64,000 nt of DNA from an uncultured Pseudomonadales bacterium. Its GTDB lineage: Bacteria; Pseudomonadota; Gammaproteobacteria; Pseudomonadales; Azotimanducaceae. The notes under the pieces were generated by a model. That model was not told where the DNA came from. It ran no database searches and was given only the letters and a program-made list of their open reading frames with translations. Of this stretch, positions 1-64,000 are shown piece after piece. The translations under genes and the position numbers were made by a program. Numbering within the stretch: the stretch's first letter is position 1; each line of letters begins with the position of its first letter. The stretch is taken from contig OY282519.1 of NCBI GenBank assembly GCA_958296405.1, positions 1,286,132 through 1,350,131 of the forward strand. Direction: 5' to 3'.

Positions 1-579
1 TCACTGGCCCAAAGCGCCTCCAGGAACTTGGGCTGGACGTCCGCAATGAGCAGCCAAACGCTCAGAAAAGGCTCTTGCAGGAAGGCCACCGCGAGGCCGA
101 AGAGCGCTGAGACGAACGTGGCCACGACGAACACGATGGCCATGAGGATTGCTTGGCGCTGCGTTTGCACGGCGAGGCAGGTCGCGCACAGCACGCCGAG
201 CCCCAACGCTGTCTGGGCTAGGCGCAGCGGCGCTGCTGTGCTGGTGAGCCCGTGTACCGCCAACGCCCAAACGAGTGCCAACAACGCTACCGCGATGGCG
301 GCTGCCGCGGGGTGCAATGGGGCGATCAGCGTCGGCCACTGGGCTCGGCCGTGCCGAGCGACGTGCAACGCCGCGGCGAGCGTGGCCAACACGCCGAGCA
401 CGACGTTCGGTCCGCCCAACGGCAGGGGTGTGCTGGCGAACCAGTGGTGCGTGATGAGGGTGGCCAGCGCCAGTGCGAACAATAGCCGGGTTCGCGGGGG
501 GGGGGGGGGGGGGGGCGGCCATGTCTTGCTCGGTGGTGCGCCGTTGGACGCGCTCGGCGATGACGCGAGGCAAGCGCAT
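1..579 (-). CDS. Multi-pass membrane protein, possibly O-antigen ligase/polymerase; partial and out of frame at a G20 tract
   Basis: The minus strand carries a hydrophobic reading frame from about 494 down to the window edge, with at least four likely membrane helices and no stop, so the gene continues outside. An upstream ATG at 577-579 opens a short basic segment (MRLPRVIAER...) that enters the homopolymer at 496-515 in a different frame. Counting frames, removing one base from the 20-base tract would join the two parts, with the tract read as prolines. Neighbours are an ABC exporter and glycan-modifying genes, so a polymerase or ligase of a surface polysaccharide is plausible. That function is inference, because no diagnostic motif lies in the visible part. 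The product is off in this assembly unless the tract length is wrong or varies. Confidence 0.5.
   Translation of the reverse strand: MRLPRVIAERVQRRTTEQDMAAPPPPPPANPAIVRTGAGHPHHAPLVRQHTPAVGRTERRARRVGHARRGVARRSARPSPVADADRPIAPRGSRHRGSVVGTRLGVGGTRAHQHSSAAAPSPDSVGARRAVRDLPRRANAAPSNPHGHRVRRGHVRLSALRPRGGLPARAFSERLAAHCGRPAQVPGGALGQ
496..515. repeat. Homopolymer run of 20 G within a membrane-protein gene
   Basis: Twenty consecutive G on the plus strand (C on the coding strand) lie between a short upstream coding segment and the hydrophobic body of the minus-strand gene. A run this long is prone to slipped-strand mispairing and to sequencing error. A length of 19 (or 16 or 22) would restore one frame, while 20 does not. 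Confidence 0.9.
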
Positions 580-818
580 CAGGAAAGATTAACAGAGCCG
601 CCGGCGGCAGACGCCGAGCAGGTGGCGCGGCTGCCGCCGCGCGTCACGGGGTGACGGCGCTTGCGTGGAGCCGGCGACAGCTCGCGATGCGGCGTCCAGT
701 GTCTGGCGGTTCGCGCCCCGCCGCTCAAGCGGGAACTGCGGGTGTGGGCGCCCGCTTTAGCCGACGGCCGCGGCGGTGGTGGTCCACGGGGGCGGCGCGG
801 TGCTTGTGTGAGTGCCTG

Positions 819-2690
819 CTAGCCGACAGCCGCGGCCGGCGCGCTGTCAACGATGCGGCCCGCCTCGAGCCGCACGATGGCATCGGCCACGGACAGCAAG
901 CGGCCGCCATGGGCGATGGCCACGATGGTCGTGGCGCCGCGCGCCGCGGTGAGCGCCGCGGCGATGAGCTGCTCGGTTTCCGGATCGACGTTGTTGGTGG
1001 CCTCGTCGAGCACGAGGAGCGCCGGCTCCCGCAGGAGCGCCCGCGCCAACGTGAGGCGCTGCCGTTGGCCCCCTGAGAGCGTCGCGCCGCCGTCCCCCAC
1101 CACCATGTCCAGGCCCTTCGGCAATGCTCGGACGAAGCCATCGGCGCCGGCCCGATGCAACGCCTGCCAGAGCGCGGCGTCGGCTGCATCGCCGCGCGCC
1201 ATTTTGAGGTTTGCCCGGATCGTGTCGTGAAAGAGATACGGATTCTGCGGCACATAGGCGATGGACTTGCGCCAGCGGCGGCGGTTGGCTGCCGTGAGGC
1301 AGGCGCCGTCCACAAACACAGCGCCGTCCGTTGGCGTCAGCATGGCAGTGAGGATGTCTGCCAAGGTGCTCTTGCCGGCGCCCGATGGCCCGGTGATGGC
1401 TGTCATGGCGCCGGCGGGCAACGCCAAGTGTACGTGGGCCAGCCCGTGCCCGCCCTCGGCCGCGCTGAACTTGAAGGAGACGTCCTCAAGAGTGATGGCT
1501 CGGCGCAGCGCCATGCGGCCCTCGCCCGCGGTCCACGAGCCCGGCGCATTGTCGCCGCCGGTTGGCACAGAGCGTATTGGCACTCTGGGCTGGTTGACCT
1601 GCGCCGCCGCCAACAAACGGAGCGCTTGCTGGGCGTTGGCGTAGGCGGGGAGCGTGTTCACCAAGCGGTGGAACGCCTGCTGTATGGCCGCGGCGGCCGG
1701 CAGCAGCCGCCCGAAAATCAACAGCAAGATCAATAGCTCTGGCAGCGCCGTCGCCGTGGTGCTGACGGTGAGCCAAACCACGGCCACCCCGGCGGCTGCG
1801 CTGCCCATCCAGATGACGGCGCGGCCCGCGGCGTCGACGCCGACGAACGCGATCTGCCGGCCCCGAATCTCGGTGAGGCTGTCCGTGAAGCGCTCCACAT
1901 GCAACGCCTCTGCGTCATAGCTGCGAGCGACCTTGAGGCCGGCGATGAAACTCGTCACGTTCGCCAGCAGCGCCCCGTTGGCGCGCGTGAGTTGCGCACC
2001 GAGGCGCGCAACGCGGCCCACAAGCGGATAGATGATGCCCAAGAGGCAGGCGCCGACGCCGATCGCAGTGGCCGCGCCCAGCGGAGAAATCAAGAAAGCC
2101 ATCGTTATCTTGACAGCGATCACCACCGCGGTGGACACGAGATGCAGGAGATGTTTCACGCCGTGGCCGGCGCGGACGATGTCGACGGTCAGGACGTTCT
2201 GCAGGTCTGACGGGCGTTGGCGGCTAAGCGTTTCCCACTCGGCATGCGCGATGGCTTGGTAGAACCGTTCGCGGCAGCGATCGACGAACTCTAGGTGGGT
2301 TCGCGCCAGGAGCACATCGCGCAGCCACGCCACCGCGGATCGCACCGCCATGAGCGCCAGGAAGACACCGAGCACCGTCGGCAGCGTCAACTCGACGCCG
2401 GTCGCGCTCGCTGCCTGCGTCATCATGCTGAACAAGGCGCCGGTCGCGCCGTCGGCGGCGCCGATGCCGACCAAGCTCAGGAGCGGCAGCAGCATCAGGA
2501 TGCCGAACGCCTCGGTGGCAGATGTGGCGAGCGACAGCGCGACGACCAAGCCGATTCGCCCCGGCGCGTCCGCGACTAGCGCTTGGGTGAACGCTGCGGC
2601 ATCGGCGAGGACCCGAGGCTGGCCGGCGACCGGCGCAAATCCGCGAGCGCCGTTGGCCGGCCTAGTGTCCATGGGCATGCGCGCCATCAT
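819..2690 (-). CDS. ABC transporter, fused permease and ATPase (MsbA-like exporter)
   Basis: The protein of about 623 residues has an N-terminal six-helix-type membrane domain and a C-terminal nucleotide-binding domain. The latter shows Walker A GPSGAGKST near residue 434, signature LSGGQRQR near 538, Walker B LLVLDE near 558 and a switch histidine near 594. All ATPase residues look intact. The start chosen is the ATG at 2688-2690, whose ATGA overlaps the TGA of the upstream glycosyltransferase and implies translational coupling. A second ATG follows at once. There is no C39 peptidase domain, so this is not a peptidase-containing bacteriocin exporter. The context suggests export of a lipid-linked glycan or other surface lipid; the substrate is inferred. 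Confidence 0.85.
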   Translation of the reverse strand: MMARMPMDTRPANGARGFAPVAGQPRVLADAAAFTQALVADAPGRIGLVVALSLATSATEAFGILMLLPLLSLVGIGAADGATGALFSMMTQAASATGVELTLPTVLGVFLALMAVRSAVAWLRDVLLARTHLEFVDRCRERFYQAIAHAEWETLSRQRPSDLQNVLTVDIVRAGHGVKHLLHLVSTAVVIAVKITMAFLISPLGAATAIGVGACLLGIIYPLVGRVARLGAQLTRANGALLANVTSFIAGLKVARSYDAEALHVERFTDSLTEIRGRQIAFVGVDAAGRAVIWMGSAAAGVAVVWLTVSTTATALPELLILLLIFGRLLPAAAAIQQAFHRLVNTLPAYANAQQALRLLAAAQVNQPRVPIRSVPTGGDNAPGSWTAGEGRMALRRAITLEDVSFKFSAAEGGHGLAHVHLALPAGAMTAITGPSGAGKSTLADILTAMLTPTDGAVFVDGACLTAANRRRWRKSIAYVPQNPYLFHDTIRANLKMARGDAADAALWQALHRAGADGFVRALPKGLDMVVGDGGATLSGGQRQRLTLARALLREPALLVLDEATNNVDPETEQLIAAALTAARGATTIVAIAHGGRLLSVADAIVRLEAGRIVDSAPAAAVG

Positions 2691-4303
2691 ACATCGGGAT
2701 GCAGCGGCGCCGCTTCGGGCGCCGCGACGCGGAACATGATGCCGTCGGAGAATTCGGCCGCCAACAAAAGCGTGGTGAGCGACCGCAAGTGCCGAGCGTC
2801 GTATTGGAACCTTGGGTCGCGGTCGGCGAACCAAATGATTGGGGAACCTTCCGGCAATGTGGCGAGCCGCCGCGCCAGCCCCTCTGTGTCAAGGGGCAGG
2901 AGCGGGTACTTCCCGCGCTCTGTGGTGCCGCTGCCAAGGACGAGCGTGGCGTGCAACGCGCCGTAGCGGTTCGAGAGCACGATGCCCTCTGTGGGATGTG
3001 CCCGCAAATGCTGAACGATCTCGGAGTCGCGCCAGCGAGCCGTGTTGTAGGACTTGCCGAAGTATCCGGACTCGAGCCCCGCCATCGACCGCGCCACGCC
3101 CTCCCGCCCGGTGAGGATGGCGTTAGCGAGGCCGCCGAGCACGATGACGGCAACGGCCGTCCGCTTGGCGACGGTGCGCCAGCCGGCGGTTGGCAGGTGC
3201 ATGCAACGATCCAACGCAAAACTCGCTGTGTACAGCAACGGCACGAAGAGGGGCAGGAGGTAGCGGGGGTCATTGCTGATGGTGGTGACGGAGGCCAGTG
3301 GCAGCGCCACCACGATGAACGCGAGGTATGTCACGCAGAAGATGACGGTCGCAAGCATGGCGCCGTCCGTTTGGCGCCCCGCCAACCACCTGAGCGTGGG
3401 GCGGGCGCCGACAGCGGCGATCGCCAAGGCGAGCAAGCCGGCGGCCAGCCACGAAACGGGGATCAGCCAGGCTGGCGCCGGCTCGGGAACCACCGCTCCC
3501 GCCATCACCCGGAAAGCATCTTGCAGCGCTTCGAGGGCGGGGGTGCCGGAGGGTGCGCCGAGCCGCGGCCGTTCCCAAACGCCGAAGCCCACCAAGTTGT
3601 GCAAGACCATTGCCGCCAACGGCGTCGCCGCCAGTGCTCCGAAGACCGCAGCGAGCCGCAGTCGGCGGCCAAGGGGGGCTTCTCGCCGCGCCAGCAACAG
3701 CAGCGTTCCGGTGACGATGACGGCGACGCCGGCATAGCGGGTGGCTGCCGCCAGACCAGCGCACAAGGCGGCGAGGATCAAGGCTGGCCTAGTGAGGCGC
3801 TGGTGCTGGTTCGCAAACGGCGCCATCCATGTGAGGGCGAGCAGCGTGAAGGCGATGAAGGTCGCCTCGGTCATCACATAGGACGCAGAGTGGCTGAGGT
3901 GGTGCGAGGTCGCGCAGACCAGCGTGGCTCCCGCCACCAAGGCCCGCGAGCGGATGGCCCGGCGCAACCACATGCCGGCGACCAAGATGATGGCGCCGAA
4001 GGCGGCCGCGTTGATCAGCCGCGCCGCTTCGGCAGCCTCGATGCCCGTGACGTCGGCGACGCCAGCGAGCAGGAGCGGGAAGAGGAAGGGGTACTGCGGG
4101 GGGGCATGGCCGCGAAAGTCCACGAGGCCGTGTCCGGCGAGCAGGTTCTCCGCGGTGGAGAGGTAGGTGACCGAGTCTGGGCCGATGGCCGCCCCTAGGG
4201 TGGAAGTGCGAACCAGGATGTATGCCGTGCCCAATGCTGCGAGCGCGAGCAGGGGCCAAGGCGCGGCGTGGCGCTGGGCCGACGGGTCGTGCATCGGCGG
4301 CAT
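2687..4303 (-). CDS. GT-C type membrane glycosyltransferase (GT39/PMT-like)
   Basis: This polytopic protein of about 538 residues has the usual GT-C layout: a first membrane helix, then a periplasmic loop with an acidic motif (GPDSVTYL) typical of lipid-phosphate-sugar-dependent transferases, many further helices, and a soluble C-terminal tail. The ATG at 4301-4303 was chosen because a strong GGAGGAG lies 10 nt upstream; the open frame extends to 4363 without such support. Its stop overlaps the start of the downstream ABC exporter. The family transfers sugars from polyprenyl-phosphate donors at the outer face of the inner membrane. The acceptor is unknown. It lacks the shared C-terminal module seen in other glycan proteins of this window. 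Confidence 0.75.
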   Translation of the reverse strand: MPPMHDPSAQRHAAPWPLLALAALGTAYILVRTSTLGAAIGPDSVTYLSTAENLLAGHGLVDFRGHAPPQYPFLFPLLLAGVADVTGIEAAEAARLINAAAFGAIILVAGMWLRRAIRSRALVAGATLVCATSHHLSHSASYVMTEATFIAFTLLALTWMAPFANQHQRLTRPALILAALCAGLAAATRYAGVAVIVTGTLLLLARREAPLGRRLRLAAVFGALAATPLAAMVLHNLVGFGVWERPRLGAPSGTPALEALQDAFRVMAGAVVPEPAPAWLIPVSWLAAGLLALAIAAVGARPTLRWLAGRQTDGAMLATVIFCVTYLAFIVVALPLASVTTISNDPRYLLPLFVPLLYTASFALDRCMHLPTAGWRTVAKRTAVAVIVLGGLANAILTGREGVARSMAGLESGYFGKSYNTARWRDSEIVQHLRAHPTEGIVLSNRYGALHATLVLGSGTTERGKYPLLPLDTEGLARRLATLPEGSPIIWFADRDPRFQYDARHLRSLTTLLLAAEFSDGIMFRVAAPEAAPLHPDV

Positions 4304-4403
4304 GATGCCATGACTCCTCCGTCGCTTTGGCGGAGCGCATCCGACCAGCCGGCAGCCCGGCACCCAAGCCGCGGCCCAGATGGAAGGTGGCGGCTATCCG
4401 CCG

Positions 4404-5207
4404 TCACGCCGGCGCGTAGCAGCCGAGCTTCAAGTCTTCGGCGTACCGTTCGGCGAGCAGCGCCTTGTTGGCGGCGGTCAACTGTTTGTTCGAGATCGAT
4501 CTGGCCGTGTCCACGGCGGCCGGCGAACTCTGCCAACCCGCCATGGTGTTCAACCGCGGCAACGCCGCCTCGGGCAGGCCGAGGTGCTCCACGACTTGGC
4601 TGAAGTCTGCATCGAGATGCTCAAAGCGGCCGATGAAGTCCGGCAGGCGTCTATCATCATCGGTGCCGAGCTGCGCATGCTGCGACAAGAAGTGGCGGTC
4701 CGCCACGGCATCCGAGGCATAGGGTGTCAACAGCCACCGGCAGTAATCGTCGAAGTCCACAGTGCCGGCCAGCCCGTGGAACCGAGCGAATAGCCCGCGG
4801 CACTTCTCCTGCTTGCGGAGGAACTTGTCGCGGCTCCGGTAATGCTGGGCAAAGCGATGCAGCTCGGCGTGGAAGGACAGCGCTCGCGTGAAGGGGTGCC
4901 GGATGAAGGCGAAGCGGTAGTAACGCCGCGCCTCCGGCCGCAGGGCGAAGAGTTGCGCGGCGCTCGAGCCTTCGAACACCTCGGCGTCTGGGGTGGCTGC
5001 GCGGAGCGCTTCTTTGATGCTTCTGGATGCCACCTTCGGGACGCAAAGCCAGACGTAGCCGTGCTTGCGGGAGACGATCTTCTCGGCGCCCAAATCCGCT
5101 GGACGGCGCATCGTGCGGGCGATGCGGAGTGCTGTGGCCAACCGCCCGCGCCCTAGGGCAAGCGCGGTGTCCTTGGCGACGATCGGCAAGTCTGCGACGG
5201 CGATCAC
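4404..5207 (-). CDS. Sulfotransferase family 2-like protein, copy 1
   Basis: The 267-residue protein has the two PAPS-binding elements of the sulfotransferase-2 family: a P-loop-like 5'-phosphosulfate segment PKVASRS (residues 57-63) and the 3'-phosphate segment RHPFTRALS (103-111). It probably transfers sulfate from PAPS to a carbohydrate hydroxyl. It is a close paralogue of the gene at 6193-6993, sharing nearly identical cores around FHGLAG, DFDDYCRWLLTPYASDAVADRHF and the C-terminal GWQSSPAAVD. No signal peptide is seen, so it should act in the cytosol on a precursor. The surrounding glycosyltransferases suggest a sulfated surface glycan. Confidence 0.82.
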   Translation of the reverse strand: MIAVADLPIVAKDTALALGRGRLATALRIARTMRRPADLGAEKIVSRKHGYVWLCVPKVASRSIKEALRAATPDAEVFEGSSAAQLFALRPEARRYYRFAFIRHPFTRALSFHAELHRFAQHYRSRDKFLRKQEKCRGLFARFHGLAGTVDFDDYCRWLLTPYASDAVADRHFLSQHAQLGTDDDRRLPDFIGRFEHLDADFSQVVEHLGLPEAALPRLNTMAGWQSSPAAVDTARSISNKQLTAANKALLAERYAEDLKLGCYAPA

Positions 5208-5544
5208 AGGGGCGGCATTCTAGCCGATGGGCGTCGTCCTCGTTCCAATCCTGCGCGGCTCAGTACCTGCCAGACGGTCGCCAGCAAGGGAGGGCTTTCT
5301 GGGGGAGAGGTGCCTTGGCAGGTGGAACTGCCAATAGGCGCGCCGAGAACAGTCAGCGGCTTTTCACCCCATGCTCCAACAATCATCGGCCCATGCCCCC
5401 CTCCCGTGAGTGTGATCCAAGGGACGGATGGCGTGCGCTTGCGGCTCGCTTCGGCCGGGCGCTGCGTAACCGCTTGGAGTTGGCGCCGGCCGATGGCGAC
5501 GGGCTGGGGCCGGCCGGCGGCGTTGCGTTCTTGCTTGGCTCGCC
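5208..5544. other. Non-coding stretch between sulfotransferase copy 1 and a decayed membrane gene
   Basis: No open frame here has convincing protein character and no repeat or hairpin stands out. It may contain the divergent promoter for the minus-strand sulfotransferase and the plus-strand membrane gene, but no clear -35/-10 pair was found. Confidence 0.4.
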
Positions 5545-6208
5545 ATGTGCCTGACGCTGGCTAACGCCACGCTCGCGATCGCGGTGTCGCCGTGGCAGTG
5601 CTACTTGGCCTCGGCGGAAAGACTGCTTGATCGAAGATCTCACCGTGGCCGCGTATCTGCTGGCGGGGCTTGTTTTGTTACCCGCGGCCCGCAGCCGGCG
5701 AGGCTTCGCTCGGCTCGCGATGGCCGTGCTGGCCGTCGGCATGGCTGTGGTGGCGGGCGAGGAGATTAGCTGGGGACAGCGGCTTCTCGGCTACGCCATG
5801 CCGGACTTCCTGTCGCAAAACAGCCAGGGCGAAGCCAATGTCCACAATTTGCGTAGCGTCGGCCGTTTGCTGAGGGAAGCCAACTGCGGCCTCTTGCTGC
5901 TGGCATGCGTCTTGGCCGTCGCCGGTGCCTTGGAGATGGTTCTTTCGCTCGAGTACCTCGCCACGTTGGCGGGCGGTCCGGCCGTTTGGCTGGCGTTCGC
6001 GGGCGAGGGGCAGAACGCGCTGCTGCTGATTTTGGGTTCTCACGGGGCGCTCGCAGCGAGGGCGTGCGGCGCCGTCGTGCCCCTGCCGGACTACCCGATC
6101 GAGCGGATCCGCACCGGCGTGTGGAACTTCAAGGAGGAGCTATGGCAGGTGCAGGTGCGCCGAACCACGCTGCCGGGCTCGCCGACCCGCGGTCATTCGG
6201 GCGCGTAG
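5545..6208 (+). pseudogene. Membrane protein with EEISWGQRL motif, frameshifted and with a shortened C-terminal module
   Basis: The main frame (TTG 5627 to 6208) encodes about four hydrophobic segments and a conspicuous GEEISWGQRL motif followed by NVHNL, a pattern seen in a family of uncharacterised bacterial membrane proteins. The natural N-terminus seems to lie in another frame (5545 onward, LANATLAIAVSPWQCYLASAERLL), so a one-base frameshift near 5618-5630 is likely. The C-terminus jumps directly to LPDYPIERIRTG...LWQVQ, which matches only the last third of the module shared by three other proteins here, as if about 70 residues were deleted. It overlaps the convergent sulfotransferase by 16 bp. 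Function unknown; probably a decaying gene. Confidence 0.5.
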
Positions 6209-6993
6209 CCGCCGAGGTTCAAGTCTTCGGCGTACCGCGCCGCCAGCAGCGCCTTGTTGGCGGCCGTGAGCTGTCTGGTCGAGATCGATCTGGCCGCGTC
6301 CACAGCGGCCGGCGAACTCTGCCAACCCGCCATTGTGTTCAACTGAGGCAACGCCGCCTTGGGCAGGCCTAGGCGCTCCAAGACTTGGCTGAAGTCCGCC
6401 TCAAGGTGCTCGAAGCGGCCGATGAAGTCCAGCGGGCGTCCATCCTCGGCGGCGATCTGCATGTGCTGCGACGAGAAGTGGCGGTCGGCCACCGCATCCG
6501 AAGCATAGGGCGTTAACAGCCATCGGCAGTAGTCGTCGAAGTCCGCGGTGCCGGCGAGCCCGTGGAATCGCGCGAGTAACCTGCTGATCCGCATCTGCTT
6601 ATTGCGGAACCTGTGGTTGCCTCGGTAGTGCGTGGCGAAGCGATGCAACTCGGTGTGGAAGGACAGGGCCCGCGTGAAGGGGTGCCGGACGAAGGCGAAT
6701 CGGTGGTAATGGCGCGTCTCTGGCCACCGGGCGAAGAGTTGCGCGGCGCTCAGGCGGTAGAACACTTCGGCATCCGGGGTCACCGCGCGCAGCGCGCTGG
6801 TGAGGCTCGTGGAGGCAACCTTTGGAACGGAAAGCCAGACGTAGCCGTACTTGCGAGAGATGATCTTTTGCGCGTGCAGATCCATCGGATTGCGCGCCGT
6901 GCGGGCGATGCGGAACGCGGTGGCCAGCCGGCCGCGCCCCAAGGCGAGCGCGAGGTCCTTGGCGACGGTCGGCAGGTCGTTCGCGGCGATCAC
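6193..6993 (-). CDS. Sulfotransferase family 2-like protein, copy 2
   Basis: Paralogue of the sulfotransferase at 4404-5207, with the 5'-phosphosulfate motif PKVASTS and the 3'-phosphate motif RHPFTRALS intact. The start is placed at GTG 6991-6993. That start aligns with the N-terminus of copy 1 (MIA.DLP.VAKD), has GAGGTG upstream, and forms a GTGA overlap with the stop of the upstream glycosyltransferase. The open frame reaches 7056, but that extension is not conserved in copy 1. Divergence from copy 1 is spread along the protein, suggesting an old tandem duplication rather than an assembly error. It probably sulfates a carbohydrate together with the neighbouring GT2 enzyme. Confidence 0.82.
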   Translation of the reverse strand: MIAANDLPTVAKDLALALGRGRLATAFRIARTARNPMDLHAQKIISRKYGYVWLSVPKVASTSLTSALRAVTPDAEVFYRLSAAQLFARWPETRHYHRFAFVRHPFTRALSFHTELHRFATHYRGNHRFRNKQMRISRLLARFHGLAGTADFDDYCRWLLTPYASDAVADRHFSSQHMQIAAEDGRPLDFIGRFEHLEADFSQVLERLGLPKAALPQLNTMAGWQSSPAAVDAARSISTRQLTAANKALLAARYAEDLNLGGYAPE

Positions 6994-8465
6994 CGGGGCA
7001 CCTCGAAAGCGGCGGCATCTGGCGGGGCAAGCGGGAGTGGCGAGGCAGCGCCGCAATTGCTGCCCGCCTGGGCTTCGGTGAGGCCAGCCATGCCCGGCGC
7101 CCAGCCGGGGGCGCTATGTTGCGCCCGCGCCAAAAAGTAGCCGTCGTGCGCGCCCCAAGTGTGGCCGTGGCCGTGTCGCACCAGCATGAAGCCGGCGCCG
7201 TGCGTGCGGTACACGCCGCCGCCGCCGCGCAGCACATCTTCGACCAATGCCCAATCGACGCCGTGTGGGGCGTTACGCCAGCCGCCGATGTCGTCTAGGT
7301 CGGCCCGCGCGATCAGCAGCGCGCCGCCGGCAAAGCAGCTCGCTCGCCACGCCTCGCCGCGCCCTTGGTGGCAATGCAGGGTGCGATTCGCCGCCGCAAG
7401 GTAGACGAACTCCATTCCCTTGCACACGAGGCTCGCGCCCGAGTAGGCATGGGCTAGGGCAAGGTCCCACACATGCTCCGGGCCGTAGCGGTCGTCATCG
7501 TCCATCTTCGTCAACAATGTGCCGCTCGATGCTTGGACGGCGCCGTTCAGCACGGCGCCCAAGGGAGCGCCGGCGGGTGCCGGTGCGACTTTCGCAGGCA
7601 CCCCCAGCGCGGCGAGGCGCCGCTCGACGCCGGCGAAGGCGGGTTCGTTGCCATGCGGCGCCAGCACCAACTCCAAGCGCGGCCAAGTTTGGCTCGCCAC
7701 CGCCGCGAGCGCCTGCGGCAGCAGCGCGGGACGCCGAGTGGCAAGCAGTATCGAAACCAGCGGCAGGTTGGTGCGCTGGCGCGCCCAAGCGGCGTGTCCA
7801 CGCATGGCCGCGCGGCGCAGGTTGATGCTGTGCAGCTCCCTAGCTGCGACATCCAGGCCGGCGACGTCTGCGGCCAGCAATGCATGCAACTCCGCGCCGA
7901 GCAGGGTGCGCAGCCGCGGGGTGGCGTCGGCGACGTGAACCACCACGCCGGCCGCGGCCAGGCGGGCTAATTCGGCGCCGCGTGCCACGACATCCCGGTG
8001 GAACGCCGGCGCATCCTCCACATGGTGGAAACGGCGCAGGCGCAGCGGGTGGGCGCGACCAAGCGCCCGATGCGCCTTGACGCCCGGCGGCAGGCAAGAG
8101 AGCGGCCCCAAAGCGGCCACCTCGGGGCTGGCGTCGCGTGGCCAGTGGATGGGGTTGTGGCGTTTCAGGTTGAAGGTGGGTAGGGTTTCCGGCGCTGTTA
8201 CACGGCGCGCGCCGACACGGCTGCAGCGGCCGGCTGGGCAAACCTCCTGCAGACGATGCCACCACGCGCACAGAAACCACTGCGCCGCCCAGCGCCGGTT
8301 GGCCGCCAACAGCGCGAGCCGTCCGAGCGCGGCCAGCATTGACGCTCTGGGGCGGCCACGTCGCTGCGACCGCGCTGTGCGCAGGCGTCGCGCCCAGCGG
8401 GCATGGAGCAAACGGCGCAACGCCGTCGTGGTGTTGTCCTTTGCGCCTCGGGCCGGGCTACTCAT
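6990..8465 (-). CDS. Glycosyltransferase family 2 protein with long N-terminal extension
   Basis: This 491-residue protein has a GT-A fold domain in its C-terminal half. It starts at LPLVSILLATRRP, contains SQTWPRLELVLA, and has the donor-binding acidic cluster MDDDDRYGPEH, all hallmarks of GT2 enzymes. The N-terminal 230 residues are basic, then resemble a second, degenerate glycosyltransferase-like region ending in LHSINLRR. No membrane helices are evident. The stop overlaps the GTG of the sulfotransferase (GTGA), so sugar addition and sulfation are likely co-translated steps in one pathway. The sugar donor cannot be told from sequence. Confidence 0.75.
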   Translation of the reverse strand: MSSPARGAKDNTTTALRRLLHARWARRLRTARSQRRGRPRASMLAALGRLALLAANRRWAAQWFLCAWWHRLQEVCPAGRCSRVGARRVTAPETLPTFNLKRHNPIHWPRDASPEVAALGPLSCLPPGVKAHRALGRAHPLRLRRFHHVEDAPAFHRDVVARGAELARLAAAGVVVHVADATPRLRTLLGAELHALLAADVAGLDVAARELHSINLRRAAMRGHAAWARQRTNLPLVSILLATRRPALLPQALAAVASQTWPRLELVLAPHGNEPAFAGVERRLAALGVPAKVAPAPAGAPLGAVLNGAVQASSGTLLTKMDDDDRYGPEHVWDLALAHAYSGASLVCKGMEFVYLAAANRTLHCHQGRGEAWRASCFAGGALLIARADLDDIGGWRNAPHGVDWALVEDVLRGGGGVYRTHGAGFMLVRHGHGHTWGAHDGYFLARAQHSAPGWAPGMAGLTEAQAGSNCGAASPLPLAPPDAAAFEVPR

Positions 8466-8583
8466 TTGAAGCGGACCTCGGCTTCCCAGAGGTCCGTGAA
8501 GAAGCGCATGTCGGCGGCGCTGTCGTGCTGCGCTCGGCGCCCCATGTAGAACAGATCTGTTAGATCCGTTAGGAATGGGAGTG

Positions 8584-8723
8584 GGGAACCCCTGCCCTAA
8601 AAGGGGTATCCCTTGAAGCGCAAACGCCCGTTGGCTTCGCGGGGCGCCGCATCCCGATTTTGGCCATGCGATTGCATGGGGGGCGGAAACGCCCGCTCAG
8701 ACGCCCTACGGGGCGTCTGAGCG
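8584..8723 (+). ncRNA. Candidate structured RNA: series of perfect hairpins with GNRA and UNCG tetraloops
   Basis: Four strong hairpins occur within 140 nt. 8584-8612: GGGA+ACCCCT pairing with AGGGGT+TCCC, one bulged A. 8664-8679: CCATGC/GCATGG. 8681-8694: GGGCG-GAAA-CGCCC. 8694-8723: 13-bp stem closed by C(TACG)G. A weaker stem GAAGC/GCTTC lies at 8615-8639. GAAA and C(UACG)G are classic GNRA and UNCG tetraloops only when read on the plus strand, which assigns the strand. There is no T-tract, so it is not simply a terminator. The arrangement resembles multi-stem elements such as HEARO/IscB-type RNAs, but no IscB-like ORF follows and the family is a guess. It lies between the GT2 gene and the RiPP precursor. 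Confidence 0.45.
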
Positions 8724-8780
8724 CATGTCCATACGACCGCCAATAGGCTGCCTGCCACGGATCTTGTGCCCTGCCTCACG

Positions 8781-9071
8781 TCACGCGTGGGGGTGGGACT
8801 GATAGACATGGCCTAAGTTCCAATCGCCGTGGCCAGCGGCCACCGCTGCCAACTCGGCCTCGCCCAGCTGCGGCGATGGCGGCAGAACGAGGTGCGCCGT
8901 CGTTGCCGACTCCTCGTGGACGGCGACGGACACGGACTCGGGCACGTCAATGCCGAGCGCGTCCTTGATGGCCATCTTCGGATCGTCGATCAACTGGGCG
9001 CGGAAGCCTTCGTCCCGCGCTGCCCTGCCGATGAGCTCGGCGCGCATTTCCTCATGGGTTTTCGTCGTCAT
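8781..9071 (-). CDS. NHLP-type (nitrile hydratase-like leader) RiPP precursor peptide
   Basis: The 96-residue product matches the architecture of nitrile-hydratase-like leader peptides. The N-terminus is helical with ELIGRAARDEGFRAQL and DPK, followed by ALGIDVPE, then a beta segment ending HLVLPP, then GEAELAAVAAG. The double-alanine/glycine site at residues 78-80 would be the cleavage point, leaving a 16-residue core, HGDWNLGHVYQSHPHA. The core is rich in His and aromatic residues, has no Cys and only one Ser, so thiazole or lanthionine chemistry is unlikely. GAGGAAA lies 6 nt before the ATG. No maturase, YcaO, radical-SAM or C39-peptidase exporter is visible nearby; an IS begins about 95 bp upstream of the start codon. 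Family assignment is from known leader features; the product is unknown. Confidence 0.72.
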   Translation of the reverse strand: MTTKTHEEMRAELIGRAARDEGFRAQLIDDPKMAIKDALGIDVPESVSVAVHEESATTAHLVLPPSPQLGEAELAAVAAGHGDWNLGHVYQSHPHA

Positions 9072-9249
9072 GGCTTTTCCTCAAAGTGGTGTTGAGAACC
9101 CGTCACCACCAACAAGCGCTCTCCCATTCTCTCAAGGGGCGACATTACGCCCACGCCTACGGAGTGTCAATGTCATGAACCGGTTCACGATATCTGGCAC
9201 TGAGGCTGGGCAGCCTCGCAGGCGACAAGGTACTCGTTGGGGGACCGGT

Positions 9250-9264
9250 AGTCGATGGCGGAGT
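9250..9264. repeat. 15-bp target-site duplication, left copy
   Basis: AGTCGATGGCGGAGT directly precedes the TGTCA end of the inner IS and recurs exactly at 10851-10865 after the other end. The sequence belongs to the C-terminal codons of the interrupted IS481-like transposase, which proves the orientation and order of insertion. Confidence 0.85.
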
Positions 9265-10850
9265 TGTCAGCGCAAAGCAGTAATGTCCCCTTTCTGCAAT
9301 TCTAAAGTGTCCCCTTTTGACGACTTCTCCGGGGTGGGAATTGAAGTTCGAAGGGATGATGACGATGGCGGAGGCGGACAGGGCGTTGGTGGTGCAGGCG
9401 GTGTTGGAGAGGCGGCTGAAGCAGCGTGAGGCGGCGGAGCGCCTGGGCCTGAGCGTGAGGCAGGTGAAGCGCCTGGCGAAGCGGCTCCGGGAACGCGGCG
9501 TGGCGGGAGTGGCGTCGGGTCGCCGCGGCAAGCGCCCGAACAACGCGCTGGCCGCGGAGGTTCGGCAGGCGGCGACGTCGCTGGTTCGCGCGCGCTACGC
9601 GGACTTCGGGCCGACGTTCGCGGCGGAGAAGCTGTCGGAGGAGCACGGCCTGTCGCTGTCGCGCGAGACGCTGAGGAAGTGGATGGCGGAGGACGGCCTG
9701 TGGCGCCCGAAGCGGCGGCGGGAGGCGCGCGTCCACCAGAGCCGTCCGCGCCGGGCGCGGGTCGGGGAGCTGGTGCAGGTCGACGGTTCGCCGCACGACT
9801 GGTTCGAAGGGCGGGGGCCGCGCTGCGCGCTGATCGTGTTCATCGACGACGCGACGAGCCGGCTGCTGGCGCTGCGGTTCTTCAGGTCGGAGACGACGCA
9901 GGCGTACATGGAGACCTTGCGGAACCATCTGGCGGAGCACGGCCGGCCGGTGGCGCTCTACTCGGACCGCCACAGCGTGTTCCGCGTGAACCGCAAGGAC
10001 GGCGAGGACGCGCTGACGCAGTTCACGCGGGCGCTCAAGACCTTGGACATCGAGCCGATCCACGCCAGCACGCCGCAGGCGAAGGGGCGGGTGGAGCGGG
10101 CGAACCTGACGCTGCAGGACCGGCTCGTCAAGGAGATGCGGCTGCGGGGGATCGACGGCATGGAGGCGGCGAACAGCTATCTGCCGGAGTTCATGGCGGA
10201 CTTCAACCGGCGCTTCGCGGCGCCGCCGCGGGACGCGGTGGACGCGCATCGCCCGGTGCTGCACGACGCCGAGGAGTTGTCGCTGATCCTCTGCGAGCAG
10301 GCGACGCGGAAGCTGTCGAAGAACCTGACGTTCAAGTTCGAGCGGCGCGAGTTCCAGCTGGTCGGGGAAGGCAAGGGCCGCCGGCTCCGCGGCGCGGCGG
10401 TGACGGTGTGCAAGGGCTTCGACGGCGCGGCGTCGGTGCTGCTGAAGGGGCGCAGGCTGGCGTTCCGGGTGCTGGCGGAAGGCGAGGCGGCGGTCGCGGT
10501 CGCTGGCGAGAAGGACGTCCGGGACCGGGTGGACGAGGCGAAGGCGGCGCAGGCCGCGCGCCCGGACTGGAAGCCGGCGCCGGACCATCCGTGGCGCCGG
10601 CCGTTCAAGCCGGCGCGCGCCGCGGCATGAGGGCCGCGCCGGGCCGGGGACGGCGCGTCCGAAGCGGCGCCGCGTTTGCCACCGTCTTCCCACCGCCGCT
10701 CTTTTGGGTGGGGGGACCGCGCCCGTGGAAAGACCGTGGAAAACGCTGCTCGGACGGGCTCGGCGGCTCGGCCGTTCAGGGGCTGCGTCGCCGGCAAAAG
10801 GGGACATCTCTGCTTTGCACAAAAGGGGACATCTCTGCTTTGCGTTGACA
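9265..10850 (+). mobile_element. ISNCY-type (IS1202/ISTde1-like) insertion sequence, intact
   Basis: A 1,586-bp element with terminal inverted repeats beginning TGTCA(A/G)CGCAAAGCAG. Each end carries a second internal copy of the TGTCCCCTTT motif, about 25-30 bp inside the first, probably paired transposase-binding sites. It encodes one intact DDE transposase and is bounded by a perfect 15-bp target duplication. Long target duplications are known for the IS1202-related group; group membership is inferred from transposase type and duplication length. Confidence 0.8.
9356..10630 (+). CDS. ISNCY-type DDE transposase
   Basis: A protein of about 424 residues with an N-terminal helix-turn-helix (QREAAERLGLSVRQVKRL) and a DDE integrase core: QVDGSPHDWF, LYSDRHSVF and AKGRVERANLTLQDRL supply the three acidic residues. 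A basic, Trp-rich C-terminus follows (WKPAPDHPWRRPFKPARAA). The start is chosen at the ATG-ATG-ACG-ATG cluster (9356-9367) behind GAAGGG; the open frame runs back to a TTG at 9317. All catalytic residues are present and the ends are intact, so the element may still be mobile. Confidence 0.85.
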   Translation: MMTMAEADRALVVQAVLERRLKQREAAERLGLSVRQVKRLAKRLRERGVAGVASGRRGKRPNNALAAEVRQAATSLVRARYADFGPTFAAEKLSEEHGLSLSRETLRKWMAEDGLWRPKRRREARVHQSRPRRARVGELVQVDGSPHDWFEGRGPRCALIVFIDDATSRLLALRFFRSETTQAYMETLRNHLAEHGRPVALYSDRHSVFRVNRKDGEDALTQFTRALKTLDIEPIHASTPQAKGRVERANLTLQDRLVKEMRLRGIDGMEAANSYLPEFMADFNRRFAAPPRDAVDAHRPVLHDAEELSLILCEQATRKLSKNLTFKFERREFQLVGEGKGRRLRGAAVTVCKGFDGAASVLLKGRRLAFRVLAEGEAAVAVAGEKDVRDRVDEAKAAQAARPDWKPAPDHPWRRPFKPARAAA

Positions 10851-10865
10851 AGTCGATGGCGGAGT
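10851..10865. repeat. 15-bp target-site duplication, right copy
   Basis: Exact repeat of 9250-9264 following the TTGACA end of the inner IS. Confidence 0.85.
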
Positions 10866-11857
10866 GCGGCCGGAGATAGTTGTAGAAGAACTCGCGCTTG
10901 AGGAGCTGCTTGGAGACGGCCTCGACGGTGAGGTCGCAGTCGAGGAGGTTCCAGAACTCGATGCGGGCGGTGCGGTTGGCGCGCTCGACGCAGCCGTTCC
11001 ACTGCGGCTGCCGCGGCGGCAGGACGCGGAGCGCGACGCCGAGGTTCCTGCAGGCGTCCTCGAAGCCGGCCATGAACTCGCTGCCGCCGTCGACCTGGAC
11101 GGACTCCAGCGGCACGGGGAGGGCTTCGGCGACGTCGGCGAGGAAGCGGGCGGCGTTGAAGGCGGTGGCGCGGGAGAAGGCGCGGGCGACCATGAACCGG
11201 CTGACGGGGCAGATGGCGCGGAACTCCTTGATGGAGCTGCCGTCGCGGGAGACGGTCATGTGGTCGATCTGGACGAGCTGGCCGGGGCGCTCGGCCTTGT
11301 CGCCGTACTTCCACCGCCGCGCCCAGCCGTTGAACTTGCGGGGGCGCTTGGGCTTGGCCCGGCCTTCGCAGAGGCTGGCGGGGGGCACGGCGCCGTCCGC
11401 GATGGCGCGCGAGAGGATGCGCCCGACGGTTGACACGCTCAGCCGCAGGCCTTGGCGTTCGAGCAGGCGCTGGACGCGCGCCTTGCCCATGAACGGGTGC
11501 TTGCGGCGCATGGCCATGACCGCCTCCGCGTCGCCCGGCTTGCGCGCCGGGCGGCGGACGCGGCGCGGCCGGGTGGACTTCGGCGCGAGGCCGCGCTGGC
11601 CGCCGGCGGCCAGCGCGGCCTTCCACCGATACATCGTCCGGCGGCTGACGCCGACCTCCCTCAAGGCGGCGCGCTCGGCGCAGCCGGCGGCGCGCAGCCC
11701 GTCGAACCGGCGGATCGCCGACAGGCGTTCGCGGGCCTCGGCCGGCAGTTCGGCGTCGTCCACCCTGAAACTGCGGTACGATCTGATCCGCATCGATTCG
11801 ATTCGCATGGCTCGGGTCTCCACCAGTGACTTCGCATTCACTGAGGCTACCCGATCC

Positions 11858-11889
11858 GGCGCCGGCGGCGGGTTCCCGCCGCCGGCGCC
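11858..11889. repeat. Perfect hairpin (15-bp stem) in the leader of the IS481-like transposase
   Basis: GGCGCCGGCGGCGGG, a TT loop, then its exact complement, 17 nt upstream of the transposase start codon and just inside the IS end. A hairpin of different sequence and equal length occupies the same place in the second IS481-like element (19890-19921). Both are followed, in the direction of the gene, by GGTAGCCT. Confidence 0.85.
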
Positions 11890-12110
11890 ACCTCACCCCG
11901 CCATCGGCCGGCGCAGTGCCATATCTATCTGAACCAGAACATGTCAACCCGCGTCCCCGCCCCGCATCGCCTCACTTGACAAAAGATCCCAACTCTTCCC
12001 GCTTGCACCGCATCGCCCCTCCGAGGGTGGCTCACAGGACGGCACAGTATGTCCGTGGCGTAGCCATTAAAGCGAGATAAAACAATGAGTTATACTGCTA
12101 GCGTTCAGGA

Positions 12111-13727
12111 CTATGAGTCCACCGCGTCCGGCGAATGTGCAGCAGGTGCGATACGGTGGTCGTCAACACGATGGAAGGGCTCCTCGTTGCGGAGCACTGC
12201 TGACAAGTCCGGCAGGTAGTACAGTTGGAACCAGCCGCTTTGCGCCATTTTGAGGGCGGTGCCGGCCTCCGCCCACTTGTACACGTCGCTGAGCCAGTCG
12301 TTTTGGAACGCCACCAGCCACAGCCGTTCCACGCCGGTGCGTTGCAGGCGCGACAAATCTGCCACGAGCGCCTGCCTGCAGGCCTGCTTTGGCATCCACG
12401 GGCAGTAGTCGCCGTATTGAAAACGCGCGGGGTGATCCCTCAAGTGGTACTGCGCGACGCTCGCCGAGCGAAACGGCACATACGCGACAGCATCGCCCAC
12501 ATGGCGCTCCATCGCAGCCAACATGGCGCTGGCGTCGCCCCGCGCCCGCCACTGGTGGCCCGCCACCGCGCTGACGCCGACGATGACGATGACGCCGGCA
12601 GCGAGAGCGCTCGCGGCGCGGCGCGGCAGCGACGCCATGCCGGCCACGGCCGCATGCATGGCATGGCCAAGGGCGATGCCGGCGACGGGCGCCAGATACA
12701 TGGTCTGGCGGACGCCCCCCAAAGGATACAGGCGCAGTGCCGCGGCAGCGGCGGCGATGCCAAGGGCGGTGCCAAAGAGGAGCGGAATGGGCCCCAAGCG
12801 CCCCCGTCCGCCGATGCGCAGGCAAATCGCGGCGGCGAGCGCGACGAGGCCCAACGCGGCAACGGGCACCGACAGGTGGTAGGCGAGGAACTCCAACGCC
12901 TTCACGGCCGCGAACTCGCCGAGGGCCGGGACGTCGCCGAGGCTGCCGTCGTAGAGATGGCGCAGGTGCCCGAGCCCGTAGCCGCCCTCGCCGACGGAGG
13001 TGATGCCTCCCCGCTGCTTGCCCAGCGTGACCATCCAGCTCGCTCCGCTGCCGGCGGCGAGGCAGGCCCAAGGCGCGACGGTGCCGACGGCGCGTCGCCG
13101 CAACGCTGGCCGGGGCGCGGCGTTGGGTTCTGCAAGAGGCGGGTGCCAGAAGCGGCGCAGTTGCCAGAGGGATAGGGCCAGCACGGCGGCGGCGCAGAGC
13201 AGCGCCAACCCATATTGAATGAATGGCGCGACCAAGAGCACAAGGCACAGCAGCGCCGGCCGCTTGCCACGGGCGGCTTGCAGGAAGCCGACGGTGAGCA
13301 GCACGGCCATGAGCGCGTCGATGGAGTATTCCCGCGCGTCCTGCGCGTGGCGGATGGCGGGCATCGAGAACGTGACCATCGCCGCGGCCAGCCATGCCGC
13401 GACGCGGCTCACGCCGGCGCGGGGCAGCCAGAACAGGAGCGCCGCCACCGCCAAGATGCTGGCGATCGCTGGGACGATGCGGATGGCCAGGGGCCCATCG
13501 TCGAACCACTGCACTGCGTGGAGCAGCAATGGATACAGAATCGGGCTCGGGCTGCGCCCCCGCGTGTTGTCCAGCACCTCCACAAGCGTCAAGTCCCCTG
13601 CCGACAGTTGCGAGGCAATGGCCTCGTCGAGCCGAACAATCTCGTCGCCGAGCGCGTACAGGCGCAGCGCCGCCGCGGTGGCCAGCAGTGGGATGGCGGC
13701 GAACAGATAGGCCTGTGCGGGCGTCAT
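12111..13727 (-). CDS. GT-C type membrane glycosyltransferase, paralogue of the one at 20465-22444
   Basis: A polytopic protein of about 538 residues. After the first helix comes the acidic GT-C motif (LYALGDEIVRLDEAIAS), followed by SPSPILYPLLLHAVQW, and IRHAQDAREYS at the third or fourth helix. The same motifs appear in the protein at 20465-22444 (LRPDEA, SSPILYPL, IRHAQDAREYS). The ATG at 13725-13727 (MTPAQAYLFAAIPLL) starts the membrane domain; the frame is open to 14009 but that stretch has no protein character. Unlike its paralogue it lacks the C-terminal module, and its last codons run into a stretch whose opposite strand resembles the module linker of the SGNH gene, suggesting truncation by recombination. 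Confidence 0.72.
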   Translation of the reverse strand: MTPAQAYLFAAIPLLATAAALRLYALGDEIVRLDEAIASQLSAGDLTLVEVLDNTRGRSPSPILYPLLLHAVQWFDDGPLAIRIVPAIASILAVAALLFWLPRAGVSRVAAWLAAAMVTFSMPAIRHAQDAREYSIDALMAVLLTVGFLQAARGKRPALLCLVLLVAPFIQYGLALLCAAAVLALSLWQLRRFWHPPLAEPNAAPRPALRRRAVGTVAPWACLAAGSGASWMVTLGKQRGGITSVGEGGYGLGHLRHLYDGSLGDVPALGEFAAVKALEFLAYHLSVPVAALGLVALAAAICLRIGGRGRLGPIPLLFGTALGIAAAAAALRLYPLGGVRQTMYLAPVAGIALGHAMHAAVAGMASLPRRAASALAAGVIVIVGVSAVAGHQWRARGDASAMLAAMERHVGDAVAYVPFRSASVAQYHLRDHPARFQYGDYCPWMPKQACRQALVADLSRLQRTGVERLWLVAFQNDWLSDVYKWAEAGTALKMAQSGWFQLYYLPDLSAVLRNEEPFHRVDDHRIAPAAHSPDAVDS

Positions 13728-14389
13728 GCGGCCCAGCGCCGGCCCCAGCCAAGGCAAACGGCCGGCGCTTCGCTCAAACACGCCCTTTGGTGTCAAAGAT
13801 GCCCTCTGGTGCGGGAGGGCGTCATACCGGGTCCGGCTCGGTTTGGGAGGTGGCGGGATACATCGCCGCGCCGCAGCCGGCCAACCCGGTGCCGATTCTT
13901 GGATGGGGCCGCGGTTGGGATTGTGGGTCGGAAGCTCCGCCCGGAAGCTCGCCACGCAGCGCTTGAGCTGACATTCGCAATGCCCACACGCCACTTTGCC
14001 AGAGCGCACAAGCTACCAAATTGATTGCGACGCAGTCTACAAAGGCGAGGCAATCGCGTCGGCCTCGCAGCGGGTGCCGGCTCGATTGAGCACATCGCGG
14101 TGCCATGTGCGCCCGTCGGCTTGGATGCGAACGCCCTGATGCGGGTAGCATCGCCGCGTGGCAGCAGGGGTCGCCAACATTGATGTTCCGACGATGCCGA
14201 AAGCGAGTGAAATGAAGCCCCACGGGCGTCTGGTCGGGGGCTTGCTGCTGCGCGTGGTCAACCCGGCGGACGCCTGCCGCTGCTTCATGGGCACGGGCCT
14301 CGGTTGAAGACGCGCGGGAATGACGAAGGTGTCCGGCCGGCTCACCGCCACACGGATGAACAACGCCGGGCCACCACGAGCACGCGCGC
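13728..14389. other. Intergenic region with at most one small gene scrap
   Basis: Between a minus-strand glycosyltransferase and a plus-strand SGNH hydrolase. Long open frames on both strands lack protein character. The only recognisable piece is the short plus-strand reading at 14212-14307 described separately. No clear promoter or terminator was found. Confidence 0.4.
14212..14307 (+). pseudogene. Scrap resembling the C-terminus of a NodU-type carbamoyltransferase
   Basis: Thirty-one codons ending NPADACRCFMGTGLG then a stop. The pattern (P.DA.RCFMGTG.D) is like the conserved segment close to the C-terminus of carbamoyltransferases. Nothing upstream extends the similarity. If real, it is a remnant of a lost gene in this rearranged region; a chance reading is quite possible. 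Confidence 0.25.
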
Positions 14390-16063
14390 GTGAAGCCGCA
14401 ATCTCCCGTTCTAGAGTGCGCCGGCCCTGCTCCAGTGCGCGTCCGCCGTGCGCTGCGGCTGATCGGCTGGAACGCGCTGATTCTCATTGCGGGCTTGGCT
14501 CTGATTGGAGCCGTCGGCGAAGCGTATTGGCGGCTGCGGGCGCCCTTCATGGAGCGCGTCGTTCCCACAATTTGGTCTCCAACTGCTGGGCAGCTGTATG
14601 CGCCCAAAGCGGAAACGCGCTTTACGAACCGCCTTGACTTCTGGGTCGAGTCGCGAACCAACAGCTTGGGCTTCTTGGACCGCGAACCCATCGGCGTCGA
14701 GCGGGCCGCGGCAAGCTGCCACGTCGCCGTGATCGGCGATTCCTTTGTCGCGGCGCTCCAGGTTCCCATCGCCGACAAGCTTCACGTTCGGCTGGAGGAG
14801 TTGGCCGCCCGGGACCTGCCTCATTTGGACGTCACGACCTCAGCGTTTGGCGTCAACGCCACCGGCCAAGTCAACCAACTGGCGTACTACGACGAGTTCG
14901 CCCGGCACTTCCGCCCCGCCTTGGTGGTGCTCGTTTTCGTCCCCAACGACTTCAAGGAAAACTCGCCGATCTTGGCAGGGTTGCACAAGGGAATCGATCC
15001 GGACCGGCGCAGGAACGTGTTCGCGGCGCGGGGCGCGGATGGCGCCATCATGTTGCGATCACCCCATCCCCAAGTGTCGCGGCTGGTCGAGCAGCGCCCC
15101 CGCGCGAGCGCCGCGGACTCGCTGGTCCGCGCGTCCTTCTTCGCCAAATGGCTGGATGCCAAGATGGACGCAGTTCTCGGACGCCACCCCCCCGAGCTGA
15201 TCGCTTGGGTGGAGCTGCTGAGCCGGCGCTCCCCCCGCTATGCCGCGCTGCTCGATGGGTGGCGGCCAACGACGCGGGAGCGCATCCATGAACCGTTCTT
15301 CGCGGCCACGCAGGAGAATCTGCCGGCAGTCCACAAGGACGCGCTGGACTTCACGGCCTTCGCGCTGGACCAATTCAAGGAACGCGCGCACCGCGACGGT
15401 GCCGCGCTGGCCATCTTGGCCACGCATGCCATGCGCGCCCGAGGCGGCCTTGGTTTCGAGCGCATGGCCGCCCTCGCCGAGGCGCGCGGCATTCCCGTCA
15501 TCGACCAGCACGGCCACATGCTCCGCCAAGGCGCCGATTGGAGGGACGCGGAGTGGCCGCACGACGAGCACTGGAACGCCGCCGGCCATCAGTGGGCGGC
15601 GGAAGCCCTGCTCGAGTGGCTGAGGCGGAACCAGCACGTCTGCACGGCGCGAAGGCGCCCGGCCCCGCCGCCGCGTCCTGCTTGGCTGGCGGACTACGAG
15701 TCAATTGCGTCCGGCGAACCGGCGGCCCGCTCCGCCTTCGACGTCCATCTGCGCGGGAACGCGTTGAGCTACCTCAAGTCGCCGTGCGGCGCGGAGGACG
15801 CGCGGGCGCGGTTCTTCCTGCACGTCTTCCCGGAAGACGCGGAGAGCCTGCCGGCCGTCCGCCGCCGGCACGGCTTCGACAACTTGGACTTCGACTACCG
15901 TGCATTCGCCGCGCCGGCCCCCGCCGGCAGGTGCATTGCGACCCGCCGGCTGCCCGGCTATCCCATCGCCCGCATCAGGACCGGGCAGTTCACGCCCGAC
16001 GATGGCCGTGTCTGGTTGGCTGAGTTCCCCGTCGGCGCCGTGGAGCACGAACAGAAACGCTGA
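14390..16063 (+). CDS. SGNH/GDSL-type hydrolase with N-terminal membrane anchor and C-terminal module
   Basis: A 557-residue protein with one N-terminal membrane helix (residues 26-44). The SGNH core has the nucleophile block VIGDSF (GDS at 116-118) and the Asp/His block HDEHWNAAGH (about 391-400). It is followed by a Pro/Arg-rich linker and a C-terminal module (449-548; DNA 15734-16033). The fold resembles AlgX/DltD-type O-acetyltransferases or esterases acting on exported polysaccharide, so addition or removal of acyl groups on a surface glycan in the periplasm is likely. The GTG at 14390 is the best available start; no good ribosome-binding site is seen. The module is shared with a GT-C protein and another membrane protein in the window. 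Confidence 0.75.
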   Translation: MKPQSPVLECAGPAPVRVRRALRLIGWNALILIAGLALIGAVGEAYWRLRAPFMERVVPTIWSPTAGQLYAPKAETRFTNRLDFWVESRTNSLGFLDREPIGVERAAASCHVAVIGDSFVAALQVPIADKLHVRLEELAARDLPHLDVTTSAFGVNATGQVNQLAYYDEFARHFRPALVVLVFVPNDFKENSPILAGLHKGIDPDRRRNVFAARGADGAIMLRSPHPQVSRLVEQRPRASAADSLVRASFFAKWLDAKMDAVLGRHPPELIAWVELLSRRSPRYAALLDGWRPTTRERIHEPFFAATQENLPAVHKDALDFTAFALDQFKERAHRDGAALAILATHAMRARGGLGFERMAALAEARGIPVIDQHGHMLRQGADWRDAEWPHDEHWNAAGHQWAAEALLEWLRRNQHVCTARRRPAPPPRPAWLADYESIASGEPAARSAFDVHLRGNALSYLKSPCGAEDARARFFLHVFPEDAESLPAVRRRHGFDNLDFDYRAFAAPAPAGRCIATRRLPGYPIARIRTGQFTPDDGRVWLAEFPVGAVEHEQKR

Positions 16064-16146
16064 TCGCGCCCAGCGCCAGCGGCTGTCCTCGCCTCTAGCC
16101 GGGCCGAAGTGCGAGCGGATGCGCTGAGCCGGCATGGCGGCTGTCG

Positions 16147-16265
16147 GGGATCAGCGACCTTCTGGACATTTGGGGTCAGGCAGCCGCGGCCATCATCCTA
16201 GCGAACTCGGCGGGTGTTTTCATGCCGAGGGAGCGGTGCCGGCGCCGGTTGTTGTACAACTCGAC
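16147..16265 (-). mobile_element. Remnant of an IS3-family element: transposase C-terminus and IS end
   Basis: The minus strand encodes [20 protein letters not shown] and a stop at 16176, the conserved C-terminus of IS3-family OrfB. Immediately after it lies an IS end, CTGACCCCAAATGTCCAG, AAGGTCGCTGATCCC (16147-16179, reverse complement). The rest of the element is missing, cut off by the recombinase element that starts at about 16266. A homologous end without any transposase lies at 23431-23465. Confidence 0.7.
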
Positions 16266-16828
16266 TCTCGAACACCCACGGCACCGCCGAACGCAGGATT
16301 CTCTACGAGTTCCACCCGTGGCACGGGCAGGAGGTCGCCATTGACCAAGTGTTCGCCAAGGGCGGAGTTTCCGTAGCCCACTGCCGCCTGGCCGGCCGGG
16401 CGCGAGGTCCGCGGCTCGAAGTGCCGTTGTGGATGTTCGACCGGCAGAGTTGCTCGACCGTTCGCAGACGGGAGCGGCCCCATGTCGATTTGGCGGCGCT
16501 CGAAGCGCTGGCGGACTTGCTGGCCGCGGCTGTCCGCGGCGATGGGGGCGCTTCCGTCTCTCCGTCGGTCGTTTCCGACCGGCAGGCAGACTTGCGGTCC
16601 TGCGACCGGAGCCGAGGAGCCGATCATGCGCCCGTCCCCCCCGAAGTCCATTCAGTTGGATCTGTTCGGTCCGTCGAACGACCGCCGACCTCTCGACGCG
16701 CCGCGGTGGCGCGGTCTGCCGGACCGGACGCGGCGGCGGGCGACGGTCCTGATGGCTCGGATGCTGCTGGAGCATCGCGGCGGCGAGGCCGGGGAAGCGG
16801 AGACCGGGACCGGCGGGGAGAGCGGTGA
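16214..16828 (+). CDS. Small accessory protein of the serine-recombinase element, N-terminus disrupted
   Basis: The convincing part is about 16289-16540 ([18 protein letters not shown], then [13 protein letters not shown], then [14 protein letters not shown]). It resembles the small beta-rich proteins often found just ahead of large serine recombinases in proteobacterial mobile elements (DUF5372-like; assignment tentative). Upstream codons belong to the IS3 remnant, so the true start is lost or different. The frame continues open through the next small ORF, but that part is probably out-of-frame noise. Function unknown; likely a co-mobile accessory. Confidence 0.45.
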
Positions 16829-16835
16829 TGTCTGA
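16626..16835 (+). CDS. Small conserved ORF preceding a serine recombinase
   Basis: A 69-residue protein starting [14 protein letters not shown] and containing [21 protein letters not shown]. Short proteins of this look often lie between the accessory gene and the recombinase in such elements. Its stop overlaps the recombinase ATG by 8 bp, indicating coupled translation. No enzymatic motif is seen. It may be a DNA-binding directionality or regulatory factor; that is inference. Confidence 0.55.
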
Positions 16836-18906
16836 CAAGATCCAGCGCCGCCATCTGGAACGCAAGGCGATCCTGTACGTTCGCCAGTCTTCCGCGCATC
16901 AGGTTCTGCACAACCGCGAGAGCGGCGCGCTGCAGTACGCGATGCGCGACCGCCTTCTGGGGTTGGGCTTTGCGCGGATCGAGACCATCGACGACGATCT
17001 CGGCCGCTCGGCGTCCGGCAGCGCGGAGCGCGCCGGATTCAACCGCATGGTGGCGCAGGTCTGTCTCGGCGAGGTCGGCGCGGTGGCCGCGCGGGAGGTG
17101 TCGCGGTTCGCGCGCAACAGCCGGGACTGGCAGCAGCTGATCGAGATGTGCCGGGTGGTAGACACGGTTCTGGTGGACCAGGAGGCCGTCTACGCGCCCC
17201 GGCAAAGCAACGATCGTCTGCTGCTGGGACTGAAGGGCTCGCTGAACGAGTACGAGCTCGACCTGCTGCGGCAGCGCTCGCTGGCGGCGCGCCACGAGAA
17301 GGCAAGGCGCGGCGAGTTGATCGTCGCCGCGCCGGTCGGCTACGTGAAGAACGGCGATCGTCTGGAGAAGGACCCGGACCGCCGAGTGCGGGAGGCGATT
17401 GCGCTGGCCTTCGACAAGGTCGAGGAGCTGGGCAGCGCCCGCCAGGCGCTGCTGTGGTTTCTCGAACACGGACTCGACCTGCCCGCCAAGCGTCCGGACG
17501 GCAGGATCGTGTGGCGCCGGCCCAGGTACGCTACGATTTACCAGTTGATATCCAACCCGGCCTACGGCGGGGCCTACGCCTACGGCAGGAGCCGCGCCGT
17601 GGCGGCCTACGACGAGTCGGGCGTTCGGGTCGGGCGCGAGCGCAGGCCGCGCGACGAGTGGCTGGCGCTCAAGCCCGGAGCCCACGAGGGGTACGTCGAC
17701 TGGGACCGCGCCGAGGCGATGCGCACGATGGTCAGCAACAACCGGCCTGCCAGCAAACACCATGGCGCCGCCAAGCACGGCGGCGCGCTGTTGGCCGGCC
17801 TGGTGCGCTGCCGGCGTTGCGGACGCAAGTTGACGGTTCGGTACAGCGGCCGCCGGCACGACATTCCTCGATATGCCTGCCGCCGGGGCTGGCTGGACAA
17901 CGGCGAGCCCAGCTGCATCTCCTTCGGCGGCCTTCGCGTGGACGACGCCGTCGAGGCGGCCCTCCTCGAAGTCGTCGGGCCCGGCGCGGTCGACGCCGCC
18001 GCGCGGGCGGAGGCCGAGGCGGCCGCCCGGCGCGACGAGGTTCGGGAGGCGCTGGCGCGCGACCTGGAGGCCGCCCGCTACGCGGTGGACCGCGCCTTCC
18101 GCCAGTACGACGCCGCGGACCCGGCCAACCGTCTGGTGGCCTCGGAGCTGGAAGCGCGCTGGGAAGCGGCCCTGGAACGGCAGCGCGAAGTCGAGGCGAA
18201 GCTTTCCGCCCACGGCGCCGGCCTTTCGAGGCGCGATCCGAGCCCGGTGCCGTTCGCCACGCTGGCTCGGGATCTCCAGGCGGTCTGGAACGCGCCGGCC
18301 ACCGACGCCCGCCTCAAGAAGCGCATCGTGCGCACTCTTGTCGACGAGGTCGTCGCCGACATCGATGCGGACGCCGCGAACGGGACGGGCGAGGTGGTGC
18401 TGGTGGTTCACTGGGCGGGGGGCGTGCATGCGGAACTGCGCCTGCCGAGAAGACGACGCGGACAACGCAACGGCGCGCCGCTCGAAACGGTCGAGGCGAT
18501 CCGCCGCCTCGCCCTGATCGCCCGCGACGACGTGGTCGCCGGCGTGCTCAACCGCAACGGGCTGCGCACCGGCAACGGCAACCGCTGGACGCGCGAACGC
18601 GTCTGCGCGTTGCGCGGCTACCGCAGGATCCCCGCGTTCCGCCCGGCTCCGGACGGCGTCGAGCCCTGGCTCAACCTCGCCAACGCGTCCGCGCTGCTCG
18701 ATCTGACTCCCCGGACGCTCAGACTCGCCGCGCAGGCCGGAGAACTCGATTCGCTCCGCCCCTTGCCGGACGGTCCCTGGCTCTTCAAACGCGCGGATCT
18801 CGAAGGTCCGGCCGGACAGTCGCTTGCCGCGAGAGTGAAAAGTCGGCGCAAGCACGCCGCAGTACCGAACCCGAACCAGCAAAATCTAATCGAATCAACA
18901 GCATAG
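16828..18906 (+). CDS. Large serine recombinase (resolvase/invertase N-terminal domain, recombinase and zinc-ribbon domains)
   Basis: A protein of about 692 residues. The N-terminal catalytic domain has YVRQSS with the nucleophilic Ser at position 21 and the arginine motif [12 protein letters not shown]. The recombinase domain follows ([29 protein letters not shown]), then a zinc-ribbon CRRC...CRRG, a coiled-coil-rich linker, and a C-terminal helix-turn-helix-like part. ATG 16828 is chosen behind GGGGAG; a GTG sits 3 nt earlier. It would integrate or excise DNA at att-type sites. It is the third gene of a three-gene mobile unit and looks intact. Confidence 0.85.
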
Positions 18907-18917
18907 AAAGATGGGTG

Positions 18918-19871
18918 CTATGGAACAGACTTGTAGTAGTCGAGGTAGGCGGCGAGCGCCTCGTTCATGGCGGCGCAGGTGAGCTCTCCGCGGTACTGGC
19001 TCCAGCACTCGACGCGCGCGGTGCGGTTGGCGCGCTCGACGATGCCGTTGAGCTGGGGCGAGCGCGGCGGCAGCACCAGCAGCGGCAGGCCCAGCGCCCT
19101 GCACTCCTCCTCGAAGGCGGCCATGAACTCCGAGCCGCCGTCCACCTGCACGGCGTGGATGTCGAGCTCGCGGACGGCCTCGCGCAGGAACGCCCGCGCG
19201 ACGCTCGCCGTGGCGCGCGAATAGACCTTGGCGTGCTGCTGCCGCGTGTTCGGGCACACGGCGCGGAACTCCTTGAAGGTCTTGCCGTCGATGCGCACGG
19301 TCATGTGGTCGAACTGGACGCCGAAGCGCATGTCGCGCGGCTTCCACCGGCGCGCATGCGCGCCGGTGAAGTCGCGCCGCCGCTTCGCGGCGGCACGCCC
19401 CTCGCAGAACGAGCATGGCCGCGCATGCCCCCGCTCCACCGCCCAGCGCAGGATGCGCCCCACCGTCGCCTCGCTCAGCGCCCGCTCCGGCCAGCGCGCC
19501 GCCAAGTCCGGCGCGATCCTCGCCTTCCCCGCCCACGGCGTCTCGCGGCGGATGCCCACCACCCGCCTGGCGTCCGCCCTCGTCCACCGCCTCCCCGGAT
19601 GGCTGCGCGGGCGGCTGCTGCGCGGAACCAGCCCCGCCACGCCGCCGTCCTCCAAGCGCCGCCGCCACGCGTAGTACGTCGCCCGCGAGACGCCGAACGC
19701 CTTGCACGCCGCAGCCGCGGAGAGGCCCTTCCGCACCGCCTCGATCCCTTCCAAGATCCGCAGCCGGCGCAGCGCTTCCGGATCGTCCGTCCCGTCCACC
19801 CGCAAATTCAGGTAGAACGCCCTGTCCTGTGCCAACATCCGCATCGTTCGGTCTCCCATGTTGTCCTTCAA
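18918..19871 (-). pseudogene. IS481-like transposase, C-terminus truncated
   Basis: A 317-residue product with a helix-turn-helix (AACKAFGVSRATYYAWRRRL) and an integrase core with DDE residues in QFDHMTV, QVDGGSEF and NGIVERANRT. It aligns with the transposase at 9185-11841 along its length. It ends at YLDYYKSVP, lacking the RPH..L....P.EYL segment found at the end of intact members, so it is probably inactive. The start may be the TTG at 19871 or the ATG four codons later. Confidence 0.75.
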
Positions 19872-19889
19872 CTCATAGGCTACCGAACC

Positions 19890-19921
19890 GTCGCCCCCAA
19901 CGGCCTTCCGTTGGGGGCGAC
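19890..19921. repeat. Perfect hairpin (14-bp stem) in the leader of the second IS481-like transposase
   Basis: GTCGCCCCCAACGG, loop CCTT, then its exact complement, 18 nt upstream of the transposase start. It has the same total length (32 nt) and position as the hairpin at 11858-11889 but an unrelated stem sequence. Confidence 0.85.
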
Positions 19922-20126
19922 TGTCCAGAAGGTGCTGATCCCTTTCAGCGGCTTGACATCGCCACCGGGCGGGCTACGGTAGGTGCCCCACTTGCCCCGG
20001 CGGTTGAAGCGCCCCGAGGCGCATGTGGAGGGCGGCCCTCGGTGCCATGAGCGCGGGGTGTCGTGGCGGCGTTGGGTGGGCGGCTTGGCCGCGCAGCATT
20101 GTGGTGCAGCGCCGCCAGCGAGGCGA

Positions 20127-20255
20127 AAAGTGCGGGTGCTCGCGGCGGGCGCGGCCGGAGTCATTGGCTCCTTCGCGGCGTTGCAGCTGTTTAGAACGGG
20201 CGACGCCGTGATTGGCTTCGACGATATGAACGGCTGCGACATGGCGGCAAAAGGA
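20127..20255 (+). pseudogene. Scrap of a nucleotide-sugar epimerase N-terminus
   Basis: About 43 codons read VRVLAAGAAGVIGSFAALQL then FRTGDAVIGFDDMNG, matching the Rossmann start of extended SDR epimerases (VLVTGAAGFIGS..A..L...G..V.G.D..N). The glycine-rich motif is altered and the reading dissolves after it. No other part of the enzyme follows, because a glycosyltransferase gene begins at 20465. It is a relic of a sugar-nucleotide gene in the same glycan region. Confidence 0.6.
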
Positions 20256-20464
20256 AGCCCGGTTCGCTCGCCGCGGCGCCGCAAGCATCTCGGCTGTTGA
20301 CCCGCCGCACATTCCACCCAGGAAGCATCAGGGCTTGCGAAATTGCCGACGCCACCGCAGAGCAGGTTGCCGAGGGCGCTGACGTGACCTGGGGCAGCGT
20401 CCAGCACGCAGTGGGGATGCGCGCCGTGGCCCGGCACATCACCGATTTCGGCCGCGGCCGCAGA

Positions 20465-22444
20465 ATGTCTCTGTACCAAGCCGCCTGCGTCTGCCTGCTC
20501 GTCGCAGCGGCAGGCCTGCGCTTCCATGATCTCGCGGAGCACCATCTGCGGCCTGACGAAGCGCTCGTTGCCGACTTCTCATCGGGCACCCTCTCGGAAA
20601 TTGTCTCCACCACTCGTCGCTGGCACTCCTCTCCAATCCTGTACCCCTTGATTCTCCGCGCCGTGCAGCAAGTCGAGAGCACGATCTTCAGCATCCGCAT
20701 CGTGCCGGCGCTCGCCAGCGTCCTGACCATCGCCGTGATGCTCTTCCTCCTGCCGCGCCTAGGGGTCGCCCGGGGTGCCGCGTTTCTGGCGGCCCTGCTC
20801 GCGACGCTTTCCGTTGAAGCGATCCGGCATGCGCAGGACGCACGGGAATACTCCGTCGACGCGCTGGTGGCGCTGCTCATGGTGGCGGGGCTGCTGCGGC
20901 ATCTGCGGGATGGCGGGAGAGCCTTGCTCTGCGCCAGCCTGTTCGTGGCCCCGTTGGTGCAGTACGGCCTTGCACTGTTCGGTGCCGCCGTGACGGCTGC
21001 CGCGATGGTTTCACCCCGGCAACCATTGGCAGCGCCGAAAATGGAGCTCGTGCCGCGGACCCGCGATCAGGCCAAGCTGCGCGTCGCCTTGGCTTGGCCC
21101 GCGGTCTGCCTTCTGGCGGGGTGCTCCATCAGCTACGCCGTCACTTTGCGATATCAATGGGATCGGCCGCTCTTCGGCGTGGATGGCTACCTGTCGCAGC
21201 ACTACTTTCGAGGAGATTTCGACGTCCTCTCGATCTTCGGGTTTTCGATTGACCGCGTTTGGAGTTTGCTGACGTATCACTTGCCGGCGGCTGTCGCGAT
21301 GGCGGCGCTGGCCGCATTCGCGGGCATCTTGGTCGCAGCATTCTGGGGAAGAACCCAAGGAACGCCACAGGCCCGCGCCATCTTGGTTGCGTTCTCCTTC
21401 TGCATCGCGGTTGCCGTCGCCGCCGCCGTGCTGGGACGGTATCCGCTTGGGGGCATTCGGCAAGGCATCTATCTGGGGCCGATCGTGTTTCTGGCCGTGG
21501 GCGTCGTGTTCCATTGGACAGCCGGCTGCCTGTCCTCGCTCGCGCGTCGACGCTGGACAATGCCCGTCTTGCTCGTGATGGCGGGCGGCACGGCGCTGTC
21601 AGGGGTGGATGCCTTGCGGCGGGACTTGGATGGGTTGTACTGGCCCCATGACCGAAGCGCGGAGATTCTCGCCGCGCTGCAAGAGCGAGCGCAAGAAGGC
21701 GAGGTGGTCTATCTGTACGCCTTCGGCCAACTGCTGTGGTCTTGGAAGTTCCATCAGCGGGAACCGATCAGGCAGGTTGTGATCGATGGAAGGCCACTCT
21801 GCAGGTATGACGACGATGGTGCCGTGCCTCCACCCGGCCGTTGGCAGGCCTCGAAGGAACGATGCTTCCAAGCAATGGCCACCGCCATCTCCCAAGCTGG
21901 AGGAAGCAGGCTCTGGTTGGTTTCCAATAGGCGCTGGCACTCTGGGCTGCCTGCCCTGAGAGCGCTGCAATTGCTGGCCGCGGATGTTTCGATTGAGCAT
22001 GTCGTCTCTGGCGGCCGGCCCAACCTGTACCTGATTGAAGACACGGCGCCCTTGATTGAAGTCGCTGCCGCGGACGCATTGCAGGACATGAGGCCAACAT
22101 TGCCCCGCAAACCGTCGATCCGGTCCACGTTCGACGTCTATCTCCGCGACGACATGCTGATCTACTTCAAGGAGCCGTGCGCCCGCGCCGACACACAAGC
22201 GTGGTTCTTCCTGCACCTGTTTCCTGCCGACGCGGCCGACCTCCCAGACCATCGCCGGCGATACGGCTTTGACAACTTGGACTTCGGCTTCGCCGAGCGC
22301 GGCGTGATATCCGACGGAAGATGCACGGCGATGGCGCCCCTTCCGGAGCATGGCTTCTCCCGCATCCGCACCGGCCAGGTCATCGCCGACAGCGACGGCT
22401 CGTCCACACACCTCTGGGAAGGGGAAGTTCGCTTTGCTGAGTAG
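20465..22444 (+). CDS. GT-C type membrane glycosyltransferase with C-terminal module
   Basis: A protein of about 659 residues. The membrane part carries LRPDEALVADF, SSPILYPLILRAV and AIRHAQDAREYSVDAL, as in the paralogue at 12111-13727, followed by roughly ten helices and a periplasmic region (about 400-550). The last 105 residues (DNA 22127-22441) form the module with FDVYLR, FFLHLFP, YGFDNLDF, RIRTGQ and LWEGE. ATG 20465 begins a good membrane helix; the open frame reaches 20297 without protein-like sequence. It probably transfers a sugar from a polyprenyl carrier to an exported glycan; acceptor and role of the module are unknown. Confidence 0.78.
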   Translation: MSLYQAACVCLLVAAAGLRFHDLAEHHLRPDEALVADFSSGTLSEIVSTTRRWHSSPILYPLILRAVQQVESTIFSIRIVPALASVLTIAVMLFLLPRLGVARGAAFLAALLATLSVEAIRHAQDAREYSVDALVALLMVAGLLRHLRDGGRALLCASLFVAPLVQYGLALFGAAVTAAAMVSPRQPLAAPKMELVPRTRDQAKLRVALAWPAVCLLAGCSISYAVTLRYQWDRPLFGVDGYLSQHYFRGDFDVLSIFGFSIDRVWSLLTYHLPAAVAMAALAAFAGILVAAFWGRTQGTPQARAILVAFSFCIAVAVAAAVLGRYPLGGIRQGIYLGPIVFLAVGVVFHWTAGCLSSLARRRWTMPVLLVMAGGTALSGVDALRRDLDGLYWPHDRSAEILAALQERAQEGEVVYLYAFGQLLWSWKFHQREPIRQVVIDGRPLCRYDDDGAVPPPGRWQASKERCFQAMATAISQAGGSRLWLVSNRRWHSGLPALRALQLLAADVSIEHVVSGGRPNLYLIEDTAPLIEVAAADALQDMRPTLPRKPSIRSTFDVYLRDDMLIYFKEPCARADTQAWFFLHLFPADAADLPDHRRRYGFDNLDFGFAERGVISDGRCTAMAPLPEHGFSRIRTGQVIADSDGSSTHLWEGEVRFAE

Positions 22445-22622
22445 TCGGGCCGCGGCGGAGGGAGCGTGCAGCTCGCATCTGCCGCCAAAAGGCCAAGGGC
22501 GTTTCGTCCGGTCAGAAGTCAAGGAACTGCAGGCGGCAGGTGGCGCGATCAGAGGGGGCAGCATCCCGAAGGCGACGGGGCGACCTGCTCGCATGATCGC
22601 GGCCCAACGCTATCGTGGTTGT

Positions 22623-23242
22623 CTATGGCCGAAGAAAAACGTCGGCATGTGCCTTGAGCTCGGGCCGAACGCCCGCAAAGCCCATGGTATGAAGGTATGT
22701 GCGCAGGCCTTCTCGTCGCACAAAACGCATCGCCGGCACAATGTCCGCATCGCCAGTGACCACCACGACAGCCTGCACCAGACGCTTCAACGCCAAGGCC
22801 GCCATGTCGAGGCCAATTCGCATGTCCACGCCCTTCTGCACAATGTTGGGAACAAAACTGTGAGCAGAAATCGATGTGGTCGGATCTTTTCTTATTGCTC
22901 GCAAGGTAGATTCGCCGAGATTCCAGCCCCGCATCAGGATTTCACCCCGGCGGACGGCGACATTGGGCGCTTGTTCAAGGCTTTGCAGCAATGATCGGTA
23001 GTCCCGTGCGAATCGCGTATTGGCGAAGTCAACGGCCTGCTTGGAGACAGGGTTCTTGCTCGACCCATCGTAAGGTTCGGCATCGTAGAAGAAGATTCGA
23101 TAGAGCTTGTAGTCCTCTACGCACTCCATTAGTTCCGTGCAGAACTGGATGGCCTGTCGGCGACAGGGAACCGACGATGCAGCTTCTGGAACCGTTTGGT
23201 GAAGTAGCCACCGTCAAGCATGATGGCGGCGAGCCCTGCCAT
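22623..23242 (-). pseudogene. NYN-domain (LabA/DUF88-like) RNase-fold protein, frameshifted
   Basis: The 3' frame encodes KGVDMRIGLDMAALALKR, then VVVVTGDADIVPAMRFVRREG, the conserved second half of NYN domains with its acidic residues. The N-terminal strand, IMLDGGYFTKRFQKLH, is found upstream in another frame from an ATG at 23242. Inserting one base near 23155 joins them as ...FPVAD..AIQFCTELMEC. So the gene is broken by a one-base deletion, or the base was missed in sequencing. Its composition is less GC-rich than its neighbours. Family members are PIN-like nucleases or RNA-binding proteins; role here unknown. Confidence 0.7.
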
Positions 23243-23430
23243 ATTCACATGAAGGCGGCCCCGTGCCCACGTGCAGGCAGACGCCTGCTTGGATCACGGA
23301 CGTAGACAGGGGCCTAGTCACATTCAAGGAAATTGAAGCTTGATCTTCCGCGATAGCCGAGTCAAGCGCGGTGTGCCTGTGCGTCGGCATGACACCCCTG
23401 CTGAGTAGTTCGGCCGGGGGCGGCCGCTGT

Positions 23431-23465
23431 CTGACTCCAAACGTCCAGAAGTCACTGATCTCCCG
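23431..23465 (+). repeat. Solitary IS3-type terminus
   Basis: CTGACTCCAAACGTCCAGAA followed by GTCACTGATCTCCC matches, in inverted orientation, the IS end at 16147-16179 (CTGACCCCAAATGTCCAGAA, then GGTCGCTGATCCC). No transposase is adjacent. It is either a deletion scar or the far border of a larger, rearranged element. Confidence 0.55.
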
Positions 23466-23501
23466 CACGGCCCCGCAGGACGATGTGCAGGCCGCCGAGG
23501 T

Positions 23502-24674
23502 CTAGGTGCGCCCGCTACTAGGCCGTTGCGCTGCGGCGCGGCGTTCGGTGCGCAGCGGATGCATCACGCCGGCGCCGGCGGGCCAGACGCCGGGCGGTGC
23601 CTTGACGTGCCGGCACAAGTGCTTGGCGTGGGCGCCGAGCGTTTGCCAGATGCTGTGGGGCATGGTTCTCGCCTTGGGCGGCGGCGCCCAAGGCGCCCCG
23701 TACTCGACATTCGGCAGGGCGCGGATTTCGCGGCCTAAGTTTGGGGTAGCGCCGTGCCATGCGCGGTTGTCGCGGAACACGCCGGCGCCAGCCGGAGCGC
23801 CCACCAGCGTCGATAGCCGCATCCACTCCGGTTCCCGGTCCGGTGGCGTGGGGCGCATCTGCCAAGTGTGCGAGCCAGGGATTTGGCGGATGGGGCCGTT
23901 CTCCCAAGTGAGGTCAGACATGGTGAAGTTGATGGTCACCATGGGCGGCGTGTAGTCGATGACGCGCCGTCGCGTGGCGGCGTCGAGCGCGCCGGTCTCC
24001 GCGTCGCGCCGAAGCTCGATGCCGATGGCGGCCGCGGTGGCGAGGCGACCATCCGAGATGCGTTGCGACTCCTGCACGTCCGCGTGCAGGTGCTGGTATT
24101 CCACGGCGCCGGGCAGGCAGAGGTCGCCGCCGGCGCCGGTGACGAAGTAGTCCATCGAGCCGAAGATCGCTGCGAGGATGGGCGTGGTGGTGGGCAGGTC
24201 GATCATCGCCGCCCACTCCGGCTCGTGCAGCAACTGCCGGGAGGCCGATGAGGTGCCGTAGCTGTAGCGATGCGGCAGCCGGCCGGTCTCCGTCGTGTAC
24301 TTGCGCCGTCCAGCGCCAGGCACGGCGAGAATCTGCCGCAGCACCCGTGCGCTGCCTTCGCGCCACAGTTGCAAGCCCGCTGCGTCGAGCAAATCGCGCA
24401 CCACGACAAAGCCGTCGCGGTGGAAAATGTGCGCCGCCCGCTCCACCTCGCCCGGTGCGCAAACCTCAAGGCCACGCAAGCCGTTGTCGCGCTGCAGTCG
24501 GCGGCGCAGCGCCTGCACCGCGGGGTCGTCGTACTCGCGGCGCGTGGGCGCACTTGGGTCCGGCACGCCGAAGCCGCGTTCGCTGGGAAACGGGCGACCA
24601 TCGCCGTCCACCGTCTCGTTGATGGGCGTGTCGGCGTCCCAGCCGATGGCGGTGGGGCCGTAAACTTGCAGCAT
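23502..24674 (-). CDS. Phytanoyl-CoA dioxygenase (PhyH) family protein
   Basis: An Fe(II)/2-oxoglutarate-dependent oxygenase of about 390 residues. The double-stranded beta-helix region carries the HxD iron ligands in HLHADVQ and the distal His in RAWHGATPN with an Arg further on for 2-oxoglutarate. HRDGFVVVRDLLD marks the usual N-terminal part of the fold. An extra N-terminal segment of about 80 residues precedes it. The ATG at 24672-24674 (MLQVYGPTAIGWD) is used; the frame is open to 24830 but would then overlap the divergent gene. Substrate unknown: the family hydroxylates lipids and small metabolites. No operon partner is evident. Confidence 0.72.
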   Translation of the reverse strand: MLQVYGPTAIGWDADTPINETVDGDGRPFPSERGFGVPDPSAPTRREYDDPAVQALRRRLQRDNGLRGLEVCAPGEVERAAHIFHRDGFVVVRDLLDAAGLQLWREGSARVLRQILAVPGAGRRKYTTETGRLPHRYSYGTSSASRQLLHEPEWAAMIDLPTTTPILAAIFGSMDYFVTGAGGDLCLPGAVEYQHLHADVQESQRISDGRLATAAAIGIELRRDAETGALDAATRRRVIDYTPPMVTINFTMSDLTWENGPIRQIPGSHTWQMRPTPPDREPEWMRLSTLVGAPAGAGVFRDNRAWHGATPNLGREIRALPNVEYGAPWAPPPKARTMPHSIWQTLGAHAKHLCRHVKAPPGVWPAGAGVMHPLRTERRAAAQRPSSGRT

Positions 24675-24820
24675 GGCCAGTTCGTCGCGCTGAACGGGCT
24701 GCACGATGATGATGCCCTCATGGCGGTGGACGCGGGAATGATAGCCAAGGTGGACCGACGCGCTCGGCGTCGCCGGTGGCCGCGGCGACGGCGCGATGGC
24801 GCTGAGACAAGGCAGGCTCC

Positions 24821-25741
24821 ATGCTGGCAAACTCGCCGCGGCTGACGCTCTTCACATCGCCGCGATCGTTTCGCGACGCGCGCTTCGCGGCCATGCAGCG
24901 CAACGCCATCAGGAGTTGGTTGGCGTTGCGGCCGCGGCCGGAGATCATGCTGTTCGGCGCTGACGCCGGCGTGGCGGACATCGCCCAAGAGCTTGGCCTC
25001 ACCCATGTGCCGGATGTGGCATCGGATGGGCGCGGCGTGCCGATGCGCTCCGCGATGTGCGCAGTCGCGGCGCAGTTGGCAGACACTGAGCTGCTGTGTG
25101 GCATCAACGCGGACATCATTGTGCTCGACGGCCTGAGCGATGCGCTGGAGGCCCTCGCCGGCGCCGCGGACGCCCGCTTGCGGGGTGGCTTCGTCGCCGC
25201 CGGGCGCCGCCACAACTTGGACGTGGCGGGGGAGCTTGATTTCGCCGCCGCGGATTGGCGCGCGCCGCTGCGCGAGCGGGTGCGCCGCGAGGGCGAGCGC
25301 TTCATCGCCTCCGCCATCGACTACTACCTGTTTCCGAAGCGCGCCGCGCCCAGCGCCGAGCTATCCCTGCCCATGGACGCGCCGGGGTGGGATCCGTGGT
25401 TCCTGTACCAGTTCCAGCGGCGCGGGATGCCGCTGATCGATTTGACGCCGGTGGTGTCGGTGGTGCATCAGAACCACGAGACGGCCGCCGATCTAGCAGC
25501 GAAGCGCCGCGCCTGGGCGCAGCATCCGCTGGCCGCGGCGCGGCTTCGGGAGGCCGGCGGCTTCTCCTGCATGGCGACGCTGCGCGAGGCGGATCTGCTG
25601 CTCACCACCGCCGGCTTGGGCCCGCCGCCGTGGCGTCGGCGAGCGCTGGCGTGGGTGTTTCGCCAAGCGGTGGTGCGGCGTGCGCTCGGTGCCAAGCGGG
25701 CGTTGCAGGTGGCGCTGCGCCGCCGCGGCAGGCCGTCGTAG
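24821..25741 (+). CDS. Glycosyltransferase-like (GT-A nucleotide-diphospho-sugar transferase) protein
   Basis: A 306-residue soluble protein with LTLFTSPRSF at the N-terminus, then AIRSWLALRP.PEIMLFG and a DxD-like INADIIVLDGL, an arrangement typical of predicted GT-A transferases. Basic C-terminus, no signal peptide or helices. The ATG at 24821 lies just beyond the 5' end of the divergent PhyH gene, so promoters overlap the opposing coding region. Donor and acceptor unknown. Confidence 0.6.
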   Translation: MLANSPRLTLFTSPRSFRDARFAAMQRNAIRSWLALRPRPEIMLFGADAGVADIAQELGLTHVPDVASDGRGVPMRSAMCAVAAQLADTELLCGINADIIVLDGLSDALEALAGAADARLRGGFVAAGRRHNLDVAGELDFAAADWRAPLRERVRREGERFIASAIDYYLFPKRAAPSAELSLPMDAPGWDPWFLYQFQRRGMPLIDLTPVVSVVHQNHETAADLAAKRRAWAQHPLAAARLREAGGFSCMATLREADLLLTTAGLGPPPWRRRALAWVFRQAVVRRALGAKRALQVALRRRGRPS

Positions 25742-25755
25742 GGCATGCGCTTCGC

Positions 25756-25761
25756 TATAAT
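25756..25761 (+). promoter_or_regulatory. Possible -10 box for the rhodanese-secB genes
   Basis: A perfect TATAAT lies 41 nt upstream of the rhodanese GTG in otherwise GC-rich DNA. No good -35 is found at 16-18 bp. Confidence 0.3.
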
Positions 25762-25802
25762 GGCGACCTCTTAGCGCCGGGCCTTGGAGATTTCGCGCTG
25801 CG

Positions 25803-26219
25803 GTGGAACAAGTTTTTGAATTTCTTGGGAATCATCCCTTCCTCGTGGGCGCATTCGCGGTGCTCTTGGCGCTCTTCGTCCACAACGAGTTGCGGCGTGG
25901 CGGGCGCACGGTGACGGCGCAACAGCTCGTTGAGTTGGTGAATCGCGAGGGCGCCTTGGTGCTGGATGTGCGCGACAAGCAGGATTTCAACGCCGGGCAC
26001 ATCGTCGATGCCGTCAACATTCCCCACGCCGCGGTCGCCGGGCGTTTGGGCGAACTCAAGAAGCACCGTGCCAAGCCCTTGGTGGTGGCCTGCAAGATGG
26101 GGCAACACGCGGGTTCCGTTGGCACCACGTTGCGCAAGGCCGGTTTCGAGAACGTTTCGCGCTTGCGCGGCGGCGTCGCCGAATGGCGCAATCAGAACCT
26201 GCCGGTCGTGAAGGGCTGA
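25803..26219 (+). CDS. yibN: Membrane-anchored rhodanese-like sulfurtransferase (YibN type)
   Basis: A 138-residue protein with one N-terminal membrane helix (residues 13-28) and a single rhodanese domain (about 36-138). The predicted catalytic Cys97 sits in VVACKMGQHAG. GTG start. In many gammaproteobacteria yibN lies directly before grxC and secB; here secB follows after about 100 bp while grxC is absent. It likely handles sulfane sulfur at the cytoplasmic face of the membrane; precise substrate unknown. Confidence 0.82.
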   Translation: MEQVFEFLGNHPFLVGAFAVLLALFVHNELRRGGRTVTAQQLVELVNREGALVLDVRDKQDFNAGHIVDAVNIPHAAVAGRLGELKKHRAKPLVVACKMGQHAGSVGTTLRKAGFENVSRLRGGVAEWRNQNLPVVKG

Positions 26220-26315
26220 GGGGCGTGGACCAAGGCATGCATTGCCCGCTGCTGCCAAGCAGTGCCGGGGTGCCCGCGCCGGCGCGCCGTGGCCAACGCT
26301 CCGTGGCGGTGCGCC

Positions 26316-26876
26316 GTGGCCGATAACGCCGCCGGCTCGTCGGCGGGTCAAGACACCGCTCGCAGCGCCGGGCGGGTGCATGTCGAGCGCATCTACCTGA
26401 AGGACCTCTCCTTCGAATCGCCCATGGCGCCGGAAGTGTTCGGGGTTCCTTGGCGGCCGACCGTGCAGCTTGACCTCAACACCGCCGCCAAGCCAATGCC
26501 CAACAGTCGCTTTGAGGTGGTGTTGACGGTGACGCTGCGCGCCACCTTGGAGACGCCGGCCGCGGGCGCCGGTGAAGCCGCCACGCCGGCGGGCGCAGAC
26601 GAGGGCGCTGCGGCGGAGAAGAATGAGCGCGTTGGCCTCATCATTGAGGTGCAGCAGGCCGGCGTGTTCTTGGTGGAAGGGATGGATGAAGGCGCGCTGC
26701 GCCATGTGTTGGCCGTGGCGTGCCCAGACATTCTGTTCCCCTATGTCCGCGAGGCGGTGGACAACTTGGCGGTGCGGGGCACGTTGCCGCCGTTCATGTT
26801 GACGCCGGTGGACTTTGCGGCGCACTACGCCGAAGCGATGCGCCGCCGTTCAGAGGAAGCGCAGCGGCTCAACTAA
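26316..26876 (+). CDS. secB: Preprotein translocase chaperone SecB with an internal Ala/Glu-rich insertion
   Basis: Recognisable throughout: HVERIYLKDLSFESP near the N-terminus, NSRFEVVLTVT, then EVQQAGVF, CPDILFPYVREAVDNL and GTLPPFMLTPVDF. SecB is a tetrameric export chaperone that delivers unfolded preproteins to SecA. Typical SecB has about 155 residues; this one has about 186 because of a low-complexity insertion (about residues 76-104, TPAAGAGEAATP...AAAEKNE) in the strand pair before EVQQAG. The GTG 26316 start (VADNAAG) is preferred; the frame opens at 26262. gpsA, the usual next gene, is missing. Confidence 0.88.
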   Translation: MADNAAGSSAGQDTARSAGRVHVERIYLKDLSFESPMAPEVFGVPWRPTVQLDLNTAAKPMPNSRFEVVLTVTLRATLETPAAGAGEAATPAGADEGAAAEKNERVGLIIEVQQAGVFLVEGMDEGALRHVLAVACPDILFPYVREAVDNLAVRGTLPPFMLTPVDFAAHYAEAMRRRSEEAQRLN

Positions 26877-26987
26877 GCCCTTGGCGCACTTGCCCGCGCG
26901 GCGCCTTTCGGGTTGGCGGGGGCTGCCCACGCTGCTCAGTTTGGCGGCGGCCGTTGTCGTCGCGGAACTCGCGCTGCGCCCGCGCCC

Positions 26988-27446
26988 CTAGCGGAACTCC
27001 AACTGCCGCCACGCCTCATAGATGCCCACCGCCACCGCGTTCGCCAAGTTGAGGCTCCGCGAATGCGGGCGCATGGCGATGCGCAACTGCCGTTCGGGGG
27101 GCACGCGGCGCATCACGGCCGGCGGCAGCCCGCGCGTCTCTGGCCCAAAGACCAAGGCGTCGTTCGGGCGAAAGCATGGCGCCGTGTGCGGGGTGCTCGC
27201 TTTGGCGCTGAAGGCAAAGAAGCGCTCCGGGCGGGAGCTTTCGACCCATGCGTCGAGGTTGGCGAACACCCGCACGTCTGCATACTCCCGGTAATCGAGC
27301 CCCGCCCGGCGCAGGCGCGCGTCGCTGAGCTCGAAGCCCAACGGCTCGATGAGGGAGAGCGCCGCGCCGACATTGGCGGCAATGCGCATGACGGCGCCGG
27401 TGTTGGGCGGAATCTCTGGCTGATAGAGCACAATCTCGAGTGTCAT
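26988..27446 (-). CDS. trmL: tRNA (cytidine(34)-2'-O)-methyltransferase TrmL
   Basis: A compact 152-residue SPOUT methyltransferase. It starts at the fold's first strand (LEIVLYQPEIPPNTGAVMR), has VFGPETRGLP in the SAM-binding knot and SRSLNLANAVAVGIYEAW at the C-terminus. It methylates the 2'-OH of the wobble nucleotide of tRNA-Leu isoacceptors. The length equals the E. coli YibK core. It is near secB as in several gammaproteobacteria but on the opposite strand. Confidence 0.92.
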   Translation of the reverse strand: MTLEIVLYQPEIPPNTGAVMRIAANVGAALSLIEPLGFELSDARLRRAGLDYREYADVRVFANLDAWVESSRPERFFAFSAKASTPHTAPCFRPNDALVFGPETRGLPPAVMRRVPPERQLRIAMRPHSRSLNLANAVAVGIYEAWRQLEFR

Positions 27447-27579
27447 GTTGCGAACGGCATGGCCGTGCAGGTGGGGCTGCTCGATAAGTTAGCCGAAGAC
27501 CGGATGGGAGCGAGCGCCACATTCGCGCAAGCGGCCTAGGCTCCGTAAGCTATGCATGGAGCAACCACGAGGGGAGCGC

Positions 27580-28785
27580 ATGGCCAACGGCGCCGGCAAC
27601 CACTACGGGTTCGAGCTGCCCGAAGAGCTCATCATGCTGCGCGATCAGATTCGCCGCTTCATGCGCGAAGAGGTGAAGCCCATCGAAGACACCTTGCCGC
27701 ATGACGCCACTGGCTGCGCACCGGCGGATTTGGCGCGGCTGCGCGGTTTGGCCGAGGCGATGGGCTTGACGCGCCTCACGGTGCCGGAGGAGCACGGCGG
27801 CAACCAACTGAGCGCCTTGGCGCGGGCCATCGTCGCGGAAGAGTCCGCCAAGTGCCGCTTGGGCGGCTACGCGCCGGCGCTCGGCGCCTTCGGCGGCGGG
27901 CCGCCGAACATCCTGTGGAGCGGCACGCCGACGCAGATTGAGCGTTACGCCAAGCCGTGCATCGATGGCGCCAAACGCGCCTTCGTCGCCATCACGGAAC
28001 CCACCGGCGGGTCAGACCCGCGCAACAACATCTCCACACGGGCCGAACGGCGCGGCGACGCATGGGTGCTGAATGGCCGCAAGATGTGGATCACCGCCGC
28101 CAAGGGGGCAGACTTCGGCGTGGTGTTCGCCCGCACCAAGGATGGCGGTGGTGGCGCGCCGCCAGAGATCACGGCGTTCATCGTGGAGCCGGGCTTCCCA
28201 GGCATTGAGTTCAATGAAATCAAGGTGATCCGCGCACTGTCGCCCTATGAGATCGTGCTGGACAACTGCGAAGTGCCGGCGGAGAACGTGTTGGGCGAAG
28301 TGGGGCGCGGCTTCGGTGTGGCGCAAGCGTGGTTGGTGGATGCGCGCATCCCCTACGCGGCCGGCTGCATCGGCATTGCCCAGGAGGCGCTCGACATGGC
28401 TTGCGGCTGGGTGAAGCAGCGCCCGACGCGGGACGGCATGCTCGCGGACAAGCAGGCCGTTCAATGGATGATCGCGGATTCCGAGGTGGAGCTTAGGGCC
28501 GCGCGCATGCTGGTGTATGACGCGGCTTCCAAGGTGGACGCCGGGCAACCGGGCAAGGTGGACGCTTCCGTGTGCAAGCTCTACGGCACGGAAACCGCCG
28601 GCCGCGTGGTGGATCGCGCCATGCAGATGTTCGGCGGCATGGGCATGGCCAAGGAGATGCCGCTGGAGCGCTGGTATCGGGAACTGCGCGTGAAGCGCAT
28701 CGGCGAGGGCCCGTCGGAAGTGCATCGCATGGTGATCGCGCGGGACAAGCTCAATCGCACGGATGGAGGGCATTACTTTGGCTGA
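27580..28785 (+). CDS. Acyl-CoA dehydrogenase
   Basis: A protein of about 401 residues with all three domains: N-terminal helical region (ELIMLRDQIRRFMREEV), middle beta domain with AFVAITEPTGGSDP and RKMWITAAKGADF, and C-terminal helical domain with QMFGGMGMAKEMPLERWYRE then IGEGPSEVHR. FAD-dependent alpha,beta-dehydrogenation of an acyl-CoA is expected; chain specificity cannot be told. The second ATG (27580) is preferred because GAGGGGAGC lies just upstream; the first is at 27556. The downstream trans-sulfuration gene overlaps its end. Confidence 0.88.
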   Translation: MANGAGNHYGFELPEELIMLRDQIRRFMREEVKPIEDTLPHDATGCAPADLARLRGLAEAMGLTRLTVPEEHGGNQLSALARAIVAEESAKCRLGGYAPALGAFGGGPPNILWSGTPTQIERYAKPCIDGAKRAFVAITEPTGGSDPRNNISTRAERRGDAWVLNGRKMWITAAKGADFGVVFARTKDGGGGAPPEITAFIVEPGFPGIEFNEIKVIRALSPYEIVLDNCEVPAENVLGEVGRGFGVAQAWLVDARIPYAAGCIGIAQEALDMACGWVKQRPTRDGMLADKQAVQWMIADSEVELRAARMLVYDAASKVDAGQPGKVDASVCKLYGTETAGRVVDRAMQMFGGMGMAKEMPLERWYRELRVKRIGEGPSEVHRMVIARDKLNRTDGGHYFG

Positions 28786-29986
28786 ACACGACGTCGGCGA
28801 CACGGCGGCGGGGCAAGGGCAGGACGGCGAAGGTTCGGCGGCGCTCGGCTTCGAGACGCGCGCGATTCATGCCGGGCAGCCGGCAGACGCGGCCACGGGC
28901 GCGGTGAACGTGCCGTTGTACCTTACCTCCACCTACGCGCAGTCCTCCCCGGGCGTGTTCAAGGGGTACGACTACTCGCGCACCGCCAACCCGACGCGCG
29001 GCGCCTACGAACAATGCATCGCGAGCTTGGAGGGCGGCCGGTTCGGCTTCGCCTTCGCCTCTGGCTGCGCGGCCACGGCGACGGTGATGCATCTGGTCAA
29101 GGCCGGCGAGCATGTCGTCGCCTGCGACGATCTCTACGGCGGCAGCTTCCGCCTGTTCGACAGCGTGTTGGCCGATCACGGCATCAACTTCAGCTATGTG
29201 GACCTGACAGCGCCGGAGGCGCTCGCTGGGGCGATGCGCCCGGAGACGCGGCTGGTGTGGGTCGAGACGCCGACCAATCCGTTGCTGAAGCTCGTCGACA
29301 TCGCCGCGGTGGCGCAGATCGCGCACGCGAACGGCGCGTTGCTGGCGGTGGACAACACGTTCATGAGCCCGTACTTCCAGCGTCCCCTCGAACTCGGCGC
29401 AGACTTGGCGGTGCATTCCACCACCAAGTACGTGAATGGGCACAGCGATCTGGTGGGCGGCGTGGCAGTGACGGACGACGAGGGCCTGGCCGAGCGGCTC
29501 GCCTTTCTCTCCAACTCGGTAGGTGGTGTGCAGAGCACGTTCGATGCATGGCTGTGCATGCGCAGCCTGAAGACGTTGGCGGTGCGGATGCAGGCGCACG
29601 AGCGCAACGCGCTGGCCGTCGCCGCGTTTTTGGAAGCGCATCCCAAGGTGGCGCGGACGGTCTACCCCGGCTTGCCGTCGCATCCGCAACATGAACTCGC
29701 CAAGCGGCAGATGAGCGGCTTTGGCGGCATGGTGTCGTTCTACATCAAGGGTGGCCTTGCCGCCGCGACGGCGTTCCTCGAGCGCGTGCGCCTGTTCACG
29801 TTGGCCGAGAGTTTGGGCGGCGTCGAATCCTTGGTGGAGCATCCAGCCATCATGACGCACGCCAGTGTGCCGCCGGCGCAGCGCGCCGCCCTCGGCATCG
29901 ACGATGGCTTCATCCGCTTGTCCGTGGGCATCGAAACGCAGGCGGACCTCGTCGCAGACTTGGCGGCGGCGCTGGCGGCGGCGTGA
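28778..29986 (+). CDS. PLP-dependent trans-sulfuration enzyme (cystathionine gamma-synthase/lyase family)
   Basis: A protein of about 402 residues of the Cys/Met metabolism family: ETRAIHAGQ and YSRTANPT near the N-terminus, ASGCAAT phosphate-binding region, VETPTNPLL, and the PLP lysine in HSTTKYVNGHSD. The C-terminal half has SLGGVESL and FIRLSVGIE. It cannot be assigned confidently to MetB, MetC or the gamma-lyase. TTG 28778 is chosen because GGAGGG sits 8 nt before it; an in-frame ATG lies at 28763. The start overlaps the acyl-CoA dehydrogenase stop, and the stop overlaps the next gene by GTGA. Confidence 0.85.
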   Translation: MAEHDVGDTAAGQGQDGEGSAALGFETRAIHAGQPADAATGAVNVPLYLTSTYAQSSPGVFKGYDYSRTANPTRGAYEQCIASLEGGRFGFAFASGCAATATVMHLVKAGEHVVACDDLYGGSFRLFDSVLADHGINFSYVDLTAPEALAGAMRPETRLVWVETPTNPLLKLVDIAAVAQIAHANGALLAVDNTFMSPYFQRPLELGADLAVHSTTKYVNGHSDLVGGVAVTDDEGLAERLAFLSNSVGGVQSTFDAWLCMRSLKTLAVRMQAHERNALAVAAFLEAHPKVARTVYPGLPSHPQHELAKRQMSGFGGMVSFYIKGGLAAATAFLERVRLFTLAESLGGVESLVEHPAIMTHASVPPAQRAALGIDDGFIRLSVGIETQADLVADLAAALAAA

Positions 29987-30426
29987 TCGTCGATGCCGTC
30001 GCCCGGCGCATGGAGCGTGGCTGCGAAGTGGACGAAGCCGCGGCGCTGCCGGGGCTGTTCTTGGCGTGGTGCGTCAATATGGGCCTCATCGATCCGGCGT
30101 TGGCGGAGCGGGAGGCGCGCGCGGTGCTGCGCTTGAAGTACCGCGAGATCACCGGCGGCGAGTTCTTGGTGGCCGCCTGTGGCGGGTGTTTGGACGACAA
30201 GACGCTCGGGCCGGCGGGGTTGGCCTTCGCCCGCGCTCACTATGAAGACTTCGAGCGGGCTGCTGGCGAGCGTTTAGATTGCCCGCTGGAAGATGGTTGG
30301 TGCCACTACGACCGGCTGGTGCCGTGGTTGATGGAACGCTACATGGGGCACCCGCCCAAGCGGCCGCGGTTGGCGTGGCGGCCCTTCAGCCGTACCAAGC
30401 GCTGGCGCTGGCCATGGCGCAGATGA
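29983..30426 (+). CDS. Small conserved protein resembling DUF7832
   Basis: A 147-residue protein with LPGLFLAWCVNMGL, then EITGGEFLVAACGG.LDD..L, then GLAFARAHYEDF. This is the pattern of the uncharacterised DUF7832-type family (FLAW..GL, TG.FL...C.G.L.....L...G..FA..YY). GTG start overlaps the upstream TGA. The basic C-terminal 25 residues may be an extension. Soluble, no known catalytic motif. The family match is from memory and is moderate. Confidence 0.55.
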   Translation: MIVDAVARRMERGCEVDEAAALPGLFLAWCVNMGLIDPALAEREARAVLRLKYREITGGEFLVAACGGCLDDKTLGPAGLAFARAHYEDFERAAGERLDCPLEDGWCHYDRLVPWLMERYMGHPPKRPRLAWRPFSRTKRWRWPWRR

Positions 30427-30968
30427 CGCCGGCGGTGGCCGCGGCGCGTCGCAAGTGGGCGTATCGCGGCACGGGCCGGCCGCCACTTGCCATCGCGCCG
30501 GCACCGGGGCAGGAATCGGTTTGGGATTACCCGAGGCCGCCCCGCATCGAGGCTGAAGCGCGGCGCGTCCTGGTGTTGGACCGCGTCGGCAACCCGTTGG
30601 CCGATTCGACCAGTGCGCTCAAAGTGCTGGAGACCGCCTCGCCGCCCACCTTCTATGTGCCCGCGGCGGATGTGCGCGTTGATCTGTTGACGCCGATGCC
30701 GGCAGCGGCAGGCGCGTTCTGCGAGTGGAAGGGCGCCGCCACGCATTTCGACTTGGGCGACGCGCCCAGCGTCGCATGGGCCTACCTCGATCCGTTTCCG
30801 GAGTTCGCCGCCATCGCCGCTTGCTTTGCCTTCTATCCAGCCTTGGCGGATTGTCGCCTTGGCGGGGAGCGTGTGCGCGCGCAGCCGGGCGGCTACTACG
30901 GCGGGTGGGTGACGGCGGAGTTGGTGGGGCCGTTCAAGGGCGAACCCGGCTCTGCCGCGTGGTGGTGA
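30423..30968 (+). CDS. DUF427 domain protein
   Basis: A protein of about 181 residues with the DUF427 signature: ESVWDYPRPPRIE, VLDRVGNPLADS, VLETASPPTFYVP, FCEWKGAATHFDL, AWAYLDPFPEFAAIA, AFYPALADC and QPGGYYGGWVTAELVGPFKG. DUF427 proteins are small beta proteins of unknown biochemical role. ATG 30423 forms an ATGA overlap with the preceding stop. Its own stop overlaps the next GTG, so the run is translationally coupled. Confidence 0.8.
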   Translation: MTPAVAAARRKWAYRGTGRPPLAIAPAPGQESVWDYPRPPRIEAEARRVLVLDRVGNPLADSTSALKVLETASPPTFYVPAADVRVDLLTPMPAAAGAFCEWKGAATHFDLGDAPSVAWAYLDPFPEFAAIAACFAFYPALADCRLGGERVRAQPGGYYGGWVTAELVGPFKGEPGSAAWW

Positions 30969-31312
30969 GCTTCACGCCCCGCGACGTGGGCATCTACCGC
31001 CCCTTTCCCGACGAGATGCCTTGGCCGGGTGCGGACGCGGATTGGACGCGGGTAGCGAAGCTCGATGGCGCGGTGATCGGCGCGTACGAAATCAAGCGGG
31101 AGGCAGCCACGGCATTCGTCATCGTTGCCCTGCAAGTGGCGCAGCACTGCCGCGGCCGCGGCTTGGGCGGATGGCTCCTCGGCCACGCCATCGGCACCGC
31201 CGAGAGCCAAGGCGCGCGGCACATGGAAGCGCGCCCGCCAAGCGCCTTCTACGAACGACATGGCTTCGCGCAGCACAACGGCCGGCTCACCCTCACGCTA
31301 ACGCCGGAATGA
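30965..31312 (+). CDS. Small GNAT-like N-acetyltransferase
   Basis: A protein of about 115 residues with the acetyl-CoA-binding motif HCRGRGLGGWLLGHAI and a C-terminal FYERHGF strand-helix-strand, as in small GNAT proteins. It is shorter than most, lacking part of the N-terminal helices. One of three consecutive GTG codons (30959-30967) is the start; the last overlaps the TGA of the DUF427 gene. Substrate unknown. Last gene of the coupled run. Confidence 0.68.
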   Translation: MSFTPRDVGIYRPFPDEMPWPGADADWTRVAKLDGAVIGAYEIKREAATAFVIVALQVAQHCRGRGLGGWLLGHAIGTAESQGARHMEARPPSAFYERHGFAQHNGRLTLTLTPE

Positions 31313-31330
31313 GCGCAGCGGCTTGCCGGT

Positions 31331-33361
31331 TCAGAGAGACGTGAGCCCGCCGTTGTGTGAAGCTGCTGCGAACTCGGGGACTTTAGCCGCCGAGCAGGCC
31401 ATCACTTCGCAAGCGAGTTCTTCGCGCGCATTGTCGTCAAGGTCGGTGGCGACGAGTAGTTCCTTGCTTTCGCGCATCAGGGCATCAACGGGGCGGGATG
31501 CGGCACCGTTGCCGGAGCGATCTTGCCAGTGGATTGCGCTGGATGGGTCTGGCCGAGCGAGCACGCGAAGGAAATCTGTCTCGGAAGCGGCCTCTGGGAA
31601 GCGTTCCGCCAGTTTCCTCCAATCAGCGGCAGCCGACTCCTGCCAATGCTGACAGGCGGTCCACGCCCAAGCGTGCGGAGGGCACATTGGCGTGTCTTCC
31701 AGTTTCAGCCACTGCGAGTAGAAGCCCGCCAGCGCGTCGCCAATTAGACTCTCCTGTTTGATCGTCTGAATAGCGTTGGTATGGCCTGCCAAGGCCCGAC
31801 TAAACTCTCCTGCCAAACGGCCTCGGCGAAGGACTTCTTGGAGGGCACCGTTCGTTGCCTTAGCAGGCGAGTAGTCGCTGTCGATTTGCGCTTGGCGCCG
31901 GTTGCTTGGACTGTCTTCGAACGGTGTGGCGGTATTGGTGTGCGTACCAGCCTGTAGGCCGTTGAGGAACTGCCGCGCCTGTTGGTTGTTGGGATGTTGG
32001 TCCAAGAAGTCGCCCAGCGTTTTCTTTGCATCGTCCGGTCGCCCACGCGAGGCCAGCAAACGCGCGATGACGACGTGGGCGTGTTCGTTCTGGGGATCTT
32101 GATCGATCGTGCGCCGCAGATACTGCTCGGCCTCGTCCCAACATTCCTTGCCGCGGGCGATCAGCAGGCACGCTAGCTCGACCTGTGCCGGCGCGTTGCT
32201 CGGAAACATCCGCAACGTCTCGCGAAGAACCGCCTCTTGAGCTTCCTCTTCGCTTTGGACTTCAAACCATTTCGCCCAGAGCATCCAGCAATAAGGATTC
32301 GCTGGCTCCCAGACCAAAGCACGTTCGATCATGACGCCGAAGCGGGTCAGGTCGTCCGCAGCGAGCTGGTAGTGGACGAGCAGTTTGTTGCCGAGGTTGC
32401 TCAGCGTCCGGGCGAAGAAGTAGCTATCGCTGGTCGCCAAAGCGTGCGCGTGGTATCGCTCTAACAGGCTGAACAGACGACTGGCTAGTGTCTCCGAACT
32501 TTGGACCGGCTTATCGATGTCCTTTGCCAGACTGGTCATTTCTTCCTTGGTGGGCAAGCTGCTGTGCGCCGGCCGCGATGACGACCGCGGCTGCTTGGAC
32601 AGCGACCTCTCCCGCAGATCGTCAGCCAGGTCCTTCGTCATTTGAGCCTGTGCAGGATTCGAGGAGCTATCCAAGGCATCTTCCAAAACCCGGTTCCAAT
32701 GTCGGGGACCTCGTGGAAAAAAGCCACGCAACGCTGCGAAGCCGCGGTTGAAGAAGCGGCGTGCCGCATTGATATCGTGATGAACTGTAGCGGCGTGCCG
32801 CAACAGTGCTCGCAGCATCAGCATCTGGTTCTTCCGCGCATTGCCATCATTGGGCAGTCGCTGCAGTCCTGCCAACGCTACGGTCAGATACTCCGGCCGA
32901 TCGTCTGTAGCTAGGCGCAGCCACATGGCTGCGTGCCCGGCATCCGGCTGGCCGTGGGTCAACAGCCGGTAACATTCAAGCGCCGGATCGCGCTCCGGGG
33001 CCAGTCGCAACGGCGATAGCCAGCGCAGCCAGGCGTCCAAGTCTGAACGGATCGCGTCCCTAGCCCGCGGCAGATCAAGTAGCTGCAGGGCGATCAAGGC
33101 ATCGCCGACTCGCTTGCCGTAGACGGGGAAGCCGAGACCCTGCACCGACGACGCGTAGTCGTCGCGCATGTTGCGCAACCACGAGAAGAGGGCGTCGTCA
33201 AGGCGGCCACGTTCTTCCGCCAAGTCCGGCGGGAACCACTGATGCAGCAGTTCTGGCAAGTCGAGGTGCATGTCGGAGCCAACGCCGGCCCGTCCGGTGA
33301 AGAGCGCCGACACAGCCGCCTCCGGATCGCTGCGAAATGCCTGCATCCACCGGTCGCTCAT
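31331..33361 (-). CDS. Large helical protein with TPR repeats, unknown function
   Basis: A protein of about 676 residues starting MSDRWMQAF, entirely helical in appearance. At least three TPR-like repeats lie at about residues 400-520 (for example WEPANPYCWMLWAKWFE, NAPAQVELACLLIARGK, NEHAHVVIARLLASRGR). The N-terminal 270 residues are another alpha-helical repeat region without recognisable motif. No enzyme signature, membrane helix or signal peptide. The ATG overlaps the stop of the upstream gene (ATGA). The DNA is visibly less GC-rich than the flanks, suggesting acquisition. It may be a scaffold or sensor partner; that is inference. Confidence 0.6.
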   Translation of the reverse strand: MSDRWMQAFRSDPEAAVSALFTGRAGVGSDMHLDLPELLHQWFPPDLAEERGRLDDALFSWLRNMRDDYASSVQGLGFPVYGKRVGDALIALQLLDLPRARDAIRSDLDAWLRWLSPLRLAPERDPALECYRLLTHGQPDAGHAAMWLRLATDDRPEYLTVALAGLQRLPNDGNARKNQMLMLRALLRHAATVHHDINAARRFFNRGFAALRGFFPRGPRHWNRVLEDALDSSSNPAQAQMTKDLADDLRERSLSKQPRSSSRPAHSSLPTKEEMTSLAKDIDKPVQSSETLASRLFSLLERYHAHALATSDSYFFARTLSNLGNKLLVHYQLAADDLTRFGVMIERALVWEPANPYCWMLWAKWFEVQSEEEAQEAVLRETLRMFPSNAPAQVELACLLIARGKECWDEAEQYLRRTIDQDPQNEHAHVVIARLLASRGRPDDAKKTLGDFLDQHPNNQQARQFLNGLQAGTHTNTATPFEDSPSNRRQAQIDSDYSPAKATNGALQEVLRRGRLAGEFSRALAGHTNAIQTIKQESLIGDALAGFYSQWLKLEDTPMCPPHAWAWTACQHWQESAAADWRKLAERFPEAASETDFLRVLARPDPSSAIHWQDRSGNGAASRPVDALMRESKELLVATDLDDNAREELACEVMACSAAKVPEFAAASHNGGLTSL

Positions 33362-34419
33362 GTCCGCCCTTGGAGTGCCTCGCCGAAATCGTCGCGGTTG
33401 CACGCTTCTTGCAGCGCGTACAGGTGCAGGTCGCGGGCCTCGCGTAGTTGGTCGTCGTCCAGTCGACTCGGGCGCGTGATCTCGCCTATTCGGTAGAGAT
33501 GGCGAGGTTCGTAATCGATCCGGCAATGCACGAGCTCGGCAGTGAGCGTGTCTGCCCGGTCCGGTGCCAAATGCACAGTGGCTCCGTACGGATGCTCTCG
33601 CGGCACAGGGAAGAAGAATTTGTGCATGCCGCCGTCCAGAACTGTCGGCAGCGCGCAGGCATTGGCGGCTTGATGTTGCTTCTGCGCCTTGAAGACATCC
33701 TCGAGCGAATAGCGCATTAGCGCTATCGGCTGCGGGCGACATCCAAGGCGCCCAAGCCCTAGGCGATCGCGAAGTGCGTGGGGCCAATCGGCGTCGTCCA
33801 GCTCATCTTGCACTTCATCGAAAAATGCCACGAACGCGGGGCGCGCATCGCGGCGTTCATTCCAAGCCTCAAAGAACCTGCCAACAGCCTGTTCCGCGTC
33901 GCGGTCGCCGTCGTCGGCGCGCTGCAACAGTTCCCTCAAGTCGTCCAGTTCCAAGGTGCTGGCTGCCAATGGTCGGTTGAGGTCTTCAATGCGCACGACG
34001 GACTGGTTTGGCGAGAGCGACCTTAGCCAAGCGTCCTGGTTAATCTCGAGAAATGCGTCGGGTACGGACGGGCGTGCGACCATGCAGCGCTGCTCGAAGT
34101 GGAGCTCGTAGGCCTTAATCCAGTCCGCCCACACAATGGCGCCAGTACCTGCCGACGGCCTCGGCACCAGAGCCTCGAACTCTCTCCAGCGACTGGCGCT
34201 AGCCCGCTCGTCGAATCGGCAGTTGTCGGCTACCGCCGCGACGACGGCATCGCTGGAGCGGCTAGCTTGGCTGAGGAACTGTCCGTAGGGCGAAGCACGC
34301 ACGAGAGTACCCTTCGAATCGAGCGTGGATACTACAACGGAACGCCCAAGCGAACCTGTACAGCGGCTTGCCGCCGGCGCCTCAAATCGCCACACTCGCA
34401 ACCTCGACACCATCATCAT
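33358..34419 (-). CDS. Protein of unknown function coupled to a TPR protein
   Basis: A protein of about 353 residues with no family I recognise. Visible features: a basic N-terminus (SRLRVWRFEAP), a mid-region acidic helical stretch (DDLRELLQRADDGDRDAEQAV, FFDEVQDELDDADW), and a conserved-looking C-terminal region (HPYGATVHLAPDRAD, CRIDYEPRHLYRIGEITRP). The start is one of three ATGs at 34411-34419, only 8 bp from the divergent TPP enzyme start. Composition is lower in GC, like its partner. It is probably co-expressed with the TPR protein; a defence or signalling role is possible but unsupported. Confidence 0.5.
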   Translation of the reverse strand: MMMVSRLRVWRFEAPAASRCTGSLGRSVVVSTLDSKGTLVRASPYGQFLSQASRSSDAVVAAVADNCRFDERASASRWREFEALVPRPSAGTGAIVWADWIKAYELHFEQRCMVARPSVPDAFLEINQDAWLRSLSPNQSVVRIEDLNRPLAASTLELDDLRELLQRADDGDRDAEQAVGRFFEAWNERRDARPAFVAFFDEVQDELDDADWPHALRDRLGLGRLGCRPQPIALMRYSLEDVFKAQKQHQAANACALPTVLDGGMHKFFFPVPREHPYGATVHLAPDRADTLTAELVHCRIDYEPRHLYRIGEITRPSRLDDDQLREARDLHLYALQEACNRDDFGEALQGRT

Positions 34420-34427
34420 GGAGGGCA

Positions 34428-36104
34428 ATGGCAGTGAATGGCTACGATCTCATCGCGCAGTGTTTGAAGGCGGAGGGAGTGGAGTGGCTGCCTTGCTTTC
34501 CCGCGAATCCGCTCATCGAGGCGGCGGCCCGCGTCGGCATCCGCCCGTTGGTGTTCCGCCAAGAGCGCGGCGCCATCAACGCCGCGGACGGCTACAGCCG
34601 CCAGACCCGCGGCCAGCCGGTGGGCGTGTTCGCCTCGCAATCTGGGCCCGGCGTCGAGAACTCGTTCGGTGGCATCGCGCAGGCGTGGGGCGAGGCGGTG
34701 CCGATGGTGTTCCTGCCGGGGGGCGCGGGCGTTGGCAGCTACGACGTGCAGCCGAACTTCTCCGCCGCCCGCAACTACGCTTCGGTCACCAAGCTCGCGC
34801 TCTCCATCGACCGCATGGATCGCACCGTGCCGCAACTGCGGCGCGCCTTCCACACGGCGCGGCAGGGGCGCCCGGGCCCGGTGGTGGTGGAGATGCATGG
34901 GGACGTGCTCGGCGGCCCGGCGCCGGAGGGCGCTGCGGCGGCGTACAAGCCTTCCACGCGGATGCGCTCGGCACCGGCGCGGGGGGACGTGAAGGATGCC
35001 ATGCAGGCCCTCATGGCCGCCAAGCGGCCAGTCATCTGGGCTGGCCAAGGTGTGCTCTACGCCGATGCCTGCGAGCAGTTGCGCGCCTTTGCGGAGCTCA
35101 CGCAAATCCCCGTCATCGTCACCATGCAGGGCAAGAGCGCGTTTCCGGACGACCATCCGTTGGCCTTGGGCGCCGCCAACCGCACGGCGCCGCGGGCGGT
35201 GTTCGAGTGGCTTGGCGCGGCAGACGCGGTGTTCGCGGTGGGCACCGGCCTCACTCGCACGGTGTTTGGCCTGAGCATTCCGTCGGGCAAGTTCCTCATC
35301 CACTCCACAGCGTCGGCGGACGACATCAACAAGGACTATGCGGCGGACATCGGGTTGGTGGGCGACGCCAAGCTCACCCTCGAGGCGATGATCGACGAGG
35401 CCAAGGCCGCGCTCGGCGAAGATGGACGCCCGAAGGATGAGAACTTGGTGAATGCCATCGCCTCCGTGAAGGCGCGCTGGCTTGGCGAGTGGGCGCCGCT
35501 CCTGCATTCGGACGAAACGCCGATCAACCCGTATCGGGTGATTCGCGAGATCAATCGCTGCGTGGACCACGAAAACACCGTGCTCACCCACGACGCCGGC
35601 AACCCGCGCGATCAGATCATGCCGTTCTACCGCGCCGTGGCGCCGCATGGATACATCGGTTGGGGCAAGACGACGCACTTGGGCTACGGCATTCCGCTGG
35701 CCATCGGCGCGAAGATGGCGGCGCCGGACAAATTCTGCGTGAACTTCATGGGCGACTTGGCGTTTGGCCACACCGGCATGGAGATCGAAACGGCGACTCG
35801 CGCCGGCATCCCCATCACCACCATCATCATCAACAACCTGACGATGGGCGGCTATGACGAGAAGATGCCGGTGGCGATGGAGCGCTATGGCGTCGGCAAC
35901 CAAGCCGGAGACTATGCCGGCGTGGCGCGGGCCTTGGGCGCCGAGGCTGTCCACGTCGAGGAACCGGGCGCCATCGCCCCGGCCATCGAGGCGGCCAAGC
36001 GAGCGAACGACCGCGGCGATGTGGCCGTCATCGAGATTCGCACGCGCCAAGAGACGCGCTTCTCGATCTATGCGGAGGCGCTGAAGCGCGCCAAAGCCGC
36101 CTAG
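34428..36104 (+). CDS. Thiamine pyrophosphate-dependent enzyme (acetolactate synthase/oxalyl-CoA decarboxylase superfamily)
   Basis: A protein of about 558 residues with the three-domain fold of TPP decarboxylases. The N-terminal pyrimidine domain contains the activating Glu in FRQERGAINAADGYSR; there is a central domain; the C-terminal diphosphate domain has GDLAFGHTGMEIET and NNLT for Mg-TPP. KTTHLGYGIPLAIGAK matches the usual start of the PP domain. Substrate cannot be assigned; the pattern suits catabolic members that act on 2-oxo or CoA substrates. ATG 34428 lies only 2 nt after GGAGGG; GTG 34434 would have better spacing. Confidence 0.8.
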   Translation: MAVNGYDLIAQCLKAEGVEWLPCFPANPLIEAAARVGIRPLVFRQERGAINAADGYSRQTRGQPVGVFASQSGPGVENSFGGIAQAWGEAVPMVFLPGGAGVGSYDVQPNFSAARNYASVTKLALSIDRMDRTVPQLRRAFHTARQGRPGPVVVEMHGDVLGGPAPEGAAAAYKPSTRMRSAPARGDVKDAMQALMAAKRPVIWAGQGVLYADACEQLRAFAELTQIPVIVTMQGKSAFPDDHPLALGAANRTAPRAVFEWLGAADAVFAVGTGLTRTVFGLSIPSGKFLIHSTASADDINKDYAADIGLVGDAKLTLEAMIDEAKAALGEDGRPKDENLVNAIASVKARWLGEWAPLLHSDETPINPYRVIREINRCVDHENTVLTHDAGNPRDQIMPFYRAVAPHGYIGWGKTTHLGYGIPLAIGAKMAAPDKFCVNFMGDLAFGHTGMEIETATRAGIPITTIIINNLTMGGYDEKMPVAMERYGVGNQAGDYAGVARALGAEAVHVEEPGAIAPAIEAAKRANDRGDVAVIEIRTRQETRFSIYAEALKRAKAA

Positions 36105-36168
36105 CCCGTCCGCGGGCTTGGCGCCGGCGCCAGGTTGGGCGCCGGCGGCAGGAAGCTATGATGCGGCC

Positions 36169-37548
36169 ATGATGCCGAAGCCTAGCTTGCCGCCGCCGCT
36201 GCCGGCAGTCGTGCGAGCCATCGATCAGGCTGGCGGTCGCGCCGTGGTGGTGGGTGGCTATGTGCGCGATTGGCTGCTCGGCGAGACGCCGCAGGATTTG
36301 GACGTCGAGGTGTTCGGCTTGCAGCTCGACGCCTTGAAGCGCCTGCTTGGGCGGTTCGGGAAGGTTGCCGAGGTCGGGCGCGCATTTGGCGTGTTGCGCC
36401 TTGCCGGGCCGGATGTGGATTTCTCCCTGCCGCGCTTGGACAGCAAGGTGGGTCCGGGCCATCGCGGCTTCGATGTGGCGACCGACCCGATGCTCGACTT
36501 CGCCACCGCGGCGCGGCGGCGCGACCTCACCATCAACAGCATGGGGCTCAACCTCGTGTCCGGCGAGGTGTTGGACCCGCACGGCGGGCGGCGCGACTTG
36601 GAGGCGCGGGCGCTGCGCGCGGTGGATGCGGACACGTTCCCGGAAGACCCGTTGCGGGCACTGCGCGTGGCGCAGTTCGCGGCGCGGTTTCAGATGCGCC
36701 CCGACATCGTGTTGGTGGCCCTGTGCGCCACGCTCGATTTGCGCGAGGTGTCGCCGGAGCGCGCCTTCGAGGAGTTCCGCAAGCTCTTGCTGCTCGGCGC
36801 CAAGCCGTCGCTGGGGCTGGCCTTCCTGCGCGAGGCGGCGCTGTTGTGCTGGTTTCCGGAACTCGACGCGCTGGTGGATGTGCGGCAAGACCGGCAGTGG
36901 CACCCCGAGGGGGATGTGTGGACGCACACCCTCATGGTGGTGGACGAGGCCGCGCGGGAACGGCGCGGTGACGGGGATGACCTCGCACTCATGTTCGCGG
37001 CGCTCTGCCACGACTTCGGCAAGCCCGCCACCACCTTCGTGGATGCGGCAGGGCGCGTGCGGTCGCCGTCCCATGCCGACGCCGGCGTTGCGCCCACGCG
37101 CGCCTTCCTAGAGCGGCTGCGGGTGCCGCAGGAACTCACGGCGAAAGTGCGCGCGCTGGTGACGCATCACTTGGCGCCGGCGTTGCTGCCGCGCGGCGGC
37201 GCCACGGCGAGGGGCTACCGGCGCCTGGCGCGCAAGCTCGCCGCCGCCGGCGTGACCATGGAACTGCTGTTCCGCGTAGCGCGGGCGGACCACTTTGGCC
37301 GCACCACCGCGGAGGCCTTGGCGCGGAAGTTCCCAGATGGCGAACGCTTCCTGCAGCGCGCCGAGCAACTCGCCGTGGCCGCGCAGGCGCCGCGGGACGT
37401 CGTGTCCGGGCGCCATCTCATTGCCCGCGGCTTAGCGCCGGGGCCGCGCTTCGGCGAGTTGCTGCGTCAGTGTCGGGATGTGCAGGATGAACGCGGCTTG
37501 AGCGACCCGGAGCGCATCCTGGACGTGGTGCTCAAGGCGAGCCGGTGA
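36169..37548 (+). CDS. CCA-adding/poly(A) polymerase-type nucleotidyltransferase with HD domain
   Basis: A protein of about 459 residues. The N-terminal class II nucleotidyltransferase has GGYVRDWLLG and the metal-binding DLDVEVFG, then RRRDLTINSM and the RALRVAQFAARF segment. A C-terminal HD domain carries HTLMVVDEA and CHDFGKP. This layout matches tRNA nucleotidyltransferase/multifunctional CCA proteins that mature tRNA 3' ends and also have phosphohydrolase activity. Start at the paired ATG (36169). Stand-alone gene. Confidence 0.82.
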   Translation: MMPKPSLPPPLPAVVRAIDQAGGRAVVVGGYVRDWLLGETPQDLDVEVFGLQLDALKRLLGRFGKVAEVGRAFGVLRLAGPDVDFSLPRLDSKVGPGHRGFDVATDPMLDFATAARRRDLTINSMGLNLVSGEVLDPHGGRRDLEARALRAVDADTFPEDPLRALRVAQFAARFQMRPDIVLVALCATLDLREVSPERAFEEFRKLLLLGAKPSLGLAFLREAALLCWFPELDALVDVRQDRQWHPEGDVWTHTLMVVDEAARERRGDGDDLALMFAALCHDFGKPATTFVDAAGRVRSPSHADAGVAPTRAFLERLRVPQELTAKVRALVTHHLAPALLPRGGATARGYRRLARKLAAAGVTMELLFRVARADHFGRTTAEALARKFPDGERFLQRAEQLAVAAQAPRDVVSGRHLIARGLAPGPRFGELLRQCRDVQDERGLSDPERILDVVLKASR

Positions 37549-37572
37549 ATGTGCCGAGCGGGACGCATGGGT

Positions 37573-38148
37573 TCACATGTTGTCCGTGCGCGCGGCGCGC
37601 CCCAGGTAGCCGCCGTGGTGCCGCATGCCCCAATCACGCTTCGTGACGCCCTTCGCCTCCATCAACGCCAAGGCCACGGCGTCGCTGATGGCGAGCATCA
37701 CCGCGATGGACGAGCTTGGCGTCAGCTTGAGCGGGCACGCCTCGTCGACCACGCCCATGTCCAGCACGATGTCGGAGAGCGCCCGCAGGTCTGAATCCGG
37801 GTGGGAGGTGACGCCGATGATGCCGGTGACGCCCAAGTGGCGAGCCAGTTCCAGTATTTCCAGCACCTCGATGGATTTGCCGCTGGTGGAGAAGGCGATC
37901 AGCACGTCGTGTTGGCCGACGAGGCCTAAGTCTCCGTGGGCGGCCTCGGCCGGATGCACGAACACCGCCGGCGTCGCCGTGGAGCACAGCGTGGCCGCGA
38001 ACTTGCGGGCGATGTGCCCAGCCTTGCCAATGCCGGTGCTGATGACCTTGCCCCGGCATCCCGCGATGAGCGCGACGGCGGCGACGTAGTCGTCCGTCAC
38101 GTCGATGCTGGCGATGGCCTGCGCTTCCGCGGCGATGACGGCGCGCAT
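37573..38148 (-). CDS. SIS-domain sugar-phosphate isomerase (KdsD/GutQ-like, without CBS domains)
   Basis: A protein of about 191 residues with a single SIS domain: VISTGIGKAGHIARK, HPAEAAHGDLGLV, FSTSGKSIEVLEIL, and ACPLKLTPSSSIAVML. The segments match arabinose-5-phosphate isomerases, but the two CBS domains that complete KdsD (about 320 residues) are absent. Stand-alone SIS versions are known. It would interconvert ribulose-5-P and arabinose-5-P, or a related sugar phosphate, for Kdo or capsule precursors. Start uncertain between ATG 38148 and TTG 38166. Confidence 0.75.
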   Translation of the reverse strand: MRAVIAAEAQAIASIDVTDDYVAAVALIAGCRGKVISTGIGKAGHIARKFAATLCSTATPAVFVHPAEAAHGDLGLVGQHDVLIAFSTSGKSIEVLEILELARHLGVTGIIGVTSHPDSDLRALSDIVLDMGVVDEACPLKLTPSSSIAVMLAISDAVALALMEAKGVTKRDWGMRHHGGYLGRAARTDNM

Positions 38149-38273
38149 CCGTTCCTTGGTATCCAAATCCAGCCCTCTTGCCAGTCCTCTACAGCCCACC
38201 GCGTGGGCGCAAGCGGATGGTCACTTGCAGGCGCTTGTTTGACAAGGCTTGGCGTCGTTTGCACAGTGCCCCC

Positions 38274-40196
38274 ATGCAGTTGATGCCGTGGCCCAAAACG
38301 CTCGTTCCCAGCACGGGGCGTGTGCGCCTCTCGGCAGACGGTTGGGCGGCGAGCGGCGCCAAGACGCGCCGCCTCGCCGCAGCCGCACACCGGCTGCGGC
38401 GCCACTGGGGCGACGCTGGCGGCCTGCCCATCGTCATTCGCTGCGCGGCGTCCGCGGCGCTGCCGGCCCTCGGCGACGACGAACGCTACCGCCTGCGGGT
38501 GGATGCGGCCGGCGCGCGCATCGATGCAACCGAAGAATGGGGCGCGCTGCGCGCGTTCGCCACCCTCGCGCAACTCGTGGACACCGAGGGCGATGGCGCC
38601 TTCCTGCCGGAAGTGGACATCGAGGATGCGCCGCGCTTCCCGTGGCGCGGGCTGATGGTGGATGTGGCGCGGCATTTCATCTCGCTGGACACGTTGCGGC
38701 GCACCCTCGACGCGATGGCCTTCCACAAGCTCAACGTGCTGCATCTGCATCTGTCGGACGATCAGGCGTTCCGCTTCGGCAGCGACGCGCACCCAGAAAT
38801 GGCGACGCCCGGCGAACATTACTCGCGGGACGCGCTCGCCGCGTTGGTGCGCGACGCCGCGGCGCGGGGCATCCGCGTGGTGCCGGAACTCGATGTGCCC
38901 GGCCACGTCGCCAGCTGGTTGGCGGTGCATCCGGAGTGGGGGCTGGGAGACATTCCGCAACGGCCGTCCGCGCGCTTCGGGGTGCATGAGTGCTGCCTGA
39001 ATCCAGACCACGCCGGCGCCATGCGGGCGGTGCAGGCGTTGTTCGGGGAACTCGCGGAGACGTTCCCAGACCAGCACGCCCACTTTGGCGGCGACGAGGT
39101 GCAGCTGCCGAAGGCCGCCGGCGTCGCCGCCTTGCAGGCGCGCTTCAACGCCCGCGTCACAGCCATGCTGAAGCGGCTCGGCAAAACGCCGATGGCTTGG
39201 GACGAGGCGCTGCACCCGAATCTGCCGCTTGACGTGACCATTCAGTGCTGGCGTGGCAGCGCTGCCCTCACCCGGGCGCTCGACGCCGGCTTCAACACCG
39301 TGTTGTCGGCGCCGTACTACCTAGACCTGTTCTACCCCGCAGACGTCCACTACCGCTTCGACCCGGCGACGGGTGCAGGCCCGCGCCTTGCCGACGACCC
39401 CCGCTTCGCCCATGTGCGCCAAGGCCTGGAGCGCCTGGAACGCGCTTGGCAACGCTCCGGCGAGCCGCTTCCACAAGCCGCCGAACGTGGCGTCGTGCTG
39501 GGTGGGGAGGGGTGCATGTGGACGGAACTGGTCACGGACGAACTCCTGCATGGCCGCGTTTGGAGCCGCATGCCGGCCATCGCGGAGCGCTTCTGGTCGC
39601 CCATGCGCGAGGTGGACGCCAGCGCCGTGCGTGACATGCAGCGACGCTTGGCGGCCAACCATCGCCAGATGGCTCGCGCCGGCATCATCGACCTGGCCAC
39701 AGACCGAAGCGCCGGCCTCGGCCGCCTCGGCCTCACGGAAGGCGACATCCAGGCCCTGACGCCGCTCTTCGATGCCTTGGAGCCCGTCAAATGGTATGCC
39801 CGGTTGCTGGGCCCGGCAGCGCTTGAGCGCCGCGCCGCCGGCGTCGGCGAGGCTGGCGCGGCGCGGCCTTACGATGCGGCGACGCCATTGACACGCCTTG
39901 TCGATGTGATTGCGCCGGAGAGCGTGCCGGCGCGCAGTTTGGCGTTCGCGGATGCCCCGGCATTGCGCACTGCGTCCGCCGGTTGGCGACGGCAGCGGCA
40001 AGCGTTCTTGCGGCGCCGCGGCAGCGTCCCGGCCATTGCCGAGTTGGATGCGGCGTCCGCGGCCCTGTGTGAGCTCGCGGCGCTGGTTGAACAGCATCTC
40101 GACGGTGCGCCGGTGGCGGTGTCCGCGGCGCTGCTCGCGCCCTTTGGCGAGTATGTGCTGGCCGCGGCGCATCATCTCGCTAAGCGGTTCGCGTGA
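38274..40196 (+). CDS. Glycoside hydrolase family 20 beta-N-acetylhexosaminidase
   Basis: A protein of about 640 residues. The N-terminal beta-hexosaminidase domain (about 1-115) precedes the catalytic barrel, which opens with FPWRGLMVDVARHFIS and has LHLHLSDDQAFR. The catalytic Asp-Glu pair is at residues 274-275 in HFGGDEVQ, with a WRG.AAL segment and GGEGCMWTE later. It releases terminal GlcNAc/GalNAc by substrate-assisted catalysis. No signal peptide is visible, so action in the cytosol on imported chitobiose-like or glycan-derived oligosaccharides is likely. Its stop overlaps the start of an N-acetylhexosamine kinase-like gene. Confidence 0.9.
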   Translation: MQLMPWPKTLVPSTGRVRLSADGWAASGAKTRRLAAAAHRLRRHWGDAGGLPIVIRCAASAALPALGDDERYRLRVDAAGARIDATEEWGALRAFATLAQLVDTEGDGAFLPEVDIEDAPRFPWRGLMVDVARHFISLDTLRRTLDAMAFHKLNVLHLHLSDDQAFRFGSDAHPEMATPGEHYSRDALAALVRDAAARGIRVVPELDVPGHVASWLAVHPEWGLGDIPQRPSARFGVHECCLNPDHAGAMRAVQALFGELAETFPDQHAHFGGDEVQLPKAAGVAALQARFNARVTAMLKRLGKTPMAWDEALHPNLPLDVTIQCWRGSAALTRALDAGFNTVLSAPYYLDLFYPADVHYRFDPATGAGPRLADDPRFAHVRQGLERLERAWQRSGEPLPQAAERGVVLGGEGCMWTELVTDELLHGRVWSRMPAIAERFWSPMREVDASAVRDMQRRLAANHRQMARAGIIDLATDRSAGLGRLGLTEGDIQALTPLFDALEPVKWYARLLGPAALERRAAGVGEAGAARPYDAATPLTRLVDVIAPESVPARSLAFADAPALRTASAGWRRQRQAFLRRRGSVPAIAELDAASAALCELAALVEQHLDGAPVAVSAALLAPFGEYVLAAAHHLAKRFA

Positions 40197-41164
40197 ACGC
40201 GGCCGCGGCCCTCGCCCGCTGGCCCGCAACTTCCGGCATGGCGTTCGCGCCGCTGCCCGGCGGCCACATCAACGACACCTTCATCGTCGGCGCGCGGGCG
40301 TTCGTGCTGCAGCGCATCAATCGCAGCGTGTTTGCCGACCCTGCGGCCGTCATGCGCAACCTCGCCGCCCTCAGCGCATGCGACCGCCGCATCGTCGCGC
40401 CGTTGCCCACGGAGACGGGCGCCTCCCACGCGGTGGTGGCTGGCGAGACGTGGCGCTTGTTCCCGTATGTGCGCGGCTCGCGCAGCTTGGAGCGCCTGCC
40501 GCCAACCCTCGTCGCGCCGGCGGCGCGGGCATTCGGCGCGTTTCAGGCGATCGTGGCCAGCTTTCCGGGGCGGCTGGAGCCGGTCATCCCAGGCTTTCAC
40601 GACCTTGGCGGTTACTTGCAGGCGCTGTGGCGCGCGGTGGCTGAACGCGGCGAGGCCGCGCAGGTGAGGGCGGAACTGGACTATGTCCGCCGCCGCCGCC
40701 CGTTCGAGTTCGACGCTGTGAGCGCGGTGATCCATGGCGACTGCAAGGTGAACAATCTGCTCTTTGACGCGAACGCGCCGCGCGTGCTGCGCCTCATCGA
40801 TTTGGACACGGCGATGCACGGCCACCCCGCGTGGGACTTTGGCGATCTGGTGCGCTCGGTGGCGAGCGGCGCGGAAGAATCACATGGGCGCTTCGATCTC
40901 TCTGCGGCGACGTTTCGCCAAGTCGCTGCCGGGTTCGCGCAAGGCGCCGGCGGCATTGACGACCCGGCCGCTTTCGCCGCGGCGCCGGGCCACATGAGCT
41001 TCATGCTGGGGGTGCGCTTCTTGGCAGACTGGCACCAAGGCAATCGCTACTTCAAGGCAAGCCATCCCGACGAGAACCTGCGCCGAGCGCGGGGCCAACT
41101 CGCGGCGGCGCGGCGCTGCGACGCGTTGGAGGGTGAGTTCCTAAGGGTGCTCGCACGCATCTAG
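40193..41164 (+). CDS. APH-fold kinase, N-acetylhexosamine 1-kinase (NahK)-like
   Basis: A 323-residue protein with an aminoglycoside-phosphotransferase fold: PLPGGHINDTFIV (nucleotide loop), LQRINRSVFADPAAVMRN as in NahK, catalytic-loop VIHGDCKVNNLLFD, and the metal-binding LIDLDTAMHGHPAWDFGD. GTG 40193 overlaps the hexosaminidase TGA (GTGA). Coupling to GH20 supports phosphorylation of the N-acetylhexosamine released by the hydrolase. NahK assignment is from motif memory plus context. Confidence 0.75.
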   Translation: MNAAAALARWPATSGMAFAPLPGGHINDTFIVGARAFVLQRINRSVFADPAAVMRNLAALSACDRRIVAPLPTETGASHAVVAGETWRLFPYVRGSRSLERLPPTLVAPAARAFGAFQAIVASFPGRLEPVIPGFHDLGGYLQALWRAVAERGEAAQVRAELDYVRRRRPFEFDAVSAVIHGDCKVNNLLFDANAPRVLRLIDLDTAMHGHPAWDFGDLVRSVASGAEESHGRFDLSAATFRQVAAGFAQGAGGIDDPAAFAAAPGHMSFMLGVRFLADWHQGNRYFKASHPDENLRRARGQLAAARRCDALEGEFLRVLARI

Positions 41165-41183
41165 AGCGTGTAATCTTGTGGCG

Positions 41184-41564
41184 ATGGAAGCCGTCGCGCA
41201 ACGTCGCGGGGCAGCCGCGTTCGCGTTGGGCTGTGCGCTGTGCCTGCTGTGGAGTTGCGCCACGTCGTCGCGCCCGGTGCAGTTTTTGGAAGGGGCGGCG
41301 CTCGTCTATCCGCCGGCGGCCAAGGCGGCCGGCGTCGAGGGCAGCGTGACGGTGCGTTATGACGTGACCGCCGGCGGTGCGGTGGCAAACGCCCAGGTGG
41401 TGGCGTCGGCGCCGCCCGGCGTCTTTGACGACGCAGCGCTTGCCTCCATTCGGCAGTGGCGCTTCAAGGCGGCGGTGGCGGAGGGCGTTGCCGTGCCGAC
41501 GCGCAATCGGGTGAGCACGCTGCGCTTCACCTTGGGGGAGGGGCAAGACTATGCTCGACACTGA
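41184..41564 (+). CDS. Lipoprotein with TonB C-terminal-like domain
   Basis: A 126-residue protein with a lipoprotein signal (lipobox LLWSC, Cys about residue 25), followed by a TonB-type C-terminal domain (YPPAAKAAGVEGSVTVRYDV, then FDDAALASIRQWRFKAA). It lacks the usual N-terminal membrane helix and proline-rich spacer of energising TonB proteins. It is probably periplasmic, lipid-anchored, with a structural or binding role. It overlaps the next gene by 14 bp. Confidence 0.72.
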   Translation: MEAVAQRRGAAAFALGCALCLLWSCATSSRPVQFLEGAALVYPPAAKAAGVEGSVTVRYDVTAGGAVANAQVVASAPPGVFDDAALASIRQWRFKAAVAEGVAVPTRNRVSTLRFTLGEGQDYARH

Positions 41565-42669
41565 ACTTGGCCGGCGCAGGGCGTGGCGCGCCGCAAGGGC
41601 CGTCCGCAGCGGCGCCGGGTTGCTCGCCGGCTGCGCGTTGCTCGCCGCTTGCGGCGCCGACGCGGTGCGTGGCTGCGAGAGCGGCGCCGGCATCGAGGTG
41701 GACTGCCAGTTCCAGAACCCGGAAGACCTCGCCCTGCTGCCAGACGGCCGCATCTTGGTGAGCCAGTTCGGCGACATCGATGGTGTGCAACCCGGCAGTT
41801 TGGCGCTCTATGAGCCGCAAGGGCGAACGCTCACGGTGGCCTTTCCGACGGCCGAGCACCGCGCCTTGGCCGCTGCCCCGCCAGCGTCGGTTTGGGGCGA
41901 GCCAGACTGCCCATTCCCCGACGTGGACGCCTTCTCGCCCCACGGCATTGATGTCAACCAACGTGCGGATTCGCGTCATCAACTCGCCGTCGTCAACCAC
42001 GGCGGCCGCGAATCCGTGGAACTGTTCGAGGTGTTCGATGACGGCGCGATGGCTTGGATGGGCTGCGTGGCGGCACCGGCAGATGGCCTGTTCAACGACG
42101 TCGTGTTGCTGGGCGACGGTGGTTTCTGGGTGACGCACATGGCACCGAAATCCACCGTCCTCTGGCACTTCTGGAAGGCGTCCCTGCTCGGCGCCAACAC
42201 GGGTTGGGTGGTTGCGTGGGCGCCGGACAAGGGGTTCAGCAAGTTGGCCGGCACCGACGCGCCGATGCCGAACGGCATCGAGAAGTCCGCCGACGAGCGC
42301 TATGTGTTCGTCAACGTCTTCGCGCCGGACGGGGTGCGGAAAATCGACGCGCGCAACGGGGAACTGGCCCGAACTTGGCGCATCGCGGCGCCGGACAACA
42401 GCACTTGGGCGGAAGATGGGCGGCTGCTGGTCGCGTCCCACACCGCCGGCGCCGCGGCGCTTGTTGCTTGTCTTGGCTTGGAGCAGGGCGCTTGCGGCAT
42501 GGCGTTCGAGATCGTCTCGCTGCACCCAGACCGCGGCCAGCAGCAGGTGCTCGTCGCCCACGAGGGCGCCCCCATGGGCGGCGCTTCGGTGGCGCTTGAG
42601 AAGGATGGCGTCTTGTACCTTGGCGGGTTCGCTTCAGACCGGCTGGGCATTGTGGACTTGTCCGGCTAG
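41551..42669 (+). CDS. Lipoprotein beta-propeller of the SMP-30/paraoxonase-like type
   Basis: A 372-residue protein with a lipobox (ALLAAC) after a basic N-terminus and hydrophobic stretch. The rest is a predicted six-bladed propeller: NPEDLALLPDGRILVSQFGD, FSPHGIDV, MPNGIEKSADERYVFVNVFAPDGVRKID and LYLGGFASDRLGIV. This recalls SMP-30/gluconolaconase and arylesterase-like proteins. Periplasmic lactonase or esterase activity is possible but unproven. It overlaps the TonB-domain lipoprotein gene, so the two are likely co-expressed. Confidence 0.68.
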   Translation: MLDTELGRRRAWRAARAVRSGAGLLAGCALLAACGADAVRGCESGAGIEVDCQFQNPEDLALLPDGRILVSQFGDIDGVQPGSLALYEPQGRTLTVAFPTAEHRALAAAPPASVWGEPDCPFPDVDAFSPHGIDVNQRADSRHQLAVVNHGGRESVELFEVFDDGAMAWMGCVAAPADGLFNDVVLLGDGGFWVTHMAPKSTVLWHFWKASLLGANTGWVVAWAPDKGFSKLAGTDAPMPNGIEKSADERYVFVNVFAPDGVRKIDARNGELARTWRIAAPDNSTWAEDGRLLVASHTAGAAALVACLGLEQGACGMAFEIVSLHPDRGQQQVLVAHEGAPMGGASVALEKDGVLYLGGFASDRLGIVDLSG

Positions 42670-42748
42670 ACGACAGCGGCGCGCCGCCATGTAACGGAGA
42701 GCGGCCCGCCGCAACGCAACAACATGCAACGGGAAACAGGAGATTGCC

Positions 42749-43651
42749 ATGCACGAACGCCCCGCACTGAGCCTCGCCGCCATCCCCGGCCGCCGGCAGA
42801 AGACCTTCGAACTCGCCGCGCAAATCGAACGGCGCGGCTTTCCGGGCATCTACTGTCCGAGCCTGGCCGATGGGCTGGCGCTTTGCGAAGCGCTTGCGTT
42901 CGTCACCAGCGAGATCGAGTTCGGCACCTCCATCACGCCCATCTACACGCGCCAAGTGCAGGATTTCGCTAACGCCGCGAGTTTCATCCACGAGGCGTCG
43001 AACGGGCGCTTCCGCTTCGGCATCGGCGTGAGCCACGCCCCGGCGCTGGAGCGGCTCGGCATCAAGGCGGGCAAACCCTTGGCCGACATGCGTAAGTTTG
43101 TGGCGGACTTGCAGGCGGTGCCCCGCGCCGGGCAATTGCCGCCGCTGGTGCTGGCCACGCTGCGCAAGAAGATGATCGCGTTGGCGGAGGAAATCGGCGA
43201 CGGCATGGTGTTCGCCAACGGCGCCCGCTCGCACATGGCGGCGTCGCTCGGCGTGCTCTCCTCTGCCGCGCGCGGTGGGGACTTCTTCATCGGCAACATG
43301 ATTCCCACCTGCATCAATGACGACCGCGCCGCCGCGGCTGCCGTCAACCGCAAAACGTTGACGAGCTACGCGATGCTGCCCAACTACCGGAACTACTGGC
43401 GGGAAGCGGGCTACGAGGACGAAATGGACGGCGTGGAAGCGGCCATCCGCGCCAAGGAGTTCGACCAAGTGGGCGCCGCGCTGTCGGATCGCTGGCTGGC
43501 CGACACCACGCTGTTTGGCAGCGCCGCCGAGGTGCGCGAAGGCATCGAGGCATGGTTCGATGCCGGCGTGAAGACGCCAATCGTCGTGCCGTCTTCGGCC
43601 AATGGCGGACAGTTCGTGGCCTTCGAGGAGTTCTTCGCCATCTGGGATTAG
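42749..43651 (+). CDS. LLM-class (luciferase-like) flavin-dependent oxidoreductase
   Basis: A 300-residue TIM-barrel protein: AAQIERRGFPGIYCPS, EIEFGTSITPIYTRQ, ASNGRFRFGIGVSHAP, then IGDGMVFANGARSH. These are typical luciferase-like monooxygenase/F420-dependent segments. AGGAG lies 6 nt before the ATG, a strong start. Cofactor (FMN or F420) and substrate cannot be told. Confidence 0.8.
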   Translation: MHERPALSLAAIPGRRQKTFELAAQIERRGFPGIYCPSLADGLALCEALAFVTSEIEFGTSITPIYTRQVQDFANAASFIHEASNGRFRFGIGVSHAPALERLGIKAGKPLADMRKFVADLQAVPRAGQLPPLVLATLRKKMIALAEEIGDGMVFANGARSHMAASLGVLSSAARGGDFFIGNMIPTCINDDRAAAAAVNRKTLTSYAMLPNYRNYWREAGYEDEMDGVEAAIRAKEFDQVGAALSDRWLADTTLFGSAAEVREGIEAWFDAGVKTPIVVPSSANGGQFVAFEEFFAIWD

Positions 43652-43678
43652 GCGGTCCGGCTCTGAGCGGGCGACGCC

Positions 43679-44185
43679 GTGGGCACGAAGACGCTCTGGC
43701 TCATCCGCCACGCGAAGTCCGGGTGGCCGCCGGGCGTGGGTGACTTGTGGCGGCCGCTAGCCGAGCGCGGGCAACGCCAAGGCGCGGCCATGGGCGCGTG
43801 GCTCGCTGGCCAGGATGCGCCCGCCCGCCGGGTGCTGACAAGCCCAGCGCGACGCGCCAAGGACACCGCGGCCTATGTGCGCGATGCGTTCGGGCTGGCC
43901 GAGCAAGACGTGATGGAGCGCACCGCGCTCTACCATGCCGGCGCCAGCGGCTTGTTGGAGGCGGCGCAATCGTTGCCGGAGCACATCGCCGCCGCCGCCA
44001 TCGTGGGCCATAACCCGGGCATGACCCATTGCGTCAACCTGTTGGCGGGCGAGCCGCTGGTCGCCAACTTGGTGACGTTCGGCGCGGTGCGCTGCGAGTT
44101 CATCGGCGCATGGTGCAGCGTCACGTTCGACAGCGCGCGGTTGGTGGGCTGGATGACCCCAAAGCGGCTCAAGACGCATGGCTGA
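43679..44185 (+). CDS. sixA: Phosphohistidine phosphatase SixA-like
   Basis: A 168-residue histidine phosphatase with the RHG motif variant LWLIRHAKSGWPP (His11), TSPARRAKDTA and VGHNPGMTH for the second catalytic His. SixA removes phosphate from His of phosphotransfer proteins (ArcB Hpt, NPr). The C-terminus (SVTFDSARLVGWMTPK) matches the family's usual end. GTG start. Confidence 0.85.
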   Translation: MGTKTLWLIRHAKSGWPPGVGDLWRPLAERGQRQGAAMGAWLAGQDAPARRVLTSPARRAKDTAAYVRDAFGLAEQDVMERTALYHAGASGLLEAAQSLPEHIAAAAIVGHNPGMTHCVNLLAGEPLVANLVTFGAVRCEFIGAWCSVTFDSARLVGWMTPKRLKTHG

Positions 44186-44265
44186 GCAAGCGCCGGCGGC
44201 TTCCACCTTGGACTACGGCCCATGAAAAGGGTATATCTGCCTCGTCGCCCACCTAGGAGCCATCG

Positions 44266-44472
44266 ATGTCCTTTCTGACCTTCATCGTCCTCGTCGTCAT
44301 CGCTTACTTCGCTTGGCGCATTGTGGACTTGCTGCCGGACATCGTGTTCCGCTTGAGCGAATTGCAGCGCGACGTGGCGGAGATCCGCCGCCGCAGCGAG
44401 GCTGCGACGGTGCCGGAGGCTGGCGACGAGGCCGATGCGGCGGACGCTGACGCCGGCGAGGAAGGCAGCTAG
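44266..44472 (+). CDS. Small single-pass membrane protein
   Basis: A 68-residue protein with one N-terminal helix (FLTFIVLVVIAYFAWRIV) and an acidic, Ala-rich cytoplasmic tail. TAGGAG stands 7 nt before the ATG, so it is likely expressed. No family recognised. Confidence 0.6.
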   Translation: MSFLTFIVLVVIAYFAWRIVDLLPDIVFRLSELQRDVAEIRRRSEAATVPEAGDEADAADADAGEEGS

Positions 44473-44494
44473 CCGACGCCGCCGCGGCGAAGAC

Positions 44495-45070
44495 ATGGCA
44501 GACCCCATCGCGCTGTTGGCGGCCGACCGTCAGCGCGCCCGTGAGCTTGCCGACCCTTGGGCGGGCCTGTGCGCCGTGGCGACGGTGACGGCCGCTGGCG
44601 AGCCGGCCGTGCGCGTGCTGGTGTTGCGGGAGGTGGGCGCGAGCCTTGGCGTCTTCGTCAATGCCACCTCGCCGAAGGTGGCCGAGTTCGGCAACGCGCG
44701 AACGGCGGCTGTGCTCGTCTACCTGCCGAGCCTCAGCGCCCAATATCGTCTCCAGTGTGGACTTGAACCCATCGACCCAGCGGTGGTGCGCGATGCTTGG
44801 CAGTTCCGGCCCGACATGCCGAAGCGCATGGACTGGTTCTACGAGGCGCATCCGCAAAGCGCGCCGTTTGCCAGCCGTGACGCGCTGTTGGAGGCGGTTG
44901 CCAACCTCGCCTTGCCAGAGCCCTTGACGGCCCCGGCGAGCGCCGCCGGCTTCGCGCTCAACCCTGTGGAGGTGGAGCGTTTGGAGTTGGCTGACGGCGA
45001 CGGCCTGCACGACCGGCGCCGTTACGTTTTGCGCGATGGGCAGTGGGAAGAGGGGGCCTTGGTGCCGTAG
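44495..45070 (+). CDS. Pyridoxamine 5'-phosphate oxidase-like FMN-binding protein
   Basis: A protein of about 191 residues with the split-barrel layout of PNPOx: VATVTAAGEPAVRVLVLREV, LGVFVNATSPKVAEFGNARTAAVLVY, then a C-terminal VEVERLELADGDGLHDRRRY. It is shorter than PdxH and does not carry its full C-terminal signature, so true PdxH function is uncertain. The ATG 44495 (MADPIALL) is chosen over an upstream frame extension. It lies next to the convergent metR. Confidence 0.7.
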   Translation: MADPIALLAADRQRARELADPWAGLCAVATVTAAGEPAVRVLVLREVGASLGVFVNATSPKVAEFGNARTAAVLVYLPSLSAQYRLQCGLEPIDPAVVRDAWQFRPDMPKRMDWFYEAHPQSAPFASRDALLEAVANLALPEPLTAPASAAGFALNPVEVERLELADGDGLHDRRRYVLRDGQWEEGALVP

Positions 45071-45105
45071 GGCGCTTCGCGCCGGGTGGCAGCGCGCGCT
45101 GCTGG

Positions 45106-46050
45106 TCAACGCCGCCGCGCCACCTCCGCGTCTGTCGGCACGATGCCGACCAAGTTCTCGAAGCACATCGCCTTGGCGACGCGGATGAAGCTGGCGACGA
45201 ACGGCAGTTCGCGCTCATCGGTGCGCACTGCGGCGTATAGGTCTGGCCACACGCCTTCTTCGCCCAAGGAGCGCGCCACCACGTAGTTGTGTTGCTTGTA
45301 TTCATGCAGCGCCCAATTTGGCAAACACGCGACGCCGCGGCCGGCGCCGACGAGCTGCACCATCATGGCAGTGAGTTCCGTGCTGCGGATGTGGGCGGGC
45401 GCGACGCCGGCCGGATGCAGGAAGCGGGTGAAGATCGCCATGCGCGCACGATCCACGGGATAGGCGATGAGCGTTTCGCTGGCGAGGTCCTGTGGCTCCA
45501 CCCAGTCGCGCTGCGCCAGCGGATGCCGGGGCGCCACCGCCAACTGTGCCTCATAGCCAAAGAGCGGTTCGTAGTGCAGCGTTGGCGCGTCGATGGGGTC
45601 TGCGGTGATGACAAGATCCAAGTCCCCCCGCGCCAGTGCCGGCTGCGGGTCTAGGTGGAAACTGCCGGCGATGTCCAACTCAACGTCGGGCCACTCTTCT
45701 CGAAAGGCGTTGATGGCCGGCAGCAGCCATTCGAAGCAGGTGTGGCACTCGATGGCCATGAACAGCCGGCCAGACTTGCCGTCCGCCAGACGCGCGAGCT
45801 CCGTCGCGGCGGCGCGGGCGCGCGGCAACACCTCGTCTGCCAACTCCAAGAGCCGCTCGCCGGCCGGCGTGAACCGCACCGGACGCGATTTGCGAACGAA
45901 GAGCGGGCAGCCGAGGCGGGTCTCCAGATCCTTCATTTGATGGGACAGGGCAGATTGCGTGAGGACGACCTGTTCCGCCGCCTCGACTAAGCTGCCGGCG
46001 TCGCGCAGGGCGGCGAGGGTGCGAAGATGGCGCAGCTCGAAGGGAAGCAT
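45106..46050 (-). CDS. metR: LysR-family regulator MetR
   Basis: A 314-residue LysR regulator: N-terminal helix-turn-helix (HLRTLAALRDAGSLVEAAE, TQSALSHQ, LFVRKSRPVRFTP) and effector domain with the MetR-specific AIECHTCFEWLLPAINAF, DPQPALARGDLDLVITADP and HYEPLFGYEAQLA. In relatives it binds homocysteine and controls met genes at TGAA-N5-TTCA sites. A near match, TGAGCTCTATTCA, spans its own start codon (46050-46062). No met biosynthetic gene is adjacent; the trans-sulfuration gene is 16 kb away. Confidence 0.9.
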   Translation of the reverse strand: MLPFELRHLRTLAALRDAGSLVEAAEQVVLTQSALSHQMKDLETRLGCPLFVRKSRPVRFTPAGERLLELADEVLPRARAAATELARLADGKSGRLFMAIECHTCFEWLLPAINAFREEWPDVELDIAGSFHLDPQPALARGDLDLVITADPIDAPTLHYEPLFGYEAQLAVAPRHPLAQRDWVEPQDLASETLIAYPVDRARMAIFTRFLHPAGVAPAHIRSTELTAMMVQLVGAGRGVACLPNWALHEYKQHNYVVARSLGEEGVWPDLYAAVRTDERELPFVASFIRVAKAMCFENLVGIVPTDAEVARRR

Positions 46051-46149
46051 GAGCTCTATTCAGCGAACACCGGTGCAACTTGCAGGGCGTTCATATTCTG
46101 GCGGTCCGTGGCGGAAACCGCAAAGTTTGCGCGGGTCGTCATCTTCTGG

Positions 46150-48201
46150 TCAGTGGCCCCCCAAGGGCAAGCCCGCGGGCGATGGTGCTTGCGGCAGGTC
46201 TCTATGGGTCAATGAGGTCTCCCAGATTCTGCGGCCTGTCCCCATCACATACTGTCCGGTGTCAACCCGTTCAAGCCCATATTCCGGCAAGGTGCGAACC
46301 GCAACGCAAAGATCGCCACTCTTGACGCCGTGATCGTGAAAGTGGAAGTCCAAGTTATCAAAGCCATACTCCCTTCTACCTTCCGGAAGTTCGCTCAGTT
46401 CCACCGGGAACAAGTGCAGAAAGAAGAAGTCCTCAATGTCACTGTCAAGGCAAGGCCGTCTAACGTACATTAGCTTATCTCCACGAAAGTATAGATCGTA
46501 GAACGAATCCCCCAATGGTTCTCCGCCGTTCGACACGAGCTTGTCCAAATGGTTACCCATGCCTTGGGGTACGGCGTGAATGATCCAACGATAGGCCGTC
46601 ATGTGTTTAGTGCCAACGTCCAAGCGTATGTAAGGAGCTCCTCCCTGAACAAGGCTCGCCGCCTTAAGCGGCCAGTGTAGAACGCCGTAGTCTGTCCGGC
46701 CATGTAATGCGGCATGCGTGTCCAATGAAACCAAGCCGGATTGTCCAAGAACGTCCAAGAGGTAGTACGACTGCGATGCATCCCTGGGAGCTGTTCTTTT
46801 GATTGCGGGAGAACCATGGGCGGCATCCGGCCAATACTTCCTAGAGTAGAAGCCGGCATTTAAGGAGAATGCGTGCTCCGAATTGGCGCGAGCTTGCACA
46901 TATTCTCCACGGTTGAGAAGTTTGGCAACCTCCGATATCAGCAAATCCTCAACGTTGCGGTTGCTATGGTAGGCAACGACTTGATACAAGAGTCGATAGT
47001 AGTTAGCGGCCGCCAAATAGACGATGAAAATCGCCAAGCCCAGCGCTGTGCAATCGGCCAGCACTTTACGGCGGATGGCGGCCTCAAGCAAGAACTTGGC
47101 GGCGAACGCCAGCAAGGTGGCAAGGCCGGGAATCAGGATGCTCGCATAACGCAGCGCAAAGTCGTATTGAACTGTTAGCACGAGAAACATGCTGATGAAC
47201 TCACCAACCAAGAGCAGGATGAACGCGAGTTCGCCGGTAAGGTTGCGCCTCGCGACTTTGGATGCAATCGCAACGGCCAAAACCACAAGAAGCAAGGCGA
47301 AGACCGTGGCAATTGCCTTGGAGGTCTCCCATTGGAATAGTTGTTGGAGAATGTGCGTGGCGTTTTCGGTGATTCCATCGAGAGGCGGTTTGGTGGGTAC
47401 GAAGTAAGAGCCCAATTTCTGAGCAAGTTCCAGTGCCACGAGTACTCTAAAGATGGCAAATCCGAGGAGGAGCGTCAATGCGGCCCCCATCAGCAATTTT
47501 CTGAAGGACAATCCTCTCACGACCACGAAGGCCCACCAACAAATGGCCAACCAGAGGGCCGGAGCAACGTTAACCTCTTTGGAAAAGACGAGGCCTATGT
47601 AGCCCAGAGCAAACAGCGCATGGTGTTTGCCGTCGCCTCCTTTTGCTCTCGCGGTCAGCAGCAGTGCGGCCGCCCAGTTGCAGAGACCCAGGAAGAAGAC
47701 AGTGTAAAGCTCGACGCATTCGATGCGAATGATGACGACGCTTGGAAACGAGAGACAAAGAGTGAACACTAACAAGGCCGATGGAGTGAAACGTATCAGT
47801 GCAGTGCGGGGCGGTGAAAGATTGCGGGCCGGCAGCCAACTGGAAATGCGCAAGAAGGTGGCGGTGAACAATGCAACTGCGGCGAGGAAAGTGAGCCATC
47901 GCAATAGATAGTGAGGCCAAGCCAAGTCCCCAAAGATCTTCCATTGAAGCCCGTTCCAATAGTTATAAAATGGCCTGAATCTTGTCTTGCTAGTTCCAAC
48001 AAGGGTTTCGCGCAGAGAGGCGATGAATTGGTCTGTGCTATTGTAGGTGTCGGCCAACCGCGGTGAGGCTTCGAACGTGCCGATGGGCGTATCCAATGAG
48101 TAATGCAGCGCAGGAATGAAGAGCAAAAGTGGAACCGCGAGGATTGCCCAATGCACAACGGTTCCGAGCCGGTTGTTGGAATGTTGGTCAAGAAGCTGCA
48201 T
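46150..48201 (-). CDS. Polytopic membrane protein, GT-C-like, with the shared C-terminal module; AT-richer than neighbours
   Basis: A 683-residue protein with about ten membrane helices, including ELYTVFFLGLCNWAAALLL and SKEVNVAPALW, and an early acidic/aromatic loop (SLDTPIGTF, FRPFYNYWNGLQW) like those in GT-C transferases. A periplasmic domain of about 170 residues follows. The last 117 residues contain the module (46204-46503) with YDLYFRGDKLMY, FFLHLFP, YGFDNLDF and DTGQ...IWE. Base composition is near 50% GC by eye, far below the flanking genes, indicating recent transfer. It sits between metR and the carboxylase operon, away from the other glycan genes. Confidence 0.68.
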   Translation of the reverse strand: MQLLDQHSNNRLGTVVHWAILAVPLLLFIPALHYSLDTPIGTFEASPRLADTYNSTDQFIASLRETLVGTSKTRFRPFYNYWNGLQWKIFGDLAWPHYLLRWLTFLAAVALFTATFLRISSWLPARNLSPPRTALIRFTPSALLVFTLCLSFPSVVIIRIECVELYTVFFLGLCNWAAALLLTARAKGGDGKHHALFALGYIGLVFSKEVNVAPALWLAICWWAFVVVRGLSFRKLLMGAALTLLLGFAIFRVLVALELAQKLGSYFVPTKPPLDGITENATHILQQLFQWETSKAIATVFALLLVVLAVAIASKVARRNLTGELAFILLLVGEFISMFLVLTVQYDFALRYASILIPGLATLLAFAAKFLLEAAIRRKVLADCTALGLAIFIVYLAAANYYRLLYQVVAYHSNRNVEDLLISEVAKLLNRGEYVQARANSEHAFSLNAGFYSRKYWPDAAHGSPAIKRTAPRDASQSYYLLDVLGQSGLVSLDTHAALHGRTDYGVLHWPLKAASLVQGGAPYIRLDVGTKHMTAYRWIIHAVPQGMGNHLDKLVSNGGEPLGDSFYDLYFRGDKLMYVRRPCLDSDIEDFFFLHLFPVELSELPEGRREYGFDNLDFHFHDHGVKSGDLCVAVRTLPEYGLERVDTGQYVMGTGRRIWETSLTHRDLPQAPSPAGLPLGGH

Positions 48202-48222
48202 CGCGGCCAGACTGCTGCGGAG

Positions 48223-48411
48223 TTACAGCTTCTCCAACAGAAAAAACACGCCCGCGAACACCAAGGGGAATGCGATGCCCACATAAGCGAAGAAGTTGAA
48301 TGTCTGGTTCAGCTGCCCGTCTGCGTTCAGCGACAGGCGCGGCCCGATGGCGAGCCAAGCGGCGGCGCCGAGAATGAACGACAACACTAACGAGAGGATG
48401 GTGGCAGCCAT
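48223..48411 (-). CDS. Small two-helix membrane protein downstream of the carboxylase operon
   Basis: A 62-residue protein with two hydrophobic segments (ILSLVLSFILGAAAWLAIG, YVGIAFPLVFAGVFFLLEKL). The ATG is 22 nt after the carboxyltransferase stop in the same direction, so it is probably co-transcribed. No family recognised. Confidence 0.6.
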   Translation of the reverse strand: MAATILSLVLSFILGAAAWLAIGPRLSLNADGQLNQTFNFFAYVGIAFPLVFAGVFFLLEKL

Positions 48412-48432
48412 GGTGTGATCGGGCGCCGGCCT

Positions 48433-49986
48433 TTAGGGCCGCATGGGAAACGTGGTGGCGCCGGTGAGGTCTTCCAACAGCGGCTGAATCCACTCGATCC
48501 ACTCGCAGAGCACAGGGCGCGTCTCGCGCGGGTCGATGAGCTCATGCACCGCAAATGATTCCGCCCGCGGAAACGGCGAGCGCGCTGCGCGCAGCCGCTC
48601 TTCGAGCTCAAGCCGCTTGGCGGCAGGGTCGGCCGCGCCTTCGATCTCCCGATGGAAGGCCACGGCGACGCCGCCCTCCAAAGGCAGGGCGCCGCTCTGC
48701 ACGGATGGCCAAGCCAACACATAGGCGCCGGGGGCGTAGTGGGCCGCGGTGGCGACGCCGAAACCCTTGTGTACCTGAATGCTCGCCCACGGCACGGACG
48801 CCTGCGCGGCCGCGCACACCGCCGCCATGCCATAGCGGATGGTGCCGGCGCGCTCGGCTTCGGGGCCGATCATGAAGCCGGGCTGATCGACGAAATTGAC
48901 GATTGGCAGGTGGAAGGTGTCGCACATCTCCACGAAACGCCGGTACTTTTGCGCGGCTTGCGCCGTCATCGCGCCGGCATAGACGCGGCAGTCGTTCGCC
49001 AGCACGCCTACCGGCTGCCCAGCGAGGCGGGCGAGGCCGGCAATTTGGCTGGGGCCGAACTCCGCGCCGAGTTCGAAGAACGAATCCACATCCATCACGC
49101 AGCGCACGATGGCGCGCATGTCGAAGCCGGCGTTGTCCTCCCGGGGCACTGCGGTGAGCAGTTCCGGCTCCATGCGGTTCGGGTTGTCGTCACACGGCCG
49201 GCGCGGTGCCCGCTCGCCGATGTGGGAGGGCAGGTAGCTCAAGAAACGCCGCGTCTGCGCGAACGCGTCCGCTTCGTCTTCGGCCACGTTGTCCACGATG
49301 CCGCTCTTGGCGTGGATGTGGGCGCCGCCGAGCTCGTCCTTCGTGAGCTTCACGCCCAAAGCCCGCTCCACCAACGCCGGGCCGCCGATGAGGATTTGCG
49401 CGGTATGGCGCGTCATCACCGAGAAGTGGGACGCCACCAAGCGCCCGGCGGGGAAGCCGGCCACCGCGCCGGCGGCAATGGACGCGATGGGCACCTGCCC
49501 CATCGCATCGGCGATGATGCGAAACCGCGGCGCGCTGAACACCGGCTCGCCGACGGTGCCGCCGCGGCGGGCGCCGCCCTTCACGCTGCCGCCGCCGCCT
49601 TCAAGCATCCGCACCAGCGGTGCCTTGTATTGCACGGCGAGGTGCTCGGCATAAACGCTCTTGCGCAGGCCGGCGGCGTTGGGTGAACCGCCCTTCAGCG
49701 TGAAGTCCTCGCCGCCGACCACCACGCGGCGACCATCGATGGCGCCGAATCCGACGACGTAGTTCGCGGGGACAAAGCCAGTGGGTTGGTCGTTGGCGTC
49801 GTAATCCGGCGTGGCCGTGGCCTTGCCGTGTTCTTGGAAGGTGCCCGGGTCGAGCAGCGTGGCAATGCGCTCGCGGATGGTGAGCCGACCGCGCGCGTGT
49901 TGCTTGGCGATGCCCGTCGGGCCGCCTTGTTGCTTGGCAAGATGGCGGCGGCGGTTAAGCTCTTGGACTTCCGGTTCCCAACTCAT
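48433..49986 (-). CDS. Acyl-CoA carboxylase, carboxyltransferase (beta) subunit
   Basis: A protein of about 517 residues with both crotonase-like halves of biotin-dependent carboxyltransferases: GRLTIRERIATLLDPGTFQE, VVVGGEDFTLKGGS, RMLEGGGGSVKGGA and SHFSVMTRHTAQ in the N-half; FVDQPGFMIGPEAERAGTIRYG in the C-half. It works with the biotin carboxylase and carrier encoded upstream. Substrate could be propionyl-, methylcrotonyl- or a related acyl-CoA; sequence alone does not decide. ATG 49986 (MSWEPEVQEL) is the natural start. Confidence 0.87.
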   Translation of the reverse strand: MSWEPEVQELNRRRHLAKQQGGPTGIAKQHARGRLTIRERIATLLDPGTFQEHGKATATPDYDANDQPTGFVPANYVVGFGAIDGRRVVVGGEDFTLKGGSPNAAGLRKSVYAEHLAVQYKAPLVRMLEGGGGSVKGGARRGGTVGEPVFSAPRFRIIADAMGQVPIASIAAGAVAGFPAGRLVASHFSVMTRHTAQILIGGPALVERALGVKLTKDELGGAHIHAKSGIVDNVAEDEADAFAQTRRFLSYLPSHIGERAPRRPCDDNPNRMEPELLTAVPREDNAGFDMRAIVRCVMDVDSFFELGAEFGPSQIAGLARLAGQPVGVLANDCRVYAGAMTAQAAQKYRRFVEMCDTFHLPIVNFVDQPGFMIGPEAERAGTIRYGMAAVCAAAQASVPWASIQVHKGFGVATAAHYAPGAYVLAWPSVQSGALPLEGGVAVAFHREIEGAADPAAKRLELEERLRAARSPFPRAESFAVHELIDPRETRPVLCEWIEWIQPLLEDLTGATTFPMRP

Positions 49987-50023
49987 GGCTGCTTCAAGGT
50001 GGCGGGGTGCGCCAAGTTGGGCC

Positions 50024-50245
50024 TCAAGCCTCCACGAGGGCGAGCACTTGGTCTTCGCGCACCGGATCCTCTGGCTGCACCAAGAGATCGGCCACGGTGC
50101 CGGAGACGGGGCTCTCAACCGGGATTTCCATCTTCATGGATTCGAGGATGAGCAGCACGTCGCCTTCCTCCACGACGTCGCCGACGGCGGTTTCCACCTT
50201 CCAGACCGTGCCGGTCACTTCGCTTTCAACCTCAACCAGCGCCAT
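50024..50245 (-). CDS. Biotin carboxyl carrier protein (single biotinyl domain)
   Basis: A 73-residue stand-alone biotinyl domain with the biotin acceptor Lys38 in ESMKMEIPV and the symmetrical GDVVEEGD and EDPVREDQ hairpins. It carries CO2 between the biotin carboxylase and the carboxyltransferase. In many acyl-CoA carboxylases this domain is fused to the carboxylase alpha chain; here it is separate. Confidence 0.9.
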   Translation of the reverse strand: MALVEVESEVTGTVWKVETAVGDVVEEGDVLLILESMKMEIPVESPVSGTVADLLVQPEDPVREDQVLALVEA

Positions 50246-50311
50246 TGATGCTGCTCCTGCCCGGCGGGGGCGCTTGGCTCGCGTTCAGTGCCACGGCGCC
50301 GCTTGAACGCA

Positions 50312-51640
50312 TTATGGCAAATCGTCGAGCAGTCCGGTATGCACTTGGCCAGCGATGAAGGGCTCGCTTGCGAGCACGCGGGCCAGCAGTGCACCGTTGT
50401 GGGCAACGCCTTCGATCGCGAATGCCTTCAAGGCTACCAGCGTGCGGCCAATGGCCTGTTCCCGGGTGGCGCCGGCGCCGATCACCTTGGCCAACAGCGG
50501 ATCGTAGTAGGGCGTGACGAACTGCCCTTCGCGGTACGCCACATCGATGCGCACGCCGGTCAGCACCGGCGGACGGAACGCCTGCAGGCGCCCGGGGGAG
50601 GGCAACATGCGCACGGAATCCTCCGCGTAGACCCGCGCTTCAACTGCGAACTGGCGTCGCGTCGCCGCCGCTAGGCCTAAGGCGCTGAGTGGTGCGCCGG
50701 CAGCGATGCGCAGTTGCGCCGCCACCAGGTCGAACCCCGTCGCGGCCTCGGTGACGCCATGCTCCACTTGCAGCCGCGCATTGGTTTCTAGAAAGCCAAA
50801 GGCGCCGTCGGCGAACAGCGTCTCCACCGTGCCCAAGCCGGCGTAGCCAATGTCTGCGAGGGCCTGCGCTGCTTGCTGCGCGACGGCGTCCACTTTCGCG
50901 CGCGCCAGGTTGGGCGCCGGCGTCTCCTCGATGAGCTTCTGATGGCGGCGTTGCACCGAGCATTCGCGCTCGAACAGGGAGGCCGCCGCCGCCCCGTCGC
51001 CAAGCACTTGGAACTCGATGTGGCGTGGCTGGCGCAGGTACTTCTCGACGTAGATGGCGGGCTCGCCGAAGGCGCGTTCCGCGAGCGTGGTGGCCGTCTT
51101 GAAGGCGAGCGCCAGCTCGCTCTCGTCACGCGCCACGGTCATGCCGATGCCGCCGCCGCCGTTCGCTGGCTTCAGCAACACTGGGAAACCCGTGGCGCGA
51201 GCCGCTTCGGTGAGCGCCGCTGCGTCGGCCACAACATCGCTGCCGGCGCCGACTGGGAAGCCACGCTCGCGCATCGCGGCGCGGGCGTGGGTTTTGTTGC
51301 CCATGGTCTCGATGTGGCGCGGGTCGGGGCCGATGAAGCAGATGCCGGCGGCGGCCACGGCGCGGGCGAACGCTGCGTTCTCGGAGAGAAAGCCGTAGCC
51401 TGGATGCAGCGCGTCCGCCTTGTGCGCTTGGGCGGCGGCGATGATGGCGGCGGCGTTCAAGTAGGTGTCTTGCGGCAGGTAGCCGGGCAAGCGCGCGGTG
51501 GCGGTCGCCGCTTCGAGGTGGGGCGCTTCGGCATCGATGTCCGAATAGGCGGCGACGCTCTCGGCGCCCACGGCATCGCAGGCGCGCACGATGCGCGCCG
51601 CCGCGGCGCCGCGGTTGGCGATGAAGACGCGCTTGAACAT
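50312..51640 (-). CDS. Biotin carboxylase subunit of acyl-CoA carboxylase
   Basis: A 442-residue ATP-grasp enzyme: FKRVFIANRGAAAARIVRAC, LHPGYGFLSENAAFA, the glycine-rich ATP loop KPANGGGGIGM, ERECSVQRRHQKLIEE, and the catalytic region ETNARLQVEHGVTE. It carboxylates the carrier biotin using ATP and bicarbonate. Length equals AccC and no biotinyl domain is attached, consistent with the separate 73-residue carrier. The residue after LQVEH is Gly rather than the common Pro/Ala, a mild oddity. Confidence 0.9.
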   Translation of the reverse strand: MFKRVFIANRGAAAARIVRACDAVGAESVAAYSDIDAEAPHLEAATATARLPGYLPQDTYLNAAAIIAAAQAHKADALHPGYGFLSENAAFARAVAAAGICFIGPDPRHIETMGNKTHARAAMRERGFPVGAGSDVVADAAALTEAARATGFPVLLKPANGGGGIGMTVARDESELALAFKTATTLAERAFGEPAIYVEKYLRQPRHIEFQVLGDGAAAASLFERECSVQRRHQKLIEETPAPNLARAKVDAVAQQAAQALADIGYAGLGTVETLFADGAFGFLETNARLQVEHGVTEAATGFDLVAAQLRIAAGAPLSALGLAAATRRQFAVEARVYAEDSVRMLPSPGRLQAFRPPVLTGVRIDVAYREGQFVTPYYDPLLAKVIGAGATREQAIGRTLVALKAFAIEGVAHNGALLARVLASEPFIAGQVHTGLLDDLP

Positions 51641-51643
51641 CCG

Positions 51644-52078
51644 CTAGCCGGACCGGTCGATCTGCACGGCGCCATTCGGTGGAGCGCCGGCGTGGTTGGT
51701 CGGCGCATTGTCTTGGCGTGCTGGGGCCTCTGGGGGTTGGGCTGGGCGCAAGGGCACGGCGAGGGCCGCGCAATGTTCCTGCCACGCGATGGCCACGCCG
51801 CGCAGCCGTCCCGCTGGCGCTTCGTTCGGCCCGAGGCCGGCTGCCTCACGCACACGGCGCAGCAGCGTCGCAGCGTCGCCTGGCTGCAACCGCACCTCGA
51901 ACATGTCCGTTTCTTCGCCGCCCTTGTGATCTGCGGGCTTGGGCAGGGGAGCGCCGGCGGCCACAGCCCGCAACACGCCGGCGAGGGAACCGCCGACGAG
52001 TTGCGCCGTGCGTTCGAGGAGCCAGCGGGACATCACGCAAGGCTCCTCGCAGCGCCGCCTGTAGGCGTCCCAATCCAC
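51644..52078 (-). CDS. Protein of unknown function leading the carboxylase operon
   Basis: A protein of about 144 residues (GTG 52078, VDWDAYRRRCEEPCVMSRW; ATG alternative at 52033). A helical N-terminal region with LLERTAQLVGGSLAGVLRAV is followed by a segment of mixed character and a Pro/Ala-rich tail. It lies 11 bp after purC and 3 bp before the biotin carboxylase, so it is in the same transcript. It may be an assembly or regulatory subunit comparable in position to small epsilon-type subunits of other acyl-CoA carboxylases, but no sequence similarity was recognised. Confidence 0.5.
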   Translation of the reverse strand: MDWDAYRRRCEEPCVMSRWLLERTAQLVGGSLAGVLRAVAAGAPLPKPADHKGGEETDMFEVRLQPGDAATLLRRVREAAGLGPNEAPAGRLRGVAIAWQEHCAALAVPLRPAQPPEAPARQDNAPTNHAGAPPNGAVQIDRSG

Positions 52079-52089
52079 AGGATTGCTCG

Positions 52090-53028
52090 CTACGCCAGCG
52101 CGTCGAAGTCGAGGGGCGTCCCCGTCAGCCGCTCGAAGGCTTCCAGGTAGCGCTGCATGGTCTGCTCGGCGATGTCCTCCGGCAGCCGCGGCCCCGGCGG
52201 GGCCCCGTCCCAAGCCGCTGCGTCGCGCAAGCGCTTCAGGTAGTCGCGCACATATTGCTTGTCGAAGCTCGGTTGGTCGCGCCCTGGCCGCCACGCATCG
52301 GCGGGCCAGAAGCGCGAACTGTCTGGCGTTAGGAGCTCATCGATGAGCATCGGCCCGTTGCGGCCCATGCCGAACTCGAACTTGCTGTCGGCGAGCACGA
52401 TGCCGCGTTCCAACGCATAGGCGCTGGCCTCGCGATAGAGGCTCAGGGTGGTGTCGCGCAGCCAACGCATGGTCGCGTCGCCCACCAGTGCCGCGCCAGC
52501 GTCGAAAGAGATGTTCTCGTCGTGCTCGCCGGCGGCCGCTTTGGTGGACGGCGTGAACAACGTTTCGGGCAGACGGTCGCCATTGACCAAGCCGCTTGGC
52601 AGCGGGATGCCGCACACAGCGCCGGCGCGCCGGTAGTCCTGCCAACCGCTGCCGGCAAGGTAGCCGCGGGCGATGCATTCAAGCGGCAGTGGGGGGGCGG
52701 CGCGGCATAGCATCACGCGCCCGTGCAACGCGGCGCGCTGGGCGTCCGTTAGGCCGGGCACATCCGCCGCGCGCGTCGAAACGAGGTGATGCGGCACGCT
52801 GCCGGCAAAGCGCTCGAACCAGAACCGCGAAAGCTGGGTCAGCACGATGCCTTTGCCGGCCAGCCCGTTGGCGAGCACGACGTCGAAGGCGCTGATGCGG
52901 TCCGTCGCGACGATGAGCAACCCCGGCTCGCCGCTGGGCAACGCGATGTCGTAGAGATCTCGCACTTTGCCGGAGCGCTTGTTGGGCAGCGCCAAGTCCG
53001 TTGTGAGGACTGATTCGCGGTGGCTCAT
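52090..53028 (-). CDS. purC: Phosphoribosylaminoimidazole-succinocarboxamide synthase
   Basis: A 312-residue SAICAR synthase: KRSGKVRDLYDIA at the ATP-binding start, LLIVATDRISAFDVV, ARGYLAGSGWQDY, STKAAAGEHDENISF, and IVLADSKFEFG and LIDELLTPDSSRFWP. It catalyses ATP-dependent addition of aspartate to CAIR in purine synthesis. This is the longer form (about 300 residues) rather than the 237-residue E. coli form. ATG 53028 (MSHRESVL) chosen; the upstream frame extension has no protein character. Confidence 0.95.
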   Translation of the reverse strand: MSHRESVLTTDLALPNKRSGKVRDLYDIALPSGEPGLLIVATDRISAFDVVLANGLAGKGIVLTQLSRFWFERFAGSVPHHLVSTRAADVPGLTDAQRAALHGRVMLCRAAPPLPLECIARGYLAGSGWQDYRRAGAVCGIPLPSGLVNGDRLPETLFTPSTKAAAGEHDENISFDAGAALVGDATMRWLRDTTLSLYREASAYALERGIVLADSKFEFGMGRNGPMLIDELLTPDSSRFWPADAWRPGRDQPSFDKQYVRDYLKRLRDAAAWDGAPPGPRLPEDIAEQTMQRYLEAFERLTGTPLDFDALA

Positions 53029-53083
53029 GGCGTCGGGTTGCGGGGCTGTTCGCCGTGGGCACGGCGCACCGCCGAGACCGGGG

Positions 53084-54877
53084 TCACGAGTCTCGACATG
53101 GCGCTGCCCGCAGCAACGCCAGCGCCTCGGCGGCTGGCACCGGGCCGCTGAAGAAGTAGCCTTGCCCCTCGCGGCAACCCACGCCGAGCAGATAGTTGAC
53201 CTGCGCTTGGCGCTCGATGCCCTCGGCGAATAGCTCCAAGCCGAGGCCGCGGCACGTCCCGGCCACTGCGTCCACGGCGCGCGTGTCAACCAAAGCGCCT
53301 TGCAGGTCTGCCACGAAGCCGCGGTCGATCTTCAAGGCGTCAATGGGCATCTGCCGCAGTTGCGCCAGCGACGAGTAGCCGGCGCCGAACTCATCGATGG
53401 CGATGCGCGCCCCGCGGTCACGCAGGTGCTGGAGCTTGGGCACCACCAAGGCCGGGTCGCGCATCAACGCGTTCTCCGTGAGCTCCAGCGTTACCGCCGC
53501 GGCCGGCAGACCGGCTGCGGCGAGGGCCGCTTCCAGGTCGCGCACAAAGTTCGCTGCGTCCAACAGCGGCGCCGAAGCGTTGACGCTCACCCGGCAAGAC
53601 GCGAAGCCGGCGGCGCGCCACTTGGCCACTTGCCGGAACGCGGTGGCCTGCACCACGGCGTCCAAGCGGCCGATCAGCCCCGTTTCCTCGGCCAGCGGCA
53701 GGAACTCGTTGGCCTCCACTAGGCAGCCGTCGGCCTGGCGCCAACGCGCCAATGCCTCCATGCCGAGAATCGCCCCGGTGGCGAGCTCCACCTGCGGCTG
53801 GTAGTGCGCTTCGATGTCGCCGGCGTCCAAGGCGTCGCGCAGGGCACGCTCCGTGCTGAGGCGGGCGGAGACGCGTTGATGCATCTTGCTGTCGAACAAG
53901 CGGCAGGCGTCACCCCCTTCGCGCTTGGCGTGGTACATGGCGATGTCCGCGTTGGCGATGAGTTCGCGGGCAGTGGCGCCCGCCTCTGGATAGAGCGCCA
54001 GGCCGGCGCTCGCCGTGGCGGGGAGCGCATCGACGTCCACGGAGAAAGGCTCGCGCAATGCGCCCACCAGCCGCTCGCCCATGGCGACGGCATCCGCCCG
54101 GCTCGACATCTCTGGCAGCAGCAGGGCAAACTCGTCGCCACCATAGCGCGACAGCGTGTCGCCGCGGCGCAGGCAGCCGCGCAAGCGCCTCGCCACGGCC
54201 TGCAGCAGCTGGTCGCCCATGGCGTGGCCATGCTTGTCGTTGACCAGCTTGAATCGGTCTAAGTCCAGAAAGGCGACGGTCAAGCGATGGTTGTCGCGCT
54301 CGGCGTGCGCGATGGCGAGGCTCAACCGATCTTCAAGGATGGCGCGATTCGGCAGGCGCGTGAGCACATCGTGGTAGGCCTGAAAGTGTGCCGCCCTGCT
54401 AATCTCCCCCAACGCCGACAGGTCGCGCGCGACGACGAACGCGCCGGCGAATGTCGCGCTTTGGTACAGCCGCGTCACCGTCACCGCCGCCAACAGCCGC
54501 GTTGATTGCTCGGGACGTGGCCCGGCACGGCTGGAGTGGCGCTTGAAGCGCAGCCGGGCGTGGCGCACGGGCGGCCCCGGCCACTGCGCATCGAAGAGAC
54601 GCCGCGCCGCCTCCGAGTCCTCGCCATCGACCAGCATCGAACAGCGTTGACCGGTGAGCGCTTCTGGCTGGTGCCCCAAAAGGCGCGTGGCGGCGACGTT
54701 GACGAAGCGGATGATGCCGTCTTGGTCCAAGAGGAACATCAGGTCTGGCGAGCCTTCCACCAAGCCACGGTAGAGCGCTCCATGGCTGGTTTTGGCCATG
54801 TCGTCGGGCGGCGCGAGCACATGCGTCAGCACCTCGAACTCGGCGCTGTCGATGTGCTGCGATGGAACGTTGGTCAT
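53084..54877 (-). CDS. PAS-GGDEF-EAL cyclic-di-GMP signalling protein
   Basis: A 597-residue cytosolic protein. A PAS domain (about 35-150: LVEGSPDLMFLLDQDGIIRF) is followed by a GGDEF domain with intact YGGDEFALL and an RRGD inhibitory site five residues before it, so a diguanylate cyclase with product inhibition is likely. The EAL domain has MEALARWR, VNASA, LELTEN, LKIDRGFV and AEGIE, but the metal-binding pair normally written DDFG is DEFG here. That change may lower phosphodiesterase activity. No membrane helix; the PAS domain would supply the signal. Confidence 0.9.
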   Translation of the reverse strand: MTNVPSQHIDSAEFEVLTHVLAPPDDMAKTSHGALYRGLVEGSPDLMFLLDQDGIIRFVNVAATRLLGHQPEALTGQRCSMLVDGEDSEAARRLFDAQWPGPPVRHARLRFKRHSSRAGPRPEQSTRLLAAVTVTRLYQSATFAGAFVVARDLSALGEISRAAHFQAYHDVLTRLPNRAILEDRLSLAIAHAERDNHRLTVAFLDLDRFKLVNDKHGHAMGDQLLQAVARRLRGCLRRGDTLSRYGGDEFALLLPEMSSRADAVAMGERLVGALREPFSVDVDALPATASAGLALYPEAGATARELIANADIAMYHAKREGGDACRLFDSKMHQRVSARLSTERALRDALDAGDIEAHYQPQVELATGAILGMEALARWRQADGCLVEANEFLPLAEETGLIGRLDAVVQATAFRQVAKWRAAGFASCRVSVNASAPLLDAANFVRDLEAALAAAGLPAAAVTLELTENALMRDPALVVPKLQHLRDRGARIAIDEFGAGYSSLAQLRQMPIDALKIDRGFVADLQGALVDTRAVDAVAGTCRGLGLELFAEGIERQAQVNYLLGVGCREGQGYFFSGPVPAAEALALLRAAPCRDS

Positions 54878-54940
54878 GGTGGCGAATTGGGCCTCGGCCA
54901 GAGGGACGCCGCGGGCTGCCGGAGGGTCGCAAGCTACCTG

Positions 54941-55516
54941 TCAGCCGCCCACTTTTCCAGTTCCGATGTCGAAGATGTCCATGACGCGGCTGAGGGCGGA
55001 GAGCGCCAACGCATGGCGCAAACGGCCCTCCGCGACCTCTGCCTTGAGCTCGGCGGGCGTCGCCAGCAGCACGTTGATGGCCTCGCCGCCGCCGGGCGTG
55101 GGTGCCGCCACGCGCTGGACGCCTTCCGCCAAGAAGTGATGGCAGAGGTGTGGGTGGATGGCGGGATTCGGCTCAACGGCGCCGAGGTCGCGCCACTGCC
55201 CGCCGGCGTAGCCCGTCTCCTCCAAGAGCTCGCGCTGGGCGGCCTGCAGGGGCGTCTCGCCGGCATCCACCATGCCGCCGGGCGTCTCCAAGGTGCAGGC
55301 GCCCGAACCGAAGCGGTACTGCTCCACCATCACTGAGCGCCCGGCCTTGTCGAGCGCCACGCAGTTCACCCAGTCCACGGATTCGAGCACCAGCCGCTTC
55401 AGCGGCGCGCCGCCGTTGGGATGTCGCATCCAGTCGTAGCGCACTTGGAAGAGGCCTAGGTTTGGCCCGCGCTCAGAGGCCGTGCGTTCCCAGACGAGAC
55501 CGTTTTTGTCGCTCAT
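54941..55516 (-). CDS. Nudix hydrolase, ADP-ribose pyrophosphatase-like
   Basis: A protein of about 191 residues with a canonical Nudix box (GGMVDAGE, then REL.EETGY) in the middle and an N-terminal strand region like ADP-ribose pyrophosphatases (VWERTASERG). It hydrolyses a nucleoside-diphosphate-linked metabolite. ATG 55516 (MSDKNGLV) is preferred over the ATG six codons upstream. Confidence 0.82.
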   Translation of the reverse strand: MSDKNGLVWERTASERGPNLGLFQVRYDWMRHPNGGAPLKRLVLESVDWVNCVALDKAGRSVMVEQYRFGSGACTLETPGGMVDAGETPLQAAQRELLEETGYAGGQWRDLGAVEPNPAIHPHLCHHFLAEGVQRVAAPTPGGGEAINVLLATPAELKAEVAEGRLRHALALSALSRVMDIFDIGTGKVGG

Positions 55517-55628
55517 GCGTTGCCGATGCTCCATGTCGCCGTGGCCGCGGGCATTGTCAAGCTGTGCCGGAAGCCTGCCTTGGGTGGCGCGATGCCCAGT
55601 GCGCCAACGAGTGCCTTTGCGGCGGCGC

Positions 55629-56882
55629 TCATTCGTAACCAGTCAGTTCCATGTAGCCGCGCCCGACGTCGCGCCCGTCGGATGCGTACACGCGCACCAG
55701 CCCTTCCCAGTAGCGCACCAACGTGTTCATCACTTGGTCATCGATGGCGGCTTCAATGGTGAGCGACTGCACACGCTGCAATGGCGCGGCATCCGGCTGC
55801 CCCGTTGCGGTGCGCGGTCGGTAGGCTAGGGGTTGCGCGAACGCGAGCCGCCAGCGAACGGGCCAGCGCGACCCGTCGGCGTCGCGCCACCAACGCAGCG
55901 CAGTGAGGGTGAAGTCTCCCGCCCGCAGCGCGCGGCGTCCGTCGGCGTCGATGATGAGCCCCTGATTGTAAGCATCGGTTGCGCCGTCGCGGCGTCGCAA
56001 CGTGAAGGCCATGACGTCCAAGCCGTCTTGCAACTGCAGGGCGAACCAATTCCAGCCTTGGTGTTCGTTGGCGAGCACGCCGCTGCTCCACTCCCGATCC
56101 AGCCAGCCAAGCCCAGTGACGGGCACGGCGCCGTCGCCGGCCAACACATCGCCGGCGATGGCGATGCGCGGCATGGAGTAGTAGTGCGAGGCGTTGTTCG
56201 GCCCCTTTGCCGACAGGCCGCCATCGCCTTGCGGCGTCGGCTCGCTGCCGCTGGTGAGCGTGAGGTTGAAGCCGAACTCGGCGTCGCGCGCCGTGAGGCG
56301 CATGGGATAGAAGGCGCTGCCGGTGGACGCGAGCCGCCAACCGTCGATCCAGAGCGCGAACGGCGCGGCTTTGACGCCGGCCAGCCGCCGATGCCCGCGG
56401 GTGAGCCGTTCGGCTTCAAGGTGGCGCTCACGGGAGACGTCTGTGAGCGCCAAGTGAGCCATGTAGAGCTGGGTGGCGCGCCAGCCGCCGCCGGCGGCGC
56501 CGGGGACGAGCCCTTGGCGGAACAGCGTGAACTGCATTCCATACTCCTGCCCTTGGGCGTCCGCCAACGCCGCGGTGAGGTACCACCACTCGGTGCGGAA
56601 GCATGGGTGCGCGCCGTGATCCGCGGGGAAGGTCAACGGCACGATGCGATCCGCCACTTGGAACCCCGCCGCGCCGTCGCTGCTGAGCGCGTCCGCTAGA
56701 CGGAATCCGCGGGCAGGTGGTTGGGCGACGGGTTCGGAGGAGGGGGTGGGTCGCGTTGTCGTCGCGGCTAGCGCATCGCCCGCCTGCGCATCGGCGGCGA
56801 ACGCCGTGGCGGCCGGTGCCACCGCTGCACCCGTGCATGCCGCCGCGGCGGCCAACGCGATGGCGGCGGCGCGGGCCATCAT
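55629..56882 (-). CDS. AttH/CrtC-like hydrolase lipoprotein of an FtsX-type ABC system
   Basis: A protein of about 417 residues with a lipoprotein-like signal (AIALAAAAAC). The AttH/carotenoid 1,2-hydratase-like fold follows: FPADHGAHPCFRTEWWYLTA, QFTLFRQGL, MAHLALTDV, GLGWLDREWSSG, GWNWFALQLQDGLDVMAFTLR. Proteins of this kind are often encoded with an FtsX permease and a LolD-type ATPase. ATG 56882 overlaps the permease TGA. It is probably periplasmic and lipid-anchored; the natural substrate is unknown. Confidence 0.78.
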   Translation of the reverse strand: MMARAAAIALAAAAACTGAAVAPAATAFAADAQAGDALAATTTRPTPSSEPVAQPPARGFRLADALSSDGAAGFQVADRIVPLTFPADHGAHPCFRTEWWYLTAALADAQGQEYGMQFTLFRQGLVPGAAGGGWRATQLYMAHLALTDVSRERHLEAERLTRGHRRLAGVKAAPFALWIDGWRLASTGSAFYPMRLTARDAEFGFNLTLTSGSEPTPQGDGGLSAKGPNNASHYYSMPRIAIAGDVLAGDGAVPVTGLGWLDREWSSGVLANEHQGWNWFALQLQDGLDVMAFTLRRRDGATDAYNQGLIIDADGRRALRAGDFTLTALRWWRDADGSRWPVRWRLAFAQPLAYRPRTATGQPDAAPLQRVQSLTIEAAIDDQVMNTLVRYWEGLVRVYASDGRDVGRGYMELTGYE

Positions 56883-59353
56883 GTCAGCGCATAGGCGCTT
56901 GGCGCCGTCAGCGCCTTCATGGTGCGCCATGCTGGTGCGAGGCCGGCCAGCGCCGCCGCGGCGACGCCGAGCAACAGCGGTTCCGCCAACGTCGCCGGCG
57001 GCACGACCAAGGTCATCGACCAGCCAAACGCCCGCGGGTTGACCAGTTCGCACAGCGCCCATGCGATGGCGCAGCCAAGCGGCGCCGCCAACACGGCCGC
57101 GGTGACGCCAAGGAGCGCGCTCTGCGCAACCGCGAGCCGAGCGATGCGCTGCCGCGTCGCCCCTAGCGTGTACAGCAACCGCTGCTCGCTTAGGCGCCGC
57201 GCCTGCATGGCCGCGAGCGCCGCGTAGAGGCCGGCAATTGCCACGGCCAAAGCGATCAACGTGAGCCGCGACGACAGTTCATGGGAACGGTCGAACACGT
57301 CTAGCGCGCGTTCCCGCAGCCCCACGTCGTCGCGCACCGCGGCGCTGGGGAAGCGCGCGGCGACGGCGTTGGCAAGGGTGGCGCGCCAATGATCCTCGCC
57401 TTGCATGGCGGCGTCTGGAAGGATGGCTGCGTTCGAGAACGTGGCGCCACCAAGGGCGGGCGCCCAGTGCGCGGCGGCTGCGACGATGCTGGGCACGGCA
57501 GTGCCATACTCCCGAAACAGCCCCGCAACCTGCGCCGGCAACGGGCCTTGGCCACCATCGAGCAACACGGTGTCGCTGGGCTCGATGCCGTAGGCGCGGG
57601 CGCCGCTTTCGCTCAGCAATACCGCGTTGCCCAAGGTGTCTGGGCGCCCGTGGCGCAAGGCTTCCACCGCGTCGTCCGGCACCAAGCGCAGCCGCGCTGG
57701 CCGGCCGTCAACGAGGGCATTGGCGCTGCCATAACGCCGCACCTTGGCGACGCCCGGCAACTGTTCCAGCCAAGCCAAGGTCTCGGCGTCGGCTCGCTGC
57801 GGCGCCGCGAACTCCACATAGATGCCCGGCCAGTAAGTGTGTTCCAACAGGGCGGCGAAATCCCGCCGGAAGCTCTCCACCATCACGGCCACGCCGATGG
57901 CCGCGGCGATGGCGATGGTGAGGGCGCTCACCGCCACGCTCAACTCACCGAGCTGGTTGGCGAGGGAACGCAGCGTGGCGCGGCGCACGATCGTCCCAAG
58001 GGCGTTTGCGGCACTCGCCGCCCGCCCGCGGTCCGGCCTTGGCCTGTGGCCGACCAAGCGCCGCCGCGCAAGCGCTGCGATGGCGGGCGTGACGAAGGCG
58101 ATTTGCAGGCCGCACAGGGCGAGGATCACCGCAAACGCGGCGGCGAGCGTGTTGGCCGTTGCCGCAACGCCGAGCAGCGTGGCGGCGAGGGCCGTGAACA
58201 CCGGCGCCGCCCAGCGGCGGCGCTTGCCGGCCGTGGCGGCGAATGCGCCCAAGGCGCCGACGCCAACGCCGCCGATCATGCCCTTCAACGCGGCGATGTT
58301 GCCGAGCGCCACGGGTTCCGCTGACCACAGCGGAGAATCGATGAGCGCGCCGGCCAATGTCCAACCCGCGCCGATGCCGATGGCGGCGCCCAAGCCTCCC
58401 AACGCCGCTCCTTCCACCACGAACAAGCCCCGCAGCGTGCGCCGGCCCACGCCGATGGCCATGAGCCGCTCAGTGTCACGCGCGCGGCGGGCGACATTGG
58501 CATGGGTCGCCTGATAGATGAGGAACGCCGCGACGAAGAGCGCCAGAAAGCCGAGTGCGCTCAAGTTGAACGTGAGCGCCTGCGCGAAGCGGCGGGTCGG
58601 CTCGGTGTCATCGAGCGCTGCGGCTTGCCAACCCGCGCCGAAGTCGATGCCACTCTGCGCGCCGAACGCGGCCGCGCTTCCCGGCAGCCAGCGATCCATC
58701 GCGCTGGCGCCGCGTGGAGAACGGATCCACACCGCAGTGAGCGTGCGCCGCCCAAGGAGTTCCCGCGCCAGCGCGATGTCCACCAACAGGTGCCGCTCAC
58801 GGGCGGGAAAAGTGCCAACGATGTCGATGCGAACGAACGGCGGCGCTGCGCCGATGTGCGCCACGTCGCCCGTGTTCAGCCCCAAGCCCTCGCTTGCCAA
58901 CGCAGCTTGGCCGCGCAACAGCTCGACCAGGATTCCTTGGCCTTGCCGCGGCAGCGCGTCGGCGTCGTGCTCATCCGCTCCGGCCCCAGCGGCGCGAGCG
59001 TCCGCCAGCAGATCGATGCCAAGGATGCGCGTCGGTGCGCCGCCGATGCTGGCGTGCCCTTCGATGGCTGGCACCATCGCCGCGATGGGACCAACGGCGC
59101 CAGCCCGCCAACGGTCGCGCAGGTCGAAGTAGTCGTCGGTGCTGATCGCACCGCCGCGGATGGCGTGGGTGTAGCCGGCCAGCAGCGCGTCCTGGCTGAG
59201 TTGATCGCGGATGCGCTCGCTCACGAGGTGGACAGCGACCATGGAGGCGACGCCGAGGGCTGTTGCCAGCACCGTGGCGGCGGTGGCGCCGGGAGTGCGC
59301 GCCAAGTAGCGCAGTTGACGCCGCGTTAGCAGACGCAAGCTCCACAAGCTCAC
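56879..59353 (-). CDS. FtsX-family ABC permease, two-module (MacB/LolC-like)
   Basis: A protein of about 824 residues with an N-terminal helix (LARTPGATAATVLATALGVASMVAVHLV), a long periplasmic domain, a block of helices (FLALFVAAFLIYQATHANVARRARDTERLMAIGV), a second periplasmic domain, and a final set (SSRLTLIALAVAIAGLYAAL, LYTLGATRQRIARL). This is the duplicated FtsX architecture of permeases that work on lipids or lipoproteins by mechanotransmission. GTG 59353 (VSLWSLRL) overlaps the ATPase TGA. It functions with the ATPase upstream and the AttH-like lipoprotein downstream. Confidence 0.87.
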   Translation of the reverse strand: MSLWSLRLLTRRQLRYLARTPGATAATVLATALGVASMVAVHLVSERIRDQLSQDALLAGYTHAIRGGAISTDDYFDLRDRWRAGAVGPIAAMVPAIEGHASIGGAPTRILGIDLLADARAAGAGADEHDADALPRQGQGILVELLRGQAALASEGLGLNTGDVAHIGAAPPFVRIDIVGTFPARERHLLVDIALARELLGRRTLTAVWIRSPRGASAMDRWLPGSAAAFGAQSGIDFGAGWQAAALDDTEPTRRFAQALTFNLSALGFLALFVAAFLIYQATHANVARRARDTERLMAIGVGRRTLRGLFVVEGAALGGLGAAIGIGAGWTLAGALIDSPLWSAEPVALGNIAALKGMIGGVGVGALGAFAATAGKRRRWAAPVFTALAATLLGVAATANTLAAAFAVILALCGLQIAFVTPAIAALARRRLVGHRPRPDRGRAASAANALGTIVRRATLRSLANQLGELSVAVSALTIAIAAAIGVAVMVESFRRDFAALLEHTYWPGIYVEFAAPQRADAETLAWLEQLPGVAKVRRYGSANALVDGRPARLRLVPDDAVEALRHGRPDTLGNAVLLSESGARAYGIEPSDTVLLDGGQGPLPAQVAGLFREYGTAVPSIVAAAAHWAPALGGATFSNAAILPDAAMQGEDHWRATLANAVAARFPSAAVRDDVGLRERALDVFDRSHELSSRLTLIALAVAIAGLYAALAAMQARRLSEQRLLYTLGATRQRIARLAVAQSALLGVTAAVLAAPLGCAIAWALCELVNPRAFGWSMTLVVPPATLAEPLLLGVAAAALAGLAPAWRTMKALTAPSAYALT

Positions 59354-60018
59354 CGCAGCGCCACCACGGTGTCCGCCTCGTTGGCGACGCGCTCGCTGTG
59401 CGTGGCCAGCACCAGCGCCGCGCCGGCTTTGCGCGTTTCTTCCCACAGGCAAGCGACGACGCGCTCGGCATTCGCCGCGTCGAGATTGCCGGTGGGCTCG
59501 TCTGCGAGCAGCAGCGGCGGGCAGTGCGCCAAGGCGCGAGCCACTGCCGCGCGTTGCTGTTCGCCGCCGGAGAGCTGTTCGGGAAAGCGATTGCGTGACG
59601 CGCCGATGCCGAGGTCTTCAAGGCGTTGCAGCGCGGCGTCGGCGAGGTGCGGCTGCCCCGTCAACTCCAATGGCAGCAGCACGTTCTCGCCCACCGTCAA
59701 TGTCGGCACGAGGTTGAAGAACTGGAACACGAAACCGACGTGGCGGCGCCGGTAGGCGACGCGCTGCGCCTCTGACAGTTCATGCACCCGCACCTCGCGC
59801 TGGGTGCTGTCTTCGCCCTCCAGTGTCAAGCGAATGGTGCCTTCGTGCGCGGCGATGAGGCCGCCGATCAGGTTGAGCAGGGTGGACTTGCCGCTGCCGC
59901 TCGGCCCCAACAGCACCAATTTTTCGCCGCGCTGCGCGGTGAGATGAAGATGCCGCAGAATCCAGCGCTGCGCCGCCCCGTCGCCTAGGCGCACGCCCAA
60001 GTCTTCAACTTGCAGCAT
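59350..60018 (-). CDS. ABC transporter ATPase, LolD/MacB type
   Basis: A 222-residue ATPase: Walker A GPSGSGKST, FQFFNLVPTLTVGENVLLPLEL (family-specific Q-loop region), signature LSGGEQQR, Walker B LLLADEPTGNLD, and H-loop LATHS. It is the first gene of a three-gene overlapping operon (ATPase, FtsX permease, AttH-like lipoprotein). Confidence 0.92.
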   Translation of the reverse strand: MLQVEDLGVRLGDGAAQRWILRHLHLTAQRGEKLVLLGPSGSGKSTLLNLIGGLIAAHEGTIRLTLEGEDSTQREVRVHELSEAQRVAYRRRHVGFVFQFFNLVPTLTVGENVLLPLELTGQPHLADAALQRLEDLGIGASRNRFPEQLSGGEQQRAAVARALAHCPPLLLADEPTGNLDAANAERVVACLWEETRKAGAALVLATHSERVANEADTVVALR

Positions 60019-60355
60019 GGCTCACGCCGGCGGTGCGAATGGCGGGGCGGGACAAGTGATGCCGCGGGCCGTGGGCGGCGGCGTCAGCGCAAGGCGGTGC
60101 GTCATGTGGACGGGCGCCGGTGTGCGCGGCGGAGTGCGGGTTGGCAAGCAAGCGTCAACCGGCGGCGCACCACACTGCCATCGCCTCCAAGGCGTCCAGC
60201 GCACGGCCTTCATCCTGCGGCAGGAGGGCGATCAGGCGATGCGCGCCGATGCCGAACAAACCAAGTTTCATTGGCTGACCCTGCCGGACATGACGTAGAC
60301 CGCTTTGGCGCGGAGATTGCCCGTGAGGAACCGTGCGGCGCGGTTTAGGAGTGCT
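60019..60355. other. Intergenic region upstream of the ABC operon
   Basis: No convincing gene was found. Short readings on both strands have no family match. It should contain the promoter of the minus-strand ATPase gene, but no clear box is visible. Confidence 0.4.
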
Positions 60356-60500
60356 TCAAGCTCGCTCGGGGTCAATGTGTTCTCGGCCGGCGTTGGCGAT
60401 GTGCCACGCTAGCACCGGAGGCGCCGCGTTGCCAATCTGTGTTCGGGCGCCGGGCCAGTCGAATCCCATCCCGGCGACCAGCCCGAGCCCAACACCCGCC
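60356..60500 (-). pseudogene. Scrap of the C-terminus of a DNA cytosine-5 methyltransferase
   Basis: The minus strand reads GMGFDWPGARTQIGNAAPP, then VLAWHIANA, ending at a stop at 60356-60358. F.W.G.RTQIGNA.PP.LA..IA is the diagnostic C-terminal motif X region of Dcm-type C5 methyltransferases. Upstream the reading quickly loses similarity and stops, so only the last 40-50 codons survive. It suggests a lost restriction-modification or orphan methylation gene next to the nuo operon. Confidence 0.5.
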
Positions 60501-60597
60501 AAAGCGTTGACTTCGGGATGGCCCTGTTGGTGGCGGCACTGTCGGAAGGTCTAACGACGGGTCAGTCAGCGGCGTCGGGACGGGTGCGCCAGCGGCG

Positions 60598-61908
60598 TCA
60601 TCGGTAGCGGCAGGCGCCGGTGCGGATGTGTTCCTCAAAGTCCTCGCGGAAGTACTTGAGGGCGCTCGCCAGCGGCTCGATCGCGCCGGGCGCGTGCAGA
60701 CAGAAGGTGTTGGTCGCGCCGCCGATGAAGGCAGCGTTGCGGTCCAGCAGCTCAAGATCGCCTTCCTTGCCGCGGCCTTCCTCAATGTCGATGAGCAGTT
60801 GCTCCACCCACGGCAGCCCTTCCCGGCACGGGGTGCAGAAGCCGCAGGATTCTTGGGCAAAGAAGTGCTCCAAATTGCGGCACATGTCCACCGGGCAGAT
60901 GGAATCGTCCATCAGGATCATGGTGCCGGTGCCCATGCGGCTGCCGGCCTTCTGAATCGTGCCGTAGTCCATCGCCAAATCGAAGTGCTCGGCCACCAGA
61001 AAGTCCGTCGAGGCGCCGCCGGGCAGGATGCCGCGCAGCGCGTAGCCATCCTGCATGCCGCCAGCATGCTCCTCGATGATTTCGCGGATGGGGGTGCCAA
61101 TCGGCAGTTCCCACAGCCCCGGCTGCTTGACGCGGCCAGACACGCCGTAGAGCTTGGTGCCGGCGTCGTCGCCAATGCCCAGCTCGTGATACCACTCGGC
61201 GCCGTTCCTGATGATGGCGGGAACGTTGCAAAACGTCTCCACGTTGTTGACGATGGTGGGGCGTCCCCAAGCGCCGCTGGCCGGGGGAAATGGCGGCTTC
61301 TGGCGGGGTTGCGCGCGTTTGCCTTCCAAGGCGTTCAAGAGCGCGGTTTCTTCGCCGCAGATGTAGCGGCCGCCGCTGCGGTGGATGCGCAGCTCGAAAT
61401 CAAAACCGCTGCCGACGATGTTCTTGCCGAGGTAGCCCTTGGCCGCCGCCGCGTCGATGGCGTCCTGCAGTTGCCGGTAGGCCGCGTGGTATTCGCCGCG
61501 CAGGAACACATAGCCGTGGCTCGCTTGGATCGCCCAAGCGCCGAGGATCATGCCTTCAACAAGCAGGTGCGGGTTGCGCTCCAAGAGGTAACGGTCTTTG
61601 AAGGTGCCGGGCTCCATCTCGTCCGCGTTGCAGACGAGGTACTTGGGGCCGCTGCCGGCGGCATCGCCTTGCGGCACGAAGCTCCACTTGATGCCAGTGG
61701 GGAAGCCGGCTCCGCCGCGCCCGCGCAGGTTGGCTTCCTTCACCAAGTCGATCACTTCGGCTGGCGTCATGGACGTGAGCGCCGTCCGCGCCGCAGCGTA
61801 GCCTTCGTGGGATTCGTAGGCGGCCAAGCCCACCGCGCCGCCCACTGCTTCGATGACGCCGATCAGGGGCGCTTCAGCGGGTGTCTTGCCGTTGCCTTCC
61901 GCCATCAC
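60598..61908 (-). CDS. nuoF: NADH-quinone oxidoreductase subunit F
   Basis: A 436-residue protein with FMN/NADH site [49 protein letters not shown], and the N3 [4Fe-4S] ligands in [12 protein letters not shown] plus a later FCLHAPGA cysteine. It accepts electrons from NADH in complex I and passes them from FMN to the cluster chain. The gene follows nuoE with a gap of about 30 bp, in the usual nuo order. Confidence 0.96.
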
Positions 61909-61938
61909 TTGTCACCTGCCATCACTCGCAGCCGGCCA

Positions 61939-62448
61939 TCATTCATAGCCCTTGAACGTCTCCGCCAACCGTTCCGCGGAAACATTGCCTATCAAGTCTT
62001 CGTCCACCATCATTGTCGGCGCCCGGTCGCACGCGCCCAAGCACACGATGGGCAAGAGCGTGAAGCGGCCATCTGCGCTGGTCTCGCCCATCTTCAGCGC
62101 CAAGTGTTCCTCTACTTGCTTGCGCAGCGTGTCGGCGCCCATCACATAGCAGGACACGCTGTCGCACAGCATCACCACATGGCGGCCCACGGGCTGCCGG
62201 AAGATGAGGTTGTAGAAGGTGGCGATGGAATCCAACGCCGCCACGCTCATGCCGAGCAGGCGCGCGATCGCAGCGAGGCTCGCGTCCGATACCCAGCCGC
62301 GCTCACGTTGCACGATCATCATCGCGTCGATGGCGGCAGACTCACGGTCCGGCAGGTGCGAACACTCTTCCTCAATCGCGGCCGTCTCCTCGGGGGAAAG
62401 GGTGGGAATCAGGTCTGCCCCGGCCAAGTCTTGCGCGGGTTCACTCAT
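61939..62448 (-). CDS. nuoE: NADH-quinone oxidoreductase subunit E
   Basis: A protein of about 169 residues with a thioredoxin-like [2Fe-2S] domain: [27 protein letters not shown], cluster ligands in [10 protein letters not shown] and CLGACDRAP. Partner of NuoF in the NADH-dehydrogenase module. The ATG overlaps the NuoCD stop (ATGA), so the subunits are translationally coupled. Confidence 0.95.
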
Positions 62449-64000
62449 CGGTCCACATCCGCCATCACAAAGTCGATGCTGGCGATGATGGCGATGAGGT
62501 CTGCCACCATGAAGCCGTTGCTGATGAGGGGGATCATCTGCAGCGCCGGAAAAGACGGTGTGCGGATGCGCGTGCGGTACGCCATCGTGCCGCCATCCGA
62601 AATGGAGTAATACGAGTTCCAGCCCTTGGTGGCCTCGATGGTGGTGGCGGATTCGCAAGGCGCAATCACTGGCCCCCAGCTCACGTTCAGGAAGTGGTGG
62701 ATAAGCGTTTCGATGTCTTGCATGGTGCGCTCTTTGCGCGGCGGCGTGGTGAGCCGATGGTCTGATTTGTATGGGCCGGACGGCATGTTGCGGGCGCATT
62801 GCTCGATGATGCGCAGGCTTTGGCGAATCTCCTCGGCGCGCACCACCGCGCGGTCAAAGACATCGCCGTTGTTGGCCGTCGGCACCTCGAATTCCACTTG
62901 GTCGTAGCCGCTGTAGGGGCGCTTCTTGCGCAGGTCCCAGTCGTGCCCGGTGGCGCGCAGCGAGGGGCCGGTGATGCCCCAGTCCAGCCCTTCAGCGGTG
63001 GTGTAGGCGCCGATGCCGATGGAGCGGCGCTGCAGGATTTTGTTCTTGAGCGCCATCTTCTCGTAGTGGTCTAGGCGCTTCGGCATGTAGCGCACGAAGT
63101 CCAGCACCATCTTGTCCCAACCATCCGGCAAGTCTTGGCAGACGCCGCCGATGCGGAACCAGCTTGGATGCATGCGCCCGCCGGTGATGGCCTCGATGAT
63201 GGAGAAGAGGCGCTCCCGGTCTGCAAACATGTAAAACACTGGCGACATCTGCCCCAGGTCTTGGGCATAAGTGCCGTAGAACAGCAAATGGCTGGCGATG
63301 CGGAAGCACTCGGCGAGCATGATGCGGATGAACTGCGCGCGCGGCGGCACTTCAATGCCCGCCATGCGTTCCACGTTCATCACATAGGGCAGGTTGTTCA
63401 TCACGCCGCCCAGATAGTCCACCCGGTCCGTATACGGAATGTAGGTGTGCCAGCTCTGCCGCTCCGCCATCTTCTCTTGGGCGCGGTGGTGGTAGCCGAT
63501 GTCGGGCACCGCTTGCACGATCACCTCGCCATCGAGCTGCAGGGCGATGCGGAACACGCCATGCACGCTGGGGTGGTTCGGCCCTAAATTGAGGAACATG
63601 AAATCTGTGTGCTTGGAGCCGCGGCTCATGCCCCACTCTTCCGGCACGAAGCGCAAGCCATCCTGCTGCGACTGCTGAAACTCCGGCGTCATGGTGAACG
63701 GATCCATCTCCGTCGCCCGCGCCGGGTGTTCCTTGCGCAGGGGATGGCCCTCCCAGTTCGGCGGCGTGAGGATGCGGCGCAGGTTCGGGTGCCCATCGAA
63801 CGTGATGCCGAACATGTCGAACGCCTCGCGTTCGTACCAGTCCGCGACGGGATACACGGAGGTGACGGAGGGCGCGCTGGGATGCTCCCCGTTGAGTGCC
63901 GCCTTGATGCGCACATCGCTGTCGTGCTGGAGCGACATCAGGTGGTAGAACACGGTGAAGTCCGCCGCTGGCTGGTGCGGCCGGAACGCTCGCGTGCGTT
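62445..64000 (-). CDS. nuoCD: NADH-quinone oxidoreductase fused subunit C/D, 5' part outside the window
   Basis: The visible N-terminal part is Nuo[35 protein letters not shown] and [13 protein letters not shown] short linker leads straight into Nuo[31 protein letters not shown], then [15 protein letters not shown] and the C-terminal [22 protein letters not shown]. The frame is open to the window end, so the start lies beyond. NuoCD fusion is typical of gammaproteobacteria. It forms the peripheral arm near the quinone site. Confidence 0.95.

Follow-up and report, generated by a model that had tools for sequence, protein, structure and literature searches.

Precursor peptides with a nitrile hydratase-like leader (NHLP) are mostly tied to chemistry on Cys, Ser or Thr. 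In the prochlorosins, precursors that share similar leaders but differ in their cores are numerous and dispersed; they are modified in trans, and ProcM forms lanthionine rings from their Cys residues. In the Mpr system, ten NHLP precursors (MprE1–MprE10) are served by one enzyme set; the folded leader carries an L(X)4L motif, through which other NHLP leaders bind enzymes, and azoles are installed on Cys, Ser and Thr by the YcaO protein MprC and the oxidase MprD (PMC12455567). Other described systems attach terpenes to ribosomal peptides. In the MppE/MppC/MppM system, a leader-dependent RiPP prenyltransferase of alpha-beta-beta-alpha architecture uses a geranyl donor and a Trp target in a peptide with a Nif11-like leader and a LanM macrocycle, and a terpene synthase gene lies in the cluster (PMC12715784, PMC11791876); with MppC, no product was left once the target Trp had been replaced by His or Tyr (PMC12715784). 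NctPC prenylates Trp from a C20 donor and then cyclises the prenyl group, the prenyltransferase and the MstE-like terpene cyclase being two domains of one protein, and the ABBA fold is named in the same source for RiPP prenyltransferases (PMC13290415). Finally, noursin is a lanthipeptide with labionin and histidinobutyrine crosslinks that binds copper in a His-dependent manner (PMC10206099).

The family described here resembles each of these systems in part. Like Mpr, it has multiple precursors with an L(X)4L-bearing NHLP leader that would be served by one enzyme set, whereas no YcaO match was found in the genome and the cores lack Cys. With Mpp it would share a leader-dependent prenyltransferase of predicted alpha-beta-beta-alpha type, accompanied by a terpene-cyclase-like gene, but the leader is of the NHLP kind, the genome gave no match to LanC-like proteins, a Trp target is not obvious and the operon holds an FPP synthase. 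A prenyltransferase and a terpene cyclase are predicted to act in sequence on the peptide, as in NctPC, with the difference that they are encoded by separate genes and the donor is probably C15. The dispersal of the precursors is like that of the prochlorosins, whereas the Cys-free cores follow a fixed His/Tyr pattern, and the His-dependent copper binding of noursin bears on an alternative considered below, although no enzyme of the noursin kind is present here.

The gene under study lies on the minus strand at positions 8781–9071 of the window (the whole 64,000-nucleotide stretch that was analysed) and, by open reading frame call and TIGR03793 match, encodes a 96-residue precursor with an ATG start. 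The original prediction, which had called it an orphan NHLP-type precursor with an unusual His/aromatic core, is confirmed as an observation, except for the word orphan. The leader (codons 1–80; 8832–9071, minus), delimited by the TIGR03793 match and a 15-member alignment, scores 71.7 bits against TIGR03793 over residues 5–80, passing the curated threshold of 50.9, and 30.5 bits against Pfam NHase_alpha (cut-off 27.2); it closes with ..AAVAAG, in line with the double-Ala-Gly site that had been claimed. Both Leu residues of its L(X)4L motif (L69..L74; 8850–8867, minus) are invariant in all 15 aligned members. The core (codons 81–96; 8784–8831, minus), defined by translation and family comparison, is HGDWNLGHVYQSHPHA, with 16 residues, no Cys and one Ser, and it comprises His1, a V-Y pair and H-P-H. 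AG or GG stands just before the core in 15 of 15 members, and cleavage is predicted at this position.

Homologues are abundant in the same genome (G000; 3.83 Mb, one contig). The window protein returned 17 matches there, of which one is the protein itself, 15 reach E ≤ 1.6e-18 and the last (E 0.45) is no better than chance, and TIGR03793 returned 16, of which 15 exceed its cut-off; none of 14 control genomes gave a TIGR03793 match above cut-off. The 15 full-length members are the window gene, ten precursors in one tandem array (G000:C1:2558379–2563312, locus L010) and four scattered copies (L012, L013, L014 and L015), so the further NHLP precursors that the original prediction proposed to look for number 14, with similar cores, and the gene is not an orphan. 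The sixteenth match is a leader-only copy without a core (L016:7306–7512, minus). This 68-residue protein is kept in both G000 and its sister species G008 (record OY282379.1), where it lies at L049:7224–7430 (minus), with 91% identity.

The cores follow a strict order. His comes directly after AG/GG in all 15 (shuffled mean 2.7, maximum 8), a Tyr with A, V, I, L, M or F immediately before it occurs in all 15 (mean 3.4, maximum 10), and HxH follows the Tyr in 14 (mean 2.2, maximum 9), the exception being array unit 7, which has HxxH instead; Cys is absent from all 15. In this test residues were permuted within each of the 15 cores over 20,000 rounds, and because the pattern was derived from the same cores, the shuffles measure order within them and are no independent prediction. 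A scripted test found the same pattern in ten cores of G008, of which two are identical, and two more (at L046 and L047:9890–10189) fit it by eye. Beyond this pair of species, LCCCW or other Cys-bearing ends are found in the three congeners whose cores were read (G004, G005 and G007), and cores of distant MAGs, read for precursors from 7 of the 12 loci outside G008, end for example in VDVNWDTVNIS or DWRNMGGPGAE; one of them, HWCSPV (L067), starts with His and has neither Tyr nor HxH. The window core is not a chance C-terminus, because the 15 members in the genome share its pattern; the random C-termini that the original prediction had named as grounds for doubt were not what we found among the close homologues. 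In nine cross-species pairs the cores evolve no faster than the leaders: nonsynonymous codons number 12 of 167 aligned in the core and 60 of 719 in the leader, counted with gaps dropped and with several pairs matched by core similarity, which biases the comparison towards conserved cores. The L014/L047 pair alone contributes six of the 12 core changes. A further G008 gene, the counterpart of the precursor linked to the exporter, stops within the leader and is followed by other genes (L047:14571–14744, minus).

One of the scattered precursors (L015:7770–7471) stands in an operon with genes for a 345-residue protein (L015:7396–6359), a 319-residue protein (L015:6246–5287) and an FPP synthase (L015:5208–4357). 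The four genes lie on one strand, and their order is identical in G008, there with two precursors; G000 and G008 are closely related, so the common order carries little weight. Against NF045485 the FPP synthase reaches 293 bits, above the cut-off of 275. It looks like an extra copy, since PF00348 genes number three in G000 and in G008, two in six congeners and one in G003.

The 345-residue protein belongs to a family found at 10 places in eight of nine congeneric genomes and in three genomes, G000 among them, in a sample of 369 genomes of the class. All 12 places lie within 3 kb of an NHLP gene, with the NHLP domain beside the G277 gene scoring 44.3 bits, under the 50.9 cut-off. In that genome (L087:3939–7659) the family gene adjoins an 839-residue protein in which the NHLP-like domain is internal. 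An AlphaFold2 model of the 345-residue protein computed from nine sequences (pLDDT 87.0, pTM 0.87) contains five successive helix-strand-strand-helix units, which we take to be the layout of ABBA prenyltransferases, and the protein is predicted from this model to be ABBA-fold and prenyltransferase-like. It counts against our best explanation that profile searches of PDB, Pfam and NCBIfam with the family brought up no prenyltransferase. There was no NCBIfam match, and with thresholds as loose as E 10 neither profile nor single-sequence searches brought up anything useful in Pfam or PDB; the best PDB row for the family profile was an adenylate cyclase (E 0.29), and the three stray Pfam rows (best E 0.0063) each came from one of nine members.

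In the 319-residue protein, the stretch GRWRYAQFVPPDADDTSICGLAL contains DADDT (at residue 98), which is presumably the DXDD signature of a class-II terpene cyclase. Among the matches of its family profile are drimenol synthase at E 8.8e-7 and, at E 3.4e-4, a cyclase of the squalene-hopene type, and the NHLP-fused members of the profile also draw in nitrile hydratases. Counting against the cyclase reading, the single sequence has no clear PDB relative (best E 0.64); its score against SQHop_cyclase_C is 23.1 bits for a cut-off of 26.1, and three NHLP-fused relatives have DLDS in place of DADD. Matches were also seen in Novosphingobium (in a stretch without annotation), in Azospirillum and in Nostoc, where the matching region sits in a large protein with PhyH, UbiA and TPR domains. 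An NHLP leader fused to a squalene-cyclase-like domain is found in congeners G004, G005 and G007. These three genomes and G217 also contain NHLP clusters with LCCC(W) cores (L052, L050, L053 and L086, respectively) that hold a YcaO, a 345-family gene, a fatty-acid-desaturase-like protein and an NHLP exporter.

Directly after the array, in both G000 and G008, lies a gene for a PF13640 2OG-Fe(II) oxygenase (L010:7054–7989; 68 bits). Its residues H208-x-D210, H275 and R290 presumably fill the usual roles in such an oxygenase. No relatives at E ≤ 1e-10 were found in the other seven congeners. G000 itself has six weaker paralogues (37–44% identity) and one fragment, at 0.83–0.89 and 0.10 Mb. Five of the six have neighbours that match a lasso cyclase or lasso PqqD best in NCBIfam, and around the sixth (L082) an HprK-like protein alone was seen, all of these matches falling below the curated cut-offs. 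The loci concerned (L079–L082, at 0.83–0.89 and 0.09–0.10 Mb), together with L016:7929–9827, hold proteins that resemble lasso-type cyclases, PqqD and HprK, again with scores under the curated thresholds, and alongside them sulfotransferases, glycosyltransferases and 2OG-TPR oxygenases. Judged by eye, L082:12498–12704 and L079:5754–5909 resemble small lasso precursors.

A natural fusion connects the oxygenase to the 345-residue family. In a set of 72,556 plasmid records, the 345-family query had one match at E ≤ 0.01, the array oxygenase matched four records at E ≤ 1e-8, and the window precursor matched four distant records and nothing more. The record common to the first two lists, from Pseudanabaena galeata (NZ_CP112877.1), encodes a 597-residue protein with a 345-family domain at residues 10–360 (25% identity, E 5e-23) and an oxygenase domain at residues 383–583 (35% identity, E 9e-31). 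LanM and Nif11 precursor genes lie near it, and a neighbouring protein is faintly like the 319-residue protein (E 4e-4 over 93 residues). Thus, two proteins encoded 0.52 Mb apart in G000 form one chain elsewhere, in a RiPP cluster, and the fusion, taken with the extra FPP synthase, points to a common substrate for the two enzymes. The other three oxygenase records are from Eleftheria (with a sulfotransferase adjoining), Gloeocapsa (with an NRPS nearby) and Tistrella; the first two contexts indicate that the oxygenase family is not confined to RiPP clusters, which counts against our best explanation.

A C39 peptidase-ABC exporter, which the original prediction had advised seeking in the rest of the genome, is present: a single protein in G000 matches TIGR03796 at E ≤ 1e-100, with 902 bits (cut-off 853.3). 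Genes for its two partners are present with scores under the curated thresholds (698.2 bits versus 709.4 for TIGR03797; 85.0 versus 156.2 for TIGR03794, HlyD), a further point against our best explanation. One precursor (L013:9979–10287) lies 1.2 kb from the exporter, with a glyoxalase-family gene in between. In G008, L046:6728–9862 encodes a 1044-residue protein that combines leucine-rich repeats with a metallopeptidase domain of the reprolysin type, and L011:9697–12060 holds a shorter relative.

Our best explanation, to which we give an even chance of being correct, is that the window gene is an intact NHLP precursor of a dispersed 15-member family that is modified in trans by this set of prenyltransferase-like, cyclase-like and oxygenase proteins. 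Modification in trans, which the original prediction had offered as one possibility, is the likeliest reading. In this mechanism, the leader with its invariant L69 and L74 would be bound in trans by the enzymes, and the 345-residue protein would add a prenyl group, probably farnesyl, to the core, most likely on the invariant Tyr. The 319-residue class-II terpene-cyclase-like protein may then cyclise the prenyl group, and the array-linked 2OG-Fe(II) oxygenase would hydroxylate the product. Cleavage after AG/GG by the C39 peptidase of the one NHLP exporter would then make His residue 1 of the exported peptide. We infer all of these elements (leader recognition, prenylation and its site, cyclisation, hydroxylation and the cleavage site), as well as the service of the enzymes to every member including the window copy; that the candidate enzymes are unlinked to the window gene counts against this explanation. 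By analogy, the chemistry of NctPC and MppC is plausible for this system, while the loss of product when the MppC target Trp was changed to Tyr or His is a warning against assuming Tyr as the target here.

A more far-reaching version, which we regard as unlikely, is a genome-wide set of peptide-terpenoid hybrids: some fifteen H..Y..HxH cores farnesylated on Tyr (or His) by a single enzyme set working in trans, which would also cyclise the farnesyl group to a drimane-like cap and add hydroxyl groups, with release of peptides whose free N-terminal His could bind a metal and with cores reshuffled by gene conversion between the array and the outlying copies. No NHLP precursors of the present kind were seen described in the open-access literature searched, and the dispersed, Cys-free, His/Tyr-patterned family with its likely prenyltransferase-cyclase-oxygenase set is a pathway variant not met with in that literature. 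In one branch of the genus, where YcaO could not be detected and the cores are free of Cys, the family has nevertheless grown to fifteen genes that keep strictly to a His/Tyr pattern. Should the prenyltransferase-cyclase reading be true, these genes would belong to a natural pathway that accepts many substrates and caps ribosomal peptides with terpenes, no lanthionine rings being formed, and the 345-residue protein would represent a prenyltransferase family without a Pfam or NCBIfam model.

The same His and Tyr residues could instead serve as metal ligands. Under this alternative, which is rather unlikely but the strongest of those considered, the N-terminal His, the HxH and the Tyr would coordinate Cu, Ni or Zn, most members would be only hydroxylated by the array oxygenase or left unmodified, and the L015 operon would serve its own precursor alone. 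His1 and HxH are as constant as the Tyr, and it is the oxygenase gene, not that of the 345-residue protein, that adjoins the array. A His-dependent copper-binding RiPP is also known in noursin (PMC10206099). In the stretches read, neither a metal transporter nor a metal-regulator site was noticed. What argues for the prenylation pathway instead is the extra FPP synthase and the 345-family/oxygenase fusion, with their suggestion of one substrate for both enzymes.

The closest protein relative of the window copy is a member of the G008 array, with 89% identity. Between the two genes, 7 codons show synonymous and 11 nonsynonymous changes; these 18 all fall within codons 1–55, and codons 56–96, the last 41 (123 bases including the core), are identical in DNA. 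Equally close by DNA are unit 8 of the G000 array (92.7% over 8827–9170) and another G008 unit (92.7% over 8829–9170), and both of these matches stop at 9170, the first base of a TTGACA element. On these alignments, the copy is best read as a mosaic that would have arisen by gene conversion between copies and relocation of one unit. The earlier suggestion that the gene had been separated from its cluster holds in that the window unit is homologous to array units, but the candidate enzymes are spread over at least three other loci.

The upstream alignment places the TTGACA element, -35-like, at 9165–9170 (minus). Of the 21 upstream regions aligned, 20 retain TTGA and 16 have exact TTGACA; the one unit without the block is the G008 counterpart of the window gene, which counts against our best explanation. 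Following a spacer of 17 bases is a -10-like TAATGT (9142–9147, minus), a weak match to consensus, where array units mostly have TAGCGT or similar. A 5'UTR hairpin, GTGGTG..CACCAC (9086–9109, minus), precedes a GAGGA ribosome-binding site identified in the same alignment (9078–9082, minus); a two-sided change in one of its eight predicted pairs amounts to almost no covariation. The TTGACA-N17-TAATGT block, the small hairpin and GAGGA are arranged in the same way before array units. Downstream of the gene, a perfect 13-bp hairpin without a T run is seen in the sequence (8694–8723, strand unassigned) and is a possible terminator. In a scan for consensus promoters and terminators nothing scored, including the TTGACA block and this hairpin.

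Within the window, the earlier statement that no maturase is nearby agrees with the neighbours scanned: none of the five is a known RiPP maturase, the matches being two PF03567 sulfotransferases, a PF00535 glycosyltransferase, a PF02366 PMT and one ABC exporter. They lie in a same-strand run at 819–8465 (minus) comprising the ABC exporter, PMT-type and GT2 glycosyltransferases and the two sulfotransferases. We considered the sulfotransferases and glycosyltransferases as tailoring enzymes, a role that they may have; judged by eye, genes like these also surround the lasso-type clusters elsewhere in G000, and an apparent gene remnant lies between the run and the precursor. Upstream, long transposase-like open reading frames at 9.3–11.9 kb, also judged by eye, are in keeping with the insertion sequence noted previously. 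The window copy stands by itself beside these frames, the consensus scan did not pick up its promoter-like block, and the match of its -10-like box is weak; it could accordingly be a silent relic of an array unit that was moved by mobile elements and yields no product while the rest of the family works. We think this improbable, given that the reading frame, leader, core and ribosome-binding site are intact, that an array member of the sister species matches it without a difference over 123 bases, the core among them, and that its upstream block is no less conserved than those of array units. In our preferred reading, with the gene functional in trans, a lone precursor may belong to a pathway split over distant loci, and a missing neighbouring maturase does not amount to decay.

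Of the maturase classes that were to be sought in the rest of the genome, YcaO (at E ≤ 0.001, in G008 as well), SPASM and LANC-like gave no matches in G000. For a proteusin in the strict sense, whose core is epimerised by a radical-SAM enzyme, the observation that bears on membership is the lack of a SPASM match. Azole (TOMM) chemistry would call for a YcaO, and lanthipeptide chemistry for a LanC-like protein and core Cys; with neither protein matched in G000 and Cys in 0 of 15 cores, the earlier view that known azole or lanthionine chemistry does not fit stands. That a known kind of RiPP enzyme was overlooked (a radical-SAM protein without SPASM, a P450 or the single MNIO) and modifies the cores is very improbable, for although all seven other congeners pair their NHLP system with a YcaO somewhere in the genome and G005 also has an MNIO beside an NHLP gene, G000 has no YcaO, LANC-like or SPASM match, its cores have no Cys, and its MNIO comes with a separate small peptide that bears Cys.

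The single MNIO of G000 was set aside as the maturase for this reason, as it adjoins its own Cys-bearing 89-residue peptide and a partner protein; at this locus (L078:5017–6992) the peptide beside the MNIO and partner has Cys-Gly-His-rich repeats. MNIO genes occur in all nine searched genomes of the genus. At L051:7421–13485 of G005, an MNIO (PF05114) and a DUF2063 partner lie beside NHLP precursors with short Cys-bearing cores, and the same locus also holds two 345-family genes and a methyltransferase.
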